64,000 nucleotides of DNA from Dehalogenimonas lykanthroporepellens BL-DC-9 (GTDB taxonomy: Bacteria > Chloroflexota > Dehalococcoidia > Dehalococcoidales > Dehalococcoidaceae), in the NCBI GenBank assembly GCA_000143165.1, contig CP002084.1, positions 248,001 through 312,000 on the forward strand, given 5' to 3'. Numbering within the stretch: the first letter of the stretch is position 1; the number at the start of each line of letters is the position of its first letter. The position numbers and the translations under genes are program-made. A model generated the notes under the pieces. That model ran no database searches. It saw only the letters and a program-made list of their open reading frames with translations, and was not told where the DNA came from. Positions 1 to 64,000 of this stretch are shown one piece after another.

Positions 1-6
1 CCAGCC

Positions 7-729
7 ATGATGGTAGAATTTGTCTTATTAATCCTTTTGGCCTATTTGATAGGCTCGGTGCCCAGTGCTTATCTGGCAGGTAAGTGGTTTCGCGGTGTCG
101 ATATCCGAGAGCACGGGAGCGGCAACGTGGGAGTTAGCAACCTCATAAGCGCCACTTCATGGCAGATAGGACTGCCGGCCATCATTTTTGATATTGTCAA
201 GGGTATTTTGCCAATATGGGTTGCTTACCAGCTACAACTTGGCATTCCCCAGCAGGTAACTGTGGGCACCGCCGCTATCGTTGGTCACAACTGGCCGGTT
301 CTCCTCCGCTTTAATGGCGGCAGAGGTATGCTCACGACAATAGCAGTTGTCTTCGCACTTCCCGTAGTGAATGGCTACCTACCGTGGGAGCTCCTGGCTT
401 TCTTCGTCTGTGCTGTTGTCTGTCTGTTTACCATCCACAATATACCGATAGGCACCGCCGCCGGTATCGGCATCGCTCCTGTGGTCAGCTGGCTGACAGG
501 GAAACCGCTTGCCTTGACCCTTGGCTTTATCGCTATCTTTCTCATATTAATCATCAGAAGGTTGACGGCGCCGTTAACGGAAGAGTCCGCTAATGTCAGT
601 ATGAAGCAACTGATAGTCAACCGCCTCTTTCTTGACCGCGATATCAGGGATAGGGAAGCCTGGATTAATCGGCAAAGTACAAAGCAGATTTCAGTTGAAG
701 ATATGCCGAAGAAACTTCACCCTGGTTAG
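7..729 (+). CDS. plsY: PlsY-like glycerol-3-phosphate acyltransferase
   Basis: PlsY enzymes are membrane acyltransferases that move an acyl group from acyl-phosphate to glycerol-3-phosphate in phospholipid synthesis. The 240-residue product is strongly hydrophobic with several membrane segments. Its motif 1 reads GSGNVGVSN near residue 38 and motif 2 reads GHNWPVLLRFNGGRGM near residue 94, close to the classical GSGN and GGKG motifs but with substitutions (Arg for Lys in GGRG). The C-terminus has a hydrophilic tail of about 45 residues, which is longer than usual. This may be a divergent paralogue rather than the main PlsY. The start is ATG at 7 or 10; nothing upstream is visible. It is convergent with the next gene. 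Confidence 0.8.
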   Translation: MMVEFVLLILLAYLIGSVPSAYLAGKWFRGVDIREHGSGNVGVSNLISATSWQIGLPAIIFDIVKGILPIWVAYQLQLGIPQQVTVGTAAIVGHNWPVLLRFNGGRGMLTTIAVVFALPVVNGYLPWELLAFFVCAVVCLFTIHNIPIGTAAGIGIAPVVSWLTGKPLALTLGFIAIFLILIIRRLTAPLTEESANVSMKQLIVNRLFLDRDIRDREAWINRQSTKQISVEDMPKKLHPG

Positions 730-820
730 GAGGGAGGCAAAGGGTATGGGGCGCAGAATTGAGGGGAGACGATGATTATCCGGCGAGGCAAGTATATGGT
801 TAACGCCGATTTATCTTGTG

Positions 821-1405
821 TCAAAATAAATCAATACTATAAAATCCAGCAAATGCCAAGACCAGGTTTTTAGTCATATTGCCAGCCAGAGTTAATACCG
901 CCCACTTTATTGGCGGAAATTTTAAAGTTCCCAAAGCGATGGTTACGGGTAAATGAATAGGGTTCATAATGGCTGAAATCAGGAAAGCGGTGAGCGAACC
1001 GCCTCTTCTAGCCAAATATACCCCTTGACGGTAACGTTTGCTATCAAATTTAGACACTATCTTATAGGATAGTTCCTTGCCCCTAAAACCGATGAAAAAC
1101 GTAGGGGCTTGCCCCAAAGTGGCTCCGATTGCGGAGACAGTTCCAACTACAACCGGTGCTAACACACCCCATTCCAGGGCAAGAGTGTTCGATAAAAGAA
1201 AGACTACAAGATAATAGGGAATCGGGATCAACGTCAGACTTATCAAACTGCTTGCCACTAATGCGATTACAAATACTCCGGCCAAACTATATCCGGCTAT
1301 TCTTTCAACATCGACCAGATTTTCTCGATTAACCAACGCGGCTATAATCAGTCCGATGGTAATCACCAGGGCCAGGACACCGATTATCTTATCTTTGTTG
1401 GACAC
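821..1405 (-). CDS. VTT/DedA-like small membrane protein
   Basis: The 194-residue product has about five hydrophobic segments: an N-terminal helix (residues 8-25), one near 42-58, one near 64-95 and two near the C-terminus. The layout, with a glycine-rich central part followed by a basic loop and a further helix pair after an NPIHLP stretch, resembles the VTT (formerly SNARE-associated) domain of DedA-like proteins. That family is linked to lipid scrambling or envelope maintenance; a specific substrate cannot be given. It stands alone, convergent with the PlsY-like gene, and about 245 bp upstream of it shows nothing recognisable apart from the hairpin at 1651-1689. Confidence 0.6.
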   Translation of the reverse strand: MSNKDKIIGVLALVITIGLIIAALVNRENLVDVERIAGYSLAGVFVIALVASSLISLTLIPIPYYLVVFLLSNTLALEWGVLAPVVVGTVSAIGATLGQAPTFFIGFRGKELSYKIVSKFDSKRYRQGVYLARRGGSLTAFLISAIMNPIHLPVTIALGTLKFPPIKWAVLTLAGNMTKNLVLAFAGFYSIDLF

Positions 1406-1650
1406 CTATATTCCCATCTATAATCATCACGTTACTGATAGATTACTGGACAGATAATCCCAGTTTAACCATGTGGGATAAATATTGCCACGCTGTTAAT
1501 TGGTCTGCCGCTTATTGCCCTCATATACAATAACCTTGATGCAACTGATCATGGAAAGGCGCTTGTGCCCGGTTCATCACCTGTTCTTTCGGGGAGGTTT
1601 CGAGGAACATTGAATCCCGATAAGCGCAGACTGGGGGGATTGTGGCCGGA

Positions 1651-1689
1651 ATAACTGAATGGCGGCTGATTCAGCCGCCATTCAGTTAT
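1651..1689 (-). terminator. 19-bp perfect inverted repeat after the coiled-coil gene
   Basis: Positions 1651-1669 and 1671-1689 are exact inverted copies separated by a single base. The hairpin lies 19 bp past the stop codon of the minus-strand gene at 1708. No T-tract follows on either strand, so it may act as a transcript-end stabiliser or a weak terminator for the ATP-grasp operon. Confidence 0.6.
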
Positions 1690-1707
1690 CATCGTATGAT
1701 TATCGCT

Positions 1708-2652
1708 TTATTTCGTCGCATCTTGAAGGGTAACGCCGGCTTTTGATTTAGATTCTGCCGCGCCTTTGGCGGCGGCCGCGGAGAGGTATTTCTTGAAGTC
1801 GATGAATTTGCCGACACCGCTCAACACCATCGGCGGAATCTGAGAATCTGCCAGCAGATATTCATACAGGCTATCGCTTAGTTTCCGGCCGATGTCCTCT
1901 TCGTCAACGGCTTTATCCAGATTATCGGCGGCGTCTTTAAGCTTCTTGTGCCGGCCTTCCAGCTCCTTGAGGCTGGCCTTAACGTCGGTCAGGTCCTTTT
2001 CCAGGGATGCTATCCGTTGCTCGAAGGCGGTTTTCTCAGCTTCCCATTCCTTATTCAGGGCCGCCAGGCGGTTTTCGTAATCCTTTGCCTGGTCGCTTTT
2101 TTCTGACTCCAGCTTCTTTATCTCAGCACGTAAGCCGTCTATATCGGCCAGTCTTTCGGCCAGTGCGGTCTGGTCGATTTTCTTGGCTTTGATGTCTTCA
2201 CCCATCAGGGTGGTCAGTTTCTCCATGAACTTGTTGGAGTCTGTCCGCAATTCCCGATACTCATCGCCCAGGATGCCGACGACACGGCCCATAAGTTCAT
2301 CGTACCTGGAAGTAGCCCTGTCCCGGTCATCCTCCAGCTTGGCGATATAGGCTCTCAGGTCACCCATGCGGCCGCCGTACTGTCGGTTGAGCAATTCGAA
2401 TACGGCCACGGCGACTCTTTTGGCTACCGCCTGCCCGTACCCCTGGATGTCGTTACCCCTGGGCCCCAGAACCTTGGTTATCAGCTTATCTTCCCGGTGC
2501 AGGGTTTCATCGTAATCTTTCAGGCCGGCTTTGATAACCGCATCCAGTCCGGCGTTATTGTACAACTGTTCCGCCAGCTGGTCTGCTGTCAGGCTGGCTT
2601 CTTCGATGTTGGCAACTTGTTTTTCAATGTTATTAGCCTGGTCTTTTTCCAC
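1708..2652 (-). CDS. Coiled-coil protein of unknown function
   Basis: I do not recognise a family. The 314-residue product is highly charged, with a long heptad-like coiled coil at about residues 155-250 rich in Glu, Lys and Ala, after a mixed N-terminal part (residues 25-110). The C-terminal 60 residues are less charged and end in an Ala/Lys-rich tail. There is no signal peptide or membrane helix. The start is GTG at 2652, chosen because an AGGAGG ribosome site lies six bases upstream; a TATAAT-like box sits at 2683-2688 on the minus strand, so it may also have its own promoter. It is the last gene of a minus-strand set after the ATP-grasp and peptidase-like genes, suggesting a structural or scaffold partner. 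Confidence 0.7.
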   Translation of the reverse strand: MEKDQANNIEKQVANIEEASLTADQLAEQLYNNAGLDAVIKAGLKDYDETLHREDKLITKVLGPRGNDIQGYGQAVAKRVAVAVFELLNRQYGGRMGDLRAYIAKLEDDRDRATSRYDELMGRVVGILGDEYRELRTDSNKFMEKLTTLMGEDIKAKKIDQTALAERLADIDGLRAEIKKLESEKSDQAKDYENRLAALNKEWEAEKTAFEQRIASLEKDLTDVKASLKELEGRHKKLKDAADNLDKAVDEEDIGRKLSDSLYEYLLADSQIPPMVLSGVGKFIDFKKYLSAAAAKGAAESKSKAGVTLQDATK

Positions 2653-2857
2653 ACTCTGCCTCCTGTTCTTTGGTTGATATGAATTATACAGCTTCAGCGG
2701 GTTAATTTCCGAAAATCACAGGTTATGTGATCACAGACGGGACGTTCCCGGCTGTGACGTCTGGTGTTAGCAACAGGCTGTTGCCTGTGATGTCAGGGAT
2801 TTAGGTCGGGTATCAGTCCGAAATCATATTTGTAAGAGACTATTGACTGTTTTGCCG

Positions 2858-4844
2858 TCAACCGGGAAAACGTTCCTGTGCCCAGCTTTCTCCGGCCATG
2901 GCGATTACTTTTTCGACTTCCTGTGGAGGTACTGCCGATGAATCTCCTTGTTCTCGCCGGTCGTAGTGGAACAGGTACAGGCGTGAAGTGAATTCGGCAA
3001 AACTCAACGATGATTCGCCGAAACGTTCCCCGTGGCCTTCGGTCGAAACCTGAATACCGCCGCCCCAGTTCTGGCCGCTGTCGTTATTGGGGTTGAAGAA
3101 ATACACCCGCATAACCTCTTCCGGGTCGAAACCGACCCGAAGTATGGTTATGGCGTGCCAGCCCAGGAATCTGGCCATGCTGTCGGTGCTGGCGATACCT
3201 GCCGGCTGGGGGTTTACCACTTGGTATATTCCCGTTGTAAAGGGGGTGGTAGCAGGCGTAAAAACGTCTGATGAATGTTTCGTATTCCTTCAATTTGCCG
3301 GTGTTGATATCGACCGCGATTGAGAAATCATGGCCTACCCACCATCCGTGGAATTCGGGATTGACCCATTTATGAACGTCCTCACCCCTGTCGGCGCAGA
3401 GTTCCCCCATCCGCTGGTATATTGCGTCCAGGTGAGGGACGATGATAGTGGAAACGGAATCCAGGTCGCTCATTATGCCGTTGCGTCTTGAGTACGGAAT
3501 CAATTGTGAGGAACTCAATGGCTGGCCTTCGAAGTACATGACCACGTCATTATCCCTGGCGGCGTAGGCAATCAACTGCATCAGATAGTTCGGAGAGTTG
3601 TCGGACCACATCGATAAAGCCCTGACTGATTGGCACATCGGATTGTTGCCTTGTCCCAGCCCCAGCGGCTGTCCCAGGATACTTATGACCCCGGACAGCA
3701 GAAATATTTTAGGTTCAATCGTTTTGCCGTAAAGATTCTCCAGTTTTTGGGTGGTTTCGGTACTCAGGGGGAGGTATATCTGTCGCCACAGGGCCAGAGA
3801 CACCGAAGTATTGTACAGAATGCCGCGTTCCAACAACCCGTACAGCCCCAGGATGACCTGGGCGGTTTCCGGCCTGACCGCTTCGTCTATCAGGCGGTAG
3901 GTTAACAACTGATAACTCAACAGGCTATCGTTGCCGGTGGTACTCAGCCCCAGGCAGGTGCCGATAAGCTCATTATGATCCTGGCGAATAAAGCGCAGGA
4001 ATATGGCGTGATAAGGCGACACCAGCCCGGTATCATGCATGGCGCGGCTGAAGCCCAGGGCTTCGTTGCGTAAGGCGGTCGGATCCATGCTGACAAGCCG
4101 TTCGGTGTAAACGTCCAAACCAGGGTCTTCCTGACAGCCGCGAGTCGGCCCGTACAGGGCGCTTATCAATCTCTCTGCCCCCAGATTCTGGCCGATGTTG
4201 ATGACTCGTTCCGGGTCATTCAGATAAATGGACAACTGGGTAATCATCTGCTTGATGTGGTTTACCTGAATGGGCCGCTGGGAGAGAAGCCGCCATATTT
4301 CACTTATCAGCTTATCGATGATATTGCCGTAGCCGATCTGCTCGGTGACGAATGCGAAATTATTTAGTACCGCGTCGGCGTTTTTCCCCAGATGGATACG
4401 GTCCTCTTCGTTGAGTTGCCCGAAGACCAGAGATAGATTCAGCGCCAATGATTGGGCCAGGAAGTGATTGGCCAGTTCGGGTGACAGGCGGGGGTGGCGA
4501 TAATGGTCGTTGGCCACAGCCGCGAAGCGAAGCTGGCTTAGAAGTTCCAATACGATAATGCTCGCTTCTCCGGTCTTAATGGTATTGGCGGTCATGATGG
4601 ACTGGAGTCTTTCCGGGTGTTCCCAGTCGCTATTGTGGAATATGCCGGCTTCTTCCAGCTGTACGATGCGGTCGTAGATGACCTGAGTACCGCCCTCAAT
4701 GGCCATTATCCTGCGGCAAATATCCAGCGTTGAGTATATTTTGGTGGACTTGGCGAAGTTTCTGGTGCTTTTTAGCGTGGCGATAGCGTCATCCAGCTGA
4801 CAGGTCAATCCAGGCAATCTTCCGGCTGAATCTACCATGTTCAT
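2858..4844 (-). pseudogene. Papain/C39-like cysteine peptidase-like protein, frameshifted
   Basis: Two overlapping frames make one protein of about 660 residues. The first frame runs from ATG at 4844; its product is mostly alpha-helical and contains NNPMCQSVRALSMW near residue 390, a plausible catalytic-Cys region. The second frame continues from about 3215 to 2858 and holds GWHAI followed by FNPNNDSGQNWG, a plausible His and Asn/Asp pair. The join is at a run of five G at 3208-3212 (C on the coding strand); removing one base gives a continuous reading frame. It may be a pseudogene, a sequencing slip or a true frameshift. The peptidase assignment rests only on the Cys/His/Asn layout. It lies between the ATP-grasp and coiled-coil genes. 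Confidence 0.55.
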
Positions 4845-4895
4845 TCGTGTCTCGCTATTTCCGTTTCGGTTCCGAACCGGCGCGTGGCCTTATTA

Positions 4896-6119
4896 TCAGA
4901 CATAGAAATCGAGCTCTTCCTGATGCAGAAGTAACTCACGTATCCGGTCGGGTTCACTGCCGAAAAAGTATACCGAACCGTAGTGATTGCCGAAAGCGAC
5001 ACGTTTGGAAACCTTGGTTTCCGCCGGTGATTGCAGGTCGTGATATTCGTAATATGGGTCGTTTTCGGTTTCCTGCGGTATTTCGAGGTGTGAAATCACC
5101 CGTCTTCGGGGATAGACCAGGAAACAGCCGGCATGTCCTTTGGCGTCCACCACTTCTTTCGGGAAAAAGCTCTTGATTTCCTCTTCGGTCGCTTTTGGGT
5201 CGCTTACCAGCACTTGAGCCTGATAGGCATTGAAACCATAGGCCCGCTCTATAAGTTCGAAGGCGTTGCCGCCCGGTACCCGGTAAGCAACTTCTCCGAA
5301 AAACAACTGGCCGTCGTTGGTGATGAAGTATTCCGGGTGGATGAGCCCGTAATCGATATCGAAGGCTTCGATGAGTTTCTCTATCTCCTGCGTGATTCGG
5401 GGTCGCCATTGTTCCAGGCGGGGAGAGGCCGGCAGGAAAACAGAGTAACCCAGGTGGACGTATTCCGAAATGTTCAGGAAGCGTATTTTACGATTGTGGA
5501 TAAATACTTCGCAGGCGAATTCCAGGCCATCTAGATGACTTTCCATTAAAGCAGGAAACTCATCACTGTGGATGTTGTCCACATCTTCTACGGTGCGGAT
5601 AACCCGGTGACCGAGGCATCCGGCCTTGTCGAACGGTTTGAAGTGTATGGGGTCGTTGGGGTCACCGTCCAGTTTCAGTAACGCCTGATTGACCCTTTTC
5701 AGGAAATGAACCACATCGTTGGGATTATGCGCTTCCTCGAAGATGCCGACTCTGATGCCGGCTAACTGAGCCCGGCGTTTCATCAGTGATTTGTCTCGGA
5801 AAAGCAGAGCCTGGTTTAACAGCGACGGTTTTTTCATCAGGACCGAATTGATGGCTCCGGCCCATTCCACTGTTTCTTCGAACAGGGGTATGGCCACCTC
5901 GACCCCGCGTTCCTGGAGTGTCTGCGTCAGTTCATAGGAACGTTCGTTGAGCCGGTCGAAATCCCAGGTAATAAAGGGAATATTGTTTTTCTTGGCATAG
6001 TCGGCAGCCCATTCCGGGGCGACTACAACATACGGCCGGTTAAAACGGTCGATGGCATCAATGGCTCGTAAACTCCAGCCCAGAATGGCAATACTGCTGA
6101 CATTATTTTTCTCACTCAT
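4896..6119 (-). CDS. ATP-grasp domain ligase-like protein
   Basis: ATP-grasp enzymes join a carboxylate to an amine or thiol through an acyl-phosphate. The 407-residue product has an N-terminal Rossmann-like preATP-grasp part (SIAILGWSLRAID), a central part with HFKPFDKAG and ALMESHLDGLEFACEVF that fits the nucleotide-binding lobes, and GQLFFGEVAYRVPGGN near residue 270, which matches the metal-binding E...N of carbamoyl-phosphate-synthase or biotin-carboxylase type ATP-grasp proteins. ATG at 6119 is preceded by AGGAGG. It is the first gene of the minus-strand set, 51 bp before the peptidase-like gene. Substrate is unknown; a peptide- or amino-acid-ligating role is possible. An IS256 copy lies 123 bp upstream. 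Confidence 0.75.
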   Translation of the reverse strand: MSEKNNVSSIAILGWSLRAIDAIDRFNRPYVVVAPEWAADYAKKNNIPFITWDFDRLNERSYELTQTLQERGVEVAIPLFEETVEWAGAINSVLMKKPSLLNQALLFRDKSLMKRRAQLAGIRVGIFEEAHNPNDVVHFLKRVNQALLKLDGDPNDPIHFKPFDKAGCLGHRVIRTVEDVDNIHSDEFPALMESHLDGLEFACEVFIHNRKIRFLNISEYVHLGYSVFLPASPRLEQWRPRITQEIEKLIEAFDIDYGLIHPEYFITNDGQLFFGEVAYRVPGGNAFELIERAYGFNAYQAQVLVSDPKATEEEIKSFFPKEVVDAKGHAGCFLVYPRRRVISHLEIPQETENDPYYEYHDLQSPAETKVSKRVAFGNHYGSVYFFGSEPDRIRELLLHQEELDFYV

Positions 6120-6242
6120 TTAATACCTCCTGGTCTTTAGTTTTTTGCTCTCAGATACAATCAACCTTATACAACTGAGCGTGAAAAGGCAAATAATTAG
6201 GGTATAGGTTTTATACATAAGATGAAATATTGAGTGACTGGT

Positions 6243-7617
6243 AGTAGAATCCCAATACGTGGTGTAAATTCCTGGAGTTGAAAAAGCAGGCCATTGTGTG
6301 GTTTCTTGAAAGAAAGTAACAACACAAACTTTCAGGAGGTAACCACGACAATGGCCAAAGACAGGATGACACTTTTGGAATTGCTACGCAAGTCAGGAAG
6401 TGACGGTGATCTTGATTTTCTGAGAGAAGGGGTGAAGATGCTGGCCGAAGCGGTCATGGAGCTTGAGGTTAAGCAGAAGACCGGAGCTGAGAAACATGAG
6501 CGCAGTAACGGTCGTTTAACCTACCGTAACGGCTACCGGGGGCGTATCTGGGACACCCGGGCCGGCACGATACCCTTGGCGATTCCCCGGTTGCGGGACG
6601 GCAGTTATTTCCCCAGCTTGCTCGAGCCCCGGCGCCGGGCGGAACATGCCTTGCTGGCGGTAATCCAGGAAGCCTATGTATTGGGCATCAGCACCCGCAA
6701 GGTGGAATCTCTGGTTCAGTCACTGGGGCTTAACGGGGTCAGTAAGAGCGAGGTATCGCGAATATGCGGGGCTCTGGACGATGAAGTGGAACGATGGCGC
6801 CACCGGCCTTTGTTATGGCGTTATCCCTATCTGTGGCTGGATGCGACCTACGTCAAGGTCAGGGATTCAGGGCGGGTGGTCAGTCAGGCGGTAATTATCG
6901 CCTACGGAGTCCGTGAAACCGGAGAACGCGAGATCATCGGGCTTGAGGTCGGCCCCAGTGAAGACGGTGTATTCTGGAAAGAGTTTCTGCGGGGGTTGGT
7001 CAGCCGTGGTTTGAGCGGGGTGATGCTGGTAATCAGTGATGCTCATCTGGGGCTGAAGGAAGCCATCAGCACGGTACTCACCGGGGTATCGTGGCAACGC
7101 TGCCGGGTGCACTTCATGCGCAATGCGCTGGCCAGAGTGCCGCGGGGCGCCCAGGCTATGGTATCTGCCGCTATCCGGACCATTTTCGCTCAACCTGACC
7201 GCGATAGCGCTTGCAGCCAACTCCGCCGGGTAGCCGATAACCTCAGACTCCGATTCGGTCCTGTGGCCGACCAATTGGAAGAGGCAGAACCGGATATCCT
7301 GGCCTATACCGCCTTCCCGCGGGAACACTGGCGGCAACTGTACTCTACCAATCCCCTGGAGAGACTGAACAAGGAAATCAAGCGCCGCAGTAATGTGGTC
7401 GGCATCTTTCCCAACAGCCAATCGGTAATCAGGCTGATTGGGGCGGTGTTAATGGAACAGCAGGACGAGTGGGAGGTCGGACGACGCTACTTTTCTTTGG
7501 ATTCGATGAAGAAAACGCTGGAAGGGGCGCAGGAGGAACCCCTGATCATGGCTTTACCAGCTTGATTATTCGGGAAACCACCAATGATGAATTTACACCA
7601 CTTGACGGGACACTACC
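6243..7617 (+). mobile_element. IS256-family insertion sequence, copy 1
   Basis: The element is 1375 bp. Its ends are imperfect inverted repeats about 28 bp long, starting GTAG.....C at 6244 and sharing GTGGTGTAAATTC at the inner side. A direct repeat GTGACTGGT flanks it at 6234-6242 and 7618-7626 (8-9 bp, as usual for IS256), so insertion is recent. It carries one transposase gene. A second copy of the same length lies at 21879-23253. Confidence 0.93.
6351..7565 (+). CDS. IS256-family (Mutator-type) transposase
   Basis: This DDE transposase moves its own insertion sequence by cut-and-paste or copy-out circles. The 404-residue product has the N-terminal region with TYRNGYRGRIWDTRAG, the first Asp in YLWLDATYVKVR, the second in MLVISDAHLGLKEA, the CRVHFMRNAL stretch and the NPLERLNKEIKRRSNVVGIFPN block containing the catalytic Glu, in the order typical of the family. 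The start is ATG at 6351 because a strong AGGAGG lies ten bases upstream; the reading frame is open further up to 6294. It differs from copy 2 at very few residues (for example His/Gln after RRAE, and Cys/Tyr near the middle). It appears intact. Confidence 0.95.
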   Translation: MAKDRMTLLELLRKSGSDGDLDFLREGVKMLAEAVMELEVKQKTGAEKHERSNGRLTYRNGYRGRIWDTRAGTIPLAIPRLRDGSYFPSLLEPRRRAEHALLAVIQEAYVLGISTRKVESLVQSLGLNGVSKSEVSRICGALDDEVERWRHRPLLWRYPYLWLDATYVKVRDSGRVVSQAVIIAYGVRETGEREIIGLEVGPSEDGVFWKEFLRGLVSRGLSGVMLVISDAHLGLKEAISTVLTGVSWQRCRVHFMRNALARVPRGAQAMVSAAIRTIFAQPDRDSACSQLRRVADNLRLRFGPVADQLEEAEPDILAYTAFPREHWRQLYSTNPLERLNKEIKRRSNVVGIFPNSQSVIRLIGAVLMEQQDEWEVGRRYFSLDSMKKTLEGAQEEPLIMALPA

Positions 7618-7724
7618 GTGACTGGTTCCCCGTTGCCGCTTTTACTGTTCGTTAAACGAATGAATGACCCACTGAATAAATGTGATAAACTGAATAAAAC
7701 CTTGAGTATCATGGAGGCAATTCA

Positions 7725-8066
7725 GTGACGGACAAAGAAGATATTATCGCTCAGGCCCTGGTCATGGGAGACCTGATTAACTACCAGCCGGGTGCAGTTG
7801 TCAGCCGGACGCTGACCGACAAGCCGGCGGGCACCATCACCCTGTTCGCGTTCGATGCCGGGCAGGGGCTGTCGGAGCATTCGGCGCCTTACGATGCCTT
7901 CGTCTATGCCGTGGACGGTGAGGCCGATGTTACCATATCGGGCAAGTCCAATATGGTGAAAAAGGGACAGATGATCATCATGCCGGCCAACGAGCCGCAC
8001 GCTTTGCGCGCCGTAGCGCCGTTCAAGATGCTCCTGGTGATGATTCGCTCCAAAGCCGGGGCTTAA
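7725..8066 (+). CDS. Small single-domain cupin protein
   Basis: The 113-residue product is a cupin beta-barrel: the first motif lies near residues 40-60 (GQGLSEHSAPYDAFVYAVDGEADV) and the second near 80-90 (GQMIIMPANEPHAL), with His at the first motif and His at the second that could bind a metal. Such small cupins bind small molecules or metal ions, but the substrate cannot be stated. The start is GTG at 7725, with GGAGG upstream. It ends four bases into the stop of the convergent kinase gene at 8063. An IS256 copy sits about 100 bp upstream. Confidence 0.8.
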   Translation: MTDKEDIIAQALVMGDLINYQPGAVVSRTLTDKPAGTITLFAFDAGQGLSEHSAPYDAFVYAVDGEADVTISGKSNMVKKGQMIIMPANEPHALRAVAPFKMLLVMIRSKAGA

Positions 8067-9502
8067 CCGGTTCCGGTCTGCGCCGGCAGGGTGACGGTGA
8101 AAGTCGTCCCCCGGCCCGGTGCGCTCTCCACGCTCACCCGGCCGCTATGGGCGGTCACCATCTGCTTGACGATGGCCAGGCCCAGCCCGGCACCGCCTTC
8201 GTCGCGGGAACGGGAGTCCTCCACCCGGTAGAACCGGTCGAAGATATGCTTCAGGTCTTCCGGCGTCATGCCCTCACCGGTATCCGATACCGCCACGGCT
8301 ACGGCCGGACTGCCGTCCAGTGACGCCTCGGTCAGCCGGACTGACACTTCGCCGCCCGCCGGAGTGTGGCGCAGGGCGTTGGACAGCAGATTGGCCAGCA
8401 CCTGTTCCAGGCGCACCCAGTCCCCGTTTACCGATGGCAGTCCGCCGGGATTGTGACACTCCAGCCGGATGTTTCTGGTTTCGGCCAGTAGCCGGAATTG
8501 CTCCAGCTTGCGGCAGACCAGGTCGCCCAGGTCGATGACCGATTTATCCAGCTTCAACTGTCCGGCTTCGGCCAGTGACAGGTCGCGCAGGTCGGCTATC
8601 AGCCGGGTCAGGAGCAGAGATTCTTCTTTGATGGTGCCCAGTTGCTGCTCATCGGTCGGCAGGACGCCGTCCATCATGGCGTCGACCGTGCCGTTGATGA
8701 CCGTCAGCGGGGTGCGCAGTTCGTGGGCCACGTCGGCCAGCAGGCGCTTGCGGGACTGCTCGCTTTTTTCCAGGGCTGAGGCCATGACGTTGAAGGATTC
8801 GGCCAGCCGACCGGTCTCGTCATTGGCGCTGACTTTGACCCGGTGCGACAGGTTGCCGGCGGCCAGTTCCCGGGCGCCGGCATTGAGCGCCCGAAGCGGT
8901 CGGGATATCTGGGAAGCCAGGATGGAGGCGATGAGCAGGGCGCCAGCTACCGCCAGTCCGCCGGATATCCACAGCCAGCGGTTGGTCTGTGCCAGAAAAT
9001 CCTCTTCGGCGTTGCTGATCACCACGGTACCGCCGCCGCCGTTATTGCCGCCTGGCCCCATGCCGCCCATGCCGGAACCCATGCCGCTACCCATGCCGCC
9101 GGTGTGTCCCGCGATGTAATAGAACTGGCCGATGACCTTTCGGAGGCGGAACAACTCGACATCATACGGGCCGAACAGGTCGGTCTGATTGACCGGCGTA
9201 CCCACCAGTTCACCGCCGGTATCGGCCACGATGGTGCCGCTGTTGTCGGCCAGTATCAGCCGGTCGCCGTTGAAGGCCAGAAAAGATGGCAGGGTATCTC
9301 CTACACCGTCCCAGGAGTTGTCGTTCTGCAGATAATAGACGGCCAGGGTGTTGGCGATGGCCTCGGAAAACGACGGGTTGGTGGAAACATAGGTCTGGAA
9401 CTCGCTTTTGGTGTACTGATTGGTCAGGAAAGCCATGACGGCCACGGCGACCACCGCCACCAGCACCAGAGCGGCCCCCAGCTTGAAGGTCAGGCTTTTC
9501 AC
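8063..9502 (-). CDS. HAMP sensor histidine kinase with Gly/Met-rich sensor loop
   Basis: This membrane kinase senses an external signal and phosphorylates the response regulator encoded just upstream. The 479-residue product has a membrane helix at about residues 8-25, an external sensor part, a second helix near 178-197, a HAMP domain, the HisKA motif with His260 (DVAHELRTPL), and the ATP-binding domain with SNALRHTP, SDTGEGM and GLGLAI. The sensor part ends with a stretch (residues 135-157) almost entirely Gly and Met, then Asn and Gly. Its start overlaps the regulator stop by four bases (ATGA), so the two are translationally coupled. Confidence 0.93.
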   Translation of the reverse strand: MKSLTFKLGAALVLVAVVAVAVMAFLTNQYTKSEFQTYVSTNPSFSEAIANTLAVYYLQNDNSWDGVGDTLPSFLAFNGDRLILADNSGTIVADTGGELVGTPVNQTDLFGPYDVELFRLRKVIGQFYYIAGHTGGMGSGMGSGMGGMGPGGNNGGGGTVVISNAEEDFLAQTNRWLWISGGLAVAGALLIASILASQISRPLRALNAGARELAAGNLSHRVKVSANDETGRLAESFNVMASALEKSEQSRKRLLADVAHELRTPLTVINGTVDAMMDGVLPTDEQQLGTIKEESLLLTRLIADLRDLSLAEAGQLKLDKSVIDLGDLVCRKLEQFRLLAETRNIRLECHNPGGLPSVNGDWVRLEQVLANLLSNALRHTPAGGEVSVRLTEASLDGSPAVAVAVSDTGEGMTPEDLKHIFDRFYRVEDSRSRDEGGAGLGLAIVKQMVTAHSGRVSVESAPGRGTTFTVTLPAQTGTG

Positions 9503-10188
9503 GTCCCGGCCTCCAGCCGGTAGCCGGCGCCGTACACCGTCTGGATATAGCTCGGCCGGTCGGGGTCGGGTTCTATCTTGCGGCGCAGGTTCTTGATGTG
9601 GCTGTCGATGGTGCGCTCGTAACCCTCGTAGGTGTCACCCTGAAGCCGGTCCAGTATTTCCGAACGGGAAAACACCCTTCCCGGGTTGGCGGCCATCAGT
9701 TTCAACAGGTCGAATTCGGTGGTGGTCAGTTCGATAACCTTACCACCGATGTCGGCCTGGCGACGCTCGACGTCTACCGTCAGTTCACCCACCCGGAGTA
9801 CCGGGGCGAAGGTTCTATGTTCGGTGCGGCGCAGGACGGCCTTGATGCGGGCCACCAGTTCACGGCCTTCGAAGGGCTTGGTGACATAATCATCGGCACC
9901 CAGTTCCAGGCCGACTATCTTGTCGGTCAGTTCGTCCCGGGCGGTCAGCATGATGACCGGTGTCTCGGATTCCTGCCGGATGATTCGGCAGACATCGTTG
10001 CCCGACAATTTGGGCATCATCAGGTCCAGCACCACCAGGTCCGGTCTCTCCTGACGCCAGACCTTCAGCCCGGCCTCGCCGTCGGTGGCCGTCAGCACCC
10101 GGTAGCCTTCCTTTTCCAGGTAGGCTCGGACGATATCTATGATTTTCCGTTCGTCGTCGATGACCAGAATCTTTTTTGCCATGTTCAT
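9499..10188 (-). CDS. OmpR/PhoB-family response regulator
   Basis: The 229-residue protein has an N-terminal receiver domain with the acidic pair Asp11/Asp12, the phosphoacceptor Asp55 (LVVLDLMMP), Thr and Lys at the usual places (MLTARD, YVTKPF), and a C-terminal winged-helix DNA-binding domain of the OmpR type (TTTEFDLLKLMAANPG, then RTIDSHIKNLRRKI). It is the cognate partner of the kinase at 8063-9502. ATG at 10188 or 10182 could start it. It follows the secreted-protein gene after a hairpin at 10220-10251, so expression of the regulator may be lower than that of the secreted protein. Confidence 0.95.
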   Translation of the reverse strand: MNMAKKILVIDDERKIIDIVRAYLEKEGYRVLTATDGEAGLKVWRQERPDLVVLDLMMPKLSGNDVCRIIRQESETPVIMLTARDELTDKIVGLELGADDYVTKPFEGRELVARIKAVLRRTEHRTFAPVLRVGELTVDVERRQADIGGKVIELTTTEFDLLKLMAANPGRVFSRSEILDRLQGDTYEGYERTIDSHIKNLRRKIEPDPDRPSYIQTVYGAGYRLEAGT

Positions 10189-10219
10189 AATATAACCCGT
10201 TATATCCCTGGAGGCAATG

Positions 10220-10251
10220 ACCGGGAGGCAGTCCGTAAACTGCCTCCCGGT
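10220..10251 (-). terminator. Hairpin between secreted-protein gene and regulator
   Basis: A perfect 13-bp stem (10220-10232 with 10239-10251) and a six-base loop lie 32 bp after the stop of the Gly/Met-rich secreted protein. It is GC-rich with no long T-tract, so a partial terminator or processing site is more likely than full termination. Confidence 0.6.
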
Positions 10252-10282
10252 TCGAAAGGAGAGAAACCCATCGGGGAGGGGC

Positions 10283-10798
10283 TTATCGCCCCATGCGGCC
10301 CATGCCGCCGAAGCCGGCGCGGACGCCGTCCTCGTTGGGAACTTTACCGGTCAGACAACCGCCGAAGCCCCTGGGGCCGATCTGGGAAGTGACCGAGAGC
10401 CTGATGTTTTCGCTCATGTTCTGGAGCATCAGTTCGGCCTGTTCCGGGGTCAGGCGTCCGGCTGATACCGCCGCCGCCAGCACCTCTTCACGTTCGGCCA
10501 GGATGGCCGTCACCAGGGCGTCTTCGCTGACGCCTTTGGTTGCGGCTATTTCGGCCAGGGTCTTGCCGTCGGCGCGCAGGTCGTAGAGTTCTTCAGCCGT
10601 CAGGCCGAGGAGTTCGGTGATTACCGCCGAGTTACCGCCGAAACCGCCGAAGCCGCCACCCATCATGCCGTAGCCGCCGCCCAAGCCGGGGCAGACCACC
10701 GGTTCGGTGTCGTCCGCGGCGAAGGCCACGGTGCCGAAACCGACGCTCAGAGCAACCACTGTCAGGGCTACTGCCGCTATTTTCCAGGTCCTTTTCAT
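10283..10798 (-). CDS. Secreted Gly/Met-rich small protein
   Basis: The 171-residue product starts with a Sec signal peptide (basic MKRTWK, a hydrophobic core, then Ala-Phe-Ala). The mature part begins with a Gly/Met/Phe-rich stretch (GGGYGMMGGGFGGFGG), then a helical region with two short repeats (LLGLTAEELYDLRADGKTLAEIA and LTPEQAELMLQNM) and ends in another Gly/Met/Arg tail. The repeats recall the DUF2680 or periplasmic metal-stress helper type, but I cannot name a family with certainty. ATG at 10798 is preferred over GTG at 10810 because AGGTGG lies before it. It leads the operon with the regulator and the kinase, whose sensor loop has a similar Gly/Met stretch. Confidence 0.75.
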   Translation of the reverse strand: MKRTWKIAAVALTVVALSVGFGTVAFAADDTEPVVCPGLGGGYGMMGGGFGGFGGNSAVITELLGLTAEELYDLRADGKTLAEIAATKGVSEDALVTAILAEREEVLAAAVSAGRLTPEQAELMLQNMSENIRLSVTSQIGPRGFGGCLTGKVPNEDGVRAGFGGMGRMGR

Positions 10799-10898
10799 TT
10801 TGTTCACCACCTTTCACTGATTTATTTGATGATTTCATATTAACAGACGATTATGGAGGAATTATGGAGCCGGTTTGTTGATTTTAAGGAGAAATCTG

Positions 10899-10927
10899 TT
10901 GACAGCTACGTTTCAGGGTTGTACTCT
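10899..10927 (+). promoter_or_regulatory. Sigma-70-type promoter before the PAS kinase gene
   Basis: A perfect TTGACA box at 10899-10904 is followed by a 17-bp spacer and TACTCT at 10922-10927. The kinase start codon lies at 10962, with GGAGGT at 10936-10941. Confidence 0.6.
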
Positions 10928-10961
10928 CTAACCTGGAGGTAATACACATAACTGTGTTGAG

Positions 10962-12386
10962 ATGATGAATGGATTAGTTATACCCAGGGACAGTTATACA
11001 TTTGCTATCCTTGATGCAATTCCAACAGGTATTAGCTTGATAGATACCGAGTCCCGCGAGATTTGTTGGATGAATAAGGTAGCGCTTGGACTGGTTGAAG
11101 CGTCAATAGCAGATGTTGTAGGAAATATCTGCCATTGTTTCATTTGCCCCTCAGAAGAAGGGCAATGCCCGATACTTGACCAAGGTTTAGAGATAGATAA
11201 CTCCGAGAGAGTTCTCTTAACGCTTAACAGAGACTCAATTCCCATAATCAAGAGTGTACAAAGATTAACCATATCTGGTCATGAATATCTTTGCGAATCC
11301 TTTATCGATATCACAGTTTTAAAAAATACCGAAAGTGAGCTTCGTGAAAACAAGGATAAACTTCAATTATTACTTAATCAGATGCCATGTAGTCTTTGGA
11401 CCATGGATACCGACCTGAGGTTTACCTCAATTTCGGGAGCGGCACTTAAAGCCACTGGCAGGAATCCTTCAGATATGATTGGAAAAACCGTATATGAGTA
11501 TTCTGCCCAGTTCAATGAAAAATCCGCTATGGTAAAAGCTCTGAGACGTGCCTTAAAAGGTAAGTCGGGATCATTCGAACAACGTACTATGTTGGGGGAT
11601 AGGTATCATCTATGCCATTTTGAGTCGATGTATGATGTCAACGGTAAAATCACTGGTGTTATTGGTATAGGCTTTGATATTACAGAAAGGAAAAAGGCAG
11701 AGTTACAAATCAAAGAAGATAAAAGAAAAATCAGAGAGCTCGCACACGCTTACGTAAGCGCCCAGGAAAAAGAACGTGAATGGTTATCTTTGGAAATCCA
11801 TGATCGCATCATTCAGCCTTTGTCCTCCGCTATACATGCTATTGAATCTGGCAATCAGAACACACTGCAATCTAAAGAAGCTTTATCGTTTCTAAAAGAG
11901 GCTGTCAAGGAAAGCAGAAACATTATGAAGGAGATCTACCCTGAAACTTTAACCAGATTCGGGCTGGTTCGCCAGATTGAAACGGAACTCAATCATCTAA
12001 GAGAGGCTACACCATGTAATGTTGAATTCTGTAAACAGTGTGATTGCCCTATTCCTCACGATGTAGAAACAACTACATACAGAGTGTTCCATGAAGCACT
12101 GCTAAATATAAAAAACCATGCCCAAGCTAAAACTATCAAAATAACTCTAATATGCAAGACTGAATATTTAGAAATGACCATCAGTGACGATGGCATCGGA
12201 TTTGATTATCAGGCCAAGCTTAAAAGGCGAATTCCAGGAGGCCTTGAATCTATGAAACAGCGTACAGAAATCATTGGTGGTAAGTTTAGGATTGAAAGTC
12301 TTATAGGCCAAGGTACGACAATCAATATCTATATACCAACACCTAAGGAATCTCTGAACAAGCCACGTTTGATGAGGTATAATTAG
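10962..12386 (+). CDS. PAS-PAS histidine kinase, NarX/HisKA_3 type, near rdhA genes
   Basis: The 474-residue soluble kinase has no membrane helix. A first PAS-like part (residues 12-120) holds four closely spaced cysteines, 57, 59, 62 and 69, in ICHCFICPSEEGQCP. A second PAS domain follows at about 130-240 and ends in TERKKAE. The phosphoacceptor region is of the HisKA_3 type with His280 (SLEIHDRIIQPLS), and the ATPase has FHEALLNIKNHAQA and SDDGIGF. Such kinases pair with LuxR-type regulators; the gene for one starts 19 bp downstream. In Dehalococcoidia, pairs like this often flank rdhA genes and are thought to control them. The cysteine cluster suggests a redox or metal input, which is inference. 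Confidence 0.9.
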   Translation: MMNGLVIPRDSYTFAILDAIPTGISLIDTESREICWMNKVALGLVEASIADVVGNICHCFICPSEEGQCPILDQGLEIDNSERVLLTLNRDSIPIIKSVQRLTISGHEYLCESFIDITVLKNTESELRENKDKLQLLLNQMPCSLWTMDTDLRFTSISGAALKATGRNPSDMIGKTVYEYSAQFNEKSAMVKALRRALKGKSGSFEQRTMLGDRYHLCHFESMYDVNGKITGVIGIGFDITERKKAELQIKEDKRKIRELAHAYVSAQEKEREWLSLEIHDRIIQPLSSAIHAIESGNQNTLQSKEALSFLKEAVKESRNIMKEIYPETLTRFGLVRQIETELNHLREATPCNVEFCKQCDCPIPHDVETTTYRVFHEALLNIKNHAQAKTIKITLICKTEYLEMTISDDGIGFDYQAKLKRRIPGGLESMKQRTEIIGGKFRIESLIGQGTTINIYIPTPKESLNKPRLMRYN

Positions 12387-12404
12387 CCATCCATAAACGA
12401 AGGG

Positions 12405-13229
12405 ATGATGAAGTTAATGAAGACCTTGTCATTTGCCAGTCTGTCTTATGCTAACAAAAAGAAACAGATGAACATTTCAGGGAAAGCAACAGCAGTTTCG
12501 CCTTCTCCAAAAACCCCAATAGAAAGTGAAAAGAATCTGAAGGAAATCCGCGTTTTTCTGGTAGATGATCATGAAGTAACCCGCCGGGGCATTAAAACCT
12601 TATTTGTTAACGAGCCTGACATCCTGGTAGTCGGAGAATCTGATGGTAAAGACCTGCAATCGTTGCATGATGATTTTATAAAAACCAAACCGGACTTAGT
12701 CTTACTTGATATCCGCCTAGATGGCAAGGATGGATTTGAAATAAGCCTTGAGTTAAAAAATTTACATTATGAAACTAAAATAATCTTTTTAACCGGTTAT
12801 GAAAGTGAATTATATGCATCTGAAGCCCTGCACTATCATGCTGATGGTTTCATTACCAAAGAGAGTTCCAAGGAATTTATTTGCACTTCGATTAGAATGG
12901 TAGCCTTGGGCGGTAGTGTTTGGCGATCAGATATACTTCATAAAGCATTAAGAATGATATCTCATGCTAATTCAGGTTCCAATGATAGCGAGCCCTCAAA
13001 GCATCCCCGTGGTTTGACACCGGCTGATGAGATAAAAGCGCAACTAACTTCTCGTGAACTGCGAGTTTTAATTGCTTTAGGTCAGGGGGCATCAAATAAA
13101 GATATAGGCAAACTACTGGATGAAACAGAGATGGTTGCTAAAAAAACTGTGCACAATGTTTTTAACAAGATAGGCGTTTCGAATAGAACTCAAGCAGCGT
13201 TATTCGCCAAACAGGTAGGATTGGTTTGA
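12405..13229 (+). CDS. LuxR/NarL-family response regulator
   Basis: The 274-residue product has an unusual 45-residue N-terminal extension, then a receiver domain with the acidic pair Asp54/Asp55 and the phosphoacceptor Asp102 (LVLLDIRLDG), and a C-terminal helix-turn-helix of the LuxR type (LTSRELRVLIALGQGASNKD, then KKTVHNVFNKIGVSNRTQAA). It is probably phosphorylated by the kinase just upstream and may control the rdhA genes downstream. The exact start is uncertain: ATG codons at 12405, 12408 and 12417 are all possible, and the extension may be partly untranslated. Confidence 0.9.
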   Translation: MMKLMKTLSFASLSYANKKKQMNISGKATAVSPSPKTPIESEKNLKEIRVFLVDDHEVTRRGIKTLFVNEPDILVVGESDGKDLQSLHDDFIKTKPDLVLLDIRLDGKDGFEISLELKNLHYETKIIFLTGYESELYASEALHYHADGFITKESSKEFICTSIRMVALGGSVWRSDILHKALRMISHANSGSNDSEPSKHPRGLTPADEIKAQLTSRELRVLIALGQGASNKDIGKLLDETEMVAKKTVHNVFNKIGVSNRTQAALFAKQVGLV

Positions 13230-13235
13230 ACGATT

Positions 13236-13669
13236 GGTCAGCCGTAACACCCGCTTCGGGTTAATCTGCTGCCGGTCGATATATTTCAGCGTTGCCCAAA
13301 TCCGTCGGTAACCCCAGAAGGGATGCTCCGCCTTGGTTCCTTTATCTGTTCACAACAGCCGCATTACGTTCCGCCACACCGGCTGATTCGGCCCGTTCCA
13401 CTCTTACGGCTCCAGATCTCTTTTTTTAACTCTTCCGTCAGTTCCCCGATGATTTCCTTCAACCGGGCTATTTCCCGCTCCCGGGCGGCCTCCTTCCGGC
13501 TGGTGGAATTAAACAACTGTGGCAATGAACTGAGCATTTTATCGTGCCACTGGTAATACTGCGTCTGGCTGATCTGATACTCCAGGCAGATGTCCTTGAC
13601 CGTTTTGCCCTTCAACCCCTCGATGGCAATCGTGGCCTTGGTCTTTGAGTCCCATTTTCGGTACTTCAT
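13236..13669 (-). mobile_element. Decayed IS3-family element remnant
   Basis: The minus strand holds an OrfA-like protein from ATG at 13669 (101 residues: MKYRKWDSKTKATIAIEGLKG type start, HTH_Tnp_1, then a Leu-zipper-like charged stretch). It runs out of frame after residue 85. Further down, at about 13240-13325, the minus strand encodes a relic of OrfB (EHPFWGYRRIWATLKYIDRQ) before the sequence stops matching. The catalytic domain and the terminal repeats are gone. It lies between the regulator gene and the small HTH gene, so it is part of the island's turnover and not functional. Confidence 0.75.
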
Positions 13670-13866
13670 GATGGCTGCTTTTCCCTTCTTCCTCAGCCGT
13701 CATTCTACCAATTTCGTCAAGGCACTTTAGCCCGAATCGATGGATACCTTTAAAGGTATCTTAATGCTTGGCATGAGTAGTCCTTCAGTACGATGGCTAA
13801 TAATATTAATAGTGATAGTATGGCCTCATAACAGGATGGATTGGATTGACCACGAGTCTCTTCGTA

Positions 13867-14130
13867 ATGAATACTGGATTTGAAGAACGTAATCGGCGTA
13901 TCTTTGAGTATTATCGGGCTCATCCTGATGCTACGTATTCCGAAATAGCCAAGCAGTACGGACTGTCGACTCAGCGAGTCCACTATCTTATACAACGCCA
14001 GTTTCTGAAAGAAGCCATAAAAGACCGGGTAGCGATTGTTCAAACGGGGGAGGTGCCAATGAATTCTGACTCCCGGGAGAGAACGGATGACGGCGGGAAA
14101 GACCGCAAAAAGGTTAAAGGAGAAAAGTAG
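13867..14130 (+). CDS. Small HTH protein coupled to rdhA1
   Basis: The 87-residue product has a helix-turn-helix in its N-terminal half (IFEYYRAHPDATYSEIAKQYGLSTQRVHYLI), similar in shape to sigma-70 region 4 or small resolvase-type domains, and a very hydrophilic C-terminal tail. ATG at 13867 is preferred to the in-frame TTG at 13846. The stop TAG at 14128-14130 overlaps the rdhA1 GTG start by one base, so translation is likely coupled. The last 60 bp before rdhA1 are duplicated before rdhA2 (15588-15647). A DNA-binding regulator of the rdh genes is plausible; no family can be named safely. Confidence 0.65.
   Translation: MNTGFEERNRRIFEYYRAHPDATYSEIAKQYGLSTQRVHYLIQRQFLKEAIKDRVAIVQTGEVPMNSDSRERTDDGGKDRKKVKGEK
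14049..14108 (+). repeat. Duplicated rdhA leader block, copy 1
   Basis: This 60-bp block, in the 3' part of the small HTH gene, recurs at 15588-15647 with two mismatches. Both copies precede a GTG-started rdhA gene whose first codons are also nearly the same. Confidence 0.85.
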
Positions 14131-15548
14131 TGTCTAAATTTCACAGTACAGTAAGCAGAAGAGACTTTATGAAGGGCTTAGGACTAGCCGGGGCTGGATT
14201 TGGCGCTGCGGTAGCCGTCGGGCCTGTCTATCACGATTTGGATGAACTCGTATCGTCCAATTCAAGCGCTTCTACGGCAGTACACAAACAGTGGTGGGTT
14301 AAAGAGTGCGATTTCGAGGATTTGACCACTCCTGTCGATTGGAATATCTACGATTTCTACGATCTCGATGCAAATCCATTTCACGAAAGTAGTGATGAGA
14401 CCAAGGCTAAATTAGCTGCTAGGGATTCTGCTGACGAAGCAGACGGTATAAACAACAAAGTCCCCGGCCGTACATTAAGGGATTTTTCCTTTGATTTGGC
14501 TGACAGTTTCATCGGGCCGAACGCTCCATGGGATGGGCCAACTGGTCATTTCAAAATAAGAGATTACACCCCTTGGCAAGATACACCCGAAAACAATCTG
14601 CAAATGGTTCGTGCCGCTTTACATACTTTTGGTGCCCCCCTAGTTGGCGTTTTGCCGGTTAATGAGCATATGAAACGACTCTTCCGGAAAGGAGAAATTC
14701 TTTGGGAAGATATTGATACTGCTTTCCGGGACGATCAGATGGTTTATCATTTCCCCAATAAAGCTGAATCTATTCTTGTATGGGAAACACTTCAACCTGC
14801 TGGACAAACCAGATATGTATTACGCCCAGACTCTAACTATCCGGGTGGTTTCGGCATGGGATTGAGGCTCGGGCATCAAGGCGTCGGTCATGCCTATTCC
14901 AATGGAGCTCAAGTTGGTTATGCAGCGATGAACTTTCTAAAAGGGCTAGGTTACCAAGCAGTGAAACCCACGGATAATTCTTTCTACTACAGTAATCTTC
15001 CTTTCGGTGTATTCTCGGGTATTGGAGAGCAAGGACGGGCAACTTATCTGTGCAGTCCAGAATACGGGTTGATGATGCGTTACTCATACTTTGTTGTTAC
15101 CGATTTGCCTCTGGCTCCAACGAAACCAATTGACGCAGGCATAACGAATTTTTGCAAAACTTGTTTGCGTTGTGCCGAAACTTGTCCAACCGGTTCTGTC
15201 CCAATGGAAAAAGATACTAGTTGGGATACCGTTTGTGTTTCAAATCGGCCAGGATTCAAAGGATGGTTCATGAATTGGCCAACTTGTATTGATTTTGGCG
15301 CACCAAATAAATGTGGGGTTTGCCAGGTAATGTGCCCATTCAACCATCCATCAGAGGCCATTATCCATCCGGTTATTAGAGCCGTAGCTGGCACTACTGG
15401 TATTTTTAACGGCTTCTTCGCCAATATGGACAGATCCTTTGGTTATAGTGAAGCAAAAACGCCCCAAGAACTTGAAGATTGGTGGACCCGAGATCTCGAT
15501 AAGGATAAGATTGATACCATTTTCGGAACTGGCAAACTTAAATGGTAA
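14130..15548 (+). CDS. rdhA: Reductive dehalogenase catalytic subunit RdhA1
   Basis: RdhA proteins use a corrinoid and two Fe-S clusters to remove halogen from organic compounds as the last step of anaerobic respiration, at the outer face of the membrane. The 472-residue product starts with a Tat signal (SRRDFMKGLGLAGAGF). The first cluster motif is CKTCLRCAETCP at Cys342, 345, 348 and 352; the second is Cys386, then CGVCQVMCP from Cys395. The gene starts with GTG, overlapping the HTH gene. Unusually it has no rdhB after it: only 120 bp, including a duplicated leader block, separate it from rdhA2. The substrate cannot be predicted from sequence. Confidence 0.95.
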   Translation: MSKFHSTVSRRDFMKGLGLAGAGFGAAVAVGPVYHDLDELVSSNSSASTAVHKQWWVKECDFEDLTTPVDWNIYDFYDLDANPFHESSDETKAKLAARDSADEADGINNKVPGRTLRDFSFDLADSFIGPNAPWDGPTGHFKIRDYTPWQDTPENNLQMVRAALHTFGAPLVGVLPVNEHMKRLFRKGEILWEDIDTAFRDDQMVYHFPNKAESILVWETLQPAGQTRYVLRPDSNYPGGFGMGLRLGHQGVGHAYSNGAQVGYAAMNFLKGLGYQAVKPTDNSFYYSNLPFGVFSGIGEQGRATYLCSPEYGLMMRYSYFVVTDLPLAPTKPIDAGITNFCKTCLRCAETCPTGSVPMEKDTSWDTVCVSNRPGFKGWFMNWPTCIDFGAPNKCGVCQVMCPFNHPSEAIIHPVIRAVAGTTGIFNGFFANMDRSFGYSEAKTPQELEDWWTRDLDKDKIDTIFGTGKLKW

Positions 15549-15587
15549 TAACCATGGGGTTAACAGAGAGTATGCCATCAAGGCGAA

Positions 15588-15647
15588 GGAGATGCCAATG
15601 AATTCTGACTCCCGGGAGAGACCGGATGACGGCGGGAAAGACCGCAA
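15588..15647 (+). repeat. Duplicated rdhA leader block, copy 2
   Basis: This is the near-identical copy (58 of 60 bases) of 14049-14108. Here it is no longer part of an HTH gene: only the tail codons of that gene (MNSDSRERPDDGGKDRK) remain readable before a stop at 15654. Confidence 0.85.
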
Positions 15648-15668
15648 GTATTGAAGGAGGTTATTTTA

Positions 15669-17150
15669 GTGTCTAAATTTCATTCCACAGTAAGCAGAAG
15701 AGACTTTATGAAAGTATTGGGGCTTAGCGGTGTTGGAGCAGGTGTTGCTACTGCAGCTATGCCGGTATTTCACGACATTGATGAAATGTTATCTACCGAA
15801 GAGTCCCGCTATCCCAATCCTTGGTGGGTGAAGGAACGCGAATTATTTGATCCCACGGTGCCGATTGATTGGGACTTGAAATGGCGAATTGACGGTAGAG
15901 ATTCCCGTATATATACCGATCCGGAAAGTAAATGGTACTTTAATGCCTATAGCCATGAGCAAGCAAAAATTTACGCTGACTATGCCGAGAAAGAAGACCC
16001 CAATTTTAAATGGGGCGATCCCAGGCGCATGGCACTTGAAGCTGGATGCAGTTTTGGTCAATTTGGCAATTTAGTGTTAAACAGTGGAACCTATGCTCTT
16101 CATAGTTATTTGGGGCATCCAGCTTCTCGATCACCAGAAATTGATGGCTACGCTAAATGGGAAGGCACTCCTGAAGAAAACCTCAAATTGCTCAGAGGTG
16201 CAGTAAGGTTTTTTGGCGGTGATGATGTGGGTGTCATGGAACACGATACTCACCTAGACAGGGTTTTGTGCACTTATGATATGAATGGTTATAAGAATTC
16301 CTTTGAAGATATTGATAAGCCGTACCAAACACACAGTCCTAAGGTGACCGGCATACCCAATAGCTATGAATGGATGTTTGTTTGGACGCTCAGACAACCC
16401 ATGGACGAAACTCGGAGGCAACAGGGTGGCATCATGCGGGCTTACCCAGATGTTAATCCCTATGGGGAGGCGGAAAGTGTGGGTGTTTGGAGAGCTTACT
16501 CAGAACTTGCCATAGTAGAGAATCGCTTACAGCTATTCTTGTTAGGTTTAGGCTATCACGGGATTGCTGGTGGCATGAACGCCATTACCGCCGGTAACTC
16601 CGTTGCTACAGTTGCTGGGTGCCTTGAACATTCTCGCATGGGACAGGTCGCTATTCACCCTAAATTTGGTTCAACCATTAGAGGGACCTATAAGATGATG
16701 ACCAATCTCCCGCTAGCTCCCACCAAGCCAATAGACGCTGGTTTATATGAATTCTGTAAAAGTTGTGAAATATGTGCGGAGCATTGTCCTACTGGCATCA
16801 TACAGAGAAATCAACCGACTTGGACAACCGGGCGGAATCCCGAAAACGGAGACGACAACGGCGAATTTGGAGAGCCATTACCATATCAGTCACAAGGCTT
16901 TTTGGGTTGGAGAACCGATATTGGCAAGTGTCCACATTGCCCGGTTTGCCAAGGTACATGCCCTTTCAATGAATTACCCAATGCTTCTTGGATTCATAGT
17001 TTTGTAAAAGCAACTTCAGCGACTACACCAATCTTTAACGGATTTTTCGCAAATATGGATAGGACATTTGAATATGGGCGTAAGCCTTACGCTGATTATT
17101 GGAAAGACTTTGATGTCAGGCCAACTTATGGAATAGATACCACGCGGTAA
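15669..17150 (+). CDS. rdhA: Reductive dehalogenase catalytic subunit RdhA2
   Basis: The 493-residue product begins with a Tat signal (SRRDFMKVLGLSGVG), has a central corrinoid-binding-type region and two Fe-S motifs near the C-terminus, CKSCEICAEHCP and CPHCPVCQGTCP. GTG at 15669 is chosen because GAAGGAGG lies about eight bases upstream; TTG at 15651 would add six residues before the Tat motif. It is followed 20 bp later by rdhB2, so it forms the only complete rdhAB pair in the window. Identity to rdhA1 and rdhA3 is clear in the signal and cluster regions but low in the middle, so a different substrate range is likely. Confidence 0.95.
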   Translation: MSKFHSTVSRRDFMKVLGLSGVGAGVATAAMPVFHDIDEMLSTEESRYPNPWWVKERELFDPTVPIDWDLKWRIDGRDSRIYTDPESKWYFNAYSHEQAKIYADYAEKEDPNFKWGDPRRMALEAGCSFGQFGNLVLNSGTYALHSYLGHPASRSPEIDGYAKWEGTPEENLKLLRGAVRFFGGDDVGVMEHDTHLDRVLCTYDMNGYKNSFEDIDKPYQTHSPKVTGIPNSYEWMFVWTLRQPMDETRRQQGGIMRAYPDVNPYGEAESVGVWRAYSELAIVENRLQLFLLGLGYHGIAGGMNAITAGNSVATVAGCLEHSRMGQVAIHPKFGSTIRGTYKMMTNLPLAPTKPIDAGLYEFCKSCEICAEHCPTGIIQRNQPTWTTGRNPENGDDNGEFGEPLPYQSQGFLGWRTDIGKCPHCPVCQGTCPFNELPNASWIHSFVKATSATTPIFNGFFANMDRTFEYGRKPYADYWKDFDVRPTYGIDTTR

Positions 17151-17170
17151 TAGCAGAAAGGAGAGAAGAT

Positions 17171-17446
17171 ATGTGGTTAGGTTTATTTCTTGGATTAATA
17201 TTTGGTATTGGGGCTATGTGGCTTATACAAAAGGGGCTGATTATTAAATGGTATGATTGGCTTCTGTTTGCCTTGGGTTTCCTCTCTCTATACGGGGGGA
17301 TAACTCATTATGTTGGTTCCATAAATGAATATGAGCCAACGGCGGGACTATATGGATTGTATCTTTTTGTTGGAATCGCCATTATCCTGTTTGCCTTGGC
17401 TTTCCAACTCGTTTGGCGCAGAAATCGAAAGGGAAAACAAGCCTAA
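17171..17446 (+). CDS. rdhB: Reductive dehalogenase membrane anchor RdhB
   Basis: RdhB is a small membrane protein thought to anchor RdhA to the outer face of the cytoplasmic membrane. The 91-residue product has three hydrophobic segments (about residues 3-20, 31-48 and 62-81) with the EYEPTAGLYG loop between the last two, at the place of the conserved E-(N/Y)-E-P motif, and ends in a basic tail. It has an AGAAAGGAGAG ribosome site. It lies 20 bp after rdhA2 and before a strong terminator at 17466-17509, giving a two-gene unit. Confidence 0.93.
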   Translation: MWLGLFLGLIFGIGAMWLIQKGLIIKWYDWLLFALGFLSLYGGITHYVGSINEYEPTAGLYGLYLFVGIAIILFALAFQLVWRRNRKGKQA

Positions 17447-17465
17447 AATTTCAAGCAAGGGAGGA

Positions 17466-17509
17466 TTCGATCAGGCAGGGCTTTTTTAAAAAAGCCCTGC
17501 CTGATCGAA
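17466..17509 (+). terminator. Rho-independent terminator after rdhA2-rdhB2
   Basis: A perfect 22-bp inverted repeat, 17466-17487 with 17488-17509, contains a run of six T followed by six A at the turn. It lies 20 bp after the rdhB stop and should stop transcription in either direction. Confidence 0.85.
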
Positions 17510-17525
17510 ATGATCAATTATTTTA

Positions 17526-17933
17526 ATGCTGAAACCAGCTTCCCTCAATTATGTTGTAGCAAGAACAGTACTCACACTTTTTATTTTATTAATCTTTAGT
17601 GGGTGCACCCAAGGTGTCCCAAATCCTTCCTTCGTCCCCCCAAATACATCTGTTTGTCCTGATACTTATGTGACGGTAGATACGGCCATTTTAACCAAAA
17701 CTCCTTACCAAAATGGTGATTCAATGACTTCAGAAAGTGTATTTTCAGCAAACGATAAGGAAGTGTATTGTACCTTTTGGCTGACTGGTGATCTTTGTTG
17801 CACAACAGTCGTTCTTGAAGTTAAACATAATGCATATACGTGCTTTCGTTGGGTTGAGATTGGGAATAGGATTAGATTCCCCCAATCTGTTACAATCAAA
17901 CCCGAAAATGGGCTAAAGACAGGTAATTATTGA
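17526..17933 (+). CDS. Putative small lipoprotein
   Basis: The 135-residue product has a lipoprotein signal: hydrophobic TVLTLFILLIF followed by the lipobox SGC near residue 27. The mature part has six more cysteines and a beta-rich look but no family I recognise. Its stop codon lies just eight bases before the left end of the IS3 element, so the C-terminus may have been altered by insertion. Its AT-rich codon use matches the rdh genes. It could be a surface partner of organohalide respiration; that is only a guess from position. Confidence 0.5.
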   Translation: MLKPASLNYVVARTVLTLFILLIFSGCTQGVPNPSFVPPNTSVCPDTYVTVDTAILTKTPYQNGDSMTSESVFSANDKEVYCTFWLTGDLCCTTVVLEVKHNAYTCFRWVEIGNRIRFPQSVTIKPENGLKTGNY

Positions 17934-17992
17934 GATAGGATGGATAAAACGGACACCAAAGTCAGGTAAAATAGAGAGACGGAGGTGTCAGG

Positions 17993-18310
17993 ATGGAAAG
18001 GATTCCACACGGGAAGTATACGAGGGAGTTCAGGCTGGAAGCGGTGAAGCTGGTGACAGAGGATAAATTGTCTGTGGCGGAAGCTGCCAGGCGGCTGGCA
18101 CTGCCGTCAAACACCTTGGACAACTGGCTCAGGAAACACAGAGCCGGCAAGCTTGAAGAAGTGGGCAAGTCATACCGGCCGCTGACAGAAGTAGAGATGG
18201 AGCTGGCCCGGGTAAAGAAGGAAAATGCCGAACTCAAAATGGAGCGGGAAATATTAAAAAAAGCAGCCGCGTACTTTGCCAGGGAGTCGCTGCCCGGTAC
18301 GCGGCGATGA
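17993..18310 (+). CDS. IS3-family transposase OrfA
   Basis: The 105-residue product has an HTH_Tnp_1 DNA-binding domain (YTREFRLEAVKLVTEDKLSVAEAARRLAL, then TLDNWLRKHRAG) followed by a leucine-zipper-like helix. It binds the element ends. Its stop overlaps the orfB start as ATGA, so OrfB may be made by coupled re-initiation rather than the usual frameshift fusion. Confidence 0.93.
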   Translation: MERIPHGKYTREFRLEAVKLVTEDKLSVAEAARRLALPSNTLDNWLRKHRAGKLEEVGKSYRPLTEVEMELARVKKENAELKMEREILKKAAAYFARESLPGTRR

Positions 18311-19167
18311 AAGAACTGCGGCTCAAATATCCAGTCCCTATTCTCCGGCGAATGCTTGGTGTCTCCGGTAGCGGCTTTTATGCCTGGATGGATAGGCCTT
18401 TATCGAAGCGGGGTCAGGAGGAAGCGCGGCTTGAGTTGGAGATCAAGGCAGCGGATAAGCGGACGCGCCAGACCTATGGGCCGGAGCGACTACAGCGGGA
18501 TTTGGCAGCGCACGGCGTGAAGGTGGGTATTTGCCGTATCAAGCGTATCCGGAAAAAGCTGGGGATACGTTGCAAACAGAAGAGTAAGTTCAAGGTTACC
18601 ACGGATTCCAGGCACAGGTTGCCGGTAGCCGGAAACCTGTTGGCGCAGAAGTTTGTGGCCTCCAGGCCGAATGATGTATGGCTCACCGATATCACCTATA
18701 TTTCCACCGATGAAGGTTGGCTGTATCTGGCAGGCCACAAGGACCTGTGGAATGGCGAAATTGTCGGATATGCCATGGGTAAGCGCTTGACCAGAAACCT
18801 GGTCAATGAGTCTTTGCTTCGGGCGGTGGCCGCTAAACATCCGGCCGAGGGGCTGTTGCACCACTCTGACCGGGGTAGCCAGTATTGCTCCCTTGAGTAC
18901 CGGCGACTACTGGAACGATTTGGCTTGAGAGCTTCCATGAGCCGGAAAGGGAACTGCTACGACAACGCACCTATGGAGAGCTTCTGGGGAACGCTAAAAC
19001 AGGAACTGGTGAATCATCGGCGCTATAGAACCAGACAAGAAGCCATCCGGGAGATCACGGAGTATATCGAAATCTTCTACAACCGGCAACGCCGGCAAGC
19101 CAGGCTGGGATTCTTGTCGCCGGCGGCTTATGCTCAACAATTCTACGCAGGACTGGTGGCGGCATGA
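18307..19167 (+). CDS. IS3-family transposase OrfB (DDE integrase domain)
   Basis: The 286-residue product carries an HTH_21 region (RQTYGPERLQRDL) and an rve integrase domain with the three acidic residues in RPNDVWLTDITYIST, LHHSDRGSQYCS and NAPMESFWGTLKQE, in the D, D, 35-residue gap, E pattern of the IS3 family. It ends with the usual YNRQRRQARLGFLSPAAY block. Together with OrfA it should be active. Confidence 0.95.
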   Translation: MKELRLKYPVPILRRMLGVSGSGFYAWMDRPLSKRGQEEARLELEIKAADKRTRQTYGPERLQRDLAAHGVKVGICRIKRIRKKLGIRCKQKSKFKVTTDSRHRLPVAGNLLAQKFVASRPNDVWLTDITYISTDEGWLYLAGHKDLWNGEIVGYAMGKRLTRNLVNESLLRAVAAKHPAEGLLHHSDRGSQYCSLEYRRLLERFGLRASMSRKGNCYDNAPMESFWGTLKQELVNHRRYRTRQEAIREITEYIEIFYNRQRRQARLGFLSPAAYAQQFYAGLVAA

Positions 19168-19235
19168 AAGGTTTGGTGTCCGAATTTGACATCCGACCTC
19201 ATATACCTTGAATATATATCTTGATACCCGGATGG

Positions 19236-19956
19236 TTAGTGAATTGTCATTTCAAGTTCTATGACCTTATGCCCGGTTGCCGGAGTACTGGTTCTGGGGC
19301 GACGGTAGATAGCCCTTAGGCCCATCAGGCTCATTAACCGGCGCACCCGTTTCCGGTTAATGGTGTATCCCTGTCTCTTCAAACAAACCGCCATCTTGCG
19401 GGCGCCGTAAAACGGTGTTTCCAGATACTGCCGGTCAATCAGCTTCATGACCTGATAATCCTCATCGTCTGGCTCCCTGGGACGATAATAGTACCCGGAA
19501 CGGCTGATACCCAATAACTCGCATCGGCGGCTGACCGACAGCTCTTCGCCGGTGTTTTCCGGCACTACTACTTTGCTGCGTCGTTCCTTGATGCTCAGCG
19601 ACGCAGTACATGTTCTAAAAAATCCTTCTCTACCTTGAGCTGGCCGATCTGCTGGTACAGCTGGGCTACCAGATTTTCATCCTGTTGCTGTTTACGAGTA
19701 TGCCCTTCGCTGAAGATACTGGCGGCTTCATCCTGAAGGGCTTTCTTCCATTTGGATACCAGATTCGGGTGTATCTGGTGACGGCTCGCGATTTCAGCGA
19801 TGGTTTGCTCCCCTTTGAGCGCTTCCAGGGCTACTTTAGCCTTGAAGGCTGGACTGTGTTGTTTGCGGATTCCTTTCATTCTCTGCTCCTTTTCTTCGCT
19901 TATTCTAAGAGCAGTTTTCCACCTTAACAACCTGTCCGAATTTTGGGGACCACCTC
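19236..19956 (-). mobile_element. Truncated IS3-family element on the opposite strand
   Basis: Reading the minus strand from about 19956, there is an end-like sequence (GGTGGTCCCCAAAATTCGGACAGG), then an orfA from ATG at 19879 to 19595 (94 residues, HTH with HPNLVSKWKK) and the first 100 or so residues of orfB (19565 to 19236: SVSRRCELLGISRSGYYYRP, then FYGARKMAVCLKRQGY). OrfB is cut off at GHKV near 19262, before any catalytic residue, and the other end of the element is missing. It belongs to a different IS3 group from the intact copy next to it. The 154 bp after it to 20110 show nothing recognisable. Confidence 0.8.
19595..19879 (-). CDS. IS3-family OrfA of the truncated element
   Basis: The 94-residue HTH_Tnp_1 protein (MKGIRKQHSPAFKAKVALEA) has a zipper-like C-terminal helix. 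AAAAGGAGC precedes the ATG. The partner OrfB is truncated, so no transposition is expected from this copy, although OrfA might still bind ends elsewhere. Confidence 0.75.
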   Translation of the reverse strand: MKGIRKQHSPAFKAKVALEALKGEQTIAEIASRHQIHPNLVSKWKKALQDEAASIFSEGHTRKQQQDENLVAQLYQQIGQLKVEKDFLEHVLRR

Positions 19957-20110
19957 AGAGAGATACCTTGAGAAACGGGATGAACACCGGAGGAACCCTG
20001 AAGGAGCCGAGACAACTGAACACGAAGGCACGCTGTTCGACATAGGGAGGTAACGGCCGCTGTTTCTCTAATAACTGGGCTCCATTTATTATGGAGAAAA
20101 TCGGCTGAAA

Positions 20111-20299
20111 TTATGAAGAAATGGATTGCTGTCTCCTGACCAATTGCCAATCCAGGATAAGCAGAATGATTCCTGGTACACCGAAAGTTATAAGACCTAA
20201 GAATCCCGACCCAGAAGCGTAGCCTTCAATTGTTGAAGCAGTATAGTGCTGTATTGCTCCGAAAACTAACAGCAGACCAATGATGCCGATGATCGTCCA
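20111..20299 (-). pseudogene. rdhB: 5'-truncated rdhB remnant
   Basis: The minus strand reads 62 codons aligned with the last two thirds of RdhB2: IIGIIGLLLVFGAIQHYTAS, a loop, then a last membrane helix (FGVPGIILLILDWQLV) and the basic tail RRQQSISS. The first 28 or so residues, with the first helix, are missing and a stop codon (20300-20302) stands directly before the readable part, so no start is available. A terminator at 20321-20354 separates it from rdhA3. It is evidently the former partner of an rdhA gene, most likely rdhA3. Confidence 0.75.
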
Positions 20300-20320
20300 T
20301 TACTGTAAAAATGAAAAAAT

Positions 20321-20354
20321 TATCCAGGAGGGATTCGACAATCCCTCCTGGATA
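20321..20354 (-). terminator. Rho-independent terminator after rdhA3
   Basis: A perfect 13-bp stem (20321-20333 with 20342-20354) and an eight-base loop lie eight bases past the rdhA3 stop. On the minus strand an AT-rich, T-rich tract (ATTTTTTCATTTTT) follows directly, as expected for intrinsic termination. Confidence 0.85.
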
Positions 20355-20361
20355 CATGAAC

Positions 20362-21792
20362 CTAAGAGTTGCCTACGCCCCATGGTGCAAAGACTGGCCC
20401 TGCTTTGAGGACATCATTCCAGAAATCATCTGGTTGCTTGAATTCGCCGTATCCCATAAAATCGTCCATGTTACGGAAAAATGAATTCAATACACTAGTT
20501 GATGATACGACTGCTTTCACCGTCTCATGTATACTCGCCCCTTCCATCTTACTGAACACACATACACTCTGACAGATTCCGCAACCCCCTTCTACCACAC
20601 TACCAGGTTGTCCGCGATACGGATGACACAAATCGTAATCTACGTGGTAAGACTTTAAGCCATAACCATTTGATTGGGGATTGAGAATCTCATATGTTGG
20701 GTCACCTGCTACTGGTATGGCACCTGAAGGACACAGTTGACCGCACTTTATACAAGTCTGACAGAATTTCCACATACCTTGGTCAATCGGTTTTGTGTAT
20801 TGCATCGGCAAATCGGTAAGCATAAAATCCGAGTAACGCACATTTGCACCATATTGTGAATTGAGTAGATAATCACAACGTCCATGTTCTCCCAAACCTG
20901 CCAAATTACCTGATGCAACATTCATGCCACCGCAGGATCTGCTAAGACCTTGATAACCTAGGTGACCGATGAAAGCCATTATTCGAGCTTGAATAATATC
21001 ACCCATTGAATAACCTATCCCCATACTAACTTTATTAAGTATATTAAAGCCACTGTCCCCTGTGTATTGACCAACTCTAGACATGGGAACAATCCAAGTC
21101 AGTACGGTTTTTACAGAATTTGGAATAACGCAAGCATTATCATCGTCAGAGTAACCCACAGGAACATCGGCGAATCTATACGGACGACCCCGATCATCAC
21201 TTTTATAGAATATTTTTTGAGTATTGGTGGTAATCTCATGGGCTCCAACTTCTGCCGCCCCCCAAAACCTCAATGCTGCTGTGACCATTCGGAGATTTTC
21301 CTCTGGAGTCGCACTCCACCTTGGTAAACCAAGGTCTTTATATGTGTAACCAGCTGGTTTCGTGGTCCCTGCGTTGGTATAATGAAGCATACTATCCGTA
21401 GCAACTAGGGGGATTTTGACTCCGATGGGAGTTTGTCGAGAACCAGCCATGAGCGCATAATCCTTATGACTCATGCCCGTCTCATTCCACTTGTTTTTTA
21501 TATTATCGAGTTGAATCTGAACCCGTCTCTCTGATTCCTCCGGTGTAACAACGGTTAATTTACGTTTGTCGTAACGCTCTTTTTTTGCCCAATCAATCTC
21601 TACGGTCAAATTTTCAAAATCACGTTCTTTTGTGAACCATGGCCGTTTTGTTGCTGCTTCTGGTGCCGAGAGCACCTCATCTAGGTCATGGAACTGAGGA
21701 GCTACTAAGGATGCTGCTCCCAGTCCTGCCCCAGACAATCCAAGTACTTTCATAAAATCTCTTCTGCTCATTGTAGAATGAAATTTAGACAT
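20362..21792 (-). CDS. rdhA: Reductive dehalogenase catalytic subunit RdhA3
   Basis: The 476-residue product has a Tat signal (SRRDFMKVLGLSGAGLGAAS), a central corrinoid-binding region and two Fe-S motifs near the C-terminus: CQTCIKCGQLCP, and CGICQSVCV, where Val replaces the usual Pro after the last Cys. A Cys 16 residues before the second motif may serve as its first ligand. ATG at 21792 is preceded by AAGGAGA. It is transcribed opposite to rdhA1 and rdhA2. Only 86 bp separate its start from the IS256 copy at 21879-23253, so its original regulator region may be cut off. Its rdhB partner is truncated. Confidence 0.95.
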   Translation of the reverse strand: MSKFHSTMSRRDFMKVLGLSGAGLGAASLVAPQFHDLDEVLSAPEAATKRPWFTKERDFENLTVEIDWAKKERYDKRKLTVVTPEESERRVQIQLDNIKNKWNETGMSHKDYALMAGSRQTPIGVKIPLVATDSMLHYTNAGTTKPAGYTYKDLGLPRWSATPEENLRMVTAALRFWGAAEVGAHEITTNTQKIFYKSDDRGRPYRFADVPVGYSDDDNACVIPNSVKTVLTWIVPMSRVGQYTGDSGFNILNKVSMGIGYSMGDIIQARIMAFIGHLGYQGLSRSCGGMNVASGNLAGLGEHGRCDYLLNSQYGANVRYSDFMLTDLPMQYTKPIDQGMWKFCQTCIKCGQLCPSGAIPVAGDPTYEILNPQSNGYGLKSYHVDYDLCHPYRGQPGSVVEGGCGICQSVCVFSKMEGASIHETVKAVVSSTSVLNSFFRNMDDFMGYGEFKQPDDFWNDVLKAGPVFAPWGVGNS

Positions 21793-21878
21793 AAAAATTC
21801 TCCTTATAAAGATTATTTAAGATAATAGTTAGTCATCTGCCTGTTTTTAACGACTGTTGATTCTCTCCTTCCCAGGGA

Positions 21879-23253
21879 AGTAGAATCCCCGTACGTGGTG
21901 TAAATTCCTGGAATTGAAAAAGCAGGCCATTGTGTGGTTTCTTGAAAGAAAATAACAACAAAGACTTTCAGGAGGTAACCACAACAATGGCCAAAGACAG
22001 GATGACACTTTTGGAACTGCTACGCAAGTCAGGGAGTGACGGTGATCTTGATTTTCTGAGAGAAGGGGTGAAGATGCTGGCCGAAGCGGTCATGGAGCTT
22101 GAGGTTAAGCAGAAGACCGGAGCTGAGAAACATGAGCGCAGTAACGGTCGTTTAACCTACCGTAACGGCTACCGGGGGCGTATCTGGGACACCCGGGCCG
22201 GCACGATACCCTTGGCGATTCCCCGGTTGCGGGACGGCAGTTATTTCCCCAGCTTGCTCGAGCCCCGGCGCCGGGCGGAACAAGCCTTGCTGGCGGTAAT
22301 CCAGGAAGCCTATGTATTGGGCATCAGCACCCGCAAGGTGGAATCTCTGGTTCAGTCACTGGGGCTTAACGGGGTCAGTAAGAGCGAGGTATCGCGAATA
22401 TGCGGGGCTCTGGACGATGAAGTGGAACGATGGCGCCACCGGCCTTTGTTATGGCGTTATCCCTATCTGTGGCTGGACGCGACCTACGTCAAGGTCAGGG
22501 ATTCAGGGCGGGTGGTCAGTCAGGCGGTAATTATCGCCTACGGAGTCCGTGAAACCGGAGAACGCGAGATCATCGGGCTTGAGGTCGGCCCCAGTGAAGA
22601 CGGTGTATTCTGGAAAGAGTTTCTGCGGGGGTTGGTCAGCCGTGGTTTGAGCGGGGTGATGCTGGTAATCAGTGATGCTCATCTGGGACTGAAGGAAGCC
22701 ATCAGCACGGTACTCACCGGGGTATCGTGGCAACGCTGCCGGGTGCACTTCATGCGCAATGCGCTGGCCAGAGTGCCGCGGGGCGCCCAGGCTATGGTAT
22801 CTGCCGCTATCCGGACCATCTTCGCTCAACCTGACCGCGACAGCGCTTACAGCCAGCTCCGCCGGGTAGCCGATAACCTCAGACTCCGATTCGGTCCTGT
22901 GGCCGACCAATTGGAAGAGGCAGAACCGGATATCCTGGCCTATACCGCCTTCCCCCGGGAACACTGGCGGCAACTGTACTCTACCAATCCCCTGGAGAGA
23001 CTGAACAAGGAAATCAAGCGCCGCAGTAATGTGGTCGGCATCTTTCCCAACAGCCAATCGGTAATCAGGCTGATTGGGGCGGTGTTAATGGAACAGCAGG
23101 ACGAGTGGGAGGTCGGACGACGCTACTTTTCTTTGGATTCGATGAAGAAAACGCTGGAAGGGGCGCAGGAGGAACCCCTGATCATGGCTTTACCAGCTTG
23201 ATTATTCGGGAAACCACCAATGATGAATTTACACCACTTGACGGGACACTACC
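21879..23253 (+). mobile_element. IS256-family insertion sequence, copy 2
   Basis: This element has the same 1375-bp length and the same ends as copy 1 at 6243-7617. It is flanked by a CCCAGGGA direct repeat at 21871-21878 and 23254-23261 (8 bp), so it is a recent, separate insertion. It lies directly upstream of rdhA3. Confidence 0.93.
21987..23201 (+). CDS. IS256-family (Mutator-type) transposase, copy 2
   Basis: The 404-residue transposase has the same motif order as copy 1 (WLDATYVKVR, ISDAHLGLKEA, NPLERLNKEIKRR) and only a few substitutions. ATG at 21987 has AGGAGG before it. Both copies seem able to move, and transposase from either could act on both elements. Confidence 0.95.
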   Translation: MAKDRMTLLELLRKSGSDGDLDFLREGVKMLAEAVMELEVKQKTGAEKHERSNGRLTYRNGYRGRIWDTRAGTIPLAIPRLRDGSYFPSLLEPRRRAEQALLAVIQEAYVLGISTRKVESLVQSLGLNGVSKSEVSRICGALDDEVERWRHRPLLWRYPYLWLDATYVKVRDSGRVVSQAVIIAYGVRETGEREIIGLEVGPSEDGVFWKEFLRGLVSRGLSGVMLVISDAHLGLKEAISTVLTGVSWQRCRVHFMRNALARVPRGAQAMVSAAIRTIFAQPDRDSAYSQLRRVADNLRLRFGPVADQLEEAEPDILAYTAFPREHWRQLYSTNPLERLNKEIKRRSNVVGIFPNSQSVIRLIGAVLMEQQDEWEVGRRYFSLDSMKKTLEGAQEEPLIMALPA

Positions 23254-23899
23254 CCCAGGGACGAGTAGTCTCGGTTACTCTGCCCCTTTTTTTTATAAAA
23301 GTTACATTGTTTTTCAACTTCCTCAACCCTGCCTGAATAATAAAAATCTATTGTGAATACCAATTGGCATAATAAATATGATTAACAATATCATAACCAT
23401 AAAAAAACTAATTAGCTTCGTACTAAAGCATTAATCTACCTCAGCATTCAGATACCCAAAAAAGTCACTTATGACCTAGAACTGAAGATATGGCCGTATC
23501 AGATGCGGCGTAAGTTTTACGTTTTTGGAGAACAGAAAATGATCTCCTACTAAACACAACTAATCATCGGGATGTCTAATTTCTTGGATGTACGATTGTA
23601 GACCGGCTGTGTCGTTCGGGACGCGGTGAAAGAAGGCGCCATAAAAACCGGGCGGCCTGGACAGTTTTCACAAGCTGAATCAGGAAATGAAGCACCTGAA
23701 CCGGCGGGAAACAGGGCTGGGCCGGCAGGAGGAAAAAGCCGGGGGAAAACCTCAGTAAAATAATCAAAGATCTGGAGAAAACTAACCGAAAGCTAGGCGG
23801 TTCGTTTTAACCGGTATAGGTGACTTAAGTTACTTACATAATTAAAGTTGAGTAATAAAATGACCTTACCCTGAATATATGGTTGGAACGGAGGTAGTG
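23254..23899 (+). other. Intergenic stretch with a possible decayed gene
   Basis: About 650 bp hold no intact gene. The first half is AT-rich like the rdh island. At roughly 23670-23815 the plus strand reads FHKLNQEMKHLNRRETGLG, then after a shift KIIKDLEKTNRKLGGSF and a stop: a charged helical tail that looks like the end of a broken gene of unknown origin. GC content rises toward 23880, marking the likely right edge of the island. Confidence 0.35.
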
Positions 23900-24097
23900 A
23901 TGTACAAGATAAAGAGTTGCCCCCGATGCCGGATCGGTGATGTTTTCAGCGCCGCTGATGAATACGGCGCTTACCAGCAGTGTTTTCAGTGCGGCTGGGT
24001 GGATTATGGCACCAAGTACGTGACGCAGGAGGAAGCCGAGGTGGAGAAGAAGGAATTGTCAGGTTCCGGTGCCAGGGAGAAGCGCGGACGCCGTTAA
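23900..24097 (+). CDS. Small zinc-ribbon-like protein
   Basis: The 65-residue product has two CxxC pairs (CPRCRIGD and CFQCGWVD) 17 residues apart, a zinc-ribbon layout, and a charged, basic C-terminus. ATG at 23900 is chosen because GGAGG lies seven bases upstream; the frame is open to 23879. It has its own terminator at 24119-24146. No function can be assigned. Confidence 0.7.
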   Translation: MYKIKSCPRCRIGDVFSAADEYGAYQQCFQCGWVDYGTKYVTQEEAEVEKKELSGSGAREKRGRR

Positions 24098-24118
24098 ACG
24101 AAAACACTTGATTATCAG

Positions 24119-24146
24119 TAAGAGCCCCCGAATCCGGGGGCTCTTA
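24119..24146 (+). terminator. Rho-independent terminator
   Basis: A 12-bp perfect stem (24119-24130 with 24135-24146), four-base loop and CTTTTTT tail follow the zinc-ribbon gene. It also lies 12 bp past the convergent aminopeptidase stop. Confidence 0.88.
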
Positions 24147-24157
24147 CTTTTTTCATC

Positions 24158-25264
24158 TTATAAATCGATGGTGAAGTTGCCGTCGCGGTAGAGTAACTCC
24201 CCGTCGACGGTTATTTGGCCGCCGTTACGCAGGTCGCAGACCATATCCCAGTGGATAGCCGACTCGTTGACCGAACCGGTTTCCGGATAACCGGCACCCA
24301 GCGCCAGGTGGAAACTGCCGCCGATCTTCTCGTCGAACAGGATTTCTCCGGTAAACCGGGTGATGCCCTCGTTGGTGCCGATGGCGAACTCCCCCAGACG
24401 GCGTGCTCCCTCGTCGGTGTCCAGCGTGCGGAGCAGGAACTCCTCGTTCTTTTCAGCGGTGGCCTTGACTACGTTGCCGTTCTCGAACCACAGCCGAACC
24501 CCGGTCACCTCCCGGCCGGCTTCGATGGCAGGGTAGGAAAAATAAACATGACCGTTGGCCGAGTTTTCCACCGGCCCGGTGAATATTTCGCCGTCAGGCA
24601 TATTGAACCGGCCGTCGCACTTGACGAAAGAGCGGCCTTCGATGGACAGCGTCAGGTCGGTCTCCGGGGCGGTGATGCGCACTTCCCGGCGGCCGGCCAG
24701 CCAGTCGATGACCTTCTGCAGTTTACGGCTCTGGCCGTTCCAGTAGCCGATGGGGTCGGCCATATCCGGCAGGCAGGCGCCATAAACGAAGTCCTCATAC
24801 TCTTCCAGACTCATCTCGGCGTCCTGGGCCATGGCGTTGGTCGGGAAGGGAGCTACCACCCATTTGAACGCGCCCTCGGCGGAGCGGCGCATCATCGTTT
24901 TCATCAGTTCTGTCCGCGCCCGGTCGAAAACCACCATCCGGGACGGGTCAACTGTGGATAGCTTTTTGGTGTTGTCCTCGGCCAGAATGGCGAAGCGGGC
25001 GTCGTAATGCTCGGTGATATGACGCTGGGGTTCGTGGATGAATTCCAGTTGGACTTCGGTGCCGTGGCGGAACAGCAGGTCGTCGTAATCTCCCCGTGGC
25101 ATGACGATGGGATGGCCGCCGGCGGCCAGTACCTCGCGGTAAATGGCCCGGGCCAGGGGCAGGGCGGCCTGCGGCGTGTTGATGACCGCCTTGTCGCCGG
25201 GTTGGATGCGGGTTGAATACCTGACCAGCAGTTCGGCCAGTTTGTTGATTCGGGGGTCGGTCAT
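24158..25264 (-). CDS. M29-family metal aminopeptidase
   Basis: M29 (AmpS/PepS-type, thermophilic aminopeptidase) enzymes remove N-terminal residues from peptides with two metal ions. The 368-residue product has the family's layout: an N-terminal domain (AELLVRYSTRIQPGDKAVINT), a conserved middle (TDLTLSIEGRSFVKCDGRFNMPDGEIFTGP), and a C-terminal metal-site region with EFAIGTNEGITR, HLALGAGYPETGSVNESAIHWDMVCDLR. The Glu, His and Asp residues there fit the metal ligands. ATG at 25264 is preferred because GGAG precedes it and the family begins with MTDPRI-like residues; the open frame extends 68 codons further up, into the small gene at 25300-25435 on the other strand. Confidence 0.93.
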   Translation of the reverse strand: MTDPRINKLAELLVRYSTRIQPGDKAVINTPQAALPLARAIYREVLAAGGHPIVMPRGDYDDLLFRHGTEVQLEFIHEPQRHITEHYDARFAILAEDNTKKLSTVDPSRMVVFDRARTELMKTMMRRSAEGAFKWVVAPFPTNAMAQDAEMSLEEYEDFVYGACLPDMADPIGYWNGQSRKLQKVIDWLAGRREVRITAPETDLTLSIEGRSFVKCDGRFNMPDGEIFTGPVENSANGHVYFSYPAIEAGREVTGVRLWFENGNVVKATAEKNEEFLLRTLDTDEGARRLGEFAIGTNEGITRFTGEILFDEKIGGSFHLALGAGYPETGSVNESAIHWDMVCDLRNGGQITVDGELLYRDGNFTIDL

Positions 25265-25299
25265 GACAGCTCCAATATATTGATATTTATATTGTAGCG

Positions 25300-25435
25300 A
25301 TGTCGGGCGTTCCCTACAAAATCCAAAAAAGTCCATTGCCCCCGCTGTAAAGCCGGTTACGGCACCCGGAACCCGGATGTCTGGTGGACTCACGAAGTCC
25401 CCACCTTCCAGTTCGACCCGACCTACCTGTACTAG
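25300..25435 (+). pseudogene. Small zinc-knuckle gene, apparently frameshifted
   Basis: One plus-strand frame reads KKVHCPRCKAGYGTRNPD, then WWTHEVPTFQFDPTYLY and a stop at 25435, with a clear CxxC knuckle. It has no start codon of its own; the only nearby ATG (25300, MSGVPYKIQK) is in another frame and would join after a one-base shift in the A-run at 25325-25330. A terminator follows at 25455-25481, which suggests that a transcribed gene once existed or still does. It could also be a sequence slip. Confidence 0.45.
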
Positions 25436-25454
25436 GTCATTGTTCGCTGACGGA

Positions 25455-25481
25455 CGGGGACGGCTCATTGAGCCGTCCCCG
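25455..25481 (+). terminator. Rho-independent terminator
   Basis: An 11-bp GC-rich stem (25455-25465 with 25471-25481), five-base loop, and TTTT directly after. It lies 20 bp past the small zinc-knuckle reading frame and before the next membrane-protein gene. Confidence 0.8.
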
Positions 25482-25557
25482 TTTTCGCTTGCCTGACGCG
25501 TTGATTCCGGTTAAGATGTTTGTGTCGCTGTTCCGATAACATGGCACCGGAGGGATA

Positions 25558-26178
25558 ATGCTCGACAGACTCTCCAGACTGCTTGCCGTTGAACTGAAAC
25601 TGGGTTACTATATTTTCAAATGGGTCTTCCAGCGTGACCGGCTGACACTCGAAGATTACACTTATCACCGCAAGTCGGCCGCCATGGCTCTCACCTTCGC
25701 TTTTCTTTTCGCCACTCCGGCGGCCATCATCCTGTTGGCGGTGATTCTGGCGCAGGACTGGCTGACCTGGATACTCAGCATCGTGGCGCTGTACGGGCTT
25801 TACCGGACGGTTGGCCTGTATGCCTCGATGGTGGCCCTGCCGCACCGGGTAGGGCCGACGGCGCTGGAAATCAGGTTCGGCGCGCTGGCCTGGATGACCA
25901 TTCCTTACAATGACATCGAAAGCGCTTCGCTCAGCTTCGAAGGGGTCGGGTTGAGCGGCGACGGACTCAAGCTGGCTGACCGGGAACCGACAGCTTATTT
26001 CAGTGTTGGCAGTACTACCCGGATAAAAATCATTCTACGTCGCCCATTGCCGGTGATGGACTGGAAGGGTACGGCGACGCCGGTTTCGACGGTCTTTCTG
26101 AATGCTGACCGGCCGGACCAGCTGGTGGCGGCTCTTGAGGAAAAAACCGGCTCAGTCGGTCAGGGGGCGGGCGCTTGA
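25558..26178 (+). CDS. Membrane protein with two helices, unknown function
   Basis: The 206-residue product has two membrane helices back to back (about residues 41-60 and 67-88) and a soluble C-terminal part rich in beta-strands (ALEIRFGALAWMTIPYNDIESASLSF), reminiscent of bacterial PH-like domains. That reading is by eye and not secure. Its last 27 bases overlap the end of the convergent kinase-like gene. Confidence 0.65.
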   Translation: MLDRLSRLLAVELKLGYYIFKWVFQRDRLTLEDYTYHRKSAAMALTFAFLFATPAAIILLAVILAQDWLTWILSIVALYGLYRTVGLYASMVALPHRVGPTALEIRFGALAWMTIPYNDIESASLSFEGVGLSGDGLKLADREPTAYFSVGSTTRIKIILRRPLPVMDWKGTATPVSTVFLNADRPDQLVAALEEKTGSVGQGAGA

Positions 26179-26865
26179 GAGTGACTGCTCCAGCAGGGTC
26201 AGGGTTTCCGAGCCGGTAGAGTGTTCGCTCACCGGCAGATTGAGAACGACCGTGCCGCTACGCTCGCGGTAGTAATCCAGCAGGGGCAGTGTTCGCTCCA
26301 GAAAGATAGCCAGTCGCCGGCTGACCTTTTCCGGATGGTCGTCAGGCCGTCCATCGCGGTCGCCGCCGGTGTCCTGTTCGATGCGCCGCGCCACCTGTTC
26401 CGGGGAACATTCCAGTACCGCCACTGTCCTGATGCTTATAATGCCTTTCAGGGCGTCAGCCTGGCCGGTGTGCCGGGGCAGGCCGTTCATGATGATGAGG
26501 CTGTCGTCTTGTTCTTCTTCGATGAATCGGGCCAGTATCTTTTCGGCGATGCCGAATTCCTCATCTTCCAACAAAGCCCCGGTATCCAGCGACATCCGTA
26601 CCACCGCCAGTTCACGGTCGTCAAGCGCCCCGGAAGGAGTGGCGGCTTCCTGCCGGAGACGGGCGCCGAAATCGAAGTGCCGGGCGCGTCGGCCGCTCAG
26701 ACCCCGCGCCGCCAGCAGTTCGCCCAGCGGTGTCTTGCCGGAACCGGTCGGGCCCAGTATCAAAAGGGCTTCGGGCAAAGGCATTTGCGTCCTGATTTCA
26801 GTCCTTTCGGTGTCGTCAGTATCGTTCAGGTTGATAAAGTTGACACTCAGGTTGCGCCGTGGCAT
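26152..26865 (-). CDS. Adenylate kinase-like P-loop protein
   Basis: The product has a Walker A motif (LILGPTGSGKTPLGELL), a possible lid and NMP region (RHFDFGARLRQEAATPSGALDD, then IIMNGLPRHTGQADAL), and CSPEQVARRIEQDTGGDRDGRPDDHPEKVSRRLAIF, which matches the Arg-rich lid and the DD.P..v..Rl pattern of adenylate kinases. It is likely to phosphorylate a nucleotide or related small molecule. Two starts are possible: ATG at 26865 (237 residues) or ATG at 26784 (210 residues), which begins just before the P-loop; the second fits the family better, but I keep the longer open frame. Confidence 0.75.
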   Translation of the reverse strand: MPRRNLSVNFINLNDTDDTERTEIRTQMPLPEALLILGPTGSGKTPLGELLAARGLSGRRARHFDFGARLRQEAATPSGALDDRELAVVRMSLDTGALLEDEEFGIAEKILARFIEEEQDDSLIIMNGLPRHTGQADALKGIISIRTVAVLECSPEQVARRIEQDTGGDRDGRPDDHPEKVSRRLAIFLERTLPLLDYYRERSGTVVLNLPVSEHSTGSETLTLLEQSLSSARPLTD

Positions 26866-26974
26866 ACTCTATAGCGGTTGAAAGTTGGCGTTCCAATCCA
26901 GGATGGATTATCCCGGGAGTCGGATGACCTGACCGTAGACCAAAGTATAAACAAAAAAGGAGCACAAGTCATCC

Positions 26975-27256
26975 ATGGCCCAGGACAAGACCATCCAATG
27001 CGCTGATTGCGGCACCGATTTCATCTTCAGCGCCTCAGAACAGGAATTCTTTGCCTCGAAGGGATTCACCAATGAACCCAAGCGTTGTCCCGCCTGCCGG
27101 CAGAGTCGCAAGCAGACCCGGGGTGGCGGCACTGGTGTCCGTCAGATGTTCCCGGCCGTCTGTGCCTCCTGCAACCAGGAAACCGAAGTCCCCTTCGAGC
27201 CCCGCAACGGTCGTCCGGTGTATTGCAGCGACTGCTTCGCCAAGTCCAGAGAATAA
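26975..27256 (+). CDS. Zinc-ribbon CxxC protein (paralogue of the 45.7-kb gene)
   Basis: The 93-residue product has four CxxC pairs (CADCGTDF, CPACRQSR, CASCNQET, CSDCFAKS), giving two zinc ribbons, with the conserved stretch EFFASKGFTNEPKRCPAC. It resembles the short zinc-ribbon proteins common in Chloroflexi and in some cold-shock proteins. It shares this layout with the protein at 45711-46034, including QMFPAVC and VPFEPRNGRPVYCSDC. ATG at 26975 has AAAGGAG upstream. Its function is unknown; nucleic-acid binding is likely. Confidence 0.85.
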   Translation: MAQDKTIQCADCGTDFIFSASEQEFFASKGFTNEPKRCPACRQSRKQTRGGGTGVRQMFPAVCASCNQETEVPFEPRNGRPVYCSDCFAKSRE

Positions 27257-27280
27257 GCCCCACAATTTAATATGAAACTG

Positions 27281-27307
27281 AACCGGAGCTCTTCATGAGC
27301 TCCGGTT
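27281..27307 (+). terminator. Rho-independent terminator
   Basis: An 11-bp stem (27281-27291 with 27297-27307) with a five-base loop and a T-rich tail (TTGATTTT) follows the zinc-ribbon gene. Confidence 0.8.
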
Positions 27308-27342
27308 TTGATTTTCCGGCGGTGCGTAACTACAATAGCCCG

Positions 27343-27718
27343 ATGAGTACCGTACTGCTGATAGCCGGCGCCGGAGCGCTGGGCGCGCTGTCTGGCGGGC
27401 TCGGTCTATGCCCTGTTCGGCCAGAGTTTCGCCTGGGGCACCATGGTAGTCAACGTTATCGGCAGTCTGGCTATAGGGCTGGTACTGCCATTGGGCACAG
27501 CCACCGATATCTTCTCTCCGCCGATACGCACCGCGCTGACGGTTGGTTTTCTGGGCGCTTTCATCACCTTTTCCACCTTCTGTTATGAAACCGTTCGCAT
27601 GTTGCAGGACAGCGCCTGGGGTCAGGCGGGACTCAATATCCTGTTGAACGTGGTCATCTGTCTGGCGGCTGTTGTCGCCGGGATTTATCTGGGCAGATTG
27701 ATCGGAGGGAGCGCCTGA
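27343..27718 (+). pseudogene. crcB: CrcB/FluC fluoride channel, frameshifted
   Basis: CrcB (FluC) forms dual-topology fluoride channels that protect cells from fluoride. The first frame (ATG at 27343) reads STVLLIAGAGALGALS; the second reads LAGSVYALFGQSFAWGTMVV and continues NVIGSLAIGLVL, then GFLGAFITFSTFCYET, the family's signature, and two more helices to the stop at 27718. The frames shift at about 27391 where the family has a conserved Arg and Tyr after GALS; those residues are absent. A deletion of 2, 5 or 8 bases fits. The gene is broken or the sequence has a slip. It starts an operon with a DUF190 gene overlapping by TGATG. Confidence 0.75.
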
Positions 27719-28060
27719 TGCGTAACATGGAAGGGGAGCAGGTTCTGGTGCGTATCTTCATCGGCGAGTCCGATACCGTTCACCGTGAGCCGGCCTATAT
27801 GGCTCTGCTGGAACTGCTGAAAGCCCGCGGCCTGGCCGGGGCGACGGTATTGCGGGGCCGCCGGCTTCGGCGCCGCCAGCCACATCCTCTCATCCCATCT
27901 TTTGCGTCTGTCGCAGGACCTGCCCGTGGTAATTGAAGTGGTGGACTCTCAGGCACGGTTGGACAGTGTTCTGCCGGAAATCGAACCGCTTATCGGCGAA
28001 TGTCTCATCACCATGGAAAAGGTCAGGGTTCTGCGTTACGGTTCCAGTTCGAAAAAGTAA
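27718..28060 (+). pseudogene. DUF190 protein gene next to crcB, frameshifted
   Basis: DUF190 proteins are small PII-like proteins often encoded beside crcB. The first frame reads EGEQVLVRIFIGESDTVHRE, then LLELLKARGLAGATVLRG; it should go on with a Gly-rich part found in another frame (AGFGAASHILSSHLLRLSQD, then LPVVIEVVDS, IEPLIGECLITMEKV, stop at 28060). The shift is near 27860, where the family has RGIAGFG and the Ile-type codon appears lost (two bases short). So two adjacent genes of one operon are both frameshifted. The stop overlaps the convergent hydrolase gene by 25 bp. Confidence 0.7.
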
Positions 28061-29127
28061 CTGATGAGTACCGGCGCTGTCTGGTTAAGGGTGGTGACCG
28101 CTTCGCTGTTATCTTTCAGATAGTAATCGAAAAACGCCAGAGAGTAGTCGATGATGACCGCCAGTCGCTTGTCCTCGGCAATGGCCGCCGGCACCCAGCC
28201 CTTGCCGCCGTCGGTTTCGGAAAAGGTGAAATGGTCGGCGTTTCTCAGTACCAGGTCGAAATAGGGCGGGTTGACACCGTCGTTCAGATACCAGAAATTG
28301 TCCTCCGGCCGGTTGAGCAGGATATCCAGTTCGCCCCGCATCGACATGATGGGGATATGTACGTTACCGTAATTCTTCTCGAATGGATATGACGGCGACG
28401 ACAGCAACAGCGCCGCCTTGATGCGGGGGTCGTTGTAGGTTTCGTCGGAATTGCCGCCGATCAGACCCACTGTGGTCAGACCGCCGAAGGAGTGACCGCC
28501 CATGGCCACCGCTTCCGCGTCGATAGCACTGTAGAAGAGGGAAGTTTCATTACTGTTCAGGTCCAGCATCAGATCAAGGAGCGCCCCGGCTACCGGCACG
28601 CGGACGGTATTGAAGTAGGTTTCATATACCTGGTGAATATACTCGTCCAGGCCGCCGCCGTTCGGCAGGTTGCTCAGGTGGAACAGGTCGGTCAGGCTGA
28701 GCAGGAGGTTGTCGTTAAAATGTACCGAAGCCACGATGTAGCCTTCAGCGGCCAGTGCTTCCTTGAGATACAGTGACTGCATCTCGGAGGCGTTGAAACC
28801 GTGGTTGAAGATGACCAGCGGGAAAGGCCCGTCGGCCGACGGTGCGGCATCGACTGCCACATAGCTCCGACTGCCGGTGGGATAGATGAATGGCGCTGAC
28901 GCCTCATCGGTCGGGTACCAGACGGCCACGTCCAGGCTTTCGGCCCGGCCTTCTTCGTCGGCATATTCCAGAGTCATCTGGTGCAGGCCGACTTCATAAG
29001 TCCGCTCCGGCGGCGGATACTCGCCGACCTCCGGCGCCACCTGGGGCCAGAAAAGCAAAGCTATCACCAGCGCCAGCCTCTCCAGCCCGGCCAGACCTAA
29101 CAGGGTGCTGAAATAGGCCGTTTGCAA
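28036..29127 (-). CDS. Alpha/beta-hydrolase (PAF-acetylhydrolase/lipase-like), 5' end formed by IS5
   Basis: The 363-residue product has the hydrolase nucleophile elbow GHSFGG near residue 212, an oxyanion strand (PLVIFNHGFNAS) and a possible catalytic His near residue 310 (RNADHFTFSE), with an Asp before it (RGELDILL). Such enzymes cleave esters or short-chain phospholipids, often outside the cytoplasm. The hydrophobic stretch near residues 11-32 looks like part of a signal or membrane segment. The TTG start at 29127 and the first nine codons lie within the IS5 element (29101-30404), which has cut off the original start. A TATAAT-like box inside the IS end (29130-29135) could drive transcription, so the truncated gene may still be expressed. 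Confidence 0.75.
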   Translation of the reverse strand: MQTAYFSTLLGLAGLERLALVIALLFWPQVAPEVGEYPPPERTYEVGLHQMTLEYADEEGRAESLDVAVWYPTDEASAPFIYPTGSRSYVAVDAAPSADGPFPLVIFNHGFNASEMQSLYLKEALAAEGYIVASVHFNDNLLLSLTDLFHLSNLPNGGGLDEYIHQVYETYFNTVRVPVAGALLDLMLDLNSNETSLFYSAIDAEAVAMGGHSFGGLTTVGLIGGNSDETYNDPRIKAALLLSSPSYPFEKNYGNVHIPIMSMRGELDILLNRPEDNFWYLNDGVNPPYFDLVLRNADHFTFSETDGGKGWVPAAIAEDKRLAVIIDYSLAFFDYYLKDNSEAVTTLNQTAPVLISYFFELEP

Positions 29128-30404
29128 CGATTATACAGGAACAAATGCCAGTATAACCAAACTCTGCGGCCTATTTTAGATGATTTTTATCCCTCCCGGG
29201 GCTTTAGCACCCCCATTTTTGATCCTGTAAGCCCTGAAAGGACACACTTCACCCCTGTGCCGGACTGGCGGGCACCAATTTGGCCATCCGCACCAGATTG
29301 TAAGCCGCCACCGTCAATTCCGCCCAGAGTTGGTTGCGATTGACACCTTTGTACCTAAGCTTTCGACCTCCTCCCACTGTCTTGACCCAACCGAATATCT
29401 CCTCAACGCGCTTGCGCACCCTCTGGCTGACACTGTAACCGGCATGCCGGGTGGTACGTCCATCTATCGCCGACCACTTCTTACAGGCTACATGTGGTGT
29501 GGTGTTGAAATCCCGGCAGGTAGTCACAAAATCCTCTGTGTCGTAGCCCTTGTCCGCACCCACCGTTATCCGATGTTTCCCCGGTACCCTCTCCAGCATC
29601 TCAAGTGCGGTGTCTCTTTCCGCTGTCCCGGTCGCCGTGCTTACCACCACGTCCACTACCAGCCCGGTGCGGTTTTCCATGAGGACATGTCCGGCAAAAC
29701 ACAATCTGGCTTCTTTGCCCGCCCCTTTTCTGGCCAGCCGGGCCTCTGGGTCGGTGGTTGACCGGTGCGTAGCATTGACCCGGCGTTCGCCGTGGAAATC
29801 CACACTCGGATTCTTGCCGCCGCCTTTCGGCGGTTCCCCACCGTCCTTCGGCCGAAAGCTCTTCAACGAAGCCCAGGCTTCCAGCAAGGTGCCGTCCACG
29901 GTGAAATGGTCATCCGATAGCAACTTCTGCCGCCGCGCTTGACTCACCACCGCGCCAAAAAACTCACGTGCTACCTGATGCTCTATCAGTCTCTGCCTGT
30001 TCTTTGAGAAACTCGAGGCGTCAAAACCTGGATCCGTGATGTTGAGATCCATAAACCACTTGAACAGGAGATCATACCGTAGCCGTTCACAGAACTGCCG
30101 CTCACTGCGGATCGAGTAGAGAGCGATAAGCAACGACGCCTTGAGCAGACGCTCCGGCGGTATTGATGGCCGGCCAAAGTCTTCGTACATCTTGTTGAAA
30201 ACGGGAGAGAGTTCTTTGAGAGCTTGGTCAACAAGGGGTTTGATTCGCCGGATAGGATGGCCCTGGGGTACAAGCTGATCTGGTGTCAGCGAGCAGAGCA
30301 TGAGGGATTGATTTTCTACCTTGCCGCGCAATCTACAGCCTCCGTCAATGGGATGATATATTTTACCCCAATCGCGGATTAATGACGACTTTTTCAGCAC
30401 CCTG
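29101..30404 (-). mobile_element. IS5-family insertion sequence, copy 1
   Basis: The 1304-bp element has exact terminal inverted repeats CAGGGTGCTGAAA at both ends and a 4-bp target duplication CTAA at 29097-29100 and 30405-30408. It carries one transposase on the minus strand. The second copy at 54475-55778 has the same length and ends. It has truncated the 5' end of the hydrolase gene. Confidence 0.93.
29249..30331 (-). CDS. IS5-family (DUF772/DDE) transposase, copy 1
   Basis: The 360-residue product has the family's N-terminal DUF772 region (SLTPDQLVPQGHPIRRIKPL, then RPSIPPERLLKASLLI) and the DDE domain, with DDHFTVDGTLLEAWAS (first Asp), GADKGYDTEDFV (second Asp) and a C-terminal ERVEEIFGWVKT-type block with Glu. 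A TTG start at 30331 is chosen because GGAGG lies seven bases upstream and it gives the family's MRG beginning; the frame is open to 30400. The product is identical to that of copy 2, so spread is very recent. Confidence 0.9.
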   Translation of the reverse strand: MRGKVENQSLMLCSLTPDQLVPQGHPIRRIKPLVDQALKELSPVFNKMYEDFGRPSIPPERLLKASLLIALYSIRSERQFCERLRYDLLFKWFMDLNITDPGFDASSFSKNRQRLIEHQVAREFFGAVVSQARRQKLLSDDHFTVDGTLLEAWASLKSFRPKDGGEPPKGGGKNPSVDFHGERRVNATHRSTTDPEARLARKGAGKEARLCFAGHVLMENRTGLVVDVVVSTATGTAERDTALEMLERVPGKHRITVGADKGYDTEDFVTTCRDFNTTPHVACKKWSAIDGRTTRHAGYSVSQRVRKRVEEIFGWVKTVGGGRKLRYKGVNRNQLWAELTVAAYNLVRMAKLVPASPAQG

Positions 30405-30533
30405 CTAATACCAGGGACAGTTTCATATTAGGAATTATAGCATTTTTGGCGGATGCGGGCATCTTTCCTAACCGGTGGCTGTATGCGCTAGCACAGGACG
30501 ATTGAGGTAAAGAATTAAAACCTCATCTGTACT

Positions 30534-30562
30534 TGACGCAATATGTCTAAAATAGTATATTC
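30534..30562 (+). promoter_or_regulatory. Sigma-70-type promoter for the HTH-receiver gene
   Basis: TTGACG at 30534-30539, a 17-bp spacer, and TATATT at 30557-30562. The expected transcription start lies about 40 bases before the ATG at 30609. Confidence 0.7.
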
Positions 30563-30608
30563 ACGGCTAAAGGTCTTATTGAATATTTGCGCAAGGAGGC
30601 GCCCGAAG

Positions 30609-31148
30609 ATGCCTGAACTGATGACGGTCCGCGAAGTCGCCGACTACCTGAGAGTAACCCAGAAGACGGTTTATCGTCTGCTCCAGAAAGGCACAATCCC
30701 TGCCCTCAAGGTCAGCCATTCCTGGCGATTCGACAAGGCCGCCATCGATGAGTGGCTCAAATCCACCGCCGTCGGCGCCAAGGCCACCATTCTAATTGTC
30801 GATGACGACCAGACCATCCGCGACCTCTTCCGGGACATTCTGGAAGACGCCGGCCACAACGTGGTGACCGCTGGCTCCGGCGTTGAAGCCCTGGAATACA
30901 TCAAGGCCAAGGATTTCGCCCTGGTCTTCCTGGATCTCAAGATGCCCGGCATGAACGGCGCTGACGTTCTGCGCAAGATCCGCACCATCGATCCGGAACT
31001 GCCGGTCACCATCATCACCGGTTTCCCTGATTCCGAGTCCATGGCGGCGGCGCTGGCCCAGGGTCCATTCGGCGTCATGAACAAGCCGTTCGGCGAGGCC
31101 GATGTCCTCAACGCTGTCAAGAGCTTTATCCGGATTGACCGGAGTTGA
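30609..31148 (+). CDS. Excisionase-type HTH fused to a receiver domain
   Basis: The 179-residue protein joins an N-terminal MerR/excisionase-like helix-turn-helix (LMTVREVADYLRVTQKTVYR, residues 4-50) to a C-terminal receiver domain with acidic residues Asp65-67, the phosphoacceptor Asp109 (LVFLDLKMPG), Thr near 138 and Lys near 160. The order, DNA-binding domain first, is the reverse of most response regulators. It is likely to be phosphorylated by the PAS kinase downstream (43-bp gap). ATG at 30609 has AAGGAGG upstream; the longer open frame from 30543 overlaps the promoter. Confidence 0.9.
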   Translation: MPELMTVREVADYLRVTQKTVYRLLQKGTIPALKVSHSWRFDKAAIDEWLKSTAVGAKATILIVDDDQTIRDLFRDILEDAGHNVVTAGSGVEALEYIKAKDFALVFLDLKMPGMNGADVLRKIRTIDPELPVTIITGFPDSESMAAALAQGPFGVMNKPFGEADVLNAVKSFIRIDRS

Positions 31149-31190
31149 TCGCCCCGTTTCATTAGACTTACAGAGGAGCCTGATCTGCCC

Positions 31191-32711
31191 ATGACCGTTA
31201 GCGAAAATCGGCGTCAGCCGTCGCGCGACGATATCGAAAAACGACTTTTATCCGACCCGGTGGTCACCTTCCGCACCATGTTCGAACGTTCCGGGACAGC
31301 TAAAGCCATCCTGAACCGTGAAGGCATCATCGTCATGGCCAACGAAACGCTGGCGCGGCTGGTGGATATGAGTGTTCGGGAAATAGAAGGCAAGCATTCC
31401 TGGTTCGAGTTCGTCGCTGAGCCTGACCGGCGCAAAGCCCAGGAATATCACAATCTGCGGCGTTCCCATCCGGGGCTGGCGCCGGAGCGCTATGAGTTTA
31501 TTCTGGCCGATCAGAACGGCGCGTCCCATGATATTGAAATCAACGTTGCCGTCTTTCCCGGTAATGACCTGTCACTGCTGTCCATGGTTGATGTAACTCA
31601 CCTGAAAACCGCCCAGGAAATGGGACGGTTGACCCGTTTCGCCGTGGAAAACGCCGGAGAGGCCGTCTTCTGGCTGGACGAAAAGGGCCGTATCCTCTAC
31701 GCCAACGCCGCCGCCACCCGTCTTCTCGGCTACAACATTGGCGTTCTCATGTCCCGTAGCATACAGGAAATCGATGTCGGCACCTCCAAGCGCGATTGGA
31801 AGCGCAAGCTGGCCGACCTGCGGCAGTCGGACTCCATGCTCTGGGAGTCCGAATACCGGCGGAGCGACGGCCGGGTACTGCCGGTTGAGGTGCTTATCAG
31901 CTTCATTCAGCTGGCGGAGAAGAGCTATTACTGGGCCTTCGTTCGGGATATCTCCGAACGCCGGGAAGCGGCGGAAAGGGAATCTCAACTTCAGTCAGAA
32001 CTCAACATGTCCGGCCGGCTGGCCTCTGTCGGCGAGCTGGCCGCCGGGGTGGCCCACGAAATCAACAATCCCCTGACCGGTATCATCGGCTTTTCCGAGC
32101 GGCTGATGCGCAAGTGCCGGGATGATAAAATGACTACCGACCTCAAACGCATCCATTCCGAAGCCCAGCGCGCCGCCAAGGTGGTGCAGAACCTGCTGAC
32201 CTTCGCCCGCCAGCGGGAGCCGCGCAAGGAATCGGTGGATATCAACGAGATTCTGACCGAATCCCTGGAACTCCGGGAATACGAACTGCGGCAACTGGGC
32301 ATTCAGGTCGTCACCCACCTGGCCGACCTGCCCAACATCGAAGCCGACTACTACCAGCTGGAACAGGTTTTCGTCAATCTGATCATCAACGCCGAGCAGG
32401 CCATCACCGCCTCCGGTAAAGGGGATCGCCTCATTGTTTCCTCCGGTGAGATGGACGGTAATATTGTGGTCGCCGTGGCCGACAACGGTCCGGGCATCAA
32501 GCCCAGGGATCAGGAAAGGATATTCGATCCCTTCTTCACCACCCGTGGCGACGCCGGCGGCACCGGACTGGGGCTGTCCATCTGCCACGGTATCGTCGAG
32601 GAACACGGCGGCCGCATCAGCGTCACCTCCGAACTCGGCGAAGGCACCACCTTCACCGTCATCCTGCCACTGTACCCGGAAGAAAACAAGGGAGCCGATA
32701 CCTCGGCCTAA
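31191..32711 (+). CDS. Soluble PAS-PAS histidine kinase
   Basis: The 506-residue cytoplasmic kinase has two PAS domains (about residues 25-140 and 145-260), a HisKA domain with His289 (AAGVAHEINNPLTG) and an ATPase domain with NLIINAEQAI, VADNGPGI and GTGLGLSI. It has no membrane helix, so its signal is internal. It probably forms a two-component pair with the HTH-receiver protein upstream. Its stop codon abuts the convergent DUF167 gene. Confidence 0.93.
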   Translation: MTVSENRRQPSRDDIEKRLLSDPVVTFRTMFERSGTAKAILNREGIIVMANETLARLVDMSVREIEGKHSWFEFVAEPDRRKAQEYHNLRRSHPGLAPERYEFILADQNGASHDIEINVAVFPGNDLSLLSMVDVTHLKTAQEMGRLTRFAVENAGEAVFWLDEKGRILYANAAATRLLGYNIGVLMSRSIQEIDVGTSKRDWKRKLADLRQSDSMLWESEYRRSDGRVLPVEVLISFIQLAEKSYYWAFVRDISERREAAERESQLQSELNMSGRLASVGELAAGVAHEINNPLTGIIGFSERLMRKCRDDKMTTDLKRIHSEAQRAAKVVQNLLTFARQREPRKESVDINEILTESLELREYELRQLGIQVVTHLADLPNIEADYYQLEQVFVNLIINAEQAITASGKGDRLIVSSGEMDGNIVVAVADNGPGIKPRDQERIFDPFFTTRGDAGGTGLGLSICHGIVEEHGGRISVTSELGEGTTFTVILPLYPEENKGADTSA

Positions 32712-32998
32712 TCCGTCTTCCCCAGTTTCTCCCTGACTTCAGCTTCGGACAGACCTGCCACCGCCGCCACCTTGCGCCGGGAGGTCAGTCCCCGCACTAT
32801 GGTTACCCTGCTTTTCGGCAGACCCAGTCGCTCCGCCAGCAGTTCCGCCACCGCCCGGTTGGCCTTGCCGTGTTCCGGGGCGGCGGTCACCCTCACCCGG
32901 ATGATTTCGGCCGCGGTGTCGGTTATTTCGTTCCGCCCGGAGCCGGGTTGCACCTTGAGGGCGATGACGGCGTTTTTAGCTGAATCTGCCGGTTTCAT
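32708..32998 (-). CDS. DUF167 (YggU-type) protein
   Basis: The 96-residue product matches the DUF167 family: VIALKVQPGSGRNEI at the N-terminus and RVTAAPEHGKANRAVAELLAERL in the middle, then SRVTIVRGLTSRRKVAAV. The role of this widespread small protein is not established. ATG at 32998 is chosen since the family starts near this residue; the open frame extends 58 codons more but into unlike sequence. Confidence 0.88.
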   Translation of the reverse strand: MKPADSAKNAVIALKVQPGSGRNEITDTAAEIIRVRVTAAPEHGKANRAVAELLAERLGLPKSRVTIVRGLTSRRKVAAVAGLSEAEVREKLGKTD

Positions 32999-33059
32999 GC
33001 CTTCAGCATAATCCGGACGGCCGGCCGGTTCAAGCTCCGGCGCGGCTCTGCTATAATCG

Positions 33060-33581
33060 ATGGTGATGAAGAATAACAATAATAGTGAAACCGATTTGAC
33101 CGAACTGGCGGTGACAGCCGGCCGACTGCTTCGTGAAAAGGGGCTGACCGTCGGCACCGCGGAATCGGCCACCGGCGGTCTGCTGGCCGCCCGTCTTATA
33201 TCAGTGCCTGGGGCTTCCGACTACTGCCGCGGCGGCATCATCGCCTATCATAATGAAATCAAGATAAGTCTGGCCGGCGTCAAGTACGCAACCCTGCTGG
33301 CCTTCGGCGCTGTCAGCGCCCGCGTGGCCGAGGAAATGGCCGCCGGCGGCCGTCAGCGGCTGGGCGTCGATATCTGCCTGTCCGATACCGGCATCGCCGG
33401 CCCCGGGGCTGACGGCACCGACAAACCGGCCGGCCTGTTCTATATCGGTTTGGCCACCCCGGATGGGGCGCGCAACCGCAAGTATGTCTTCAAGGGCAAT
33501 CGCGAGCATAACCGGACAGCCGCCGTCAGGGTGGCTCTGGAATGGCTGGTCGAGGAACTATCCCTGGATAACGAGGACTAA
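33060..33581 (+). CDS. pncC: Nicotinamide-nucleotide amidase (CinA C-terminal domain)
   Basis: PncC hydrolyses nicotinamide mononucleotide to nicotinate mononucleotide in NAD recycling. The 173-residue product is the stand-alone CinA C-terminal domain: TVGTAESATGGLLAARL, then VPGASDYCRGGIIAYHNE, and DTGIAGPGADGTDKPAGLFY, in family order. It lacks the N-terminal CinA part. Its stop overlaps the convergent rph gene by four bases. Confidence 0.92.
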   Translation: MVMKNNNNSETDLTELAVTAGRLLREKGLTVGTAESATGGLLAARLISVPGASDYCRGGIIAYHNEIKISLAGVKYATLLAFGAVSARVAEEMAAGGRQRLGVDICLSDTGIAGPGADGTDKPAGLFYIGLATPDGARNRKYVFKGNREHNRTAAVRVALEWLVEELSLDNED

Positions 33582-34300
33582 AGCCCGGCCAGCGTCGTCT
33601 GCTGAATCTCGAAAAGCTGTCCGATGCCCTTTTCCGCCAGTCCCAGCACCGCGTCCAGGGTGTTCCGTTTAAAAGGCCGTTGTTCGGCGGTTCCCTGTAT
33701 TTCCAGGAATTCGCCTTTGGAATTCATCACCAGGTTGAAATCGGCGTCGGCGCCGCAGTCCTCTTCATAGACCGGATCCAACAGCAGATTGTTCTGACGC
33801 ATGACCACCGAAATGGCGGCCACCTGCGCCCGGAGCGGCATTTCCTTGAAAACCCCCAGCCGGAACAGCTTATTGAGTGCCAGGTAAAGGGCTACATAAC
33901 CGCCGGTGATGGCGGCGGTGCGGGTGCCGGCGTCGGCCTGGATGACATCGCAGTCCACTACAAAACTGCGTTCCCCCAGCGCTGACAGGTCGGTGACCGC
34001 CCGGAGCGAACGGCCGATAAGCCGCTGTATCTCCTGGCTTCTGCCGGATACCTTGCCTTTGACTGATTCCCGCGGTGTGCGGCTGGTGGTGGCGCGGGGC
34101 AACATGGCGTACTCGGCGGTCACCCAGCCGGTGCCGCTGTTACGCAGGAAGGCCGGCACCCTCTCCTCCATGGATACGGAACAGATGACCCGCGTCTTGC
34201 CCTGTTCGATGAGCACTGAGCCGTCGGCGAAGGCCTGAAAGCCGGGAGTGATGGTTACCGGGCGCATGGCGTTTGCCGCCCGGCCGTCAATTCTTGACAT
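33578..34300 (-). CDS. rph: Ribonuclease PH
   Basis: RNase PH trims the 3' ends of tRNA precursors with phosphate. The 240-residue product has the family's features: RPVTITPGFQAFADGSVLIE, RVPAFLRNSGTGWVTAEYAMLPRATTSR, IQRLIGRSLRAVTD, and DCDVIQADAGTRTAAITG. The start is ATG at 34300, and the length is normal. The neighbouring proA gene on the same strand ends 48 bp upstream. Confidence 0.97.
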   Translation of the reverse strand: MSRIDGRAANAMRPVTITPGFQAFADGSVLIEQGKTRVICSVSMEERVPAFLRNSGTGWVTAEYAMLPRATTSRTPRESVKGKVSGRSQEIQRLIGRSLRAVTDLSALGERSFVVDCDVIQADAGTRTAAITGGYVALYLALNKLFRLGVFKEMPLRAQVAAISVVMRQNNLLLDPVYEEDCGADADFNLVMNSKGEFLEIQGTAEQRPFKRNTLDAVLGLAEKGIGQLFEIQQTTLAGL

Positions 34301-34347
34301 AAAAATATACTACCTTTCGTTTTCGATGGTGGGGATACCGCTTCCGT

Positions 34348-35619
34348 TCAGGGACGAACCTGACCGGTGCCGTAGACCAGCCACTTGTAGCTGGTGATTT
34401 CCTTCAGCCCCAGCGGCCCGCGGGCGTGCATCTTCTGGGTGGAGATGCCGATTTCGGCCCCCAGGCCGAACTGGGCGCCGTCGGTGAAGCGGGTCGAGGC
34501 GTTGACATAAACCGCGGCGGCATCCACCTCGTTCAGGAAACGGGTGGCGGCGGTATAATTCTCGGTGACGATGGCTTCGGAATGCCCGGAACCGAATTCG
34601 GCGATATGGGCGATGGCGCCGTCCAGGTCGTCCACCACCCGTACGCCGGCGATAAGCGCCAGGTATTCCCGTTCCCAGTCTTCCGGGTCGGCGGCAGTGG
34701 TTTTCAGTTCCGGCCGGCCGCCCAGTATCTCCAGCGCCCGCTCATCACAGCGCATCTCCACCCCGGCTTTGGCCCACTCGGCGGCAATGCGCGGCAGGTA
34801 GGTCTCGGCGATGTCCCGGTGAACGATGAGGGTGTCCATGGCGTTGCAGACCGTCGGTCTCTGTACCTTGGCGTTGTAAGCGATGGCCACCGCCGCGTCG
34901 AGGTCGGCGTCGCGGTCGATGTAGGTATGGCAGACGCCGATACCCCCGGCCACTACCGGAATGGTGGAACTTTCCTTGACCGACCGGATAAGTCCGGCGC
35001 CGCCGCGGGGGATGACCAGGTCGATATAATCGCTCATGCGTAACAGCACCGGCACCAGCGCCCGGTCGGTGTTGTCGATGAACTGTACGGCATCGGCCGA
35101 AATGCCAGCGCCGGCCACTGCCCGGTGGATGACCGCCACCAGCGCCCGGTTGGAGCGGATGGTCTCCTTGCCGCCCCGCAGGATGACGGCGTTGCCCGCC
35201 TTCAGGCACAGTGCGGTGATGTCCACCGTCACATTGGGACGGGACTCGTAGATGGCGGCGATAACTCCCAGCGGCACCCGCTTCTTGCCGATGACCAGTC
35301 CGTTGGTATGGGTGCGCATGTCGAATACCTCGCCCACCGGGTCGGGCAGGGCGGCGATACTGCGTACATCGGCGGCGATGCCCCGGATGCGTTCTTCGTT
35401 CAAAACCAGCCGGTCCAGCATGGCGGCGTTCATGCCCGCGGCTACCGCTTCGGCCTGGTCCAGCTTATTAGCCTCGAAGATGGCTGAGGCCCCGGCTTCC
35501 AGCTCGTCGGCGATGGCCCGCAGGGCGGCGTTCTTGACGTCGGTCGGCGTATATGACAGCCGCCGTCCGGCTGTTCGAGCCAGCTTTCCTTGTTCTCTCA
35601 GTCTTTCTTCGGCGCTCAT
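34348..35619 (-). CDS. proA: Glutamate-5-semialdehyde dehydrogenase (gamma-glutamyl phosphate reductase)
   Basis: ProA reduces glutamyl-5-phosphate to the semialdehyde in proline synthesis. The 423-residue product has KRVPLGVIAAIYESRPNVT, the NAVILRGGKE block, VIPRGGAGLIRSV, and the catalytic Cys in QRPTVCNAMDTLIVH, and ends with ASTRFTDGAQFGLGAEIGIS. The ATG at 35619 begins the family-like MSAEERLREQ; the frame is open 60 codons further. Its partner proB lies 4 kb away (39380-40498), with the fatty-acid cluster between. Confidence 0.97.
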   Translation of the reverse strand: MSAEERLREQGKLARTAGRRLSYTPTDVKNAALRAIADELEAGASAIFEANKLDQAEAVAAGMNAAMLDRLVLNEERIRGIAADVRSIAALPDPVGEVFDMRTHTNGLVIGKKRVPLGVIAAIYESRPNVTVDITALCLKAGNAVILRGGKETIRSNRALVAVIHRAVAGAGISADAVQFIDNTDRALVPVLLRMSDYIDLVIPRGGAGLIRSVKESSTIPVVAGGIGVCHTYIDRDADLDAAVAIAYNAKVQRPTVCNAMDTLIVHRDIAETYLPRIAAEWAKAGVEMRCDERALEILGGRPELKTTAADPEDWEREYLALIAGVRVVDDLDGAIAHIAEFGSGHSEAIVTENYTAATRFLNEVDAAAVYVNASTRFTDGAQFGLGAEIGISTQKMHARGPLGLKEITSYKWLVYGTGQVRP

Positions 35620-35749
35620 GAAGTTATTCTCCGAACGATAATGATAATCCAGTATAGTTGAAGTCCCCCCGCCGGGGCAATGCCGCGCCTGGCAGGTTTG
35701 CCAAAAGAGGCCTGTTTTCCTATAATAGACCACTTGTGGAGGTGGCGAC

Positions 35750-36178
35750 GTGCTGGAAATCAACGTAGCCCAACTGGAAAAGTCGCTCATCGGCACCACC
35801 CGGGAATACGATATCGATGATACCCTGGAACTAGAGGGTCAGTCGGTCAGCCTCACCGGGCAGGTGGTGATGACCCGCACCAACCGGTCGGTTCTGGTCA
35901 AAGGGGAACTGCAAGGCGCAGTGGATATGGAGTGCTCCCGCTGTCTGCGGCGGTACACGGCGCCGGTGGCCTTCACCTTCGAGGAAGAATTCTTCCCGGC
36001 CGTGGACGTTACCAGTGGCCTGTTACTGGAAACCCATGAGGAAGAAGGTGATTTTGTCATCGATGAGAATCACGTCCTGGACCTGACGGAGGCGGCCAGG
36101 CAGTATCTCATCCTGGCCCAGCCGATGAAGCCGTTGTGCCGGACGGATTGCCCCGGGATTCTGCCGCAGGCCGGCTGA
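35750..36178 (+). CDS. DUF177 (YceD) protein
   Basis: The 142-residue product has the DUF177 layout: an acidic C-terminal half with CSRCLRRYTAPV and CRTDCPGILPQAG, two zinc-like Cys pairs. DUF177 genes sit before rpmF in very many bacteria, and the proteins are linked to 23S rRNA or ribosome assembly. GTG at 35750 has GGAGG upstream. rpmF follows after 71 bp. Confidence 0.9.
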   Translation: MLEINVAQLEKSLIGTTREYDIDDTLELEGQSVSLTGQVVMTRTNRSVLVKGELQGAVDMECSRCLRRYTAPVAFTFEEEFFPAVDVTSGLLLETHEEEGDFVIDENHVLDLTEAARQYLILAQPMKPLCRTDCPGILPQAG

Positions 36179-36249
36179 ACCCCATTTATGGTATATTGTT
36201 AGCCAATAACGGTAATAAATAATCTGGAAGAAAACGGAGACCTTTAAAA

Positions 36250-36471
36250 ATGGCCGTACCCAAGAGAAAAACGACCCCGGTTCGCCAGGGCAACCGCCGC
36301 TCCCACCTGGCGTTAAAAGAAAAGCAACTGGTGGAATGCAAGCAGTGTCACCAGCCGATACTCTCGCATCGCGCCTGCCCCGTTTGCGGTGATTACAATG
36401 GACGCACTGTTCTCGACCTTGAGGGCAAGGCTCAGCGCAAGGCGGAGAAAGCCCAGAAGGCCAAAGAATAG
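36250..36471 (+). CDS. rpmF: Ribosomal protein L32
   Basis: The 73-residue product is a zinc-binding bL32: VPKRKTTPVRQGNRRSHLAL, then two Cys pairs (CKQCHQPI and CPVCGDYNG). It is part of the large ribosomal subunit. It is slightly longer than usual because of a Lys/Ala-rich tail. It begins the usual rpmF-fabD-fabG run, as in many bacteria. Confidence 0.97.
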   Translation: MAVPKRKTTPVRQGNRRSHLALKEKQLVECKQCHQPILSHRACPVCGDYNGRTVLDLEGKAQRKAEKAQKAKE

Positions 36472-36516
36472 CAGTAATGCCGCATAAGGCCGTCGAGCTT
36501 CCCAAGGAGGGTTACA

Positions 36517-37449
36517 GTGGATAATACCAAGCTGGCTTTCGTCTTTCCCGGCCAGGGGGCGCAGTTTCCCGGCATGGGTCAGGACGCCTGGGATCAGTTC
36601 GACGCTTCCCGCGCCGTCTTCAAGGCCGCCGATGAGCGCCTGGGCTTCAGCATATCCCGGCTGTGTTTCGAAGGGCCGGAGGATAAACTGAAGGAAACCG
36701 CCATTGTCCAGCCGGCGATGGTCACCACCTGCCTGGCTTACCTGGCCGCTGTTCGTGACATGGAAGTCCTGCCTCAGCCGGATTTCGTCGCCGGTCATTC
36801 CCTGGGCGAATACACCGCTCTGGCCGTCGCCGGCGCGCTGGATTTTACCGATGCCATTCAGCTGTCAGCTTTGCGCGGACGGCTGATGCAACTGGCCGCC
36901 AACGAGACCCCCGGCTCCATGGCCGCGGTCATGGGTATGAATGAATCAGAATTATGCGCTGTCGTGGCCAACGGCGGTGTTTATATCGCCAATTACAACA
37001 GTCCCGGTCAGCTGGTCATCTCCGGCGCCCGGGATAACATGACCAGCATTATCGAAACACTGACCGCCAAAGGCGCCCGGGTGGTGCCGCTGGCGGTCTC
37101 CGGCGCTTTCCACACCCCGTTGATGGCCCCGGCCGCCGAAGGTCTGGCCAGAGTGGTGGAACGCCTGGAATTCAAGGACGCCGCCATTCCCGTCATCGCC
37201 AACACTACCGGTCAGCCCATTACCGCCGCCGAAGACATCCGCGCCGAATTGCTCCGCCAGTTGACCGAAAGCGTGTATTGGCAGAAATCGGTGGAATACA
37301 TGATTGCTCAGGGCGTCGGCACCTTCGTGGAAATCGGCCCGGGCAAGGTACTGACCGGTCTTATCCGGCGCATTGACCGTGGAGTGCGCGCCATGAACAT
37401 CGGCGACGCCACGGCCATCAAGAGCATGCAGACGGGCGCATGGAACTAG
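36517..37449 (+). CDS. fabD: Malonyl-CoA:acyl carrier protein transacylase
   Basis: FabD loads malonyl groups onto acyl carrier protein for fatty-acid synthesis. The 310-residue product has FVFPGQGAQFPGMG, the catalytic Ser in FVAGHSLGEYTAL, and His in SGAFHTPLM. The start is GTG at 36517 with AAGGAGG upstream. fabG starts inside its last codons (37440), so the two are coupled. Fatty-acid synthesis here fits the acpP and fabG genes downstream. Confidence 0.97.
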   Translation: MDNTKLAFVFPGQGAQFPGMGQDAWDQFDASRAVFKAADERLGFSISRLCFEGPEDKLKETAIVQPAMVTTCLAYLAAVRDMEVLPQPDFVAGHSLGEYTALAVAGALDFTDAIQLSALRGRLMQLAANETPGSMAAVMGMNESELCAVVANGGVYIANYNSPGQLVISGARDNMTSIIETLTAKGARVVPLAVSGAFHTPLMAPAAEGLARVVERLEFKDAAIPVIANTTGQPITAAEDIRAELLRQLTESVYWQKSVEYMIAQGVGTFVEIGPGKVLTGLIRRIDRGVRAMNIGDATAIKSMQTGAWN

Positions 37450-38192
37450 AAAAGAAACTCTCCGGCCGGGTGGCTGTGGTTACCGGCGCCGGGCGCGGCA
37501 TCGGTCGGGCAGTAGCCCTGCGTCTGGCTGACGAGGGCGCCTCGGTGGTGCTCAACAGCCTGTCAGACTCGGCAACCGCGGTGGCCGATGAGATTAAAGC
37601 TAACGGCGGTCAGGCTACAGCCGTCAGCGGCGACGTGGCCAAAGCCGAAGACGTCAGCCGTCTCATCGAAACCGCCGTCTCCGCCTTCGGTAGGTTGGAC
37701 ATCCTGGTCAACAACGCCGGCATCACCCGGGACAATCTCCTGCTCCGCATGAGCGAGGAAGACTGGGACGCCGTCATCGATACCAATCTCAAAAGCGTCT
37801 ATCTCTGTTGCCGCGCCGCCCTCAAGCCCCTGCTCAAGAGCCGGGCTTCCGGCCGCATCATCAACATTTCCAGCATCATCGGTCTGAGCGGTAATGCCGG
37901 CCAGGCCAACTACTCTGCTTCCAAGGCCGGCATCATCGGTTTGACCAAGACGCTGGCCCGGGAACTGGCTTCCCGCCAGGTCACCGTCAACGCCATCGCC
38001 CCCGGTTTCATCGTCACCGACATGACCGCCGGGATGACCGAAGAGGCCCGCCAGAGTCTGGTCGGCCGTATTCCGCTGGGTTCGCTGGGACAGCCTGAAG
38101 ACGTAGCCGCCGCGGTGGCTTTTCTGGCCGGCGATGGAGCGCACTATATCACCGGCCAGACGCTGACCATCGACGGCGGGATGACGCTGTGA
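37440..38192 (+). CDS. fabG: 3-oxoacyl-[acyl-carrier-protein] reductase
   Basis: FabG reduces beta-ketoacyl-ACP with NADPH. The 250-residue product is a short-chain dehydrogenase with the TGAGRGIGRAV nucleotide site, NNAGITRDNLLLRM, and the Ser-Tyr-Lys triad (ISSIIGLSGNAGQANYSASKAG). It overlaps fabD by ten bases. nusB starts 21 bp downstream. Confidence 0.97.
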   Translation: MELEKKLSGRVAVVTGAGRGIGRAVALRLADEGASVVLNSLSDSATAVADEIKANGGQATAVSGDVAKAEDVSRLIETAVSAFGRLDILVNNAGITRDNLLLRMSEEDWDAVIDTNLKSVYLCCRAALKPLLKSRASGRIINISSIIGLSGNAGQANYSASKAGIIGLTKTLARELASRQVTVNAIAPGFIVTDMTAGMTEEARQSLVGRIPLGSLGQPEDVAAAVAFLAGDGAHYITGQTLTIDGGMTL

Positions 38193-38212
38193 TTCCCGGA
38201 ACGGGTTAAGCC

Positions 38213-38623
38213 ATGCCGAGACGTCACCAGGCCAGGATTGTCGCCCTTAAAAGCCTCTACGAAGTCGATTTGACCGGTCATGACCCGGACAAGGTGATTG
38301 AGCGCCGTCTGCTTTTCGCTGAACTCGGTCCCGAGCTGGAAACGCTGGCTCAGAGCATACTGGCTGGTACGCTGGCCGCCAGGGAAGAGGCTGACTCGCT
38401 CATCTACCGCCTGGCGCCGACCTATCCGGTGGATCAGCTGGCGCCGGTTGACCGCAACATCCTGAGGCTTGCAATATACGAAATTATCCATGATAATAAA
38501 GTCCCGGTACGGGTTGCCATCAACGAAGCGGTGGAACTGGCCAAGGAGTTCGGCTCCGACGGTTCCGCCAAATTTATAAACGGGGTGCTGAGCTCCGTCG
38601 CCGCCCTGGCTCAGCGTGAATAG
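38213..38623 (+). CDS. nusB: Transcription antitermination factor NusB
   Basis: NusB binds boxA RNA with NusE and helps antitermination in rRNA operons. The 136-residue product has RHQARIVALKSLYEVDLTG, a helical core, and the conserved RNILRLAIYEIIHDNKVPVRVAINEAVELAKEFGSDGSAKFINGVL. It lies between fabG and acpP on the same strand. Confidence 0.95.
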   Translation: MPRRHQARIVALKSLYEVDLTGHDPDKVIERRLLFAELGPELETLAQSILAGTLAAREEADSLIYRLAPTYPVDQLAPVDRNILRLAIYEIIHDNKVPVRVAINEAVELAKEFGSDGSAKFINGVLSSVAALAQRE

Positions 38624-38643
38624 AAATATTACGGAGGAAATGA

Positions 38644-38901
38644 ATGGCCACAATTTTTGAGCGCGTCAAGAAAATCGGCATCGAACAGCTCGGCGTCGAG
38701 GACAAGGACGTCACCATGGAAGCCTCGTTCACCGATGACCTGGGCGCCGATTCACTGGACCTGGTGGAACTGATCATGGCTCTGGAAGAAGAGTTTTCCA
38801 CTGATGACGCCAAGATCGAGATTCCCGACGAAGACGCGGAGAAACTGCTGACCGTCAAGGATGTCGTCGAGTACCTGAAGGGCAAAGGCGTTACCGACTA
38901 A
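38644..38901 (+). CDS. acpP: Acyl carrier protein
   Basis: The 85-residue acidic helical protein carries the [21 protein letters not shown] motif, whose Ser receives phosphopantetheine. It shuttles growing acyl chains for FabD and FabG. It is a little longer than the usual 78 residues. ATG at 38644 has GGAGGAA before it. It ends the cluster; a run of eight T at 38909-38916 follows the stop. Confidence 0.97.
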
Positions 38902-38937
38902 GCGGCTTTTTTTTAGCCTGATTCGTTGGTTGTACGT

Positions 38938-39096
38938 TCAGTCAAATAATCCGGAAACCCGGAGACGAAAGCTGACGGGCTCTGTCAGTCTCAGTTCCGG
39001 CTGTGCGGACATCATCTGGTAACGTATGTCGGCAACCGGTTTTTCGATGTCCTTGGCGTACAGCCGGGCGGTGCCGCCGCTGTACTGGACGGTCAC
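38938..39096 (-). CDS. Short coupled ORF, unknown
   Basis: A 52-codon frame starts with GTG at 39096, overlapping the stop of the upstream minus-strand gene by GTGA, which suggests coupling. Its product is beta-rich and hydrophilic (YSGGTARLYAKDIEKPVADI, ending VSFRLRVSGLFD). No family is recognised. It was too short for usual ORF tables, so it rests on frame and overlap only. Confidence 0.5.
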   Translation of the reverse strand: MTVQYSGGTARLYAKDIEKPVADIRYQMMSAQPELRLTEPVSFRLRVSGLFD

Positions 39097-39365
39097 GCCT
39101 TTTCCAGTCTGCCGACACCCCTGAAGTAGTAATAGTAGCGCGGCGGAATGCCGTGGACGGCCTTGTTGACGCGTTTCTTAAGCGAGCAGGCGCCGCGGCG
39201 GCCGTCGGCCATTTCGATGTAATACCCGGCGCCGTCGGGGATGCGGGTGAATTCCAGGAAAATGAGCTCTCCCCACCAGCCGCTCTGGTCGTCGCTCTGC
39301 AACCGGTATTCCACCTCGCCCAGCAGGTCGTCGCCGCCGTGATTGAAGATCTTGCCTAACTCCAT
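39093..39365 (-). CDS. Hypothetical 90-residue protein
   Basis: The product is rich in aromatic residues (RVNKAVHGIPPRYYYYFRGVGR at the end) and looks beta-rich; no signal or membrane segment. I recognise no family. It lies just after proB on the same strand (14 bp) and is coupled to the short frame at 38938-39096. Both may form one small operon tail of proB. Confidence 0.65.
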   Translation of the reverse strand: MELGKIFNHGGDDLLGEVEYRLQSDDQSGWWGELIFLEFTRIPDGAGYYIEMADGRRGACSLKKRVNKAVHGIPPRYYYYFRGVGRLEKA

Positions 39366-39379
39366 GAACCAAACTCCTC

Positions 39380-40498
39380 TTAACAGATAACCAGATTATT
39401 GCGGTGGATGGCCTCCGCCCCGTAACTGCGGCCCAGTGTCTCGGCTATCTTGCCGGAATGCAGGCCGCGGACGGCGTTCATGTCCGCCGCGTCGTAATTG
39501 GCGATGCCGTAGCCCAGCAACCGGCCCTCAGGGCCGATGATGCGGATGATATCGCCGCGCTTGAAATTACCTTCTGCTTCCCTGATGCCGGCTGGCAGCA
39601 GACTGCCGCAACGGCCGACGGCGCGCGCCGCCCCTTCGTCAATGATGACCTTCCCCCGCACCGACAGCCCGGACAACAGCCAGCGTCGCCGTGAGTCGGG
39701 TTCTCCGGCGGGCAGGAAATGCGTCCCGTCAGCTGAACCGGACATGATACGGGTGATGATATCCGGCTCCCGGCCGGCGGCGATAACCACGCGTACACCG
39801 GAGGCTGTCGCCAGCCGCGCCGCCTCTATCTTGGTCACCATGCCGCCCACTGCCGCCTCGCTCCAGGTGCCCCCGGCCAGGGCTTCTATCTCCGGGGTGA
39901 TTTTCTCCACCAGCGGCACCAGTTGCGCGCTTTTGTCCTTGAGCGGGTTGCCGGTGTACAGCCCGTCGATGTCGGACAGCATCAACAGCAAATCGGCGTC
40001 GATGAGGTTGGCCACCATGGCCGAAAGGTTGTCATTGTCGCCGAACTTGGCTTCCTCTATCTCGTCCACGGCCACCACGTCGTTTTCGTTGACGATGGGG
40101 ATGACCCTCAGCTCCATCAGCGCCAGCAGGGTGTTGCGGGCGTTCAGGTAACCGGAGCGGTCGTTGAGGTCGGTGCGGGTCAGGAGAGCCTGGGCTACCG
40201 TCAGCCCGTGAGCGCCGAACAGTCCGTCATAGACATTCATCAGCCGTGACTGGCCTACCGAAGCCAGAATCTGACGGTACGGCATATCGCGGAGCTTCTT
40301 GTACAGCCCCAGTTTTTCCTTGCCGGCGGCAATGGCGCCGGAACTGACCACCGCCACCTCCACCCCGGCCTGAGCCAGCCGGGCCACCTGGGCCACCAGT
40401 TCTCCCATGACCAGTTGATCCAGCCGGCCACTGCCTCCGGTCAGGAGGTTGGTGCCCAGCTTGATGACAACCCGGCGGTAATTCAGTTCTGCGTTCAT
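39380..40498 (-). CDS. proB: Glutamate 5-kinase with PUA domain
   Basis: ProB phosphorylates glutamate as the first step of proline synthesis. The 372-residue product has an amino-acid kinase domain (VVIKLGTNLLTGG, VSSGAIAAGKEKLGL, NENDVVAVDEIEEAKFGDNDNLSAMVA) and a C-terminal PUA domain (about residues 275-350: GKVIIDEGAARAV, then KRGDIIRIIGPEG). ATG at 40498 has the TGAAATG overlap region clean. It is followed by two small genes. Confidence 0.97.
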   Translation of the reverse strand: MNAELNYRRVVIKLGTNLLTGGSGRLDQLVMGELVAQVARLAQAGVEVAVVSSGAIAAGKEKLGLYKKLRDMPYRQILASVGQSRLMNVYDGLFGAHGLTVAQALLTRTDLNDRSGYLNARNTLLALMELRVIPIVNENDVVAVDEIEEAKFGDNDNLSAMVANLIDADLLLMLSDIDGLYTGNPLKDKSAQLVPLVEKITPEIEALAGGTWSEAAVGGMVTKIEAARLATASGVRVVIAAGREPDIITRIMSGSADGTHFLPAGEPDSRRRWLLSGLSVRGKVIIDEGAARAVGRCGSLLPAGIREAEGNFKRGDIIRIIGPEGRLLGYGIANYDAADMNAVRGLHSGKIAETLGRSYGAEAIHRNNLVIC

Positions 40499-40554
40499 TT
40501 CAGGTACACGATTTCGCGTATTATAACACTATCCCCTGCCCCCTTTCAGCCGGA

Positions 40555-40735
40555 TCTTTCAGCTGAAAGCTAACACCCCGATTAAACATACTTGCGAGCC
40601 GGCTACAGGCCGCGAAGCAATCCCGGTGCCCAGTTTCCGTCATTTGATATTTGAATTTTAATATTGTTTGGGGTTTGTGATTTGAGATTTGGAATTTCGA
40701 AGTTGATAACTGACGGCCGTCAGCCTCCAACTGCT
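40555..40735. repeat. Intergenic repeat modules, block 1
   Basis: Between proB and the small basic gene the sequence shows two of the modules found in later blocks: a TTGCGAGC...GCGAAGCAATCCCGG element at about 40590-40632 and a stretch with GATTTGAGATTTGGAATTTC near 40680-40700. The first resembles the GTCATTGCGAGCG..GAAGCAATC elements known to be dispersed in many genomes. No gene lies here. Confidence 0.7.
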
Positions 40736-40746
40736 ATAATATCCCC

Positions 40747-40908
40747 ATGGCCCGTCGTCAAGACCATGAACCAAACACCCGCCAGGAGCGTCGTGAACGC
40801 AAGCGCGCCGCCAGAAAATCGAAAATGACCCACCACGGCAAATCCATCGCCCTCATCTACCGCCGGAGCATCGAAAAACGGGCCGACGGGAAGGACGCCG
40901 ATGGCTGA
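40747..40908 (+). CDS. Small basic protein, unknown
   Basis: The 53-residue product is very rich in Arg and Lys (RQERRERKRAARKSKM) and has no recognised domain. The start is ATG at 40747. Its stop overlaps the ATG of the methyltransferase gene by eight bases, so the two are coupled. It may bind nucleic acid; that is only suggested by charge. Confidence 0.6.
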   Translation: MARRQDHEPNTRQERRERKRAARKSKMTHHGKSIALIYRRSIEKRADGKDADG

Positions 40909-41476
40909 AGAGCACGCTTTTCCCGCCCGGATGGCCGAAAGGCTGGACAACCCCGGCCGGCTGGCCGAACTGCGTATCCCGGAACTGCTGTGTGACATCG
41001 GTGGCGTTGAAGCCGGCATGACCTGTATCGACCTCGGCGCCGGCACGGGTACGTTTACCCGGCCGCTCGGGGTGCTGGTCGGCTCTGCCGGACGGGTATA
41101 TGCCGTTGATGCCTCGCCCGAACTGCTGGAATTGCTCAAGGCTAAGAAACCACCGGAACAGGTAACGGTGGTGACTGCCGATTTCACTGCCACCGGTCTG
41201 GATACCGGCATTGCCGACTTCTGCCTGACGGCCTTCGTCCTTCATGAAACCAGAGCGCTGGAAGCATTACTCAAAGAGGCTTTTCGACTGCTGAAAACGG
41301 ACGGACGCCTGCTGGTGGTGGAATGGCGGGCGGAACTGGAAGCCCCCGGCCCACCGAAAAATATCCGCATGACGCCGGAGCGCCTGGGCGACCTGCTGGC
41401 CGAGGCCGGCTTTACCGGTTTTGCCTGGCAGAACTGGACAGAGAAGCACTACTTCGCCACCGCTGAAAAAGAGTGA
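40901..41476 (+). CDS. Class I SAM-dependent methyltransferase
   Basis: The 191-residue product has the SAM-binding motif I (CIDLGAGTGTFTRPL), motif II (VYAVDASPELLELL) and the later DFCLTAFVLHE and LLVVEWRAE strands. Its target cannot be told; small-molecule or arsenite-type methyltransferases look similar. It overlaps the small basic gene. Confidence 0.9.
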   Translation: MAEEHAFPARMAERLDNPGRLAELRIPELLCDIGGVEAGMTCIDLGAGTGTFTRPLGVLVGSAGRVYAVDASPELLELLKAKKPPEQVTVVTADFTATGLDTGIADFCLTAFVLHETRALEALLKEAFRLLKTDGRLLVVEWRAELEAPGPPKNIRMTPERLGDLLAEAGFTGFAWQNWTEKHYFATAEKE

Positions 41477-41549
41477 TTTTCAGCGGTAACTCCGGCGCTC
41501 TCCTACCTGAAACACGATTTCCGGCGAGGGGGATGGTTCAAGACTGTTC

Positions 41550-42160
41550 TGCTTGGGTATTGTCCCCCGTTCGTGGTGAGCCTGATAACAACATTCGCCG
41601 GTGTAGGGGTCGGCCACGGCCGACCCGCCCTGGTCATAAGAACCGATTCCTTCTCCCGTATTGCGAACCTACGGCGAATCCCGGTACCCATAGCTGAAAG
41701 CTGACTGCTGAAGGCTGACAGCTAAATACTTGCGTCATTGCGAGCCTGTGGCGAAGCAATCCCGGTACCCCGGCCCCCGTTTCGGTCATTGTGATTTTGA
41801 TGGTTCCCCACGTCGCTTCGTTCCCCGGGACGGCTTCGCTGGTTTGTTATTTGGTGCTTGGGATTTGGAATTTTCCGCGCGCGACCGATAAAGGCTTTCG
41901 CTAGTGTAGGGGTCGGCCACGGCCGACCCGCCCTCGTCGTAGGAACCGATCCCTTCTCCCGTATTGCGAACCTACGGCGAATCCCGGTACCCATAGCTGA
42001 AAGCTGACTGCTGAAGGCTGACAGCTAAATACTTGCGTCATTGCGAGCCTACGGCGAAGCAATCTCGGTACCCATGGCTGAAAGCTGACGGCCAAAAACC
42101 CGCGTCTTTGCGAGCGGCTCAGGCCGCGAAGCAATCCCGGTGCTCCATAGCTGATAGCTA
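41550..42160. repeat. Intergenic repeat modules, block 2, with a 170-bp direct duplication
   Basis: No gene lies between the methyltransferase and the universal stress protein gene. A near-identical 170-bp segment occurs at 41601-41770 and again at 41904-42073 (303-bp offset). Each holds three modules in the same order: a GTGTAGGGGTCGGCCACGGC hairpin, an AGCTGAAAGCTGACTGCTGA element, and a TTGCGAGCC..GCGAAGCAATC element. The stretch between them holds a GATTTTGATGGTTCCCC module. They recur in blocks 3-5. Confidence 0.9.
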
Positions 42161-42164
42161 TCAG

Positions 42165-43028
42165 CTACTCCTCCGGCTTCACCACCAGCACCGGCAACGT
42201 CCCATACTGAATTAACTTCTGGGTAACACTGCCGAAAACCCACTTCGACAACCCCGACAGCCCGTGGGTGGACATGGCTATCAGATCAATGTCGTTTTCT
42301 TCGGCGTACCGGGAAATCTGCTCCGTAGCCGCCCCGCCAGCTACCGCTGTTACTACTGCCTGTCCTTTTTCTTTCAACTCATCGGCCCGTCGTCCCAGGA
42401 AGGCCTCGGCTTCCTGGTAAATTTCCTCGTCGTCGATGGGCAGGGTATAAGCCCCCAGGCCGTCGATGGATGGCATATAACGAACCGACTCCACCACCTG
42501 GAGGAGATGTATCTCCGCCCCGAAGGCAGGCGCCAGCCCGGCGGCCATTTCCACCGCCGCCTGACCGATACCGGAGCCGTCCAGCGGCACCAGTATCCGC
42601 CTGATGAGCGGCCGCTCGGCCTTCGGCGCGCTTTTAATGAGTAGCACCGGCCGGGTGATATCCGACAGTATCTTGGAAGCGGTCTTGCCCAGTTGCGCCG
42701 CGCCCTTGCCTGAAGCGCCGTGGGCAGAGATGACCACCAGGTCGGCCCCGGTTTCCCCGGCCAGCCGGAGCAGTTCGTCACCGGCTTTGCCGCTTGCCAG
42801 GCGGGTCTGCCAGCGTCCGGTAAGGTTCGGGTGTGTCTCGCTCAGACGTTTGTCCAGCAGTTCCAGATAGCTCTGGTAGAGATTGGCCGATTCACCGCCG
42901 CTTTCGTCCACCGATGCCAGTGTCAGTTCGGCTCCGGTGGCCCCGGCCAGCGCCAGAGCGTAGGTCAGGGTAATCTCGGCCCCGTCGGAGCCGTCCAGCG
43001 GTACCAGTACCTTTTCGATGCGTGTCAT
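42165..43028 (-). CDS. Tandem universal stress protein
   Basis: The 287-residue product has two UspA domains (residues 1-140 and 145-287), each starting with KVLVPLDGSDGAE and RRILVPLDGSGIG, and with the ATP-binding G-2-G-9-G-S/T pattern in the first (SAHGASGKGAAQLGKTASKIL) and in the second (MSTHGLSGLSKWVFGSVTQKL). Such proteins bind ATP and help survive stress. No partner genes are coupled. Confidence 0.95.
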   Translation of the reverse strand: MTRIEKVLVPLDGSDGAEITLTYALALAGATGAELTLASVDESGGESANLYQSYLELLDKRLSETHPNLTGRWQTRLASGKAGDELLRLAGETGADLVVISAHGASGKGAAQLGKTASKILSDITRPVLLIKSAPKAERPLIRRILVPLDGSGIGQAAVEMAAGLAPAFGAEIHLLQVVESVRYMPSIDGLGAYTLPIDDEEIYQEAEAFLGRRADELKEKGQAVVTAVAGGAATEQISRYAEENDIDLIAMSTHGLSGLSKWVFGSVTQKLIQYGTLPVLVVKPEE

Positions 43029-43114
43029 GGGCGTCAGCCTCCCTCGTTCGATGGTTCTTTCAGTATAGCATTTGCCGGTTCGTCAGGGTAGGTTTTTTAA
43101 TTTATAATGACCAG

Positions 43115-43561
43115 ATGAATTTACTCGAAGGCCGTCTGGCCGATGACGACACCGCGTCCCCGTATCCCTGTTTCTGTTGCGGCGTCTGCTGTGCCCGCTA
43201 CCAGGTGCGCATGACCCGGGACGAAGCCGAGTATATCGCCCGGGAACTGGGTCTGGACTGGGCTGATTTCATCCGGGAATACCTGGACCAGACCTGGCCT
43301 TCGGCGCATACTTTTCTGGCTCGCCACAACCAAAGCGGCTGTGTCTTTCTGGAACCTCAATCCGACAGCCGGGTCTTTTTCTGTCGCATCCAGTCGTTCA
43401 AGCCGGTCGACTGTCGGGACTGGCAGGCTTCGCTGGCCAAAGACGATTGTCGTCAGGGTCTGAAAAAATTATGGAGCCTTAAGGCGGATGACCGCGGCAA
43501 CCTCAGCGGCGCCCCGGCTGTTTTGGCAGAGTTCCGTGGTTTGCTGGAAAAACTTGGCTGA
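43115..43561 (+). CDS. YkgJ-type cysteine-cluster protein
   Basis: The 148-residue product has CFCCGVCCARYQVRM at residues 19-33 and further Cys at CRIQSFKPVDCRDW and DDCRQGLKKLW, the family pattern of CxxCxxCC.......C..Y...P..C, which probably holds a zinc or Fe-S site. Its function is not known. ATG at 43115 is chosen because the open frame before it runs back into the stress-protein gene. Confidence 0.85.
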   Translation: MNLLEGRLADDDTASPYPCFCCGVCCARYQVRMTRDEAEYIARELGLDWADFIREYLDQTWPSAHTFLARHNQSGCVFLEPQSDSRVFFCRIQSFKPVDCRDWQASLAKDDCRQGLKKLWSLKADDRGNLSGAPAVLAEFRGLLEKLG

Positions 43562-43563
43562 AT

Positions 43564-44655
43564 TTAAGTGACTCGGTCGTGTTCGACCCGGGCAATGGTC
43601 GAGCCGAGGTATTTCTTGACCTCATTGGCGTCATTACAGTATTTGAAGAGATTTTTCAGAGATATCCGGCCGGCCTTGTAAAGTTCAGCCAGCGCTTCGT
43701 CCAGCGTAATCATGCCCAGTTCCCGGTGGGTGGTAATGACGTTGTGCAGGTGGTGAATCTTGCCCTCTCGCACCATGTTCCTGGCCGCCGGGTTGGCCAG
43801 CAGTATTTCCACCGCCGCAATGCGCCCCGGCCCGTCGGCCCGGGGTACCAGTGACTGGCAGGCGATAGCTATAAGCAGTGACGCCAGCCGGGCCTCGGCC
43901 AGGTGTCGTTCATGGGGCGCGAACAGGTCGATGATGCGTTCCAGCGCCTGGGGCGCCGAAGGGGCGTGCGAGGTGGACAGCACCAGATGCCCGGTTTCGG
44001 CCACCGACAGCGCCGCCGCCGCGGTTTCGGCATCGCGGATTTCGCCCAGCATGATGACATCCGGGTTCTGCCTCAGGACGTGGCGTAGCGCTGAAGCGTA
44101 TGATTCGGTGTCGTCGCCCAGTTGCCGCTGGGTGATGGCACTTCTGATGCGTTTGTGAACATATTCTACCGGGTCTTCGATGGTGATGATGTGATACCCG
44201 TCGGTCAGGTTCATGTGGTGAATCATGGCCGCCAGGGTGGTGGATTTACCGGAGCCGGTCGGGCCGGTCACCAGTATCAACCCGCGCGGCTCGGTAATTA
44301 ATTCCTTGAATATCTGAGGCAGTTCCAGCTCGTCGATGGTCAGAATCCGGGGCGGCAGGATGCGGATGGCCAGGCTGATGCCGTTCATCTGCCTGGCAAC
44401 ATTACAGCGCAATCGCCCGAAATCATCCAGAGAATAGGCGAAGTCCAGTTCCTTGTTCAGCAGAAATTTCTGACGCTGGTCTTCGTCGGTAATCTGGGTC
44501 AGGGCTACGTCGATATCGTGAGGGGTCAGTTCGGCTTCCCCGTCAAGGGGCTCCAGCTCTCCGTCCACCCGGACCAGGGGCGGGCTGTCGATTACCAACT
44601 GCAGGTCGGAAGCCTTGAGCTCACCGGCCTTATGGATGAGCCGGATCACGTCCAT
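43564..44655 (-). CDS. PilT-like secretion/retraction ATPase
   Basis: The 363-residue product has the GspE/PilT ATPase domains: LVTGPTGSGKSTTLAAMIHHM (Walker A), the Asp-box and VILTIEDPVEYVH-like region (HIITIEDPVEYVHKRI), DVIMLGEIRDAETAAAAL (Walker B), and a C-terminal TTHRELGMITLDEALAELYK. PilT powers pilus retraction; no pilin genes are close, so the partner could be elsewhere. Its start at 44655 reads MDVIRLIHKAGELKASDLQL, a proper family beginning. Confidence 0.93.
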   Translation of the reverse strand: MDVIRLIHKAGELKASDLQLVIDSPPLVRVDGELEPLDGEAELTPHDIDVALTQITDEDQRQKFLLNKELDFAYSLDDFGRLRCNVARQMNGISLAIRILPPRILTIDELELPQIFKELITEPRGLILVTGPTGSGKSTTLAAMIHHMNLTDGYHIITIEDPVEYVHKRIRSAITQRQLGDDTESYASALRHVLRQNPDVIMLGEIRDAETAAAALSVAETGHLVLSTSHAPSAPQALERIIDLFAPHERHLAEARLASLLIAIACQSLVPRADGPGRIAAVEILLANPAARNMVREGKIHHLHNVITTHRELGMITLDEALAELYKAGRISLKNLFKYCNDANEVKKYLGSTIARVEHDRVT

Positions 44656-44739
44656 ATGTCCAGTCTAGTCCTGCTCTGTCCCTAAATCAAGGGGTTTTAT
44701 GAAAAAACCCTGATTTATTTACAGCCATGACCACCAACC

Positions 44740-45240
44740 GGTTTCTATCATCGTAGGGGACGGTCTAAGACCGTCCCGTCCCCGCGTCATCCCCCGTTCG
44801 TGGTGAGCCTGTCGAACCATGAACGGCAAAGCTGAGAGCTGACCGCTGAAAGCTGTCTGCTAATATACCGCGTCGTTGCGAGCGGCCATCGGTCGCGAAG
44901 CAATCCCGGGACCCCAACCGTCATTACGAGGAGCGAAGCGACGTGGTAATCTCGGTGACTATAACAGAGCCCCGGCCATTCATAATCGCCCTTTTGTACT
45001 CGGCGCAAGCCGGGTATCCATGAATTTCGCCTACTGTCAGACATGAAACAAAGAGCCGAAAATCGAAAACTGGCAATCTGCAGGCTGAAAGCTGATTGCT
45101 GAAGGCTGACAGCTGGCCCCCGTTTCGGTCATAGTGATTTTGGATTTTGATGGTTCCCCACGTCACTGCGTTCCTCGGGACGGCTTCGCCGGTTTGGTAT
45201 CTGGTGCTTGGGATTTGGAATTTCCCGCCTTCGGCGGTCC
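44740..45240. repeat. Intergenic repeat modules, block 3
   Basis: Between the PilT-like and RRM genes lie further copies: a TCCCCCGTTCGTGGTGAGCC element near 44788, an AGCTGACCGCTGAAAGCTG element near 44835, two TTGCGAG...GCGAAGCAATC elements near 44874-44910 and 44928-44955, and a GATTTTGATGGTTCCCCAC plus GTGCTTGGGATTTGG module at 45133-45230. No gene was recognised in this stretch. Confidence 0.85.
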
Positions 45241-45241
45241 T

Positions 45242-45565
45242 TCATCTCCGGTAATTAACCGTCCTGCCCCCCACGCCTCGCCGCCGTTTCTCGGGGACCC
45301 GGCCGGGTGACATCGGCATGGCCTCGATGACGCTCAAGGTCTGCCCTCGTAACACTCTGCCGTTCAAACCTTCGATGGCGGCATTGCCGTCCTTGACCGA
45401 CGGCATCTCCACGTAGCCGGAACTGGTAGAATGGACGTCGCCGCGACGGTGATCGTTTTTCACCAAAACCCTGGTCACCTGCCCGAACTGCAAGAACAGA
45501 GTCCGCAACTCATCTTCGGTGACGCTCGGCTCCAGATTGCCCACATATAGATTGATACTGTTCAC
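45242..45565 (-). CDS. RRM-type RNA-binding protein
   Basis: The 107-residue product is a single RRM domain: RNP2 is LYVGNL at residues 6-11 and the RNP1-like site is SGYVEM near residue 49, and a basic tail (KRRRGVGGRT) follows. Such proteins bind RNA, as in cyanobacterial cold-induced RRM proteins. It sits on the same strand as the zinc-ribbon protein 145 bp upstream; the two may be cold- or stress-linked, by inference. Confidence 0.93.
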   Translation of the reverse strand: MNSINLYVGNLEPSVTEDELRTLFLQFGQVTRVLVKNDHRRGDVHSTSSGYVEMPSVKDGNAAIEGLNGRVLRGQTLSVIEAMPMSPGRVPEKRRRGVGGRTVNYRR

Positions 45566-45666
45566 GATATCCGCTCCTTAAAGCGCCGGTCAGACGATAC
45601 TCTCGATATCGCCCTCCGGTTTGTGTGCCGGTCATTATCCGGCAATGCAATTTCGTTGGAAAAGCA

Positions 45667-45690
45667 AACAGGCCGGATTGCTCCGGCCTG
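45667..45690 (-). terminator. Rho-independent terminator after the zinc-ribbon gene
   Basis: A 10-bp stem (45667-45676 with 45681-45690) with a four-base loop, followed on the minus strand by TTGCTTTT, lies 20 bp past the stop at 45711. Confidence 0.75.
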
Positions 45691-45710
45691 TCTGTCTGTA
45701 ACGCCTGATT

Positions 45711-46034
45711 TTAGTATCTGGCGCTGACTTTGCGATAGCAGTCACTGCAATAAACAGGCTTGCCGTTGCGGGGCTCGAACGGAACCTCAGTGGACTTGCC
45801 ACAGTCGGAACAGGTAGCCGGGAACATCTGGCGAGCGCCGCCGCCGAAGTTACCGCGACCGCCACCGAAACCGCCGCTGTTACCGCGCTCAGCCTTGCGG
45901 GCAGTGCGGCAATCAGGACAACGCTTGGGCTCGTTGGTGAAACCTTTTTGCGCGAAAAATTCCTGATCTTCCACGCTGAAAGTGAAACCGGAGCCGCAGT
46001 CACAGCAGGTGAGGACTTTGGGTTGATAAGACAT
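45711..46034 (-). CDS. Zinc-ribbon CxxC protein, glycine-rich paralogue
   Basis: The 107-residue product has CCDCGSGF, EFFAQKGFTNEPKRCPDC, CSDCGKST and CSDCYRKV, the same two-ribbon layout as the gene at 26975. A Gly/Arg/Phe-rich linker (GGFGGGRGNFGGGARQ) lies between the ribbons, recalling RNA-binding RGG stretches. ATG at 46034 is preceded by AGAGAGGAGG. It is probably an RNA- or DNA-binding helper. Confidence 0.85.
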   Translation of the reverse strand: MSYQPKVLTCCDCGSGFTFSVEDQEFFAQKGFTNEPKRCPDCRTARKAERGNSGGFGGGRGNFGGGARQMFPATCSDCGKSTEVPFEPRNGKPVYCSDCYRKVSARY

Positions 46035-46159
46035 TTGGATGACCTCCTCTCTTTAATACTCGTTAGGGCTGGTCATCCAATGCGTTGTGAATCGAAGGGC
46101 GATTCAAAATTTCTGTAATAACCTAAACTAACTGTTTCCACTATACAGGAACCGGGAAG

Positions 46160-46930
46160 AATAAGCAAATGCTTTCAATAAGGTGTCTTTACGAACGGCT
46201 CCGGCCACCAAGCACCCATCCCCCAACCTTCTTTGCGAAGCCGCGTCAGCGGCTGTGGCAATCTTGGTACCCATAGCTGAGAGATGACTGCTGACGGCTG
46301 ACGGCTAATATACCCCGTCTTTGCGAGCCTACGGCGAAGCAATCTCGGTACCCCGGTCCCCGTTTCGGTCATTGTGATTTTGATGGTTCCCCCGTCACTG
46401 CATTCCTCGGGACGGCTTCGCCGGTTTATTATCTGGTGCTTGGAATTTGGAATTTCCCGTGCGCGACTGATAAAGGCCTTCGCCAGTGTAGGGGTCGGCC
46501 ATGGCCGACCCGCCCTTGTCGTATGAACCGATTCCTTCTCCCGTCTTTGCGAAGCCGCCGCCAGACGGCTGTGGCAATCTCGCTACCCCATCCCCCAACC
46601 GTCGTTGCGAAGCCGCCGCCAGACGGCTGTGGCAATCTCGCTACCCCATCCCCCAACCGTCTTTGCGAAGCCGCGTCAGTGGCTGTGGCAATCTCGGTAC
46701 CCATAGCTGAGAGCTGATTGCTGAAGGCTGACGGCTAATATGCCCCGTCGTTGCGAGCCTACGGCGAAGCAATCTCGGTTCCCCGGTTCCCATTTCGGTC
46801 ATTGTGATTTTGATGGTTCCCCCCGTCACTGCGTTCCTCGGGACGTCTTCGCCGGTTTGTTATTTGGTGCTTGGGATTTGGAATTTCCCGCCTAACCCGG
46901 GGAGTGGTAAGTCTGTCGAACCGTGAACGG
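46160..46930. repeat. Intergenic repeat modules, block 4, with a 58-bp tandem repeat
   Basis: The longest repeat block. It holds several TTGCGA...GGC(A/G)ATCTCG elements, two AGCTGA.A..TGACTGCTGA elements, a GTGTAGGGGTCGGCCATGGC hairpin near 46486, and GATTTTGATGGTTCCCC modules near 46377 and 46808. At 46541-46704 a 58-bp unit occurs in tandem: full at 46541-46598 and 46599-46656, partial from 46657. It has no spacers of differing sequence, so it is not CRISPR. No gene was recognised. Confidence 0.85.
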
Positions 46931-46997
46931 CCCCCCCCCTTGCCTCCTTCCTCATTCCGTAATACCATACAACCGTCGGAACAAAAGGAGAAAAACC

Positions 46998-48257
46998 ATG
47001 ACCGCAGATCTATCCAGCGTCGCCGCCAAACCAGGCCACCCTGAATACCACCGTCTTACCGCCAGAGCAGACCGCCTTTACCAGCGTGACGCCGACCCCC
47101 GCAGTCCCTTTATCCGTGACTACAACCGTATTCTGCACTGCACCGCCTATCGCCGCCTCAAGAATAAGACCCAGGTTTTCTACGCCACCGAAAATGACCA
47201 CGTCTGCACCCGGATAGAGCACGTCAATCATGTCGTGGCCATCAGCAACACCATCGCCACCGGCTTCGGCCTGAACCAGGAACTGACCAACGCCATCGCC
47301 ATCGGTCATGACGTGGGCCACGCCCCCTTCGGGCATGAAGGCGGGGAGATACTCAGCCGGCTGATGCTGGAGACTCTACATAAAAACTTCTGGCATGAAA
47401 GAAACAGCCTGTGGTTCGTCGATAACATCGAAACACTGGCCGACCCCGAAAACTGCCAGCAGAATCTTGACCTGACCTACGCCGTCCGCGACGGCATCAT
47501 CGCTCATTGCGGCGAAGTTGACCAGATCGGCCTCCGCCCCCGCCAGGATTTCATCCGCCTTGAAGACGAGTTCAATCTGCCGGCTCAGCACCAGCCGGTC
47601 TCCTGGGAAGGCTGTGTCATCAAAATCGCTGATAAAATCGCCTATCTCGGCCGGGATATCGAAGACGCCTTCACCCTGGGCTTGTACACTCGGGAAGATT
47701 TCTGCCGCCGGATAGCCGATATCGACCCGTCATTCCCGGCGGAGTTCCGGCGGCTTTTCGGCATTGACCTGGCGCAGGTTTCCAACTCGTACCTGATTCA
47801 CCGGTTCATCCTGGACCTTTTCGACCATTCTACCCTGGAATCCGGTTTATGCTTTTCCGCCGGATACTACGCCATGATGAAAAAACTGCGGTCTTTCAGT
47901 AACCGGCTCATTTACCAGTACCCGCGCCTGAAACATTTCGTGGATTACGCCCGCTTGATAATAGAGGCCATATTCAAGGAGCTGGAGAAGTACTGGGATG
48001 ATGACTCTGCCGTCCTGCTGGACGGTATTCAGGGTATTCAGCGGTTCGCGCCGCGGCTGTATCGGGAGTTTCAAGACTGGACGGTCAAGTATTCGTCCCT
48101 GCTTCCGGAGGAAAAACTGGCCAGGGGCTACCGGAACCGGGAGGTCTATGACTATTCGTCAAGGGATGATTATATCCTGTCGGTTCTGGACTTCATCTCC
48201 GGAATGACCGACCGTTTCGCTATCTCGGTTCACCGGGAACTGACGAGTTTTCGGTAA
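46998..48257 (+). CDS. dgt: dGTPase-like HD-domain phosphohydrolase
   Basis: The 419-residue product is a deoxyguanosinetriphosphate triphosphohydrolase: RTRIEHVNHVV-type HD start (CTRIEHVNHVVAIS), the HD motif in AIAIGHDVGHAPFGHEGG, and KIADKIAYLGRDIEDAFTLGL (last metal Asp). Dgt enzymes cut dGTP to deoxyguanosine and triphosphate. ATG at 46998 has AAAGGAG upstream; the longer frame from 46923 is repeat sequence. Similar dGTPases can limit phages by lowering dNTP levels; this one sits next to the restriction island but on the other strand. Confidence 0.92.
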   Translation: MTADLSSVAAKPGHPEYHRLTARADRLYQRDADPRSPFIRDYNRILHCTAYRRLKNKTQVFYATENDHVCTRIEHVNHVVAISNTIATGFGLNQELTNAIAIGHDVGHAPFGHEGGEILSRLMLETLHKNFWHERNSLWFVDNIETLADPENCQQNLDLTYAVRDGIIAHCGEVDQIGLRPRQDFIRLEDEFNLPAQHQPVSWEGCVIKIADKIAYLGRDIEDAFTLGLYTREDFCRRIADIDPSFPAEFRRLFGIDLAQVSNSYLIHRFILDLFDHSTLESGLCFSAGYYAMMKKLRSFSNRLIYQYPRLKHFVDYARLIIEAIFKELEKYWDDDSAVLLDGIQGIQRFAPRLYREFQDWTVKYSSLLPEEKLARGYRNREVYDYSSRDDYILSVLDFISGMTDRFAISVHRELTSFR

Positions 48258-48269
48258 TCATCGAAATAG

Positions 48270-49535
48270 TTAGATCATTTTAGGAGGCATTATCGTATAA
48301 CGCACAGGGTTGGTTAACTTCTGGACTTTGCCTTCCTTTAACAAGGCTTTCAAGCAACTATTTATTTCAGTATTTTTTACGCCTAACGTCTTAATCAGGC
48401 TGGTGGGGGTTGTCGGTGTTGGGTCTTTTTTCAGAGCTTTCAGTATCCTGGTTCCTAAATCTTCAGTCACTACTTCTTCATCGGGTTCCGGGTTATTCTG
48501 GTTTGATTTTGGTTCATCGGTAATTATGGCAACTTCCGGTATAGCTTGGTCTTCTGCTATCATTGGCATTTCGGGTTGGACCGGCTGTTCTTTTTGCGGG
48601 GAGTTCATCAAGATGTTCTGTAAGTCGTATTTATCTTCAGGCTCCGGCCATTCCTCGGCTCCCAATTTTGACAATTCTTCCAGCCCTTTTGATTCCCCTT
48701 TGCTGTTACGAACGAACACTCGCGCGTATTTCAGTTTTTTCAGTTGCTCATAAGCTCCGGCCCATGTCCCGCCGGTTTTGTAATCCGAATTAACCACCAA
48801 TGCGGCATCTGCCAGTGCGTAGATAAGCTTATTTCGATTCATTGCGTTGCCCACATTGAAACCGGCTGAAGGGTTGAAAGGTGTTATTAGCACTAGCCTT
48901 TCGTCAATAAAAAATTGCCGGTTTTCTCTCTCAACCGACGCTTTTGTCAAACTATCCGCTAAAACACCAACCGCCCGTCCTTCACATTCCAAAGCCCCCC
49001 TCATAGATGCCCGGTCAATACCTCTTGCTCCGCCGGACACTATGCCGATATTACCTGCCGCGGCGAGCCGGCCGACTTTTTGGGCATAGTCGCGTAGTTG
49101 TTCATCAACCTTTCGGGAGCCGACTACTGCCAGCCCTCCCCCTTCCAGAATACTAGGGTCTCCACATCCGTATAATATCGCAGGTGAATTGTCCTTCAGT
49201 TTCGCCTTAAATCTGCTTGGGTATTCCTGGTCGGCGCGGCTGATAACCCAGATTCCCCGCGCCGCCCAATAATCGGTCGCTTGGCTGAGAAGAAATCCGC
49301 GCTCCAGCAAGCTTCCCAGTCGTGACTTGTCGAACAGGCCGGTCAGTGCATCTAGTAATTCCTCTGATTTCTCGCCCAGCAGGTCAGCTGGCTCTTTTTC
49401 AAGCGTCATCAGGCAAGTTGCCAGTTTTTTGTACTCGGTGTGCGTCAGGATATTAGTTGGCACAGCGCCCCGGCTTACTATCAAAGGAGCGGTGAGCAGT
49501 AGTATAGCCTGTGTATTTTCTGAAATTGTGTTCAT
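48270..49535 (-). CDS. DprA/Smf-like (SLOG) protein
   Basis: The 421-residue product contains a DprA-type Rossmann fold: YPSRFKAKLKDNSPAILYGCG, then GLAVVGSRKVDEQLRDYAQKVG, VSGGARGIDRASMRGALECEGRAVGVLAD, and NRNKLIYALADAALVV. A charged linker (residues about 300-355) leads to a C-terminal winged-helix-like part (GTRILKALKKDPTPTTPTSLIKTLGVKNTEINSCLKALLKEGKV). Classical DprA loads RecA in natural transformation. This one, starting four bases after the RecQ-PRTase stop, is more likely a partner of that protein. ATG at 49535 is chosen over GTG at 49550, which would overlap the stop. Confidence 0.85.
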   Translation of the reverse strand: MNTISENTQAILLLTAPLIVSRGAVPTNILTHTEYKKLATCLMTLEKEPADLLGEKSEELLDALTGLFDKSRLGSLLERGFLLSQATDYWAARGIWVISRADQEYPSRFKAKLKDNSPAILYGCGDPSILEGGGLAVVGSRKVDEQLRDYAQKVGRLAAAGNIGIVSGGARGIDRASMRGALECEGRAVGVLADSLTKASVERENRQFFIDERLVLITPFNPSAGFNVGNAMNRNKLIYALADAALVVNSDYKTGGTWAGAYEQLKKLKYARVFVRNSKGESKGLEELSKLGAEEWPEPEDKYDLQNILMNSPQKEQPVQPEMPMIAEDQAIPEVAIITDEPKSNQNNPEPDEEVVTEDLGTRILKALKKDPTPTTPTSLIKTLGVKNTEINSCLKALLKEGKVQKLTNPVRYTIMPPKMI

Positions 49536-49539
49536 TGTT

Positions 49540-51612
49540 TTACTTTCCACTTGTTACTGACAGCGCCATCGGCCACACCGGTCCACTGCCTTTTGTTGTC
49601 AATAGCCATCCGGCAATCGTCAAAGTCCATCTTGAATCAACCATATCGTCCACCAGAAGTACTGGCCCATTCGGTATTATATCAGCCTTGATTTCCAGAG
49701 AGCCATCCAGATTCAGCGCCTGGTAATAACTGTTAGCCATCGTTTTCTGTTCTGGACGTTGGTCTCTTTTCTTCAATACTTGGACAAAAGGTAGTTTCAA
49801 CTCCCTCGCCAATCTGGCGGCGAATTCGGGAACCAGGTTAGGATGCCTGGTTGAAGGAATACAGGTAACCCAGGCCGGGGCCGGTTGCGGGTTCCATTTC
49901 CGGTATAATTGTACGCAGGCCGTTACCAGTTCATCTGGATAATGTGAATCTGTATATTTACCTTTACGTACCATTTGCCCCCAACCAGCGTCTCCCCAGA
50001 CACACAACGCTTTGCCCGGCTTGTTACGGAATTCTGTCGGAATATATCCTTTCAAACCGTAAATCGGAAGATAGCCTACCGGCCATTTCAAGCGTGGTTC
50101 AATGACTTGTTCCGTGCGCTGTAAAAACCTGACGGCGTCTTTGACCAGATTTGGGTCTGTTTCTTCTGAGAGTTTCGGGGCTCTTGGTTTATATATTTGG
50201 TTGATGTCTCCATCCAGAGCATGCACCAGGAATTCCATGTGGTCGTGGTTCAGTCTGACATAATCCTGCATTTGTCGTTGTTCCGTTTTACGTAATTCGG
50301 TCAGCCTGGTTATTCTTTCCCAAAATTCTGGATTTATCTTGGCGGCGGTCAGTTGCCATTTATAGCCGTCTTTAACAACAGGGGCCGGAGACTCCAGAGA
50401 TAAAAGCTGCAGGGCTTGTTTTATACGCCCGTAACCAATGTTTGCTGTCTGAGTCAACTCATCAATTGTTAAACCGCTTGGCTCTTCCAACAAAGCGTTT
50501 AGTATCGCGCTAACCTCTGCCTGTGAAGGGAAAGCGCTGTCGATAAAATAATCCGTTATATCCGTATCTTCTTCGCCGCTGAACAATATACCGTGTGCGG
50601 CCTTTAACGCTCGTCCCGCCCGACCAACTTGTTGATAGTAGGCGACTACCGAGCCCGGCGTCTGGTAATGGATGACAAAGGCCAAGTCGGGTTTATCGTA
50701 TCCCATACCCAAAGCTACCGTTGATACCAAGGCTTTTAAGTTGTTATTCAATAAAGCCAGCTCTAGTTTCTCTCTATTTTCGGATTCGCTGGTATAAGCT
50801 TCTACATTCAATCCTCTGGACTTCAGCCAGTTCGCTACTCGATACGCGTCTCTGACTGTCAGAGTATAAATAATACCGTTTCCCTCTAACAACGGAACAT
50901 ACTCGGCCAGCCATGCCAGGCGTTCCGCCTGGTTGGGCATGATTATCGTTTGTAGAACCAGTGAGTACCTGGTTAATTCACCTCTTGATACCATCAGATG
51001 TGGCCCCAGTATCTGTTTCAAATCGTCCATAACCCGGTTATTGGCCGTGGCGGTGGTAGCCAGCATTCTCAGGTTACGTGGTAATCGTTTGATTATTCTT
51101 TCGATGAGCCGGTACTGCGGCCTGAAATCATGCCCCCAGTCGGAGATACAATGTGCCTCATCGATGACAATTAAAGAAATTTTATCAGAAATCTTTGATA
51201 AAACCTTATCGTTGAAGCGTTTGTTTTCCAGTCTTTCCGGAGAGATCAGCAGAATATCAATTTCATTATTCTTGATAGATTCCTCGATATCAGTCCAGTT
51301 AGCCTCATTGGTTGAATCTATTTTTACCGCCTTTACCCCCATTTTCTCAGCGGCTTGAATCTGATTCCTCATCAGTGACAGCAAGGGGGAGATCAATAGA
51401 GCCGGGCCATGGCCTTGTTCTCGCAGGAGCTTGACTGCTATGAAGTATACAAAACTCTTACCCCAGCCTGTTTTCTGAACTACCAACAATCGGCCCTTGC
51501 CCTCGACAATATGGCGTATAGCTTCTTCCTGGCCTTCTCTGAACTTAGCGTTAGGTTTGCCACAGCCTACTCTCAGCAGTTCCAGCGCCCGGGCACGTGA
51601 ATATACAGCCAT
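49540..51612 (-). CDS. RecQ-family helicase fused to a phosphoribosyltransferase domain
   Basis: The 690-residue protein has a DEAH RecQ helicase core: Q-motif region FREGQEEAIRHI, Walker A LLVVQKTGWGKS at residues 42-53, DEAH at 151-154, LATTATA, and motif VI YYQQVGRAGRA. A linker with zinc-less winged-helix-like helices follows (residues 380-470). The C-terminus is a type I phosphoribosyltransferase, with the PRPP loop VLLVDDMVDSRWT at 651-663. A helicase-PRTase fusion is unusual for RecQ. It lies 68 bp after hsdR and four bases before the DprA-like gene. PRTases can act in nucleotide signalling; a defence role is inference. Confidence 0.9.
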   Translation of the reverse strand: MAVYSRARALELLRVGCGKPNAKFREGQEEAIRHIVEGKGRLLVVQKTGWGKSFVYFIAVKLLREQGHGPALLISPLLSLMRNQIQAAEKMGVKAVKIDSTNEANWTDIEESIKNNEIDILLISPERLENKRFNDKVLSKISDKISLIVIDEAHCISDWGHDFRPQYRLIERIIKRLPRNLRMLATTATANNRVMDDLKQILGPHLMVSRGELTRYSLVLQTIIMPNQAERLAWLAEYVPLLEGNGIIYTLTVRDAYRVANWLKSRGLNVEAYTSESENREKLELALLNNNLKALVSTVALGMGYDKPDLAFVIHYQTPGSVVAYYQQVGRAGRALKAAHGILFSGEEDTDITDYFIDSAFPSQAEVSAILNALLEEPSGLTIDELTQTANIGYGRIKQALQLLSLESPAPVVKDGYKWQLTAAKINPEFWERITRLTELRKTEQRQMQDYVRLNHDHMEFLVHALDGDINQIYKPRAPKLSEETDPNLVKDAVRFLQRTEQVIEPRLKWPVGYLPIYGLKGYIPTEFRNKPGKALCVWGDAGWGQMVRKGKYTDSHYPDELVTACVQLYRKWNPQPAPAWVTCIPSTRHPNLVPEFAARLARELKLPFVQVLKKRDQRPEQKTMANSYYQALNLDGSLEIKADIIPNGPVLLVDDMVDSRWTLTIAGWLLTTKGSGPVWPMALSVTSGK

Positions 51613-51680
51613 CTTCTCTCCTGTTTCTGTTTCGGTTTCGGTTAGATATGGGTTTGTGTAGTGTGATCCATTGCCGCCAC

Positions 51681-54089
51681 CTACACCTGTGAACCCTTGG
51701 CCGGGTTATATAAATACTTTTGAAACCCACGGAATACCCGGCGTATTTCATCCACGTCGCCAAGTATCCGTAGCGCGTCAAAGGTAGAGTGATATTTCAA
51801 ATTGAGCAGGGGATTGAGCTTATCTTCATCAAGTTCCTCAACCCCCACGTTGACATAATGTGACAGCACGAAATCCAGGAATTCCTGCTGGTTGCTGTCG
51901 AAACTGGTGTGTATAACTGATTTGGCATTTTCCGCCCGTTTCTCACGGCTCACCGGTGCCAGCGCCCAGCTGATATGAGCCAGCACATCGAACAGGTCGC
52001 TGTTTTCAGCGTCGATGATTTTCTGCATCTCAGCCAATTGTTCTTTTCCGAAGCCATTTTCCGCCAGTCCATTCAACAGTTTTCTTCGGGTTTCTGGAAT
52101 GCTCCAGAGCTGTCGTAGTTCCGCCTCATCCTTGAAGAATTCCGGAAGTTTGCCATATAGCAGTTCCATAAATTGCTGTGATGAAACCGGTTTTCCGTCG
52201 GGATGCCAGTAGCTGGTCACCATCATGTGCTGGATGTTCCGTTCCTTTCCGTCAGCCAGTTTCACTTTGGTGCGAGTCTGCTTATTACAGATGCAGTTCA
52301 ATTCACCGCATACCGGGCATGGCTCCTTTACACATTCACATGGCGTTTGTCCGCAGACATCACATATCTTCGCCGGCTTTTCACAACGGCAGGGGCGATG
52401 ACCGCATACTGGACACGTCTTCAACTCAACCGGCTCTATCGGCTCACCGTCCCATTCAGTGTCGTTGAAGAGCAGGTAGGCTTTAACAAAATCGTGAATG
52501 GTAAAGTAATACTTGCCGTCATAAATGCGGGTGCCCCGGCCGATGATCTGCTTGAACTCGATGATTGAGTTTATCGGGCGCATAAGCACTATATTGCGGA
52601 TATTGCGGGCATCCACGCCGGTGGAAAGTTTCTGAGATGTCGTCAGTATGGTCGGGATGGTTTTTTCATTGTCCTGGAAGTCACGCAGGTGCTGGTCGCC
52701 TATTGCCCCGTCATTGGCGGTTACCCGCGCGCAGTAGTTGGGGGCACGGCTGGCTTTCATCTGGTTTATCAGGTCGCGCACCGCCAGCGCATGGTCCTGG
52801 GTAGCGCAGAACACCAGCGTTTTCTCATTCTGGTTAATCTGCTCCATGAACAGTTCAACCCGGTGTTTCTCTCGTTCCTTTATCTCGATAATTCGGTTGA
52901 AGTCGGTTTCGGTATAGCGTTTGCCGTACTCCACCTCGCCTTCCAGCACCAGGTCATCTGGAGTATAGACGTATTCATCCAGGGTGGTAGCGTATTGCTT
53001 AACCTTGAACGGTGTTAAAAACCCATCGTTGATACCTTCTTTCAGTGAATAGACATATACCGGTTCACCAAAGTAGGCGTAGGTATCCACGTTATCCCGC
53101 CGTTTGGGTGTGGCCGTCAGGCCAAGCTGGGTTGCCGGGCTGAAATACTCCAGTATAGCCCGCCAGGTGCTTTCGTCATTGGCTCCACCCCGGTGGCATT
53201 CGTCGATGACGATGAAATCGAAGAAATCAGGCGGATATTCGCCAAAGTAGGGAGTCGGTTCGCCGTCTGTCGGCGGGCCGCTCATGAAGGTTTGGAAGAT
53301 GGTAAAAAACACACTGCCGTTTTTCGGCACCCGTTCCTTTTTCCTGATGTCATCCGGCTTAATCCGCACCATACCGTCTTCGGGGAACGCGGAAAATGAT
53401 GTAAAATCGTTGTAAGCCTGGTCGGCCAGGTTATTCCGGTCTGCCAGGAACAGTATCCGCGGCCGCCTGGTCGGTTCGCCGGACAGGTTCCACCTGGTCT
53501 GAAAAAGCTTCCAGGCTATCTGAAAGGCTACGGCAGTTTTTCCTGTGCCGGTGGCCATGGTCAGCAGAATCCGCTTTTTTCCGTTGGCTATTGCCTGTAA
53601 CACCTTGTTGACGGCAATTTCCTGGTAGAAATGTATCTTCCAACTGCCGCTTTTATCCGGTAAAGGCACCATGGCAAATCGGTCCCGCCAGGCGTTGGCT
53701 TTGGTAAAGGTCATATTCCACAGTTCGTCAGGTGTCGGGAAGCTCCGGATTTCGCCTTCGGCACCGGTTTCCATATCTATGGCGTAGATACCTTTGCCAT
53801 TGGCTGAATAGGTGAAGCGCAGTTTCATCTTTTCAGCGTAGTCCTTGGCCTGTCCCACCCCCTCGGTCAGTTTCTCATCCCAGGCCTTCGCTTCTATTAC
53901 CGCCAGTTTGGTATTTCGGTATTCCAGCACATAATCAGCCTTGAGCGGCTTGCCGCGCCGGCCTTGCCCTTCTATCCGGCCGCGGGTGATAAAAAACTCC
54001 CGCCGCACTTTGCTTTCGGCTGTCGTCCCCCAGCCTGCCGTCGTTAGTGCGGGGTCGATGTATTCGGCTCTGGTTTCGGCTTCGTTCAT
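51681..54089 (-). CDS. hsdR: Type I restriction enzyme R subunit (EcoEI-like)
   Basis: HsdR cuts unmethylated DNA using ATP-driven translocation. The 802-residue product has an N-terminal PD-(D/E)XK nuclease (Asp52 in ADYVLEYR, Glu66 and Lys68 in VIEAKAW), a helicase with LLTMATGTGKTAVAF (residues 176-188), DECH at 296-299 and LGLTATP, and motif VI QIIGRGTR. Between the helicase and the C-terminal EcoEI domain (KVKLADGKERNIQHMM) is a cysteine-rich insert, residues 559-601, with three CxxCxxxxCxC knuckles. It is the last subunit gene; the small nuclease-like gene before it is broken by IS5. Its start at 54089 is ATG. Confidence 0.95.
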   Translation of the reverse strand: MNEAETRAEYIDPALTTAGWGTTAESKVRREFFITRGRIEGQGRRGKPLKADYVLEYRNTKLAVIEAKAWDEKLTEGVGQAKDYAEKMKLRFTYSANGKGIYAIDMETGAEGEIRSFPTPDELWNMTFTKANAWRDRFAMVPLPDKSGSWKIHFYQEIAVNKVLQAIANGKKRILLTMATGTGKTAVAFQIAWKLFQTRWNLSGEPTRRPRILFLADRNNLADQAYNDFTSFSAFPEDGMVRIKPDDIRKKERVPKNGSVFFTIFQTFMSGPPTDGEPTPYFGEYPPDFFDFIVIDECHRGGANDESTWRAILEYFSPATQLGLTATPKRRDNVDTYAYFGEPVYVYSLKEGINDGFLTPFKVKQYATTLDEYVYTPDDLVLEGEVEYGKRYTETDFNRIIEIKEREKHRVELFMEQINQNEKTLVFCATQDHALAVRDLINQMKASRAPNYCARVTANDGAIGDQHLRDFQDNEKTIPTILTTSQKLSTGVDARNIRNIVLMRPINSIIEFKQIIGRGTRIYDGKYYFTIHDFVKAYLLFNDTEWDGEPIEPVELKTCPVCGHRPCRCEKPAKICDVCGQTPCECVKEPCPVCGELNCICNKQTRTKVKLADGKERNIQHMMVTSYWHPDGKPVSSQQFMELLYGKLPEFFKDEAELRQLWSIPETRRKLLNGLAENGFGKEQLAEMQKIIDAENSDLFDVLAHISWALAPVSREKRAENAKSVIHTSFDSNQQEFLDFVLSHYVNVGVEELDEDKLNPLLNLKYHSTFDALRILGDVDEIRRVFRGFQKYLYNPAKGSQV

Positions 54090-54474
54090 TGGATTACTTA
54101 TTCGGCATCGGGATTTTCATAAAGGATTCTATTGAAATTAGTGGCGATGTATTTTTCGAATTGGGGTTTGACATGTTCGGTTAGGGTTCTGGAGTTTTTC
54201 CCATTGAACCAGATACTGCGTTTGCCCGCGTTTTTACCGGTTTTATTTTGGACAGCTTCTTTAATGAACTCGTTTGATGAGAGTATCCACATCTTTTCCA
54301 TACGTTCGGCGTAAAAGACAAACCAGTAATTTTCACGGATTTCATGACCCAAAGCGGCAAATAAGGCCGCGCTTCCGAATTCTACATCCTTTGAACGCGC
54401 TTTGATTTGTACCTCAACGAATTTGCCATTTGGCCGCTTAACCACAGCATCAATAGCGTCATCATCCACCATAG

Positions 54475-55778
54475 CAGGGTGCTGAAAAAGTCGTCATTAA
54501 TCCGCGATTGGGGTAAAATATATCATCCCATTGACGGAGGCTGTAGATTGCGCGGCAAGGTAGAAAATCAATCCCTCATGCTCTGCTCGCTGACACCAGA
54601 TCAGCTTGTACCCCAGGGCCATCCTATCCGGCGAATCAAACCCCTTGTTGACCAAGCTCTCAAAGAACTCTCTCCCGTTTTCAACAAGATGTACGAAGAC
54701 TTTGGCCGGCCATCAATACCGCCGGAGCGTCTGCTCAAGGCGTCGTTGCTTATCGCTCTCTACTCGATCCGCAGTGAGCGGCAGTTCTGTGAACGGCTAC
54801 GGTATGATCTCCTGTTCAAGTGGTTTATGGATCTCAACATCACGGATCCAGGTTTTGACGCCTCGAGTTTCTCAAAGAACAGGCAGAGACTGATAGAGCA
54901 TCAGGTAGCACGTGAGTTTTTTGGCGCGGTGGTGAGTCAAGCGCGGCGGCAGAAGTTGCTATCGGATGACCATTTCACCGTGGACGGCACCTTGCTGGAA
55001 GCCTGGGCTTCGTTGAAGAGCTTTCGGCCGAAGGACGGTGGGGAACCGCCGAAAGGCGGCGGCAAGAATCCGAGTGTGGATTTCCACGGCGAACGCCGGG
55101 TCAATGCTACGCACCGGTCAACCACCGACCCAGAGGCCCGGCTGGCCAGAAAAGGGGCGGGCAAAGAAGCCAGATTGTGTTTTGCCGGACATGTCCTCAT
55201 GGAAAACCGCACCGGGCTGGTAGTGGACGTGGTGGTAAGCACGGCGACCGGGACAGCGGAAAGAGACACCGCACTTGAGATGCTGGAGAGGGTACCGGGG
55301 AAACATCGGATAACGGTGGGTGCGGACAAGGGCTACGACACAGAGGATTTTGTGACTACCTGCCGGGATTTCAACACCACACCACATGTAGCCTGTAAGA
55401 AGTGGTCGGCGATAGATGGACGTACCACCCGGCATGCCGGTTACAGTGTCAGCCAGAGGGTGCGCAAGCGCGTTGAGGAGATATTCGGTTGGGTCAAGAC
55501 AGTGGGAGGAGGTCGAAAGCTTAGGTACAAAGGTGTCAATCGCAACCAACTCTGGGCGGAATTGACGGTGGCGGCTTACAATCTGGTGCGGATGGCCAAA
55601 TTGGTGCCCGCCAGTCCGGCACAGGGGTGAAGTGTGTCCTTTCAGGGCTTACAGGATCAAAAATGGGGGTGCTAAAGCCCCGGGAGGGATAAAAATCATC
55701 TAAAATAGGCCGCAGAGTTTGGTTATACTGGCATTTGTTCCTGTATAATCGTTGCAAACGGCCTATTTCAGCACCCTG
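54475..55778 (+). mobile_element. IS5-family insertion sequence, copy 2
   Basis: This 1304-bp element equals copy 1 (29101-30404) in length and ends (CAGGGTGCTGAAA inverted repeats). The 4-bp duplication ATAG flanks it at 54471-54474 and 55779-55782. It splits a small gene in the hsd operon. Because the operon's genes lie on the minus strand, the element is in the opposite direction and may disturb hsdR expression. Confidence 0.95.
54548..55630 (+). CDS. IS5-family (DUF772/DDE) transposase, copy 2
   Basis: The product is identical in sequence to the copy 1 transposase over its full 360 residues, with the TTG start at 54548 after GGAGG. It shows the same DUF772 and DDE motifs. The open frame upstream to 54407 reads through the split host gene and is not part of the transposase. 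Confidence 0.92.
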   Translation: MRGKVENQSLMLCSLTPDQLVPQGHPIRRIKPLVDQALKELSPVFNKMYEDFGRPSIPPERLLKASLLIALYSIRSERQFCERLRYDLLFKWFMDLNITDPGFDASSFSKNRQRLIEHQVAREFFGAVVSQARRQKLLSDDHFTVDGTLLEAWASLKSFRPKDGGEPPKGGGKNPSVDFHGERRVNATHRSTTDPEARLARKGAGKEARLCFAGHVLMENRTGLVVDVVVSTATGTAERDTALEMLERVPGKHRITVGADKGYDTEDFVTTCRDFNTTPHVACKKWSAIDGRTTRHAGYSVSQRVRKRVEEIFGWVKTVGGGRKLRYKGVNRNQLWAELTVAAYNLVRMAKLVPASPAQG

Positions 55779-55885
55779 ATAGGGACATAAACATCCAAGC
55801 CTTCTTTAAGCATTAGACCGATAATATAATACTCCATGCGTTTGCCGAAGGCGGCGGAGTGGCGGTACGTTTTATGATTTTCCAT

Positions 55886-57043
55886 TTACAACTCCCCACT
55901 GAATGCTTGATGCAACAGCGATTTCTTTAATTCTTCCAGGGCGGCGAGTTTTTTTTGGTAGATGGATTGAAGGTGTTGAGTTTCGGTTTTGAGTTTATCT
56001 AAGTTATTAACAATATATTTCTGTTGTTCCAAAGGCGGTACAGGGACAATGCGTTTCTCAATTGAGCCCTTGCTTACGTGCATCATTGTTGTTCCAGTCC
56101 CGTGCAATTGCTTGATCTGCTCAACATCCCAAGAAAGTAAATACAATAAAAAGCGTTTGTTGGTGAGATTTATATTTGGGATGACTTTCCAAATATGGTA
56201 ATGGTAAACGACCTTTCCGCCCTCCCAAATTCGTGGGCCGAAAGATGCTGACCATGCGTAGAGTAAGTCTCCAGTGTCACAATATTTAGCTGGCTCCAAA
56301 TCAAGATCTGTATAGTACCAATCGTTGTTTGTAAAAAAGTTGCCGACACGCAGGAGTGGGTATTTACCTGCACTAAGCATTTCATTTTTCTTATATGCGC
56401 GACCGTTTATGAAAACGCAGATATCAGAAAGACGCCTCTCCACCCACCCCTCCCCCCGCCGGGAAAATACGGAATTAAGGTGGCTTTCAAAAAGGGCGCG
56501 CGCGTTTTGGAGGTTCTTTTCAGCTTTGGCTTTGGCTGTTGCTATTCCCTCGAATGCCTCATCGAGGATAGTCACAATGCGTTGCTGTTCGGGGAGGGGC
56601 GGGAGGGGAATTTGGAGTGACTTAATAAAAGGGAGTTTTACGCCTTGGACAGTAGCACCCGTCCCTTCGGCTACGATAGTATCAACAACACTTTTGAGCC
56701 ACCAAAATAAATATCTTACGAATAGGATATTCGAATCTTTCGGTACAATTCCACGAAGGTCTTGATTGATGGCAGTATCTTGACCGAGTAAACACACTTT
56801 GCCCAAGCCAACACGGGTCGCGATGACAACATTACCATTTGAAATAATTTTGGTTGCACTATTTTTTACGGCTACGTGTGTTATCTTGTGCTCAGTCTCA
56901 GTAATCAGATCCGTCCGCATATCTCTCACAGTCGCCCACGGAATGTTGCCCACGTAATACTCTGCAATACTCTTCGATGGTGTGCCACCGCCAATTACTT
57001 GGCAGATATCACCTAGCGCTTTTACCTGCCACCCATTCTTCAT
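55886..57043 (-). CDS. hsdS: Type I restriction enzyme specificity subunit
   Basis: HsdS sets the DNA recognition site for methylation and cutting. The 385-residue product has two target-recognition domains (about residues 1-150 and 190-350), each followed by a conserved helix region (PLPPLPEQQRIVTILDEAFE and VPVPPLEQQKYIVNNLDKLK), the usual two-fold layout. Its ATG overlaps the hsdM stop by four bases. It ends next to the start of the small split nuclease-like gene. Confidence 0.95.
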   Translation of the reverse strand: MKNGWQVKALGDICQVIGGGTPSKSIAEYYVGNIPWATVRDMRTDLITETEHKITHVAVKNSATKIISNGNVVIATRVGLGKVCLLGQDTAINQDLRGIVPKDSNILFVRYLFWWLKSVVDTIVAEGTGATVQGVKLPFIKSLQIPLPPLPEQQRIVTILDEAFEGIATAKAKAEKNLQNARALFESHLNSVFSRRGEGWVERRLSDICVFINGRAYKKNEMLSAGKYPLLRVGNFFTNNDWYYTDLDLEPAKYCDTGDLLYAWSASFGPRIWEGGKVVYHYHIWKVIPNINLTNKRFLLYLLSWDVEQIKQLHGTGTTMMHVSKGSIEKRIVPVPPLEQQKYIVNNLDKLKTETQHLQSIYQKKLAALEELKKSLLHQAFSGEL

Positions 57044-58500
57044 AGTAAAGCCTTGATTCTCTCCAGCACTTCCGCGCTTTCAGCATCCAGCGCCGCTATC
57101 TCATCCATTATTTCCTGCGGACTCCGGTGGTTCACTTCTTCTTTTCCGTTGGGGTTCTTGACGGATAGGTCGAAGGTTGTCTGGTCTATGGTGCTTGCTT
57201 CCACGCTCCAGCTTTTAGGGGAATCGGCAAATGTCTTTTGCAGTTCGACAAATTCTGCCAGGTCGTTGTCGTTTAGCGGGTTGGTCTTACCCAGGTTGCG
57301 GCCGGGGTCCAGCTGGTAATACCAGGTTTTGCGGGTGGGAGCGCCTTTTTCGAAGAACAGCACCACCGTCTTGACGCCGGCGCCCAGGAACGTGCCGCCG
57401 GGACAGTCCAGAATGGTATGCAGGTTACAGCTTTCCATTAGGAGCTTGCGCAGGCTGACAGAGGCATTGTCGCTGTTGGAAAGAAAGGTGTTTTTAATGA
57501 CTATGCCCGCCCGGCCGCCGGCTTTCAGCATCTTGATGAAGTGCTGCAGGAACAGGAATGCTGTTTCGCCGGTGCGGATAGGGAAGTTCTGCTGTATTTC
57601 CTTGCGTTCCTTGCCGCCGAAAGGCGGATTGGCCATGATGATGTCGTAGCGGTCTTTTTCCTGGATGTCGGCCAGATTTTCAGTCAGTGTGTTGGTATGA
57701 AGAATGTTGGGGGCTTCTATGCCGTGCAGAATCATGTTCATGATGGCGATGACATAGGCCAGTGATTTCTTTTCCTTGCCGTAGAAGGTGGATTTCTGCA
57801 ATGTGTCCATGTCTCTGGTGGTCAGCGTGTTGGAAGCCTTCAGGTAGTCGAAGGATTCACACAAGAACCCTGCTGAGCCGCAGGCGCCGTCGTAGATGGT
57901 TTCGCCGATTTGCGGGTTGACTACTTTGATAATGGATCGGATGAGAGGACGCGGGGTGTAGTATTCGCCGCCGTTTCGGCCGGCGTTTCCCATATTCTTG
58001 ATTTTGGCTTCGTAGAGGTGGGACAGTTCGTGTTTTTCAGTCTGTGAGCGGAAGCGGAGTTCATCTACGTGGTCAATGATTTCCCGCATGTTATAGCCGC
58101 TGGTGATCTTATTCTTGATTTCCCCGAATATTTCGCCGATTTTATATTCAATGGTATCCGGGCCGGTGGCGGTCTGCTTGAAGCTTTGCAGGTAGGGAAA
58201 CAGTTTGGTATTGACGAATTCGACTAAATCGTCACCGGTCTTGGCCTTGTTGTGGTCTATTTTGCCGTTGCCGTTCTTGGGAGCCGCCCAGCTATTCCAG
58301 CGGTAAGGCTCATCAAGAATGCATTTATACTTCCAGCCTCCCAGTTCGGCCTGTAATGCCCTTTCTTCTTCCAGCCCTTGCAGGTACTTAAGGAACAGTA
58401 GCCAGGAGGTTTGTTCGGTGTAATCGAGTTCGGTGGTACAGCCTGCCTCTTTCCAGAGGACATCATCGATGTTTTTGAAAGCCAGTTCGAACATGGGCAT
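57040..58500 (-). CDS. hsdM: Type I restriction enzyme methyltransferase subunit
   Basis: HsdM transfers methyl groups to adenine at the HsdS recognition site. The 486-residue product has an N-terminal helical domain (LDYTEQTSWLLFLKYLQGLE), the SAM region with EYYTPRPLIRSI and YDGACGSAGFL near residues 180-214, and the catalytic NPPF at 291-294, then a C-terminal EcoEI-type tail. It is the first gene of the hsd operon; a promoter is seen at 58542-58570. Confidence 0.97.
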   Translation of the reverse strand: MPMFELAFKNIDDVLWKEAGCTTELDYTEQTSWLLFLKYLQGLEEERALQAELGGWKYKCILDEPYRWNSWAAPKNGNGKIDHNKAKTGDDLVEFVNTKLFPYLQSFKQTATGPDTIEYKIGEIFGEIKNKITSGYNMREIIDHVDELRFRSQTEKHELSHLYEAKIKNMGNAGRNGGEYYTPRPLIRSIIKVVNPQIGETIYDGACGSAGFLCESFDYLKASNTLTTRDMDTLQKSTFYGKEKKSLAYVIAIMNMILHGIEAPNILHTNTLTENLADIQEKDRYDIIMANPPFGGKERKEIQQNFPIRTGETAFLFLQHFIKMLKAGGRAGIVIKNTFLSNSDNASVSLRKLLMESCNLHTILDCPGGTFLGAGVKTVVLFFEKGAPTRKTWYYQLDPGRNLGKTNPLNDNDLAEFVELQKTFADSPKSWSVEASTIDQTTFDLSVKNPNGKEEVNHRSPQEIMDEIAALDAESAEVLERIKALL

Positions 58501-58541
58501 CCTTTCCTGTTGTCGCAGTTATCGTGCCCGCGGTTTTTGCC

Positions 58542-58570
58542 ATTATACGCAGGCGGTCAGGTTTTGTGAA
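58542..58570 (-). promoter_or_regulatory. Sigma-70-type promoter for the hsd operon
   Basis: On the minus strand TTCACA (58565-58570), a 17-bp spacer and a perfect TATAAT (58542-58547) stand 41 bp before the hsdM start codon. GGAAAGG lies near the start as the ribosome site. Confidence 0.8.
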
Positions 58571-58684
58571 GCAATGGTGTCATCACTTCTTTTCTTGAGA
58601 GCATATTGATACTCCAGCTATCTTCCCCTGCTTGAATCAAGGTGGTAATATGGTATTGGTACCAGGTTGTACCGGAGGTGGGCC

Positions 58685-58792
58685 ATGAAATGTCCGAAAT
58701 GCGGCAGTCCTGAAGTAGAAATCCTGACCATATCCAACACGCTGTATTGTGAGTGTAAGAAGTGCGGTTCTAAATGGAAGAAAGATCTTTGA
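58685..58792 (+). CDS. Tiny zinc-ribbon protein
   Basis: The 35-residue product has two CxxC pairs, MKCPKCGSPEVEIL and YCECKKCGSKW. It is a minimal zinc ribbon. ATG at 58685 lies after GGAGG. It overlaps the next gene by 19 bases in another frame, suggesting coupled expression. Confidence 0.65.
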   Translation: MKCPKCGSPEVEILTISNTLYCECKKCGSKWKKDL

Positions 58793-59013
58793 ACGTTGCA
58801 CTGGACCGGGAAACCGTGGAGAAGGACTGTCTGTGCCGCATCTGTCCTTCGTATGTCGAATGCGGGGAACGCATCGGCTTCTGTGTCACACCGGCGGTGA
58901 GCGGGTGTATCGACATCGAAGCCGGGTGTCTGTGCCTGGGTTGCCCGGTCTGGGTGCGGGAAGGTTTCCGGCACGTTTATTTCTGTGTCCGCGGCGCGGA
59001 GTCGGCGCAGTAA
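58774..59013 (+). CDS. DUF2769-type Cys-rich protein
   Basis: The 79-residue product has eight cysteines in the order CLCRICPSYVECGERIGFC and CIDIEAGCLCLGCPVW, which matches the short DUF2769 proteins of anaerobes. They probably bind metal or an Fe-S cluster; the role is not known. It overlaps the tiny zinc-ribbon gene. Confidence 0.75.
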   Translation: MEERSLNVALDRETVEKDCLCRICPSYVECGERIGFCVTPAVSGCIDIEAGCLCLGCPVWVREGFRHVYFCVRGAESAQ

Positions 59014-59075
59014 GCGGCAGGTTTTAGCCGTCTTTACTGTATCAAGGGCGACAAAAAGAGATTGGAGCCGCTTTG

Positions 59076-59300
59076 ATGAAAATGACTATAAAACACGATG
59101 GCAGTCTGGTGATTCCAGCGGCTTGGTGCAAGTCTTTAGGCATTGAGCCCGAGGCTACGATACATCTGACGCTGGAAGAAGACGGGCTTATGATCAGGAG
59201 GACACAGCAGGTCGTCGCCAAGTCACAGATGCTGTTGAGGAGCTATGTCCCTGAAGGACGCAGTCTGTCGCAGGAATTGATAGAAGAGAGGCGATTGTGA
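59076..59300 (+). CDS. AbrB/MazE-like DNA-binding protein
   Basis: The 74-residue product has a SpoVT-AbrB swapped-hairpin N-terminal part (MTIKHDGSLVIPAAWCKSLG, then ATIHLTLEEDGLMIRR) and a helical C-terminal tail. Such proteins are antitoxins or transition regulators. No toxin gene follows on the same strand; the next gene product (59331-59546) has no toxin look. ATG at 59076 is preferred to TTG at 59073. Confidence 0.75.
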   Translation: MKMTIKHDGSLVIPAAWCKSLGIEPEATIHLTLEEDGLMIRRTQQVVAKSQMLLRSYVPEGRSLSQELIEERRL

Positions 59301-59330
59301 CGACAATGCGGCTGTGTCGGAGGATCTCAC

Positions 59331-59546
59331 ATGAAAAATTCTGAACTGATAACCCTGCTACAGCAGTATCCCCCTGACCTGCCGGTATATATTTTCGACA
59401 AGAACCGGTCGGTCTGGGTGGAGCCGGAGCTTGAGGAAGCTGAGCTTATCGCGGTGACGGAGTTCGGCTGTGAGAAGATATGTGACCCCGCTCACGCCTG
59501 GCAGTACGGCAACGTCCGCAAGGTAAAAGCCGTCACCATCAGATAA
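59331..59546 (+). CDS. Hypothetical 71-residue protein
   Basis: The acidic product (ELITLLQQYPPDLPVYIFDK, then VWVEPELEEAELIAVTEF) resembles short proteins found beside small regulators, but no family can be named. It overlaps the convergent next gene by eight bases. It has two Cys only. AGGATCTCAC precedes the ATG. Confidence 0.5.
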   Translation: MKNSELITLLQQYPPDLPVYIFDKNRSVWVEPELEEAELIAVTEFGCEKICDPAHAWQYGNVRKVKAVTIR

Positions 59547-59778
59547 CGCGGATATTTTCCATCCCGGTTTCGAAGTCGCCTCCGCAAGCGCCGCAATGGA
59601 AAACCACCCTGCTGAGTGAACGCCCCGCCTTTTCATAACGCTCGACGAAAGCCGGTTCCCGGTCTTTCGGGCAGAAGGCGGCCAGCGAATAACGATATTT
59701 CGTTTCCGGATCCACCAGCGTCAGCTGGCCCTGTTCGAACATCCGCCTGACCATTTCAGAGTCTTTCATGGCTTCCAT
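59539..59778 (-). CDS. Hypothetical 79-residue protein with a CxxC
   Basis: The product has a helical N-terminal part (MEAMKDSEMVRRMFEQGQLT), a central basic part and a CGACGG knuckle near residue 65. No family is recognised. GGAGGACAGGGA precedes the ATG on the minus strand. It is convergent with the gene at 59331-59546. Confidence 0.55.
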   Translation of the reverse strand: MEAMKDSEMVRRMFEQGQLTLVDPETKYRYSLAAFCPKDREPAFVERYEKAGRSLSRVVFHCGACGGDFETGMENIRVI

Positions 59779-59849
59779 TCCCTGTCCTCCTTGTTCCCAT
59801 GATTTCCGGTTCTAAGGCCGATTCAATTATACGCCTGATGTTACGGGCA

Positions 59850-60150
59850 GGGAATACGCCAATTTTCTGATTCATGCTTTTGTCGGTTAACAAATGTATT
59901 CGTTGGGGACATTGTAATTTTGATGGTTCCCCACGTCACTGCGTTCCTCGGGACGGCTTCGCCGGTTTGTTGTTTGGTGCTTGTGATTTGGAATTTCCCG
60001 GCGGGCCGGGTTTCCAGGTTTATCATCCGCAATTATGCGTCATTGCAGGCGGCTTCAGCCGCGAAGCAATCTCGTACTCTCCGTTTAGGAATTCGATATT
60101 TTGACATTGTTTGTTATTTGGTGCTTGAGATTTGGGATTTCCCGGCAAAG
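59850..60150. repeat. Intergenic repeat modules, block 5
   Basis: This stretch between small genes holds a GATTTTGATGGTTCCCCAC module (59918-59936) with the CGTTCCTCGGGACGGCTTCG part, a GTGCTTGTGATTTGGAATTTC part, a CATTGCAGGCGGCTTCAGCC..GAAGCAATCTCG element (60043-60072), and a second GGTGCTTGAGATTTGGG part near 60120. They match blocks 1-4. Confidence 0.8.
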
Positions 60151-60209
60151 CCGGGCCCTGTGCCATTTTCCCATTGACAATATGGCACATAGGTACTACT
60201 ATCGAATCG

Positions 60210-60644
60210 ATGAATAACCCAAATAAATGTACCACTGAGAACCCTGCCCCTGCCGGGAAAACGAAAAAGGAAACCACCGGTCGGGCCTCACGCCGACGCC
60301 CCGGCGCGCCGAAAGGCAATCAGAATGCCATGTGCCACGGTTTTTATTCGCAAGGTTTTTCTGCCGACATCAGGAGAAAGCTGTCCGCCCTCGGCGGTGT
60401 TTCGGCGCTGGACCGGGAGCTTTATCTGGCTTTTCTGAAAATGAAACTGGTCGTGAAGCATGACCCCGGCAACGAATCTCTGTTTAACAGGACCTTTCGC
60501 GCCCTGTCCAGGCTCGTCTGTCTCAAATACGGCATCGGTCTCCGCGACCGGGACGGCATAGAGCGGTTTCTTCCGGCCGCGGCCTTTGAGTTCGATGCCT
60601 TGTCGGCCCGGCTGAAAGAGTTTTCTTTTGAAGAACAGCCGTGA
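60210..60644 (+). CDS. Small protein with the GAPKGNQNA motif
   Basis: The 144-residue product has a basic N-terminal part with RRPGAPKGNQNAMCHGFYSQ, a motif seen in many short hypothetical proteins of phages and mobile DNA, then a helical region (SALDRELYLAFLKMKLVVKH) and a C-terminal helix. A terminase-small-like origin is possible but unproven. ATG at 60210 is chosen; the longer frame upstream to 60132 lies in repeat DNA. Confidence 0.65.
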   Translation: MNNPNKCTTENPAPAGKTKKETTGRASRRRPGAPKGNQNAMCHGFYSQGFSADIRRKLSALGGVSALDRELYLAFLKMKLVVKHDPGNESLFNRTFRALSRLVCLKYGIGLRDRDGIERFLPAAAFEFDALSARLKEFSFEEQP

Positions 60645-60837
60645 TTGTTTGAATTGAATCTAATTGTTTTAATAAAACGAATCACGAGTGAGCCGGTTGT
60701 CGCCTGAAGCTGAATTTCGATTCGTTTTCAAAAAAAATTAATCGCCCGGGAAAAACAATTACCGATTGGCGGGTTCATTCCCAGGTTTTGACATAAGCCC
60801 TTTCCTCTTCTATGCTGGATACAGTGAGGTGAATGAA

Positions 60838-60999
60838 TTGGACAAGTATAAATGCGTTATCTGCGGCTATATCTATGACCCGTCAACCGGTGACCCGGCC
60901 AGCGGCGTCGCTCCGGGTACCGCCTTCGCCGACGTGCCGGCCGGCTGGGTCTGCCCGCTCTGCGGTGCCGGCAAGGATCAGTTCGTCAAGGTAGAGTAA
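60838..60999 (+). CDS. Rubredoxin
   Basis: Rubredoxin is a small one-iron electron carrier. The 53-residue product has [14 protein letters not shown] and [14 protein letters not shown], the four iron ligands, and the WVCPLC region. The TTG at 60838 gives the family-typical MDKYKC start, with GAGGTG seven bases upstream; GTG at 60829 is also possible. It lies 23 bp before korA on the same strand, so it may transfer electrons for that enzyme or for other oxidoreductases. Confidence 0.93.
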
Positions 61000-61022
61000 A
61001 GTTTTTCAACCGGAGGTGAGTC

Positions 61023-62756
61023 ATGGCGGTAGACCTGAACATTCTCATCGGTGGCGAAGCCGGACAGGGGGTGGTGTCGGTCGGGGCGGTGCTGGGCCGG
61101 GCCATGGTGCGCGGCGGTTACGAGGTTTTCGCTGACCAGGATTTCGAGTCCCGCATTCGCGGTGGCCATTCCTTTGCCCGCGTTCGGGTGTGCGACCGGC
61201 CGGTGGATGCGTCCCGGGAAACGGCCGACCTGGTGCTGGCGCTGAATGCCGAAACCGTTAGCCTGCACCTGGGGGAAATCACCCCGGGCGGGGCGCTTAT
61301 CCATTCTGCCGGCAGGAACGGCGCGGTTTCGGAGGGTGCGCCCAACCGGCTGGATATTCCCGTACATGACATCGCCATTGACGCCGGTGGCAGTCCCAAA
61401 ATGGCCAATACCGTGGCCACCGCCGCGGCGCTGGGTCTGCTGGAATATGATTTCGACATCCTGGCCGGGGTACTGGAGCATCAGTACGGACGGCACGGCT
61501 CTGCGGTGGTCGAAGCCAACGTCAAGGCCGCTCGCGCCGGTTATGACTACGCCCGAAAACACTGTCCGGCGGGTTTCAAGATGCGGCTGAAAGCCGGCCG
61601 GCCTTCCGGTAAACTACTGTTGACCGGCAATGAGGCCGTGGCCCTGGGCGCACTGGCCGCCGGTGTCGGTTTCGTCGCCGGTTACCCCATGACCCCATCC
61701 ACGCCCATTCTGGAATACCTGGCCGGCAAGGGGCGGGATTTCAGTCTGCCGGTCATCCAGGCGGAAGATGAAATCGCCGCCATCAACATGGCCGTCGGCG
61801 CCGGTTACGCCGGGGCGCGGGCCATGACGGCTACCTCCGGCGGCGGTTTTTCCCTGATGACCGAAGGTCTGGCGCTGGCCGGCATGACGGAAACGCCGGT
61901 GGTCATCGTCCTCGGCCAGCGGGCCGGGCCGGCCACCGGTCTGCCCACCCGCACCGAACAGGGGGAACTGCTCTATGCCATTCACGCCGGTCACGGTGAG
62001 TTTCCGCGGGCGGTGCTGGCGCCGGGCAACGCCCAGGAAGGTTTCCGGGCTACGGTCAAGGCGTTCAACCTGGCGGAAAAATTCCAGACGCCGGTCATCG
62101 TGGCCACCGACCACCAGATGGCAGACTCCTACTACACCGTCGCCCCCTTCGACCTGGAGGCGGTCACCCTGGAGCGGGGGGAATGGCTGTGTGACCAGGA
62201 CGCCGACAGCCAAGGCGCGGATTACAAACGCTACGCCTTTACCGATTCGGGTATCTCGCCGCGCGCCCTGCCGGGGATTCACCGGGCGCTGGTATCGGCG
62301 GACTCGGATGAACATTCCGAGGCCGGCCACATCATCGAAGACGCCGCAACCCGTCGACGCATGGTGGAAAAACGCCTGCGCAAGCAGGTCGGGCTGGCCG
62401 GGGAGATAGCCCCGCCGCTGTCGGCTCGTGTCGAAGGCGCTGACTATACGCTCATCTCCTGGGGTTCCGGCAACGGCCCGGCCATGGAAGCCAGCGGCAT
62501 GCTGACCGGGCGCGGCCACCGAATCAACACGCTTCGGTTTACCGAACTCTGGCCTTTCCCGGCGGAAAGAGTCCGGCAGGAACTGGAAAAAAGCGGCAAG
62601 TCGATAGTCATCGAAAGCAACGCCACCGGTCAGCTGGCGCGTCTTATCCGGGCGGAAACCGGTATCCAAGCCGATATCCGCGTCAATCGCTACGACGGCC
62701 GGCCGCTGTCGGCGGAATATATCGTGGCTCAGCTGGAACAGGAGGCCGGATTATGA
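61023..62756 (+). CDS. korA: 2-oxoacid:acceptor oxidoreductase, fused gamma-alpha subunit
   Basis: This enzyme type oxidises 2-oxoacids such as 2-oxoglutarate or pyruvate to acyl-CoA and reduces ferredoxin. The 577-residue product has an N-terminal gamma domain (LIGGEAGQGVVSVGAVLGRAM, then GGHSFARVRVCDRPV) and an alpha domain (VALGALAAGVGFVAGYPMTPSTPILEYLA, then ATSGGGFSLMTEGLALAGMTE). It ends with an A-domain-like WPFPAERVRQELEK stretch. Its last four bases overlap the beta subunit start. The preferred substrate is uncertain; kor-type fits the fused layout. Confidence 0.93.
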   Translation: MAVDLNILIGGEAGQGVVSVGAVLGRAMVRGGYEVFADQDFESRIRGGHSFARVRVCDRPVDASRETADLVLALNAETVSLHLGEITPGGALIHSAGRNGAVSEGAPNRLDIPVHDIAIDAGGSPKMANTVATAAALGLLEYDFDILAGVLEHQYGRHGSAVVEANVKAARAGYDYARKHCPAGFKMRLKAGRPSGKLLLTGNEAVALGALAAGVGFVAGYPMTPSTPILEYLAGKGRDFSLPVIQAEDEIAAINMAVGAGYAGARAMTATSGGGFSLMTEGLALAGMTETPVVIVLGQRAGPATGLPTRTEQGELLYAIHAGHGEFPRAVLAPGNAQEGFRATVKAFNLAEKFQTPVIVATDHQMADSYYTVAPFDLEAVTLERGEWLCDQDADSQGADYKRYAFTDSGISPRALPGIHRALVSADSDEHSEAGHIIEDAATRRRMVEKRLRKQVGLAGEIAPPLSARVEGADYTLISWGSGNGPAMEASGMLTGRGHRINTLRFTELWPFPAERVRQELEKSGKSIVIESNATGQLARLIRAETGIQADIRVNRYDGRPLSAEYIVAQLEQEAGL

Positions 62757-63625
62757 AGGATAAAGCAAAAGTAACCCTGGATGACTTTACTCCGGCTTCG
62801 GAAAACGCCTGGTGTCCCGGTTGCGGCAACTTCGGTATTCTGAAAGCGGTCAATCAGGCGCTGGTGGCGCTTGAACTGGAACCCCACCGGGTGCTGATGG
62901 TCTCAGGTATCGGCCAGGCGGCCAAACTGCCGCACTACACCCGGTGCAACATTTTCAACGGACTGCACGGGCGGCCTCTGCCGGCGGCCATCGGCGCCAA
63001 GACGGTCAACAATGCCCTGACCGTCATCGCCGAAAGCGGCGACGGCGACGCCTACGGCGAAGGCGGCAACCATTTCATCCACACCATGAACCGCAATCCG
63101 GACATCACCTGTCTGGTGCACAACAACCAGGTGTACGGGCTGACCAAGGGGCAGGCATCGCCGACCACCGACCTGGGCTTCACCACCAAACTGAATCCGG
63201 AAGGTGCCTGGACGGCTCTGCACCCGCTGGCGCTGGCGGTGGCGGCGGATTGTTCTTTCATTGCCCGCGGTTTCGCCGGCGACCCGGATTATCTGGCCGG
63301 CCTTATCGCTGAGGCAGTGCGCCATCCGGGCTTCGCTCTGGTGGAAGTGCTTCAGCCTTGCGTCAGCTTCAACAAGAAGAATACCTTCCAGTGGTATCAG
63401 GAACGGGTCTATAAGGTGGAAGAAGAAGAAGGGTATGACCCGGGCGACCGGGCGATGGCTTTTGCCCTGGCGCTGGAGTGGGGGACGCGGATTCCAATCG
63501 GCGTCATCTACCGCCGGGAGCGGGAAACCTTCGATGAATATCTGGGCACCGCCGGCAGGGAACCGCTGGTGACCGCCGCGCCCGACCCCCGCCGGGTGAA
63601 GGAACTTTTCGCCGAGTTCGCCTGA
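62753..63625 (+). CDS. korB: 2-oxoacid:acceptor oxidoreductase, beta subunit
   Basis: The beta subunit binds thiamine diphosphate. The 290-residue product has ENAWCPGCGNFGILKAVNQA, the ISGIGQAAKLPHY-like stretch, and the ThDP motif AESGDGDAYGEGGNHFIHTMN followed by HNNQVYGLTKGQASPTTD. It lacks an Fe-S domain. It overlaps korA by four bases and completes the enzyme. Confidence 0.95.
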   Translation: MKDKAKVTLDDFTPASENAWCPGCGNFGILKAVNQALVALELEPHRVLMVSGIGQAAKLPHYTRCNIFNGLHGRPLPAAIGAKTVNNALTVIAESGDGDAYGEGGNHFIHTMNRNPDITCLVHNNQVYGLTKGQASPTTDLGFTTKLNPEGAWTALHPLALAVAADCSFIARGFAGDPDYLAGLIAEAVRHPGFALVEVLQPCVSFNKKNTFQWYQERVYKVEEEEGYDPGDRAMAFALALEWGTRIPIGVIYRRERETFDEYLGTAGREPLVTAAPDPRRVKELFAEFA

Positions 63626-63719
63626 CCGGTCTGATTTGGCTTCAGGCGGCAAGAGTAGTATCCTTTAATTATCTATTCATCAACCGGCCTCACCGGCCGG
63701 AAACGGAGTTTTTCAGCGC

Positions 63720-64000
63720 ATGCGCAGGGAACAGAAGATACTCAAGGAAGCTCACACCGTCGCCGTGGTCGGCGCCTCCCCCGATATTTCCCGTCACTCC
63801 AACGCCGTCACCGCCTACCTGATGGCCGCCGGGTTCCGGGTGATACCGGTCAACCCCAACGTCGATACGGTGCTGGGGCAGAAAACCTATCCTGACCTGG
63901 CGTCCATACCGGAAAAAGTCGACATCGTCAACGTCTTCCGCGCCTCGGAATACACGCCGGGTGTGGCTGAAGAGGCCGTGGCCATCGGCGCCCGGGTGCT
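63720..64000 (+). CDS. CoA-binding protein (YccU-like), partial
   Basis: The frame begins at ATG 63720 and runs past the window end. The readable 93 residues show a CoA-binding Rossmann fold: TVAVVGASPDISRHSNAVTAY, then GFRVIPVNPNVDTVLGQKTYPDLASIP, and VDIVNVFRASEYTPGVAEEAV. Family members are about 135-145 residues. It follows korB after 94 bp and has CGGAG upstream. Confidence 0.9.
   Translation, partial: MRREQKILKEAHTVAVVGASPDISRHSNAVTAYLMAAGFRVIPVNPNVDTVLGQKTYPDLASIPEKVDIVNVFRASEYTPGVAEEAVAIGARV

Follow-up and report, generated by a model that had tools for sequence, protein, structure and literature searches.

Within the window, a stretch of 64,000 nucleotides from the genome of Dehalogenimonas lykanthroporepellens BL-DC-9, two intact and abutting open reading frames lie on the minus strand, and these correspond to the predicted toxin gene psyrT (also rqlH) and the predicted antitoxin gene psyrA (also rqlI) (Table 1). 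The psyrT product carries the helicase motifs TGWGKS (Walker A, K52), DEAH (D151) and GRAGR, such that both the Walker A lysine and the DEAH aspartate are intact. Pfam recognises DEAD and Helicase_C domains and, more weakly, a Pribosyltran domain (PF00156, E=1e-4, below the curated cut-off), to which the phosphoribosyl pyrophosphate (PRPP) loop VLLVDDMVDSRWT belongs; the last aspartate of the DMVD within this loop is residue 659 (codon 49636-49638). The psyrA product is 426 amino acids long if read from a GTG, or 421 from an ATG at 49535 that sits four bases past the TAA stop of psyrT and is the likely start. It incorporates a DprA/SLOG domain (DNA_processg_A, PF02481, E=1.1e-35) and a winged-helix tail whose match is marginal (PF13412, E=1.6e-4, slightly below the cut-off). 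Thus, the toxin gene is upstream of the antitoxin gene, on the same strand and abutting it, which is the PsyrTA gene order. The initial annotation had read this locus as a 690-residue RecQ-type helicase with a C-terminal PRPP loop, followed four bases past its stop by a DprA-like protein with a charged linker and a winged-helix tail, and we find every one of these elements in place.

Table 1. Features of the psyrTA locus and its surroundings; coordinates are window positions.
Feature	Coordinates	Strand	Evidence and remarks
dGTPase-like HD-domain gene	46923..48257	+	PADLOC dGTPase PDLC02374 E=5.8e-52; below NCBIfam cut-offs
psyrA / rqlI, predicted antitoxin	48270..49550	-	DprA/SLOG domain, acidic linker, winged-helix tail
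psyrT / rqlH, predicted toxin	49540..51612	-	690 aa; RecQ-family helicase (~1-480) and C-terminal ComF/ShosT-like phosphoribosyltransferase (PRTase, ~483-690)
PRPP-binding loop of PsyrT	49624..49662	-	VLLVDDMVDSRWT, residues 651-663
hsdR, EcoAI/FtnUII-family type I restriction subunit	51681..54089	-	NF046051 E=4.4e-244, above cut-off
C-terminal remnant of small gene split by the insertion sequence	54098..54472	-	begins at the edge of the insertion sequence
IS5-family insertion sequence	54469..55784	+ (transposase ORF)	NF033581 E=1e-80; between hsdS and hsdR
hsdS, type I specificity subunit, neighbour	55886..57043	-	PF01420 E=6.6e-56
hsdM, type I methyltransferase, neighbour	57040..58500	-	PF02384 E=4.7e-63; PADLOC MTase_I E=1.3e-163

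Both proteins match the dedicated PADLOC profiles over their full length. PsyrT (PDLC03928) aligns with residues 6-689 of the 690-residue protein over profile positions 5-686 of 689 (E=2.5e-271), and PsyrA (PDLC03927) aligns with residues 6-420 of 426 in the partner over positions 1-396 of 398 (E=2.2e-126); matches of this order (1e-271 and 1e-126) are far past chance. Housekeeping identities were considered and rejected for each protein. The helicase scores 263 bits with the RecQ model TIGR01389, against an equivalog cut-off of 640, and passes only the subfamily model TIGR00614, while the partner scores 93.5 bits with the DprA model TIGR00732, against an equivalog cut-off of 191. The pair shares with RqlHI of E. 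coli F11 and PsyrTA of Pseudomonas syringae a RecQ-PRTase fusion upstream of an abutting, DprA-like winged-helix partner, as well as gene order, size, catalytic helicase motifs and the PRPP loop. It differs from them in its neighbours, which are type I restriction-modification (R-M) genes and a dGTPase-like gene, and in sequence, the toxin and antitoxin being 46-63% and 34-45% identical to those of two E. coli pairs. Over nearly full length, these identities are 63% and 45% to a pair annotated as RecQ-DprA in E. coli WP2-S18-ESBL-08 (L084) and 46% and 34% to a pair on E. coli plasmid P3 (L086). We also considered whether the plasmid P3 protein and F11 RqlH might be one and the same. The helicase residues of the P3 protein, K49 and D148, agree with the published F11 RqlH numbering, but the DIVD of its PRPP loop occupies 674-677 instead of ending at 663, which makes it a related protein and not F11 RqlH.

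This kind of gene pair has been described before. The validation of PsyrTA is credited in PMC8790059 to Sberro et al. (2013), Russell and Mulvey worked on RqlHI in 2015 (PMC4670107), and a 2022 paper groups syrTA and rqlHI as toxin-antitoxin systems with DprA-homologue antitoxins (PMC9122126). Because of their shared architecture and these sources, we treat rqlHI and psyrTA as one family. In a 2017 review, a helicase-PRTase fusion had also been described as coupled to DprA, with the suggestion that it senses or makes nucleotides upon DNA entry (PMC5512222). PsyrTA is present in PADLOC as a defence system and is among the helicases listed by DefenseFinder. We therefore conclude, with a probability of roughly 0.92, that the pair is psyrTA (equivalent to rqlHI), a toxin-antitoxin module of two genes that is suspected of acting against phages. 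The initial annotation was correct that a helicase-PRTase fusion is functionally paired with a DprA-like protein and linked to defence, but its suggestion of an undescribed system is ruled out by the full-length PADLOC matches and the literature, the pair being one that had already been named, as PsyrTA and RqlHI, between 2013 and 2015. One candidate is thus struck from the undescribed systems, and pairs of a helicase-PRTase fusion and a DprA-like protein are to be recognised as PsyrTA/RqlHI.

The structure of PsyrT was modelled in two ways. The model of the whole 690-residue protein has a mean pLDDT of 78.6 and is poor at residues 300-337; its residues 1-480 match the cores of RecQ proteins (4q48_B, Z 26.5, 3.2 A over 365 residues). 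The search with this model listed RecQ helicases only and is uninformative on the C-terminal part, and residues 483-690 (208 residues) were folded alone, giving a model of high confidence (pLDDT 90.1, pTM 0.88). Its best match is Helicobacter pylori ComF (Z 13.9, 4.6 A over 170 residues), followed by ShosT with bound PRPP-Mg (Z 11.7, 3.6 A over 165 residues) and then by adenine PRTases (APRT, Z about 11). The model supports a ComF/ShosT-like PRTase fold, carrying the PRPP loop, for the C-terminal domain of PsyrT, as a PRTase had been anticipated from the loop, and its predicted kinship with PRPP-bound ShosT offers a testable lead, namely disturbance of the purine pool. ShosTA, like the window pair, combines a PRTase toxin with a DprA-like antitoxin, and window PsyrA matches ShosA weakly (E=1.2e-24). 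However, ShosT has no RecQ helicase domain whereas the window PRTase is fused to one, and with the partner scoring 420 bits for PsyrA versus 85 bits for ShosA, membership of ShosTA was rejected. The competence machinery of ComFA-ComFC and DprA likewise has a helicase, a ComF-type PRTase and DprA as parts, but there they are separate genes with another helicase and a role in DNA uptake, and do not form an accessory toxin-antitoxin pair.

The published genetics of the E. coli F11 pair point to where toxicity resides. RqlH expressed without RqlI causes SOS induction, filamentation and growth arrest, and this is largely abolished by deletion of the PRTase domain or by the PRPP-loop mutation D663A (PMC4670107). 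The PRTase alone is insufficient for toxicity in E. coli, helicase-dead mutants have worse effects, and the helicase domain also restrains the PRTase (PMC4670107). RqlI suppresses the toxicity of RqlH in E. coli F11 and co-precipitates with RqlH, although not with RqlH that lacks its PRTase domain (PMC4670107). The term helicase-effector module, as first applied to the window pair, was therefore nearly right, except that these genetics assign toxicity to the PRTase and the role of antitoxin to the DprA-like protein. In the related ShosTA system, the phosphoribosyl transferase and pyrophosphatase activity of ShosT disturbs purine metabolism, leading to DNA duplications and filamentation, and ShosA binds DNA (reviewed in PMC12593503).

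A different possibility is that the pair is a housekeeping helicase-DprA unit for DNA repair or natural transformation, and neither a toxin-antitoxin nor a defence module. This would be consistent with the DprA and ComF homology of the two proteins, with the helicase activity of M. smegmatis RqlH, as cited in PMC4670107, and with the suggestion of Russell and Mulvey that the pair has an undefined beneficial function on DNA (PMC4670107). However, a ΔrqlHI double mutant has no fitness defect while a ΔrqlI mutant is sick (PMC4670107), which is what would be expected of a toxin and its antitoxin. Moreover, we found no full-length PsyrT or PsyrA in seven genomes of the same genus, where the matches are to ordinary RecQ or DprA proteins; the strongest match to PsyrT (E=1.6e-94, in congener G005) was rejected as a counterpart, being an ordinary RecQ of 616 amino acids without a PRTase. 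Since seven congeners have no full-length copy of either protein, psyrTA is probably an accessory gain in this genome, and other DprA homologues are present both in the congeners and in this genome too. We consider a housekeeping role very unlikely.

Judged by its homology to these studied relatives, the window pair most likely comprises a PRTase toxin that is tethered to DNA and held back by PsyrA. DprA proteins bind single-stranded DNA. PsyrA would bind PsyrT, with the PRTase domain as the probable site, and so keep the toxin in check, and infection or DNA damage might then release PsyrA, plausibly through competition for single-stranded DNA. Once freed, the helicase-tethered PRTase could act on PRPP and nucleotides, by analogy with the effect of ShosT on the purine pool, or on DNA ends, and this action may lead to DNA damage and abortive infection. 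When another PsyrTA was tested in its native host, E. coli NILS69, it gave no detectable phage protection and impaired growth on expression (PMC12409345), and the defence activity of PsyrTA should therefore not be assumed.

A genome scan returned at least 568 confirmed relatives, of which 80 were kept for comparison. The sources of these 80 include Proteobacteria, Nitrospirae, Chlorobiaceae, Acidobacteria, Planctomycetes, Cyanobacteria and Chloroflexi, among others. How often a DprA-like gene lies near a RecQ-PRTase fusion had been posed as a check on the pairing, and among the kept relatives a PsyrA homologue is immediately downstream of psyrT in all 79 that could be assessed, nearly always overlapping or abutting it; the 80th was left out of this count, its contig ending inside psyrT. 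In most relatives the extrapolated psyrA start precedes the toxin stop by about 15 bases (in the numbering of the window GTG), and the geometry is therefore abutting, as in the window; an apparent gap of 393 bases in one relative (L083) arises from a partial match to the antitoxin. The Walker A and DEAH motifs are conserved in 79 of the 80, and the PRPP loop, [L/I]DDxx[D/N/G]SxWT, is retained in all untruncated copies. The strict form of the loop pattern was found in 52 of 80, and the tails of the other 28, read by eye, comprise 27 variant loops and one truncation at a contig end. In an alignment of 34 proteins, the invariant positions include D655, D656, S660, W662 and T663.

Upstream of psyrT, hsdM, hsdS and hsdR follow one another on the same strand, as first noted, with the last of these 68 bp from psyrT and, as a neighbour, outside the module. 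The series is interrupted between hsdS and hsdR by an IS5-family element, of which the genome has seven near-identical copies and whose 22-nt inverted repeats occupy 54469-54490 and 55763-55784, and by the small gene it has split. The upstream fragment of that gene, MENHKTYRHSAAFGKRMEYYIIGLMLKEGLDVY, reads from about 55886 (the piece at about 55785-55886), and its C-terminal remnant had no match in the family searches.

Linkage of psyrTA to type I R-M genes is real and recurrent, though not general, and occurs in three layouts: R-M genes upstream of the pair, as in the window; the pair nested among them, as in E. coli; and R-M genes downstream of psyrA, as in other relatives. Among the 80 relatives kept from at least 568, HsdM is encoded within two genes downstream of psyrA in 10 of 61, compared to none of 64 upstream of psyrT. 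In a number of relatives (L012, L014, L016, L019, L027, L051, L060 and L078, together with L052 and L015) the end of a WYL-domain regulator gene is separated from the start of psyrT by a few bases, and the type I R-M genes come after psyrA in most such loci. Nine of these WYL genes are at least 87% identical to the reference copy and their carrier loci are from different genera, which suggests that the WYL-psyrTA-hsd cassette is one recently spread mobile module. The E. coli layout, hsdM-hsdS-psyrT-psyrA-hsdR, places the pair inside a type I R-M operon in four of the four copies opened (L085, L086, L131 and L132; three chromosomes and one plasmid), and this type of pair, at no less than 99% identity, is carried by 53 of 5426 E. 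coli genomes. The plasmid carrying the nested layout is a conjugative IncF plasmid.

These recurring arrangements raise the possibility that PsyrTA is coupled to the adjacent R-M system in the manner of PrrC, with the R-M proteins silencing the module and phage anti-restriction triggering it. In PrrC-EcoprrI, too, a suicide effector is linked genetically to a type I R-M system, but PrrC is an anticodon nuclease without a DprA-type antitoxin, and the coupling of PsyrTA to R-M is hypothetical. The recurrence in three layouts, including the nested E. coli form, and the downstream bias of HsdM would speak for coupling. On the other hand, in 51 of the 61 relatives neither of the next two genes downstream encodes HsdM, most of the ten linked loci have the near-identical WYL gene in common and resemble a single mobile lineage, other E. 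coli psyrTA pairs stand alone, F11 rqlHI is a two-gene operon set apart from its neighbours (PMC4670107), and the role of restrainer is already filled by PsyrA. Coupling of this kind is improbable in our view. A more specific version, in which a PsyrTA embedded in or adjacent to R-M genes guards the restriction enzyme, such that loss or inhibition of HsdMSR by phage unleashes the helicase-PRTase, appears slightly less probable still; if true, PsyrTA would be a PrrC-like second line behind HsdMSR. Since the linkage is found in a minority of loci, mostly of one mobile lineage, co-location in a defence island is favoured over an obligate composite, and the type I R-M genes beside the pair most likely constitute a separate, co-located defence system. 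As to the association with defence genes that the initial annotation proposed to score, the pair recurs beside type I R-M genes but only in the minority formed by the 10 of 61 relatives and the nested E. coli form. This minority, with its hsdM-hsdS-psyrT-psyrA-hsdR arrangement in E. coli, provides a system for testing PrrC-like coupling.

On the other side of the pair, the dGTPase-like gene converges on psyrA, with the two stop codons 12 bp apart. It has no full-length counterpart in the seven congeners, where the best matches are partial at 41-44% identity, which makes it probably accessory; it may also be a further defence gene. Elsewhere in the same genome, at 1584318-1592958 (L130:319-8959, minus strand), there is another DprA-like/PRTase pair, this one lacking a helicase. 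Its DprA-like protein of 322 amino acids matches PsyrA (E=1.4e-60) and ShosA (E=9.7e-45), and its PRTase protein of 298 amino acids matches the PRTase part of PsyrT (E=3.7e-8) and ShosT (E=6.9e-5). This second pair is flanked on the same strand by BREX pglZ-brxL and Hachiman hamA-hamB, the gene ends around it either overlapping or lying 60-odd bases apart, and a ShosTA-like pair situated between two known systems may merit separate study.
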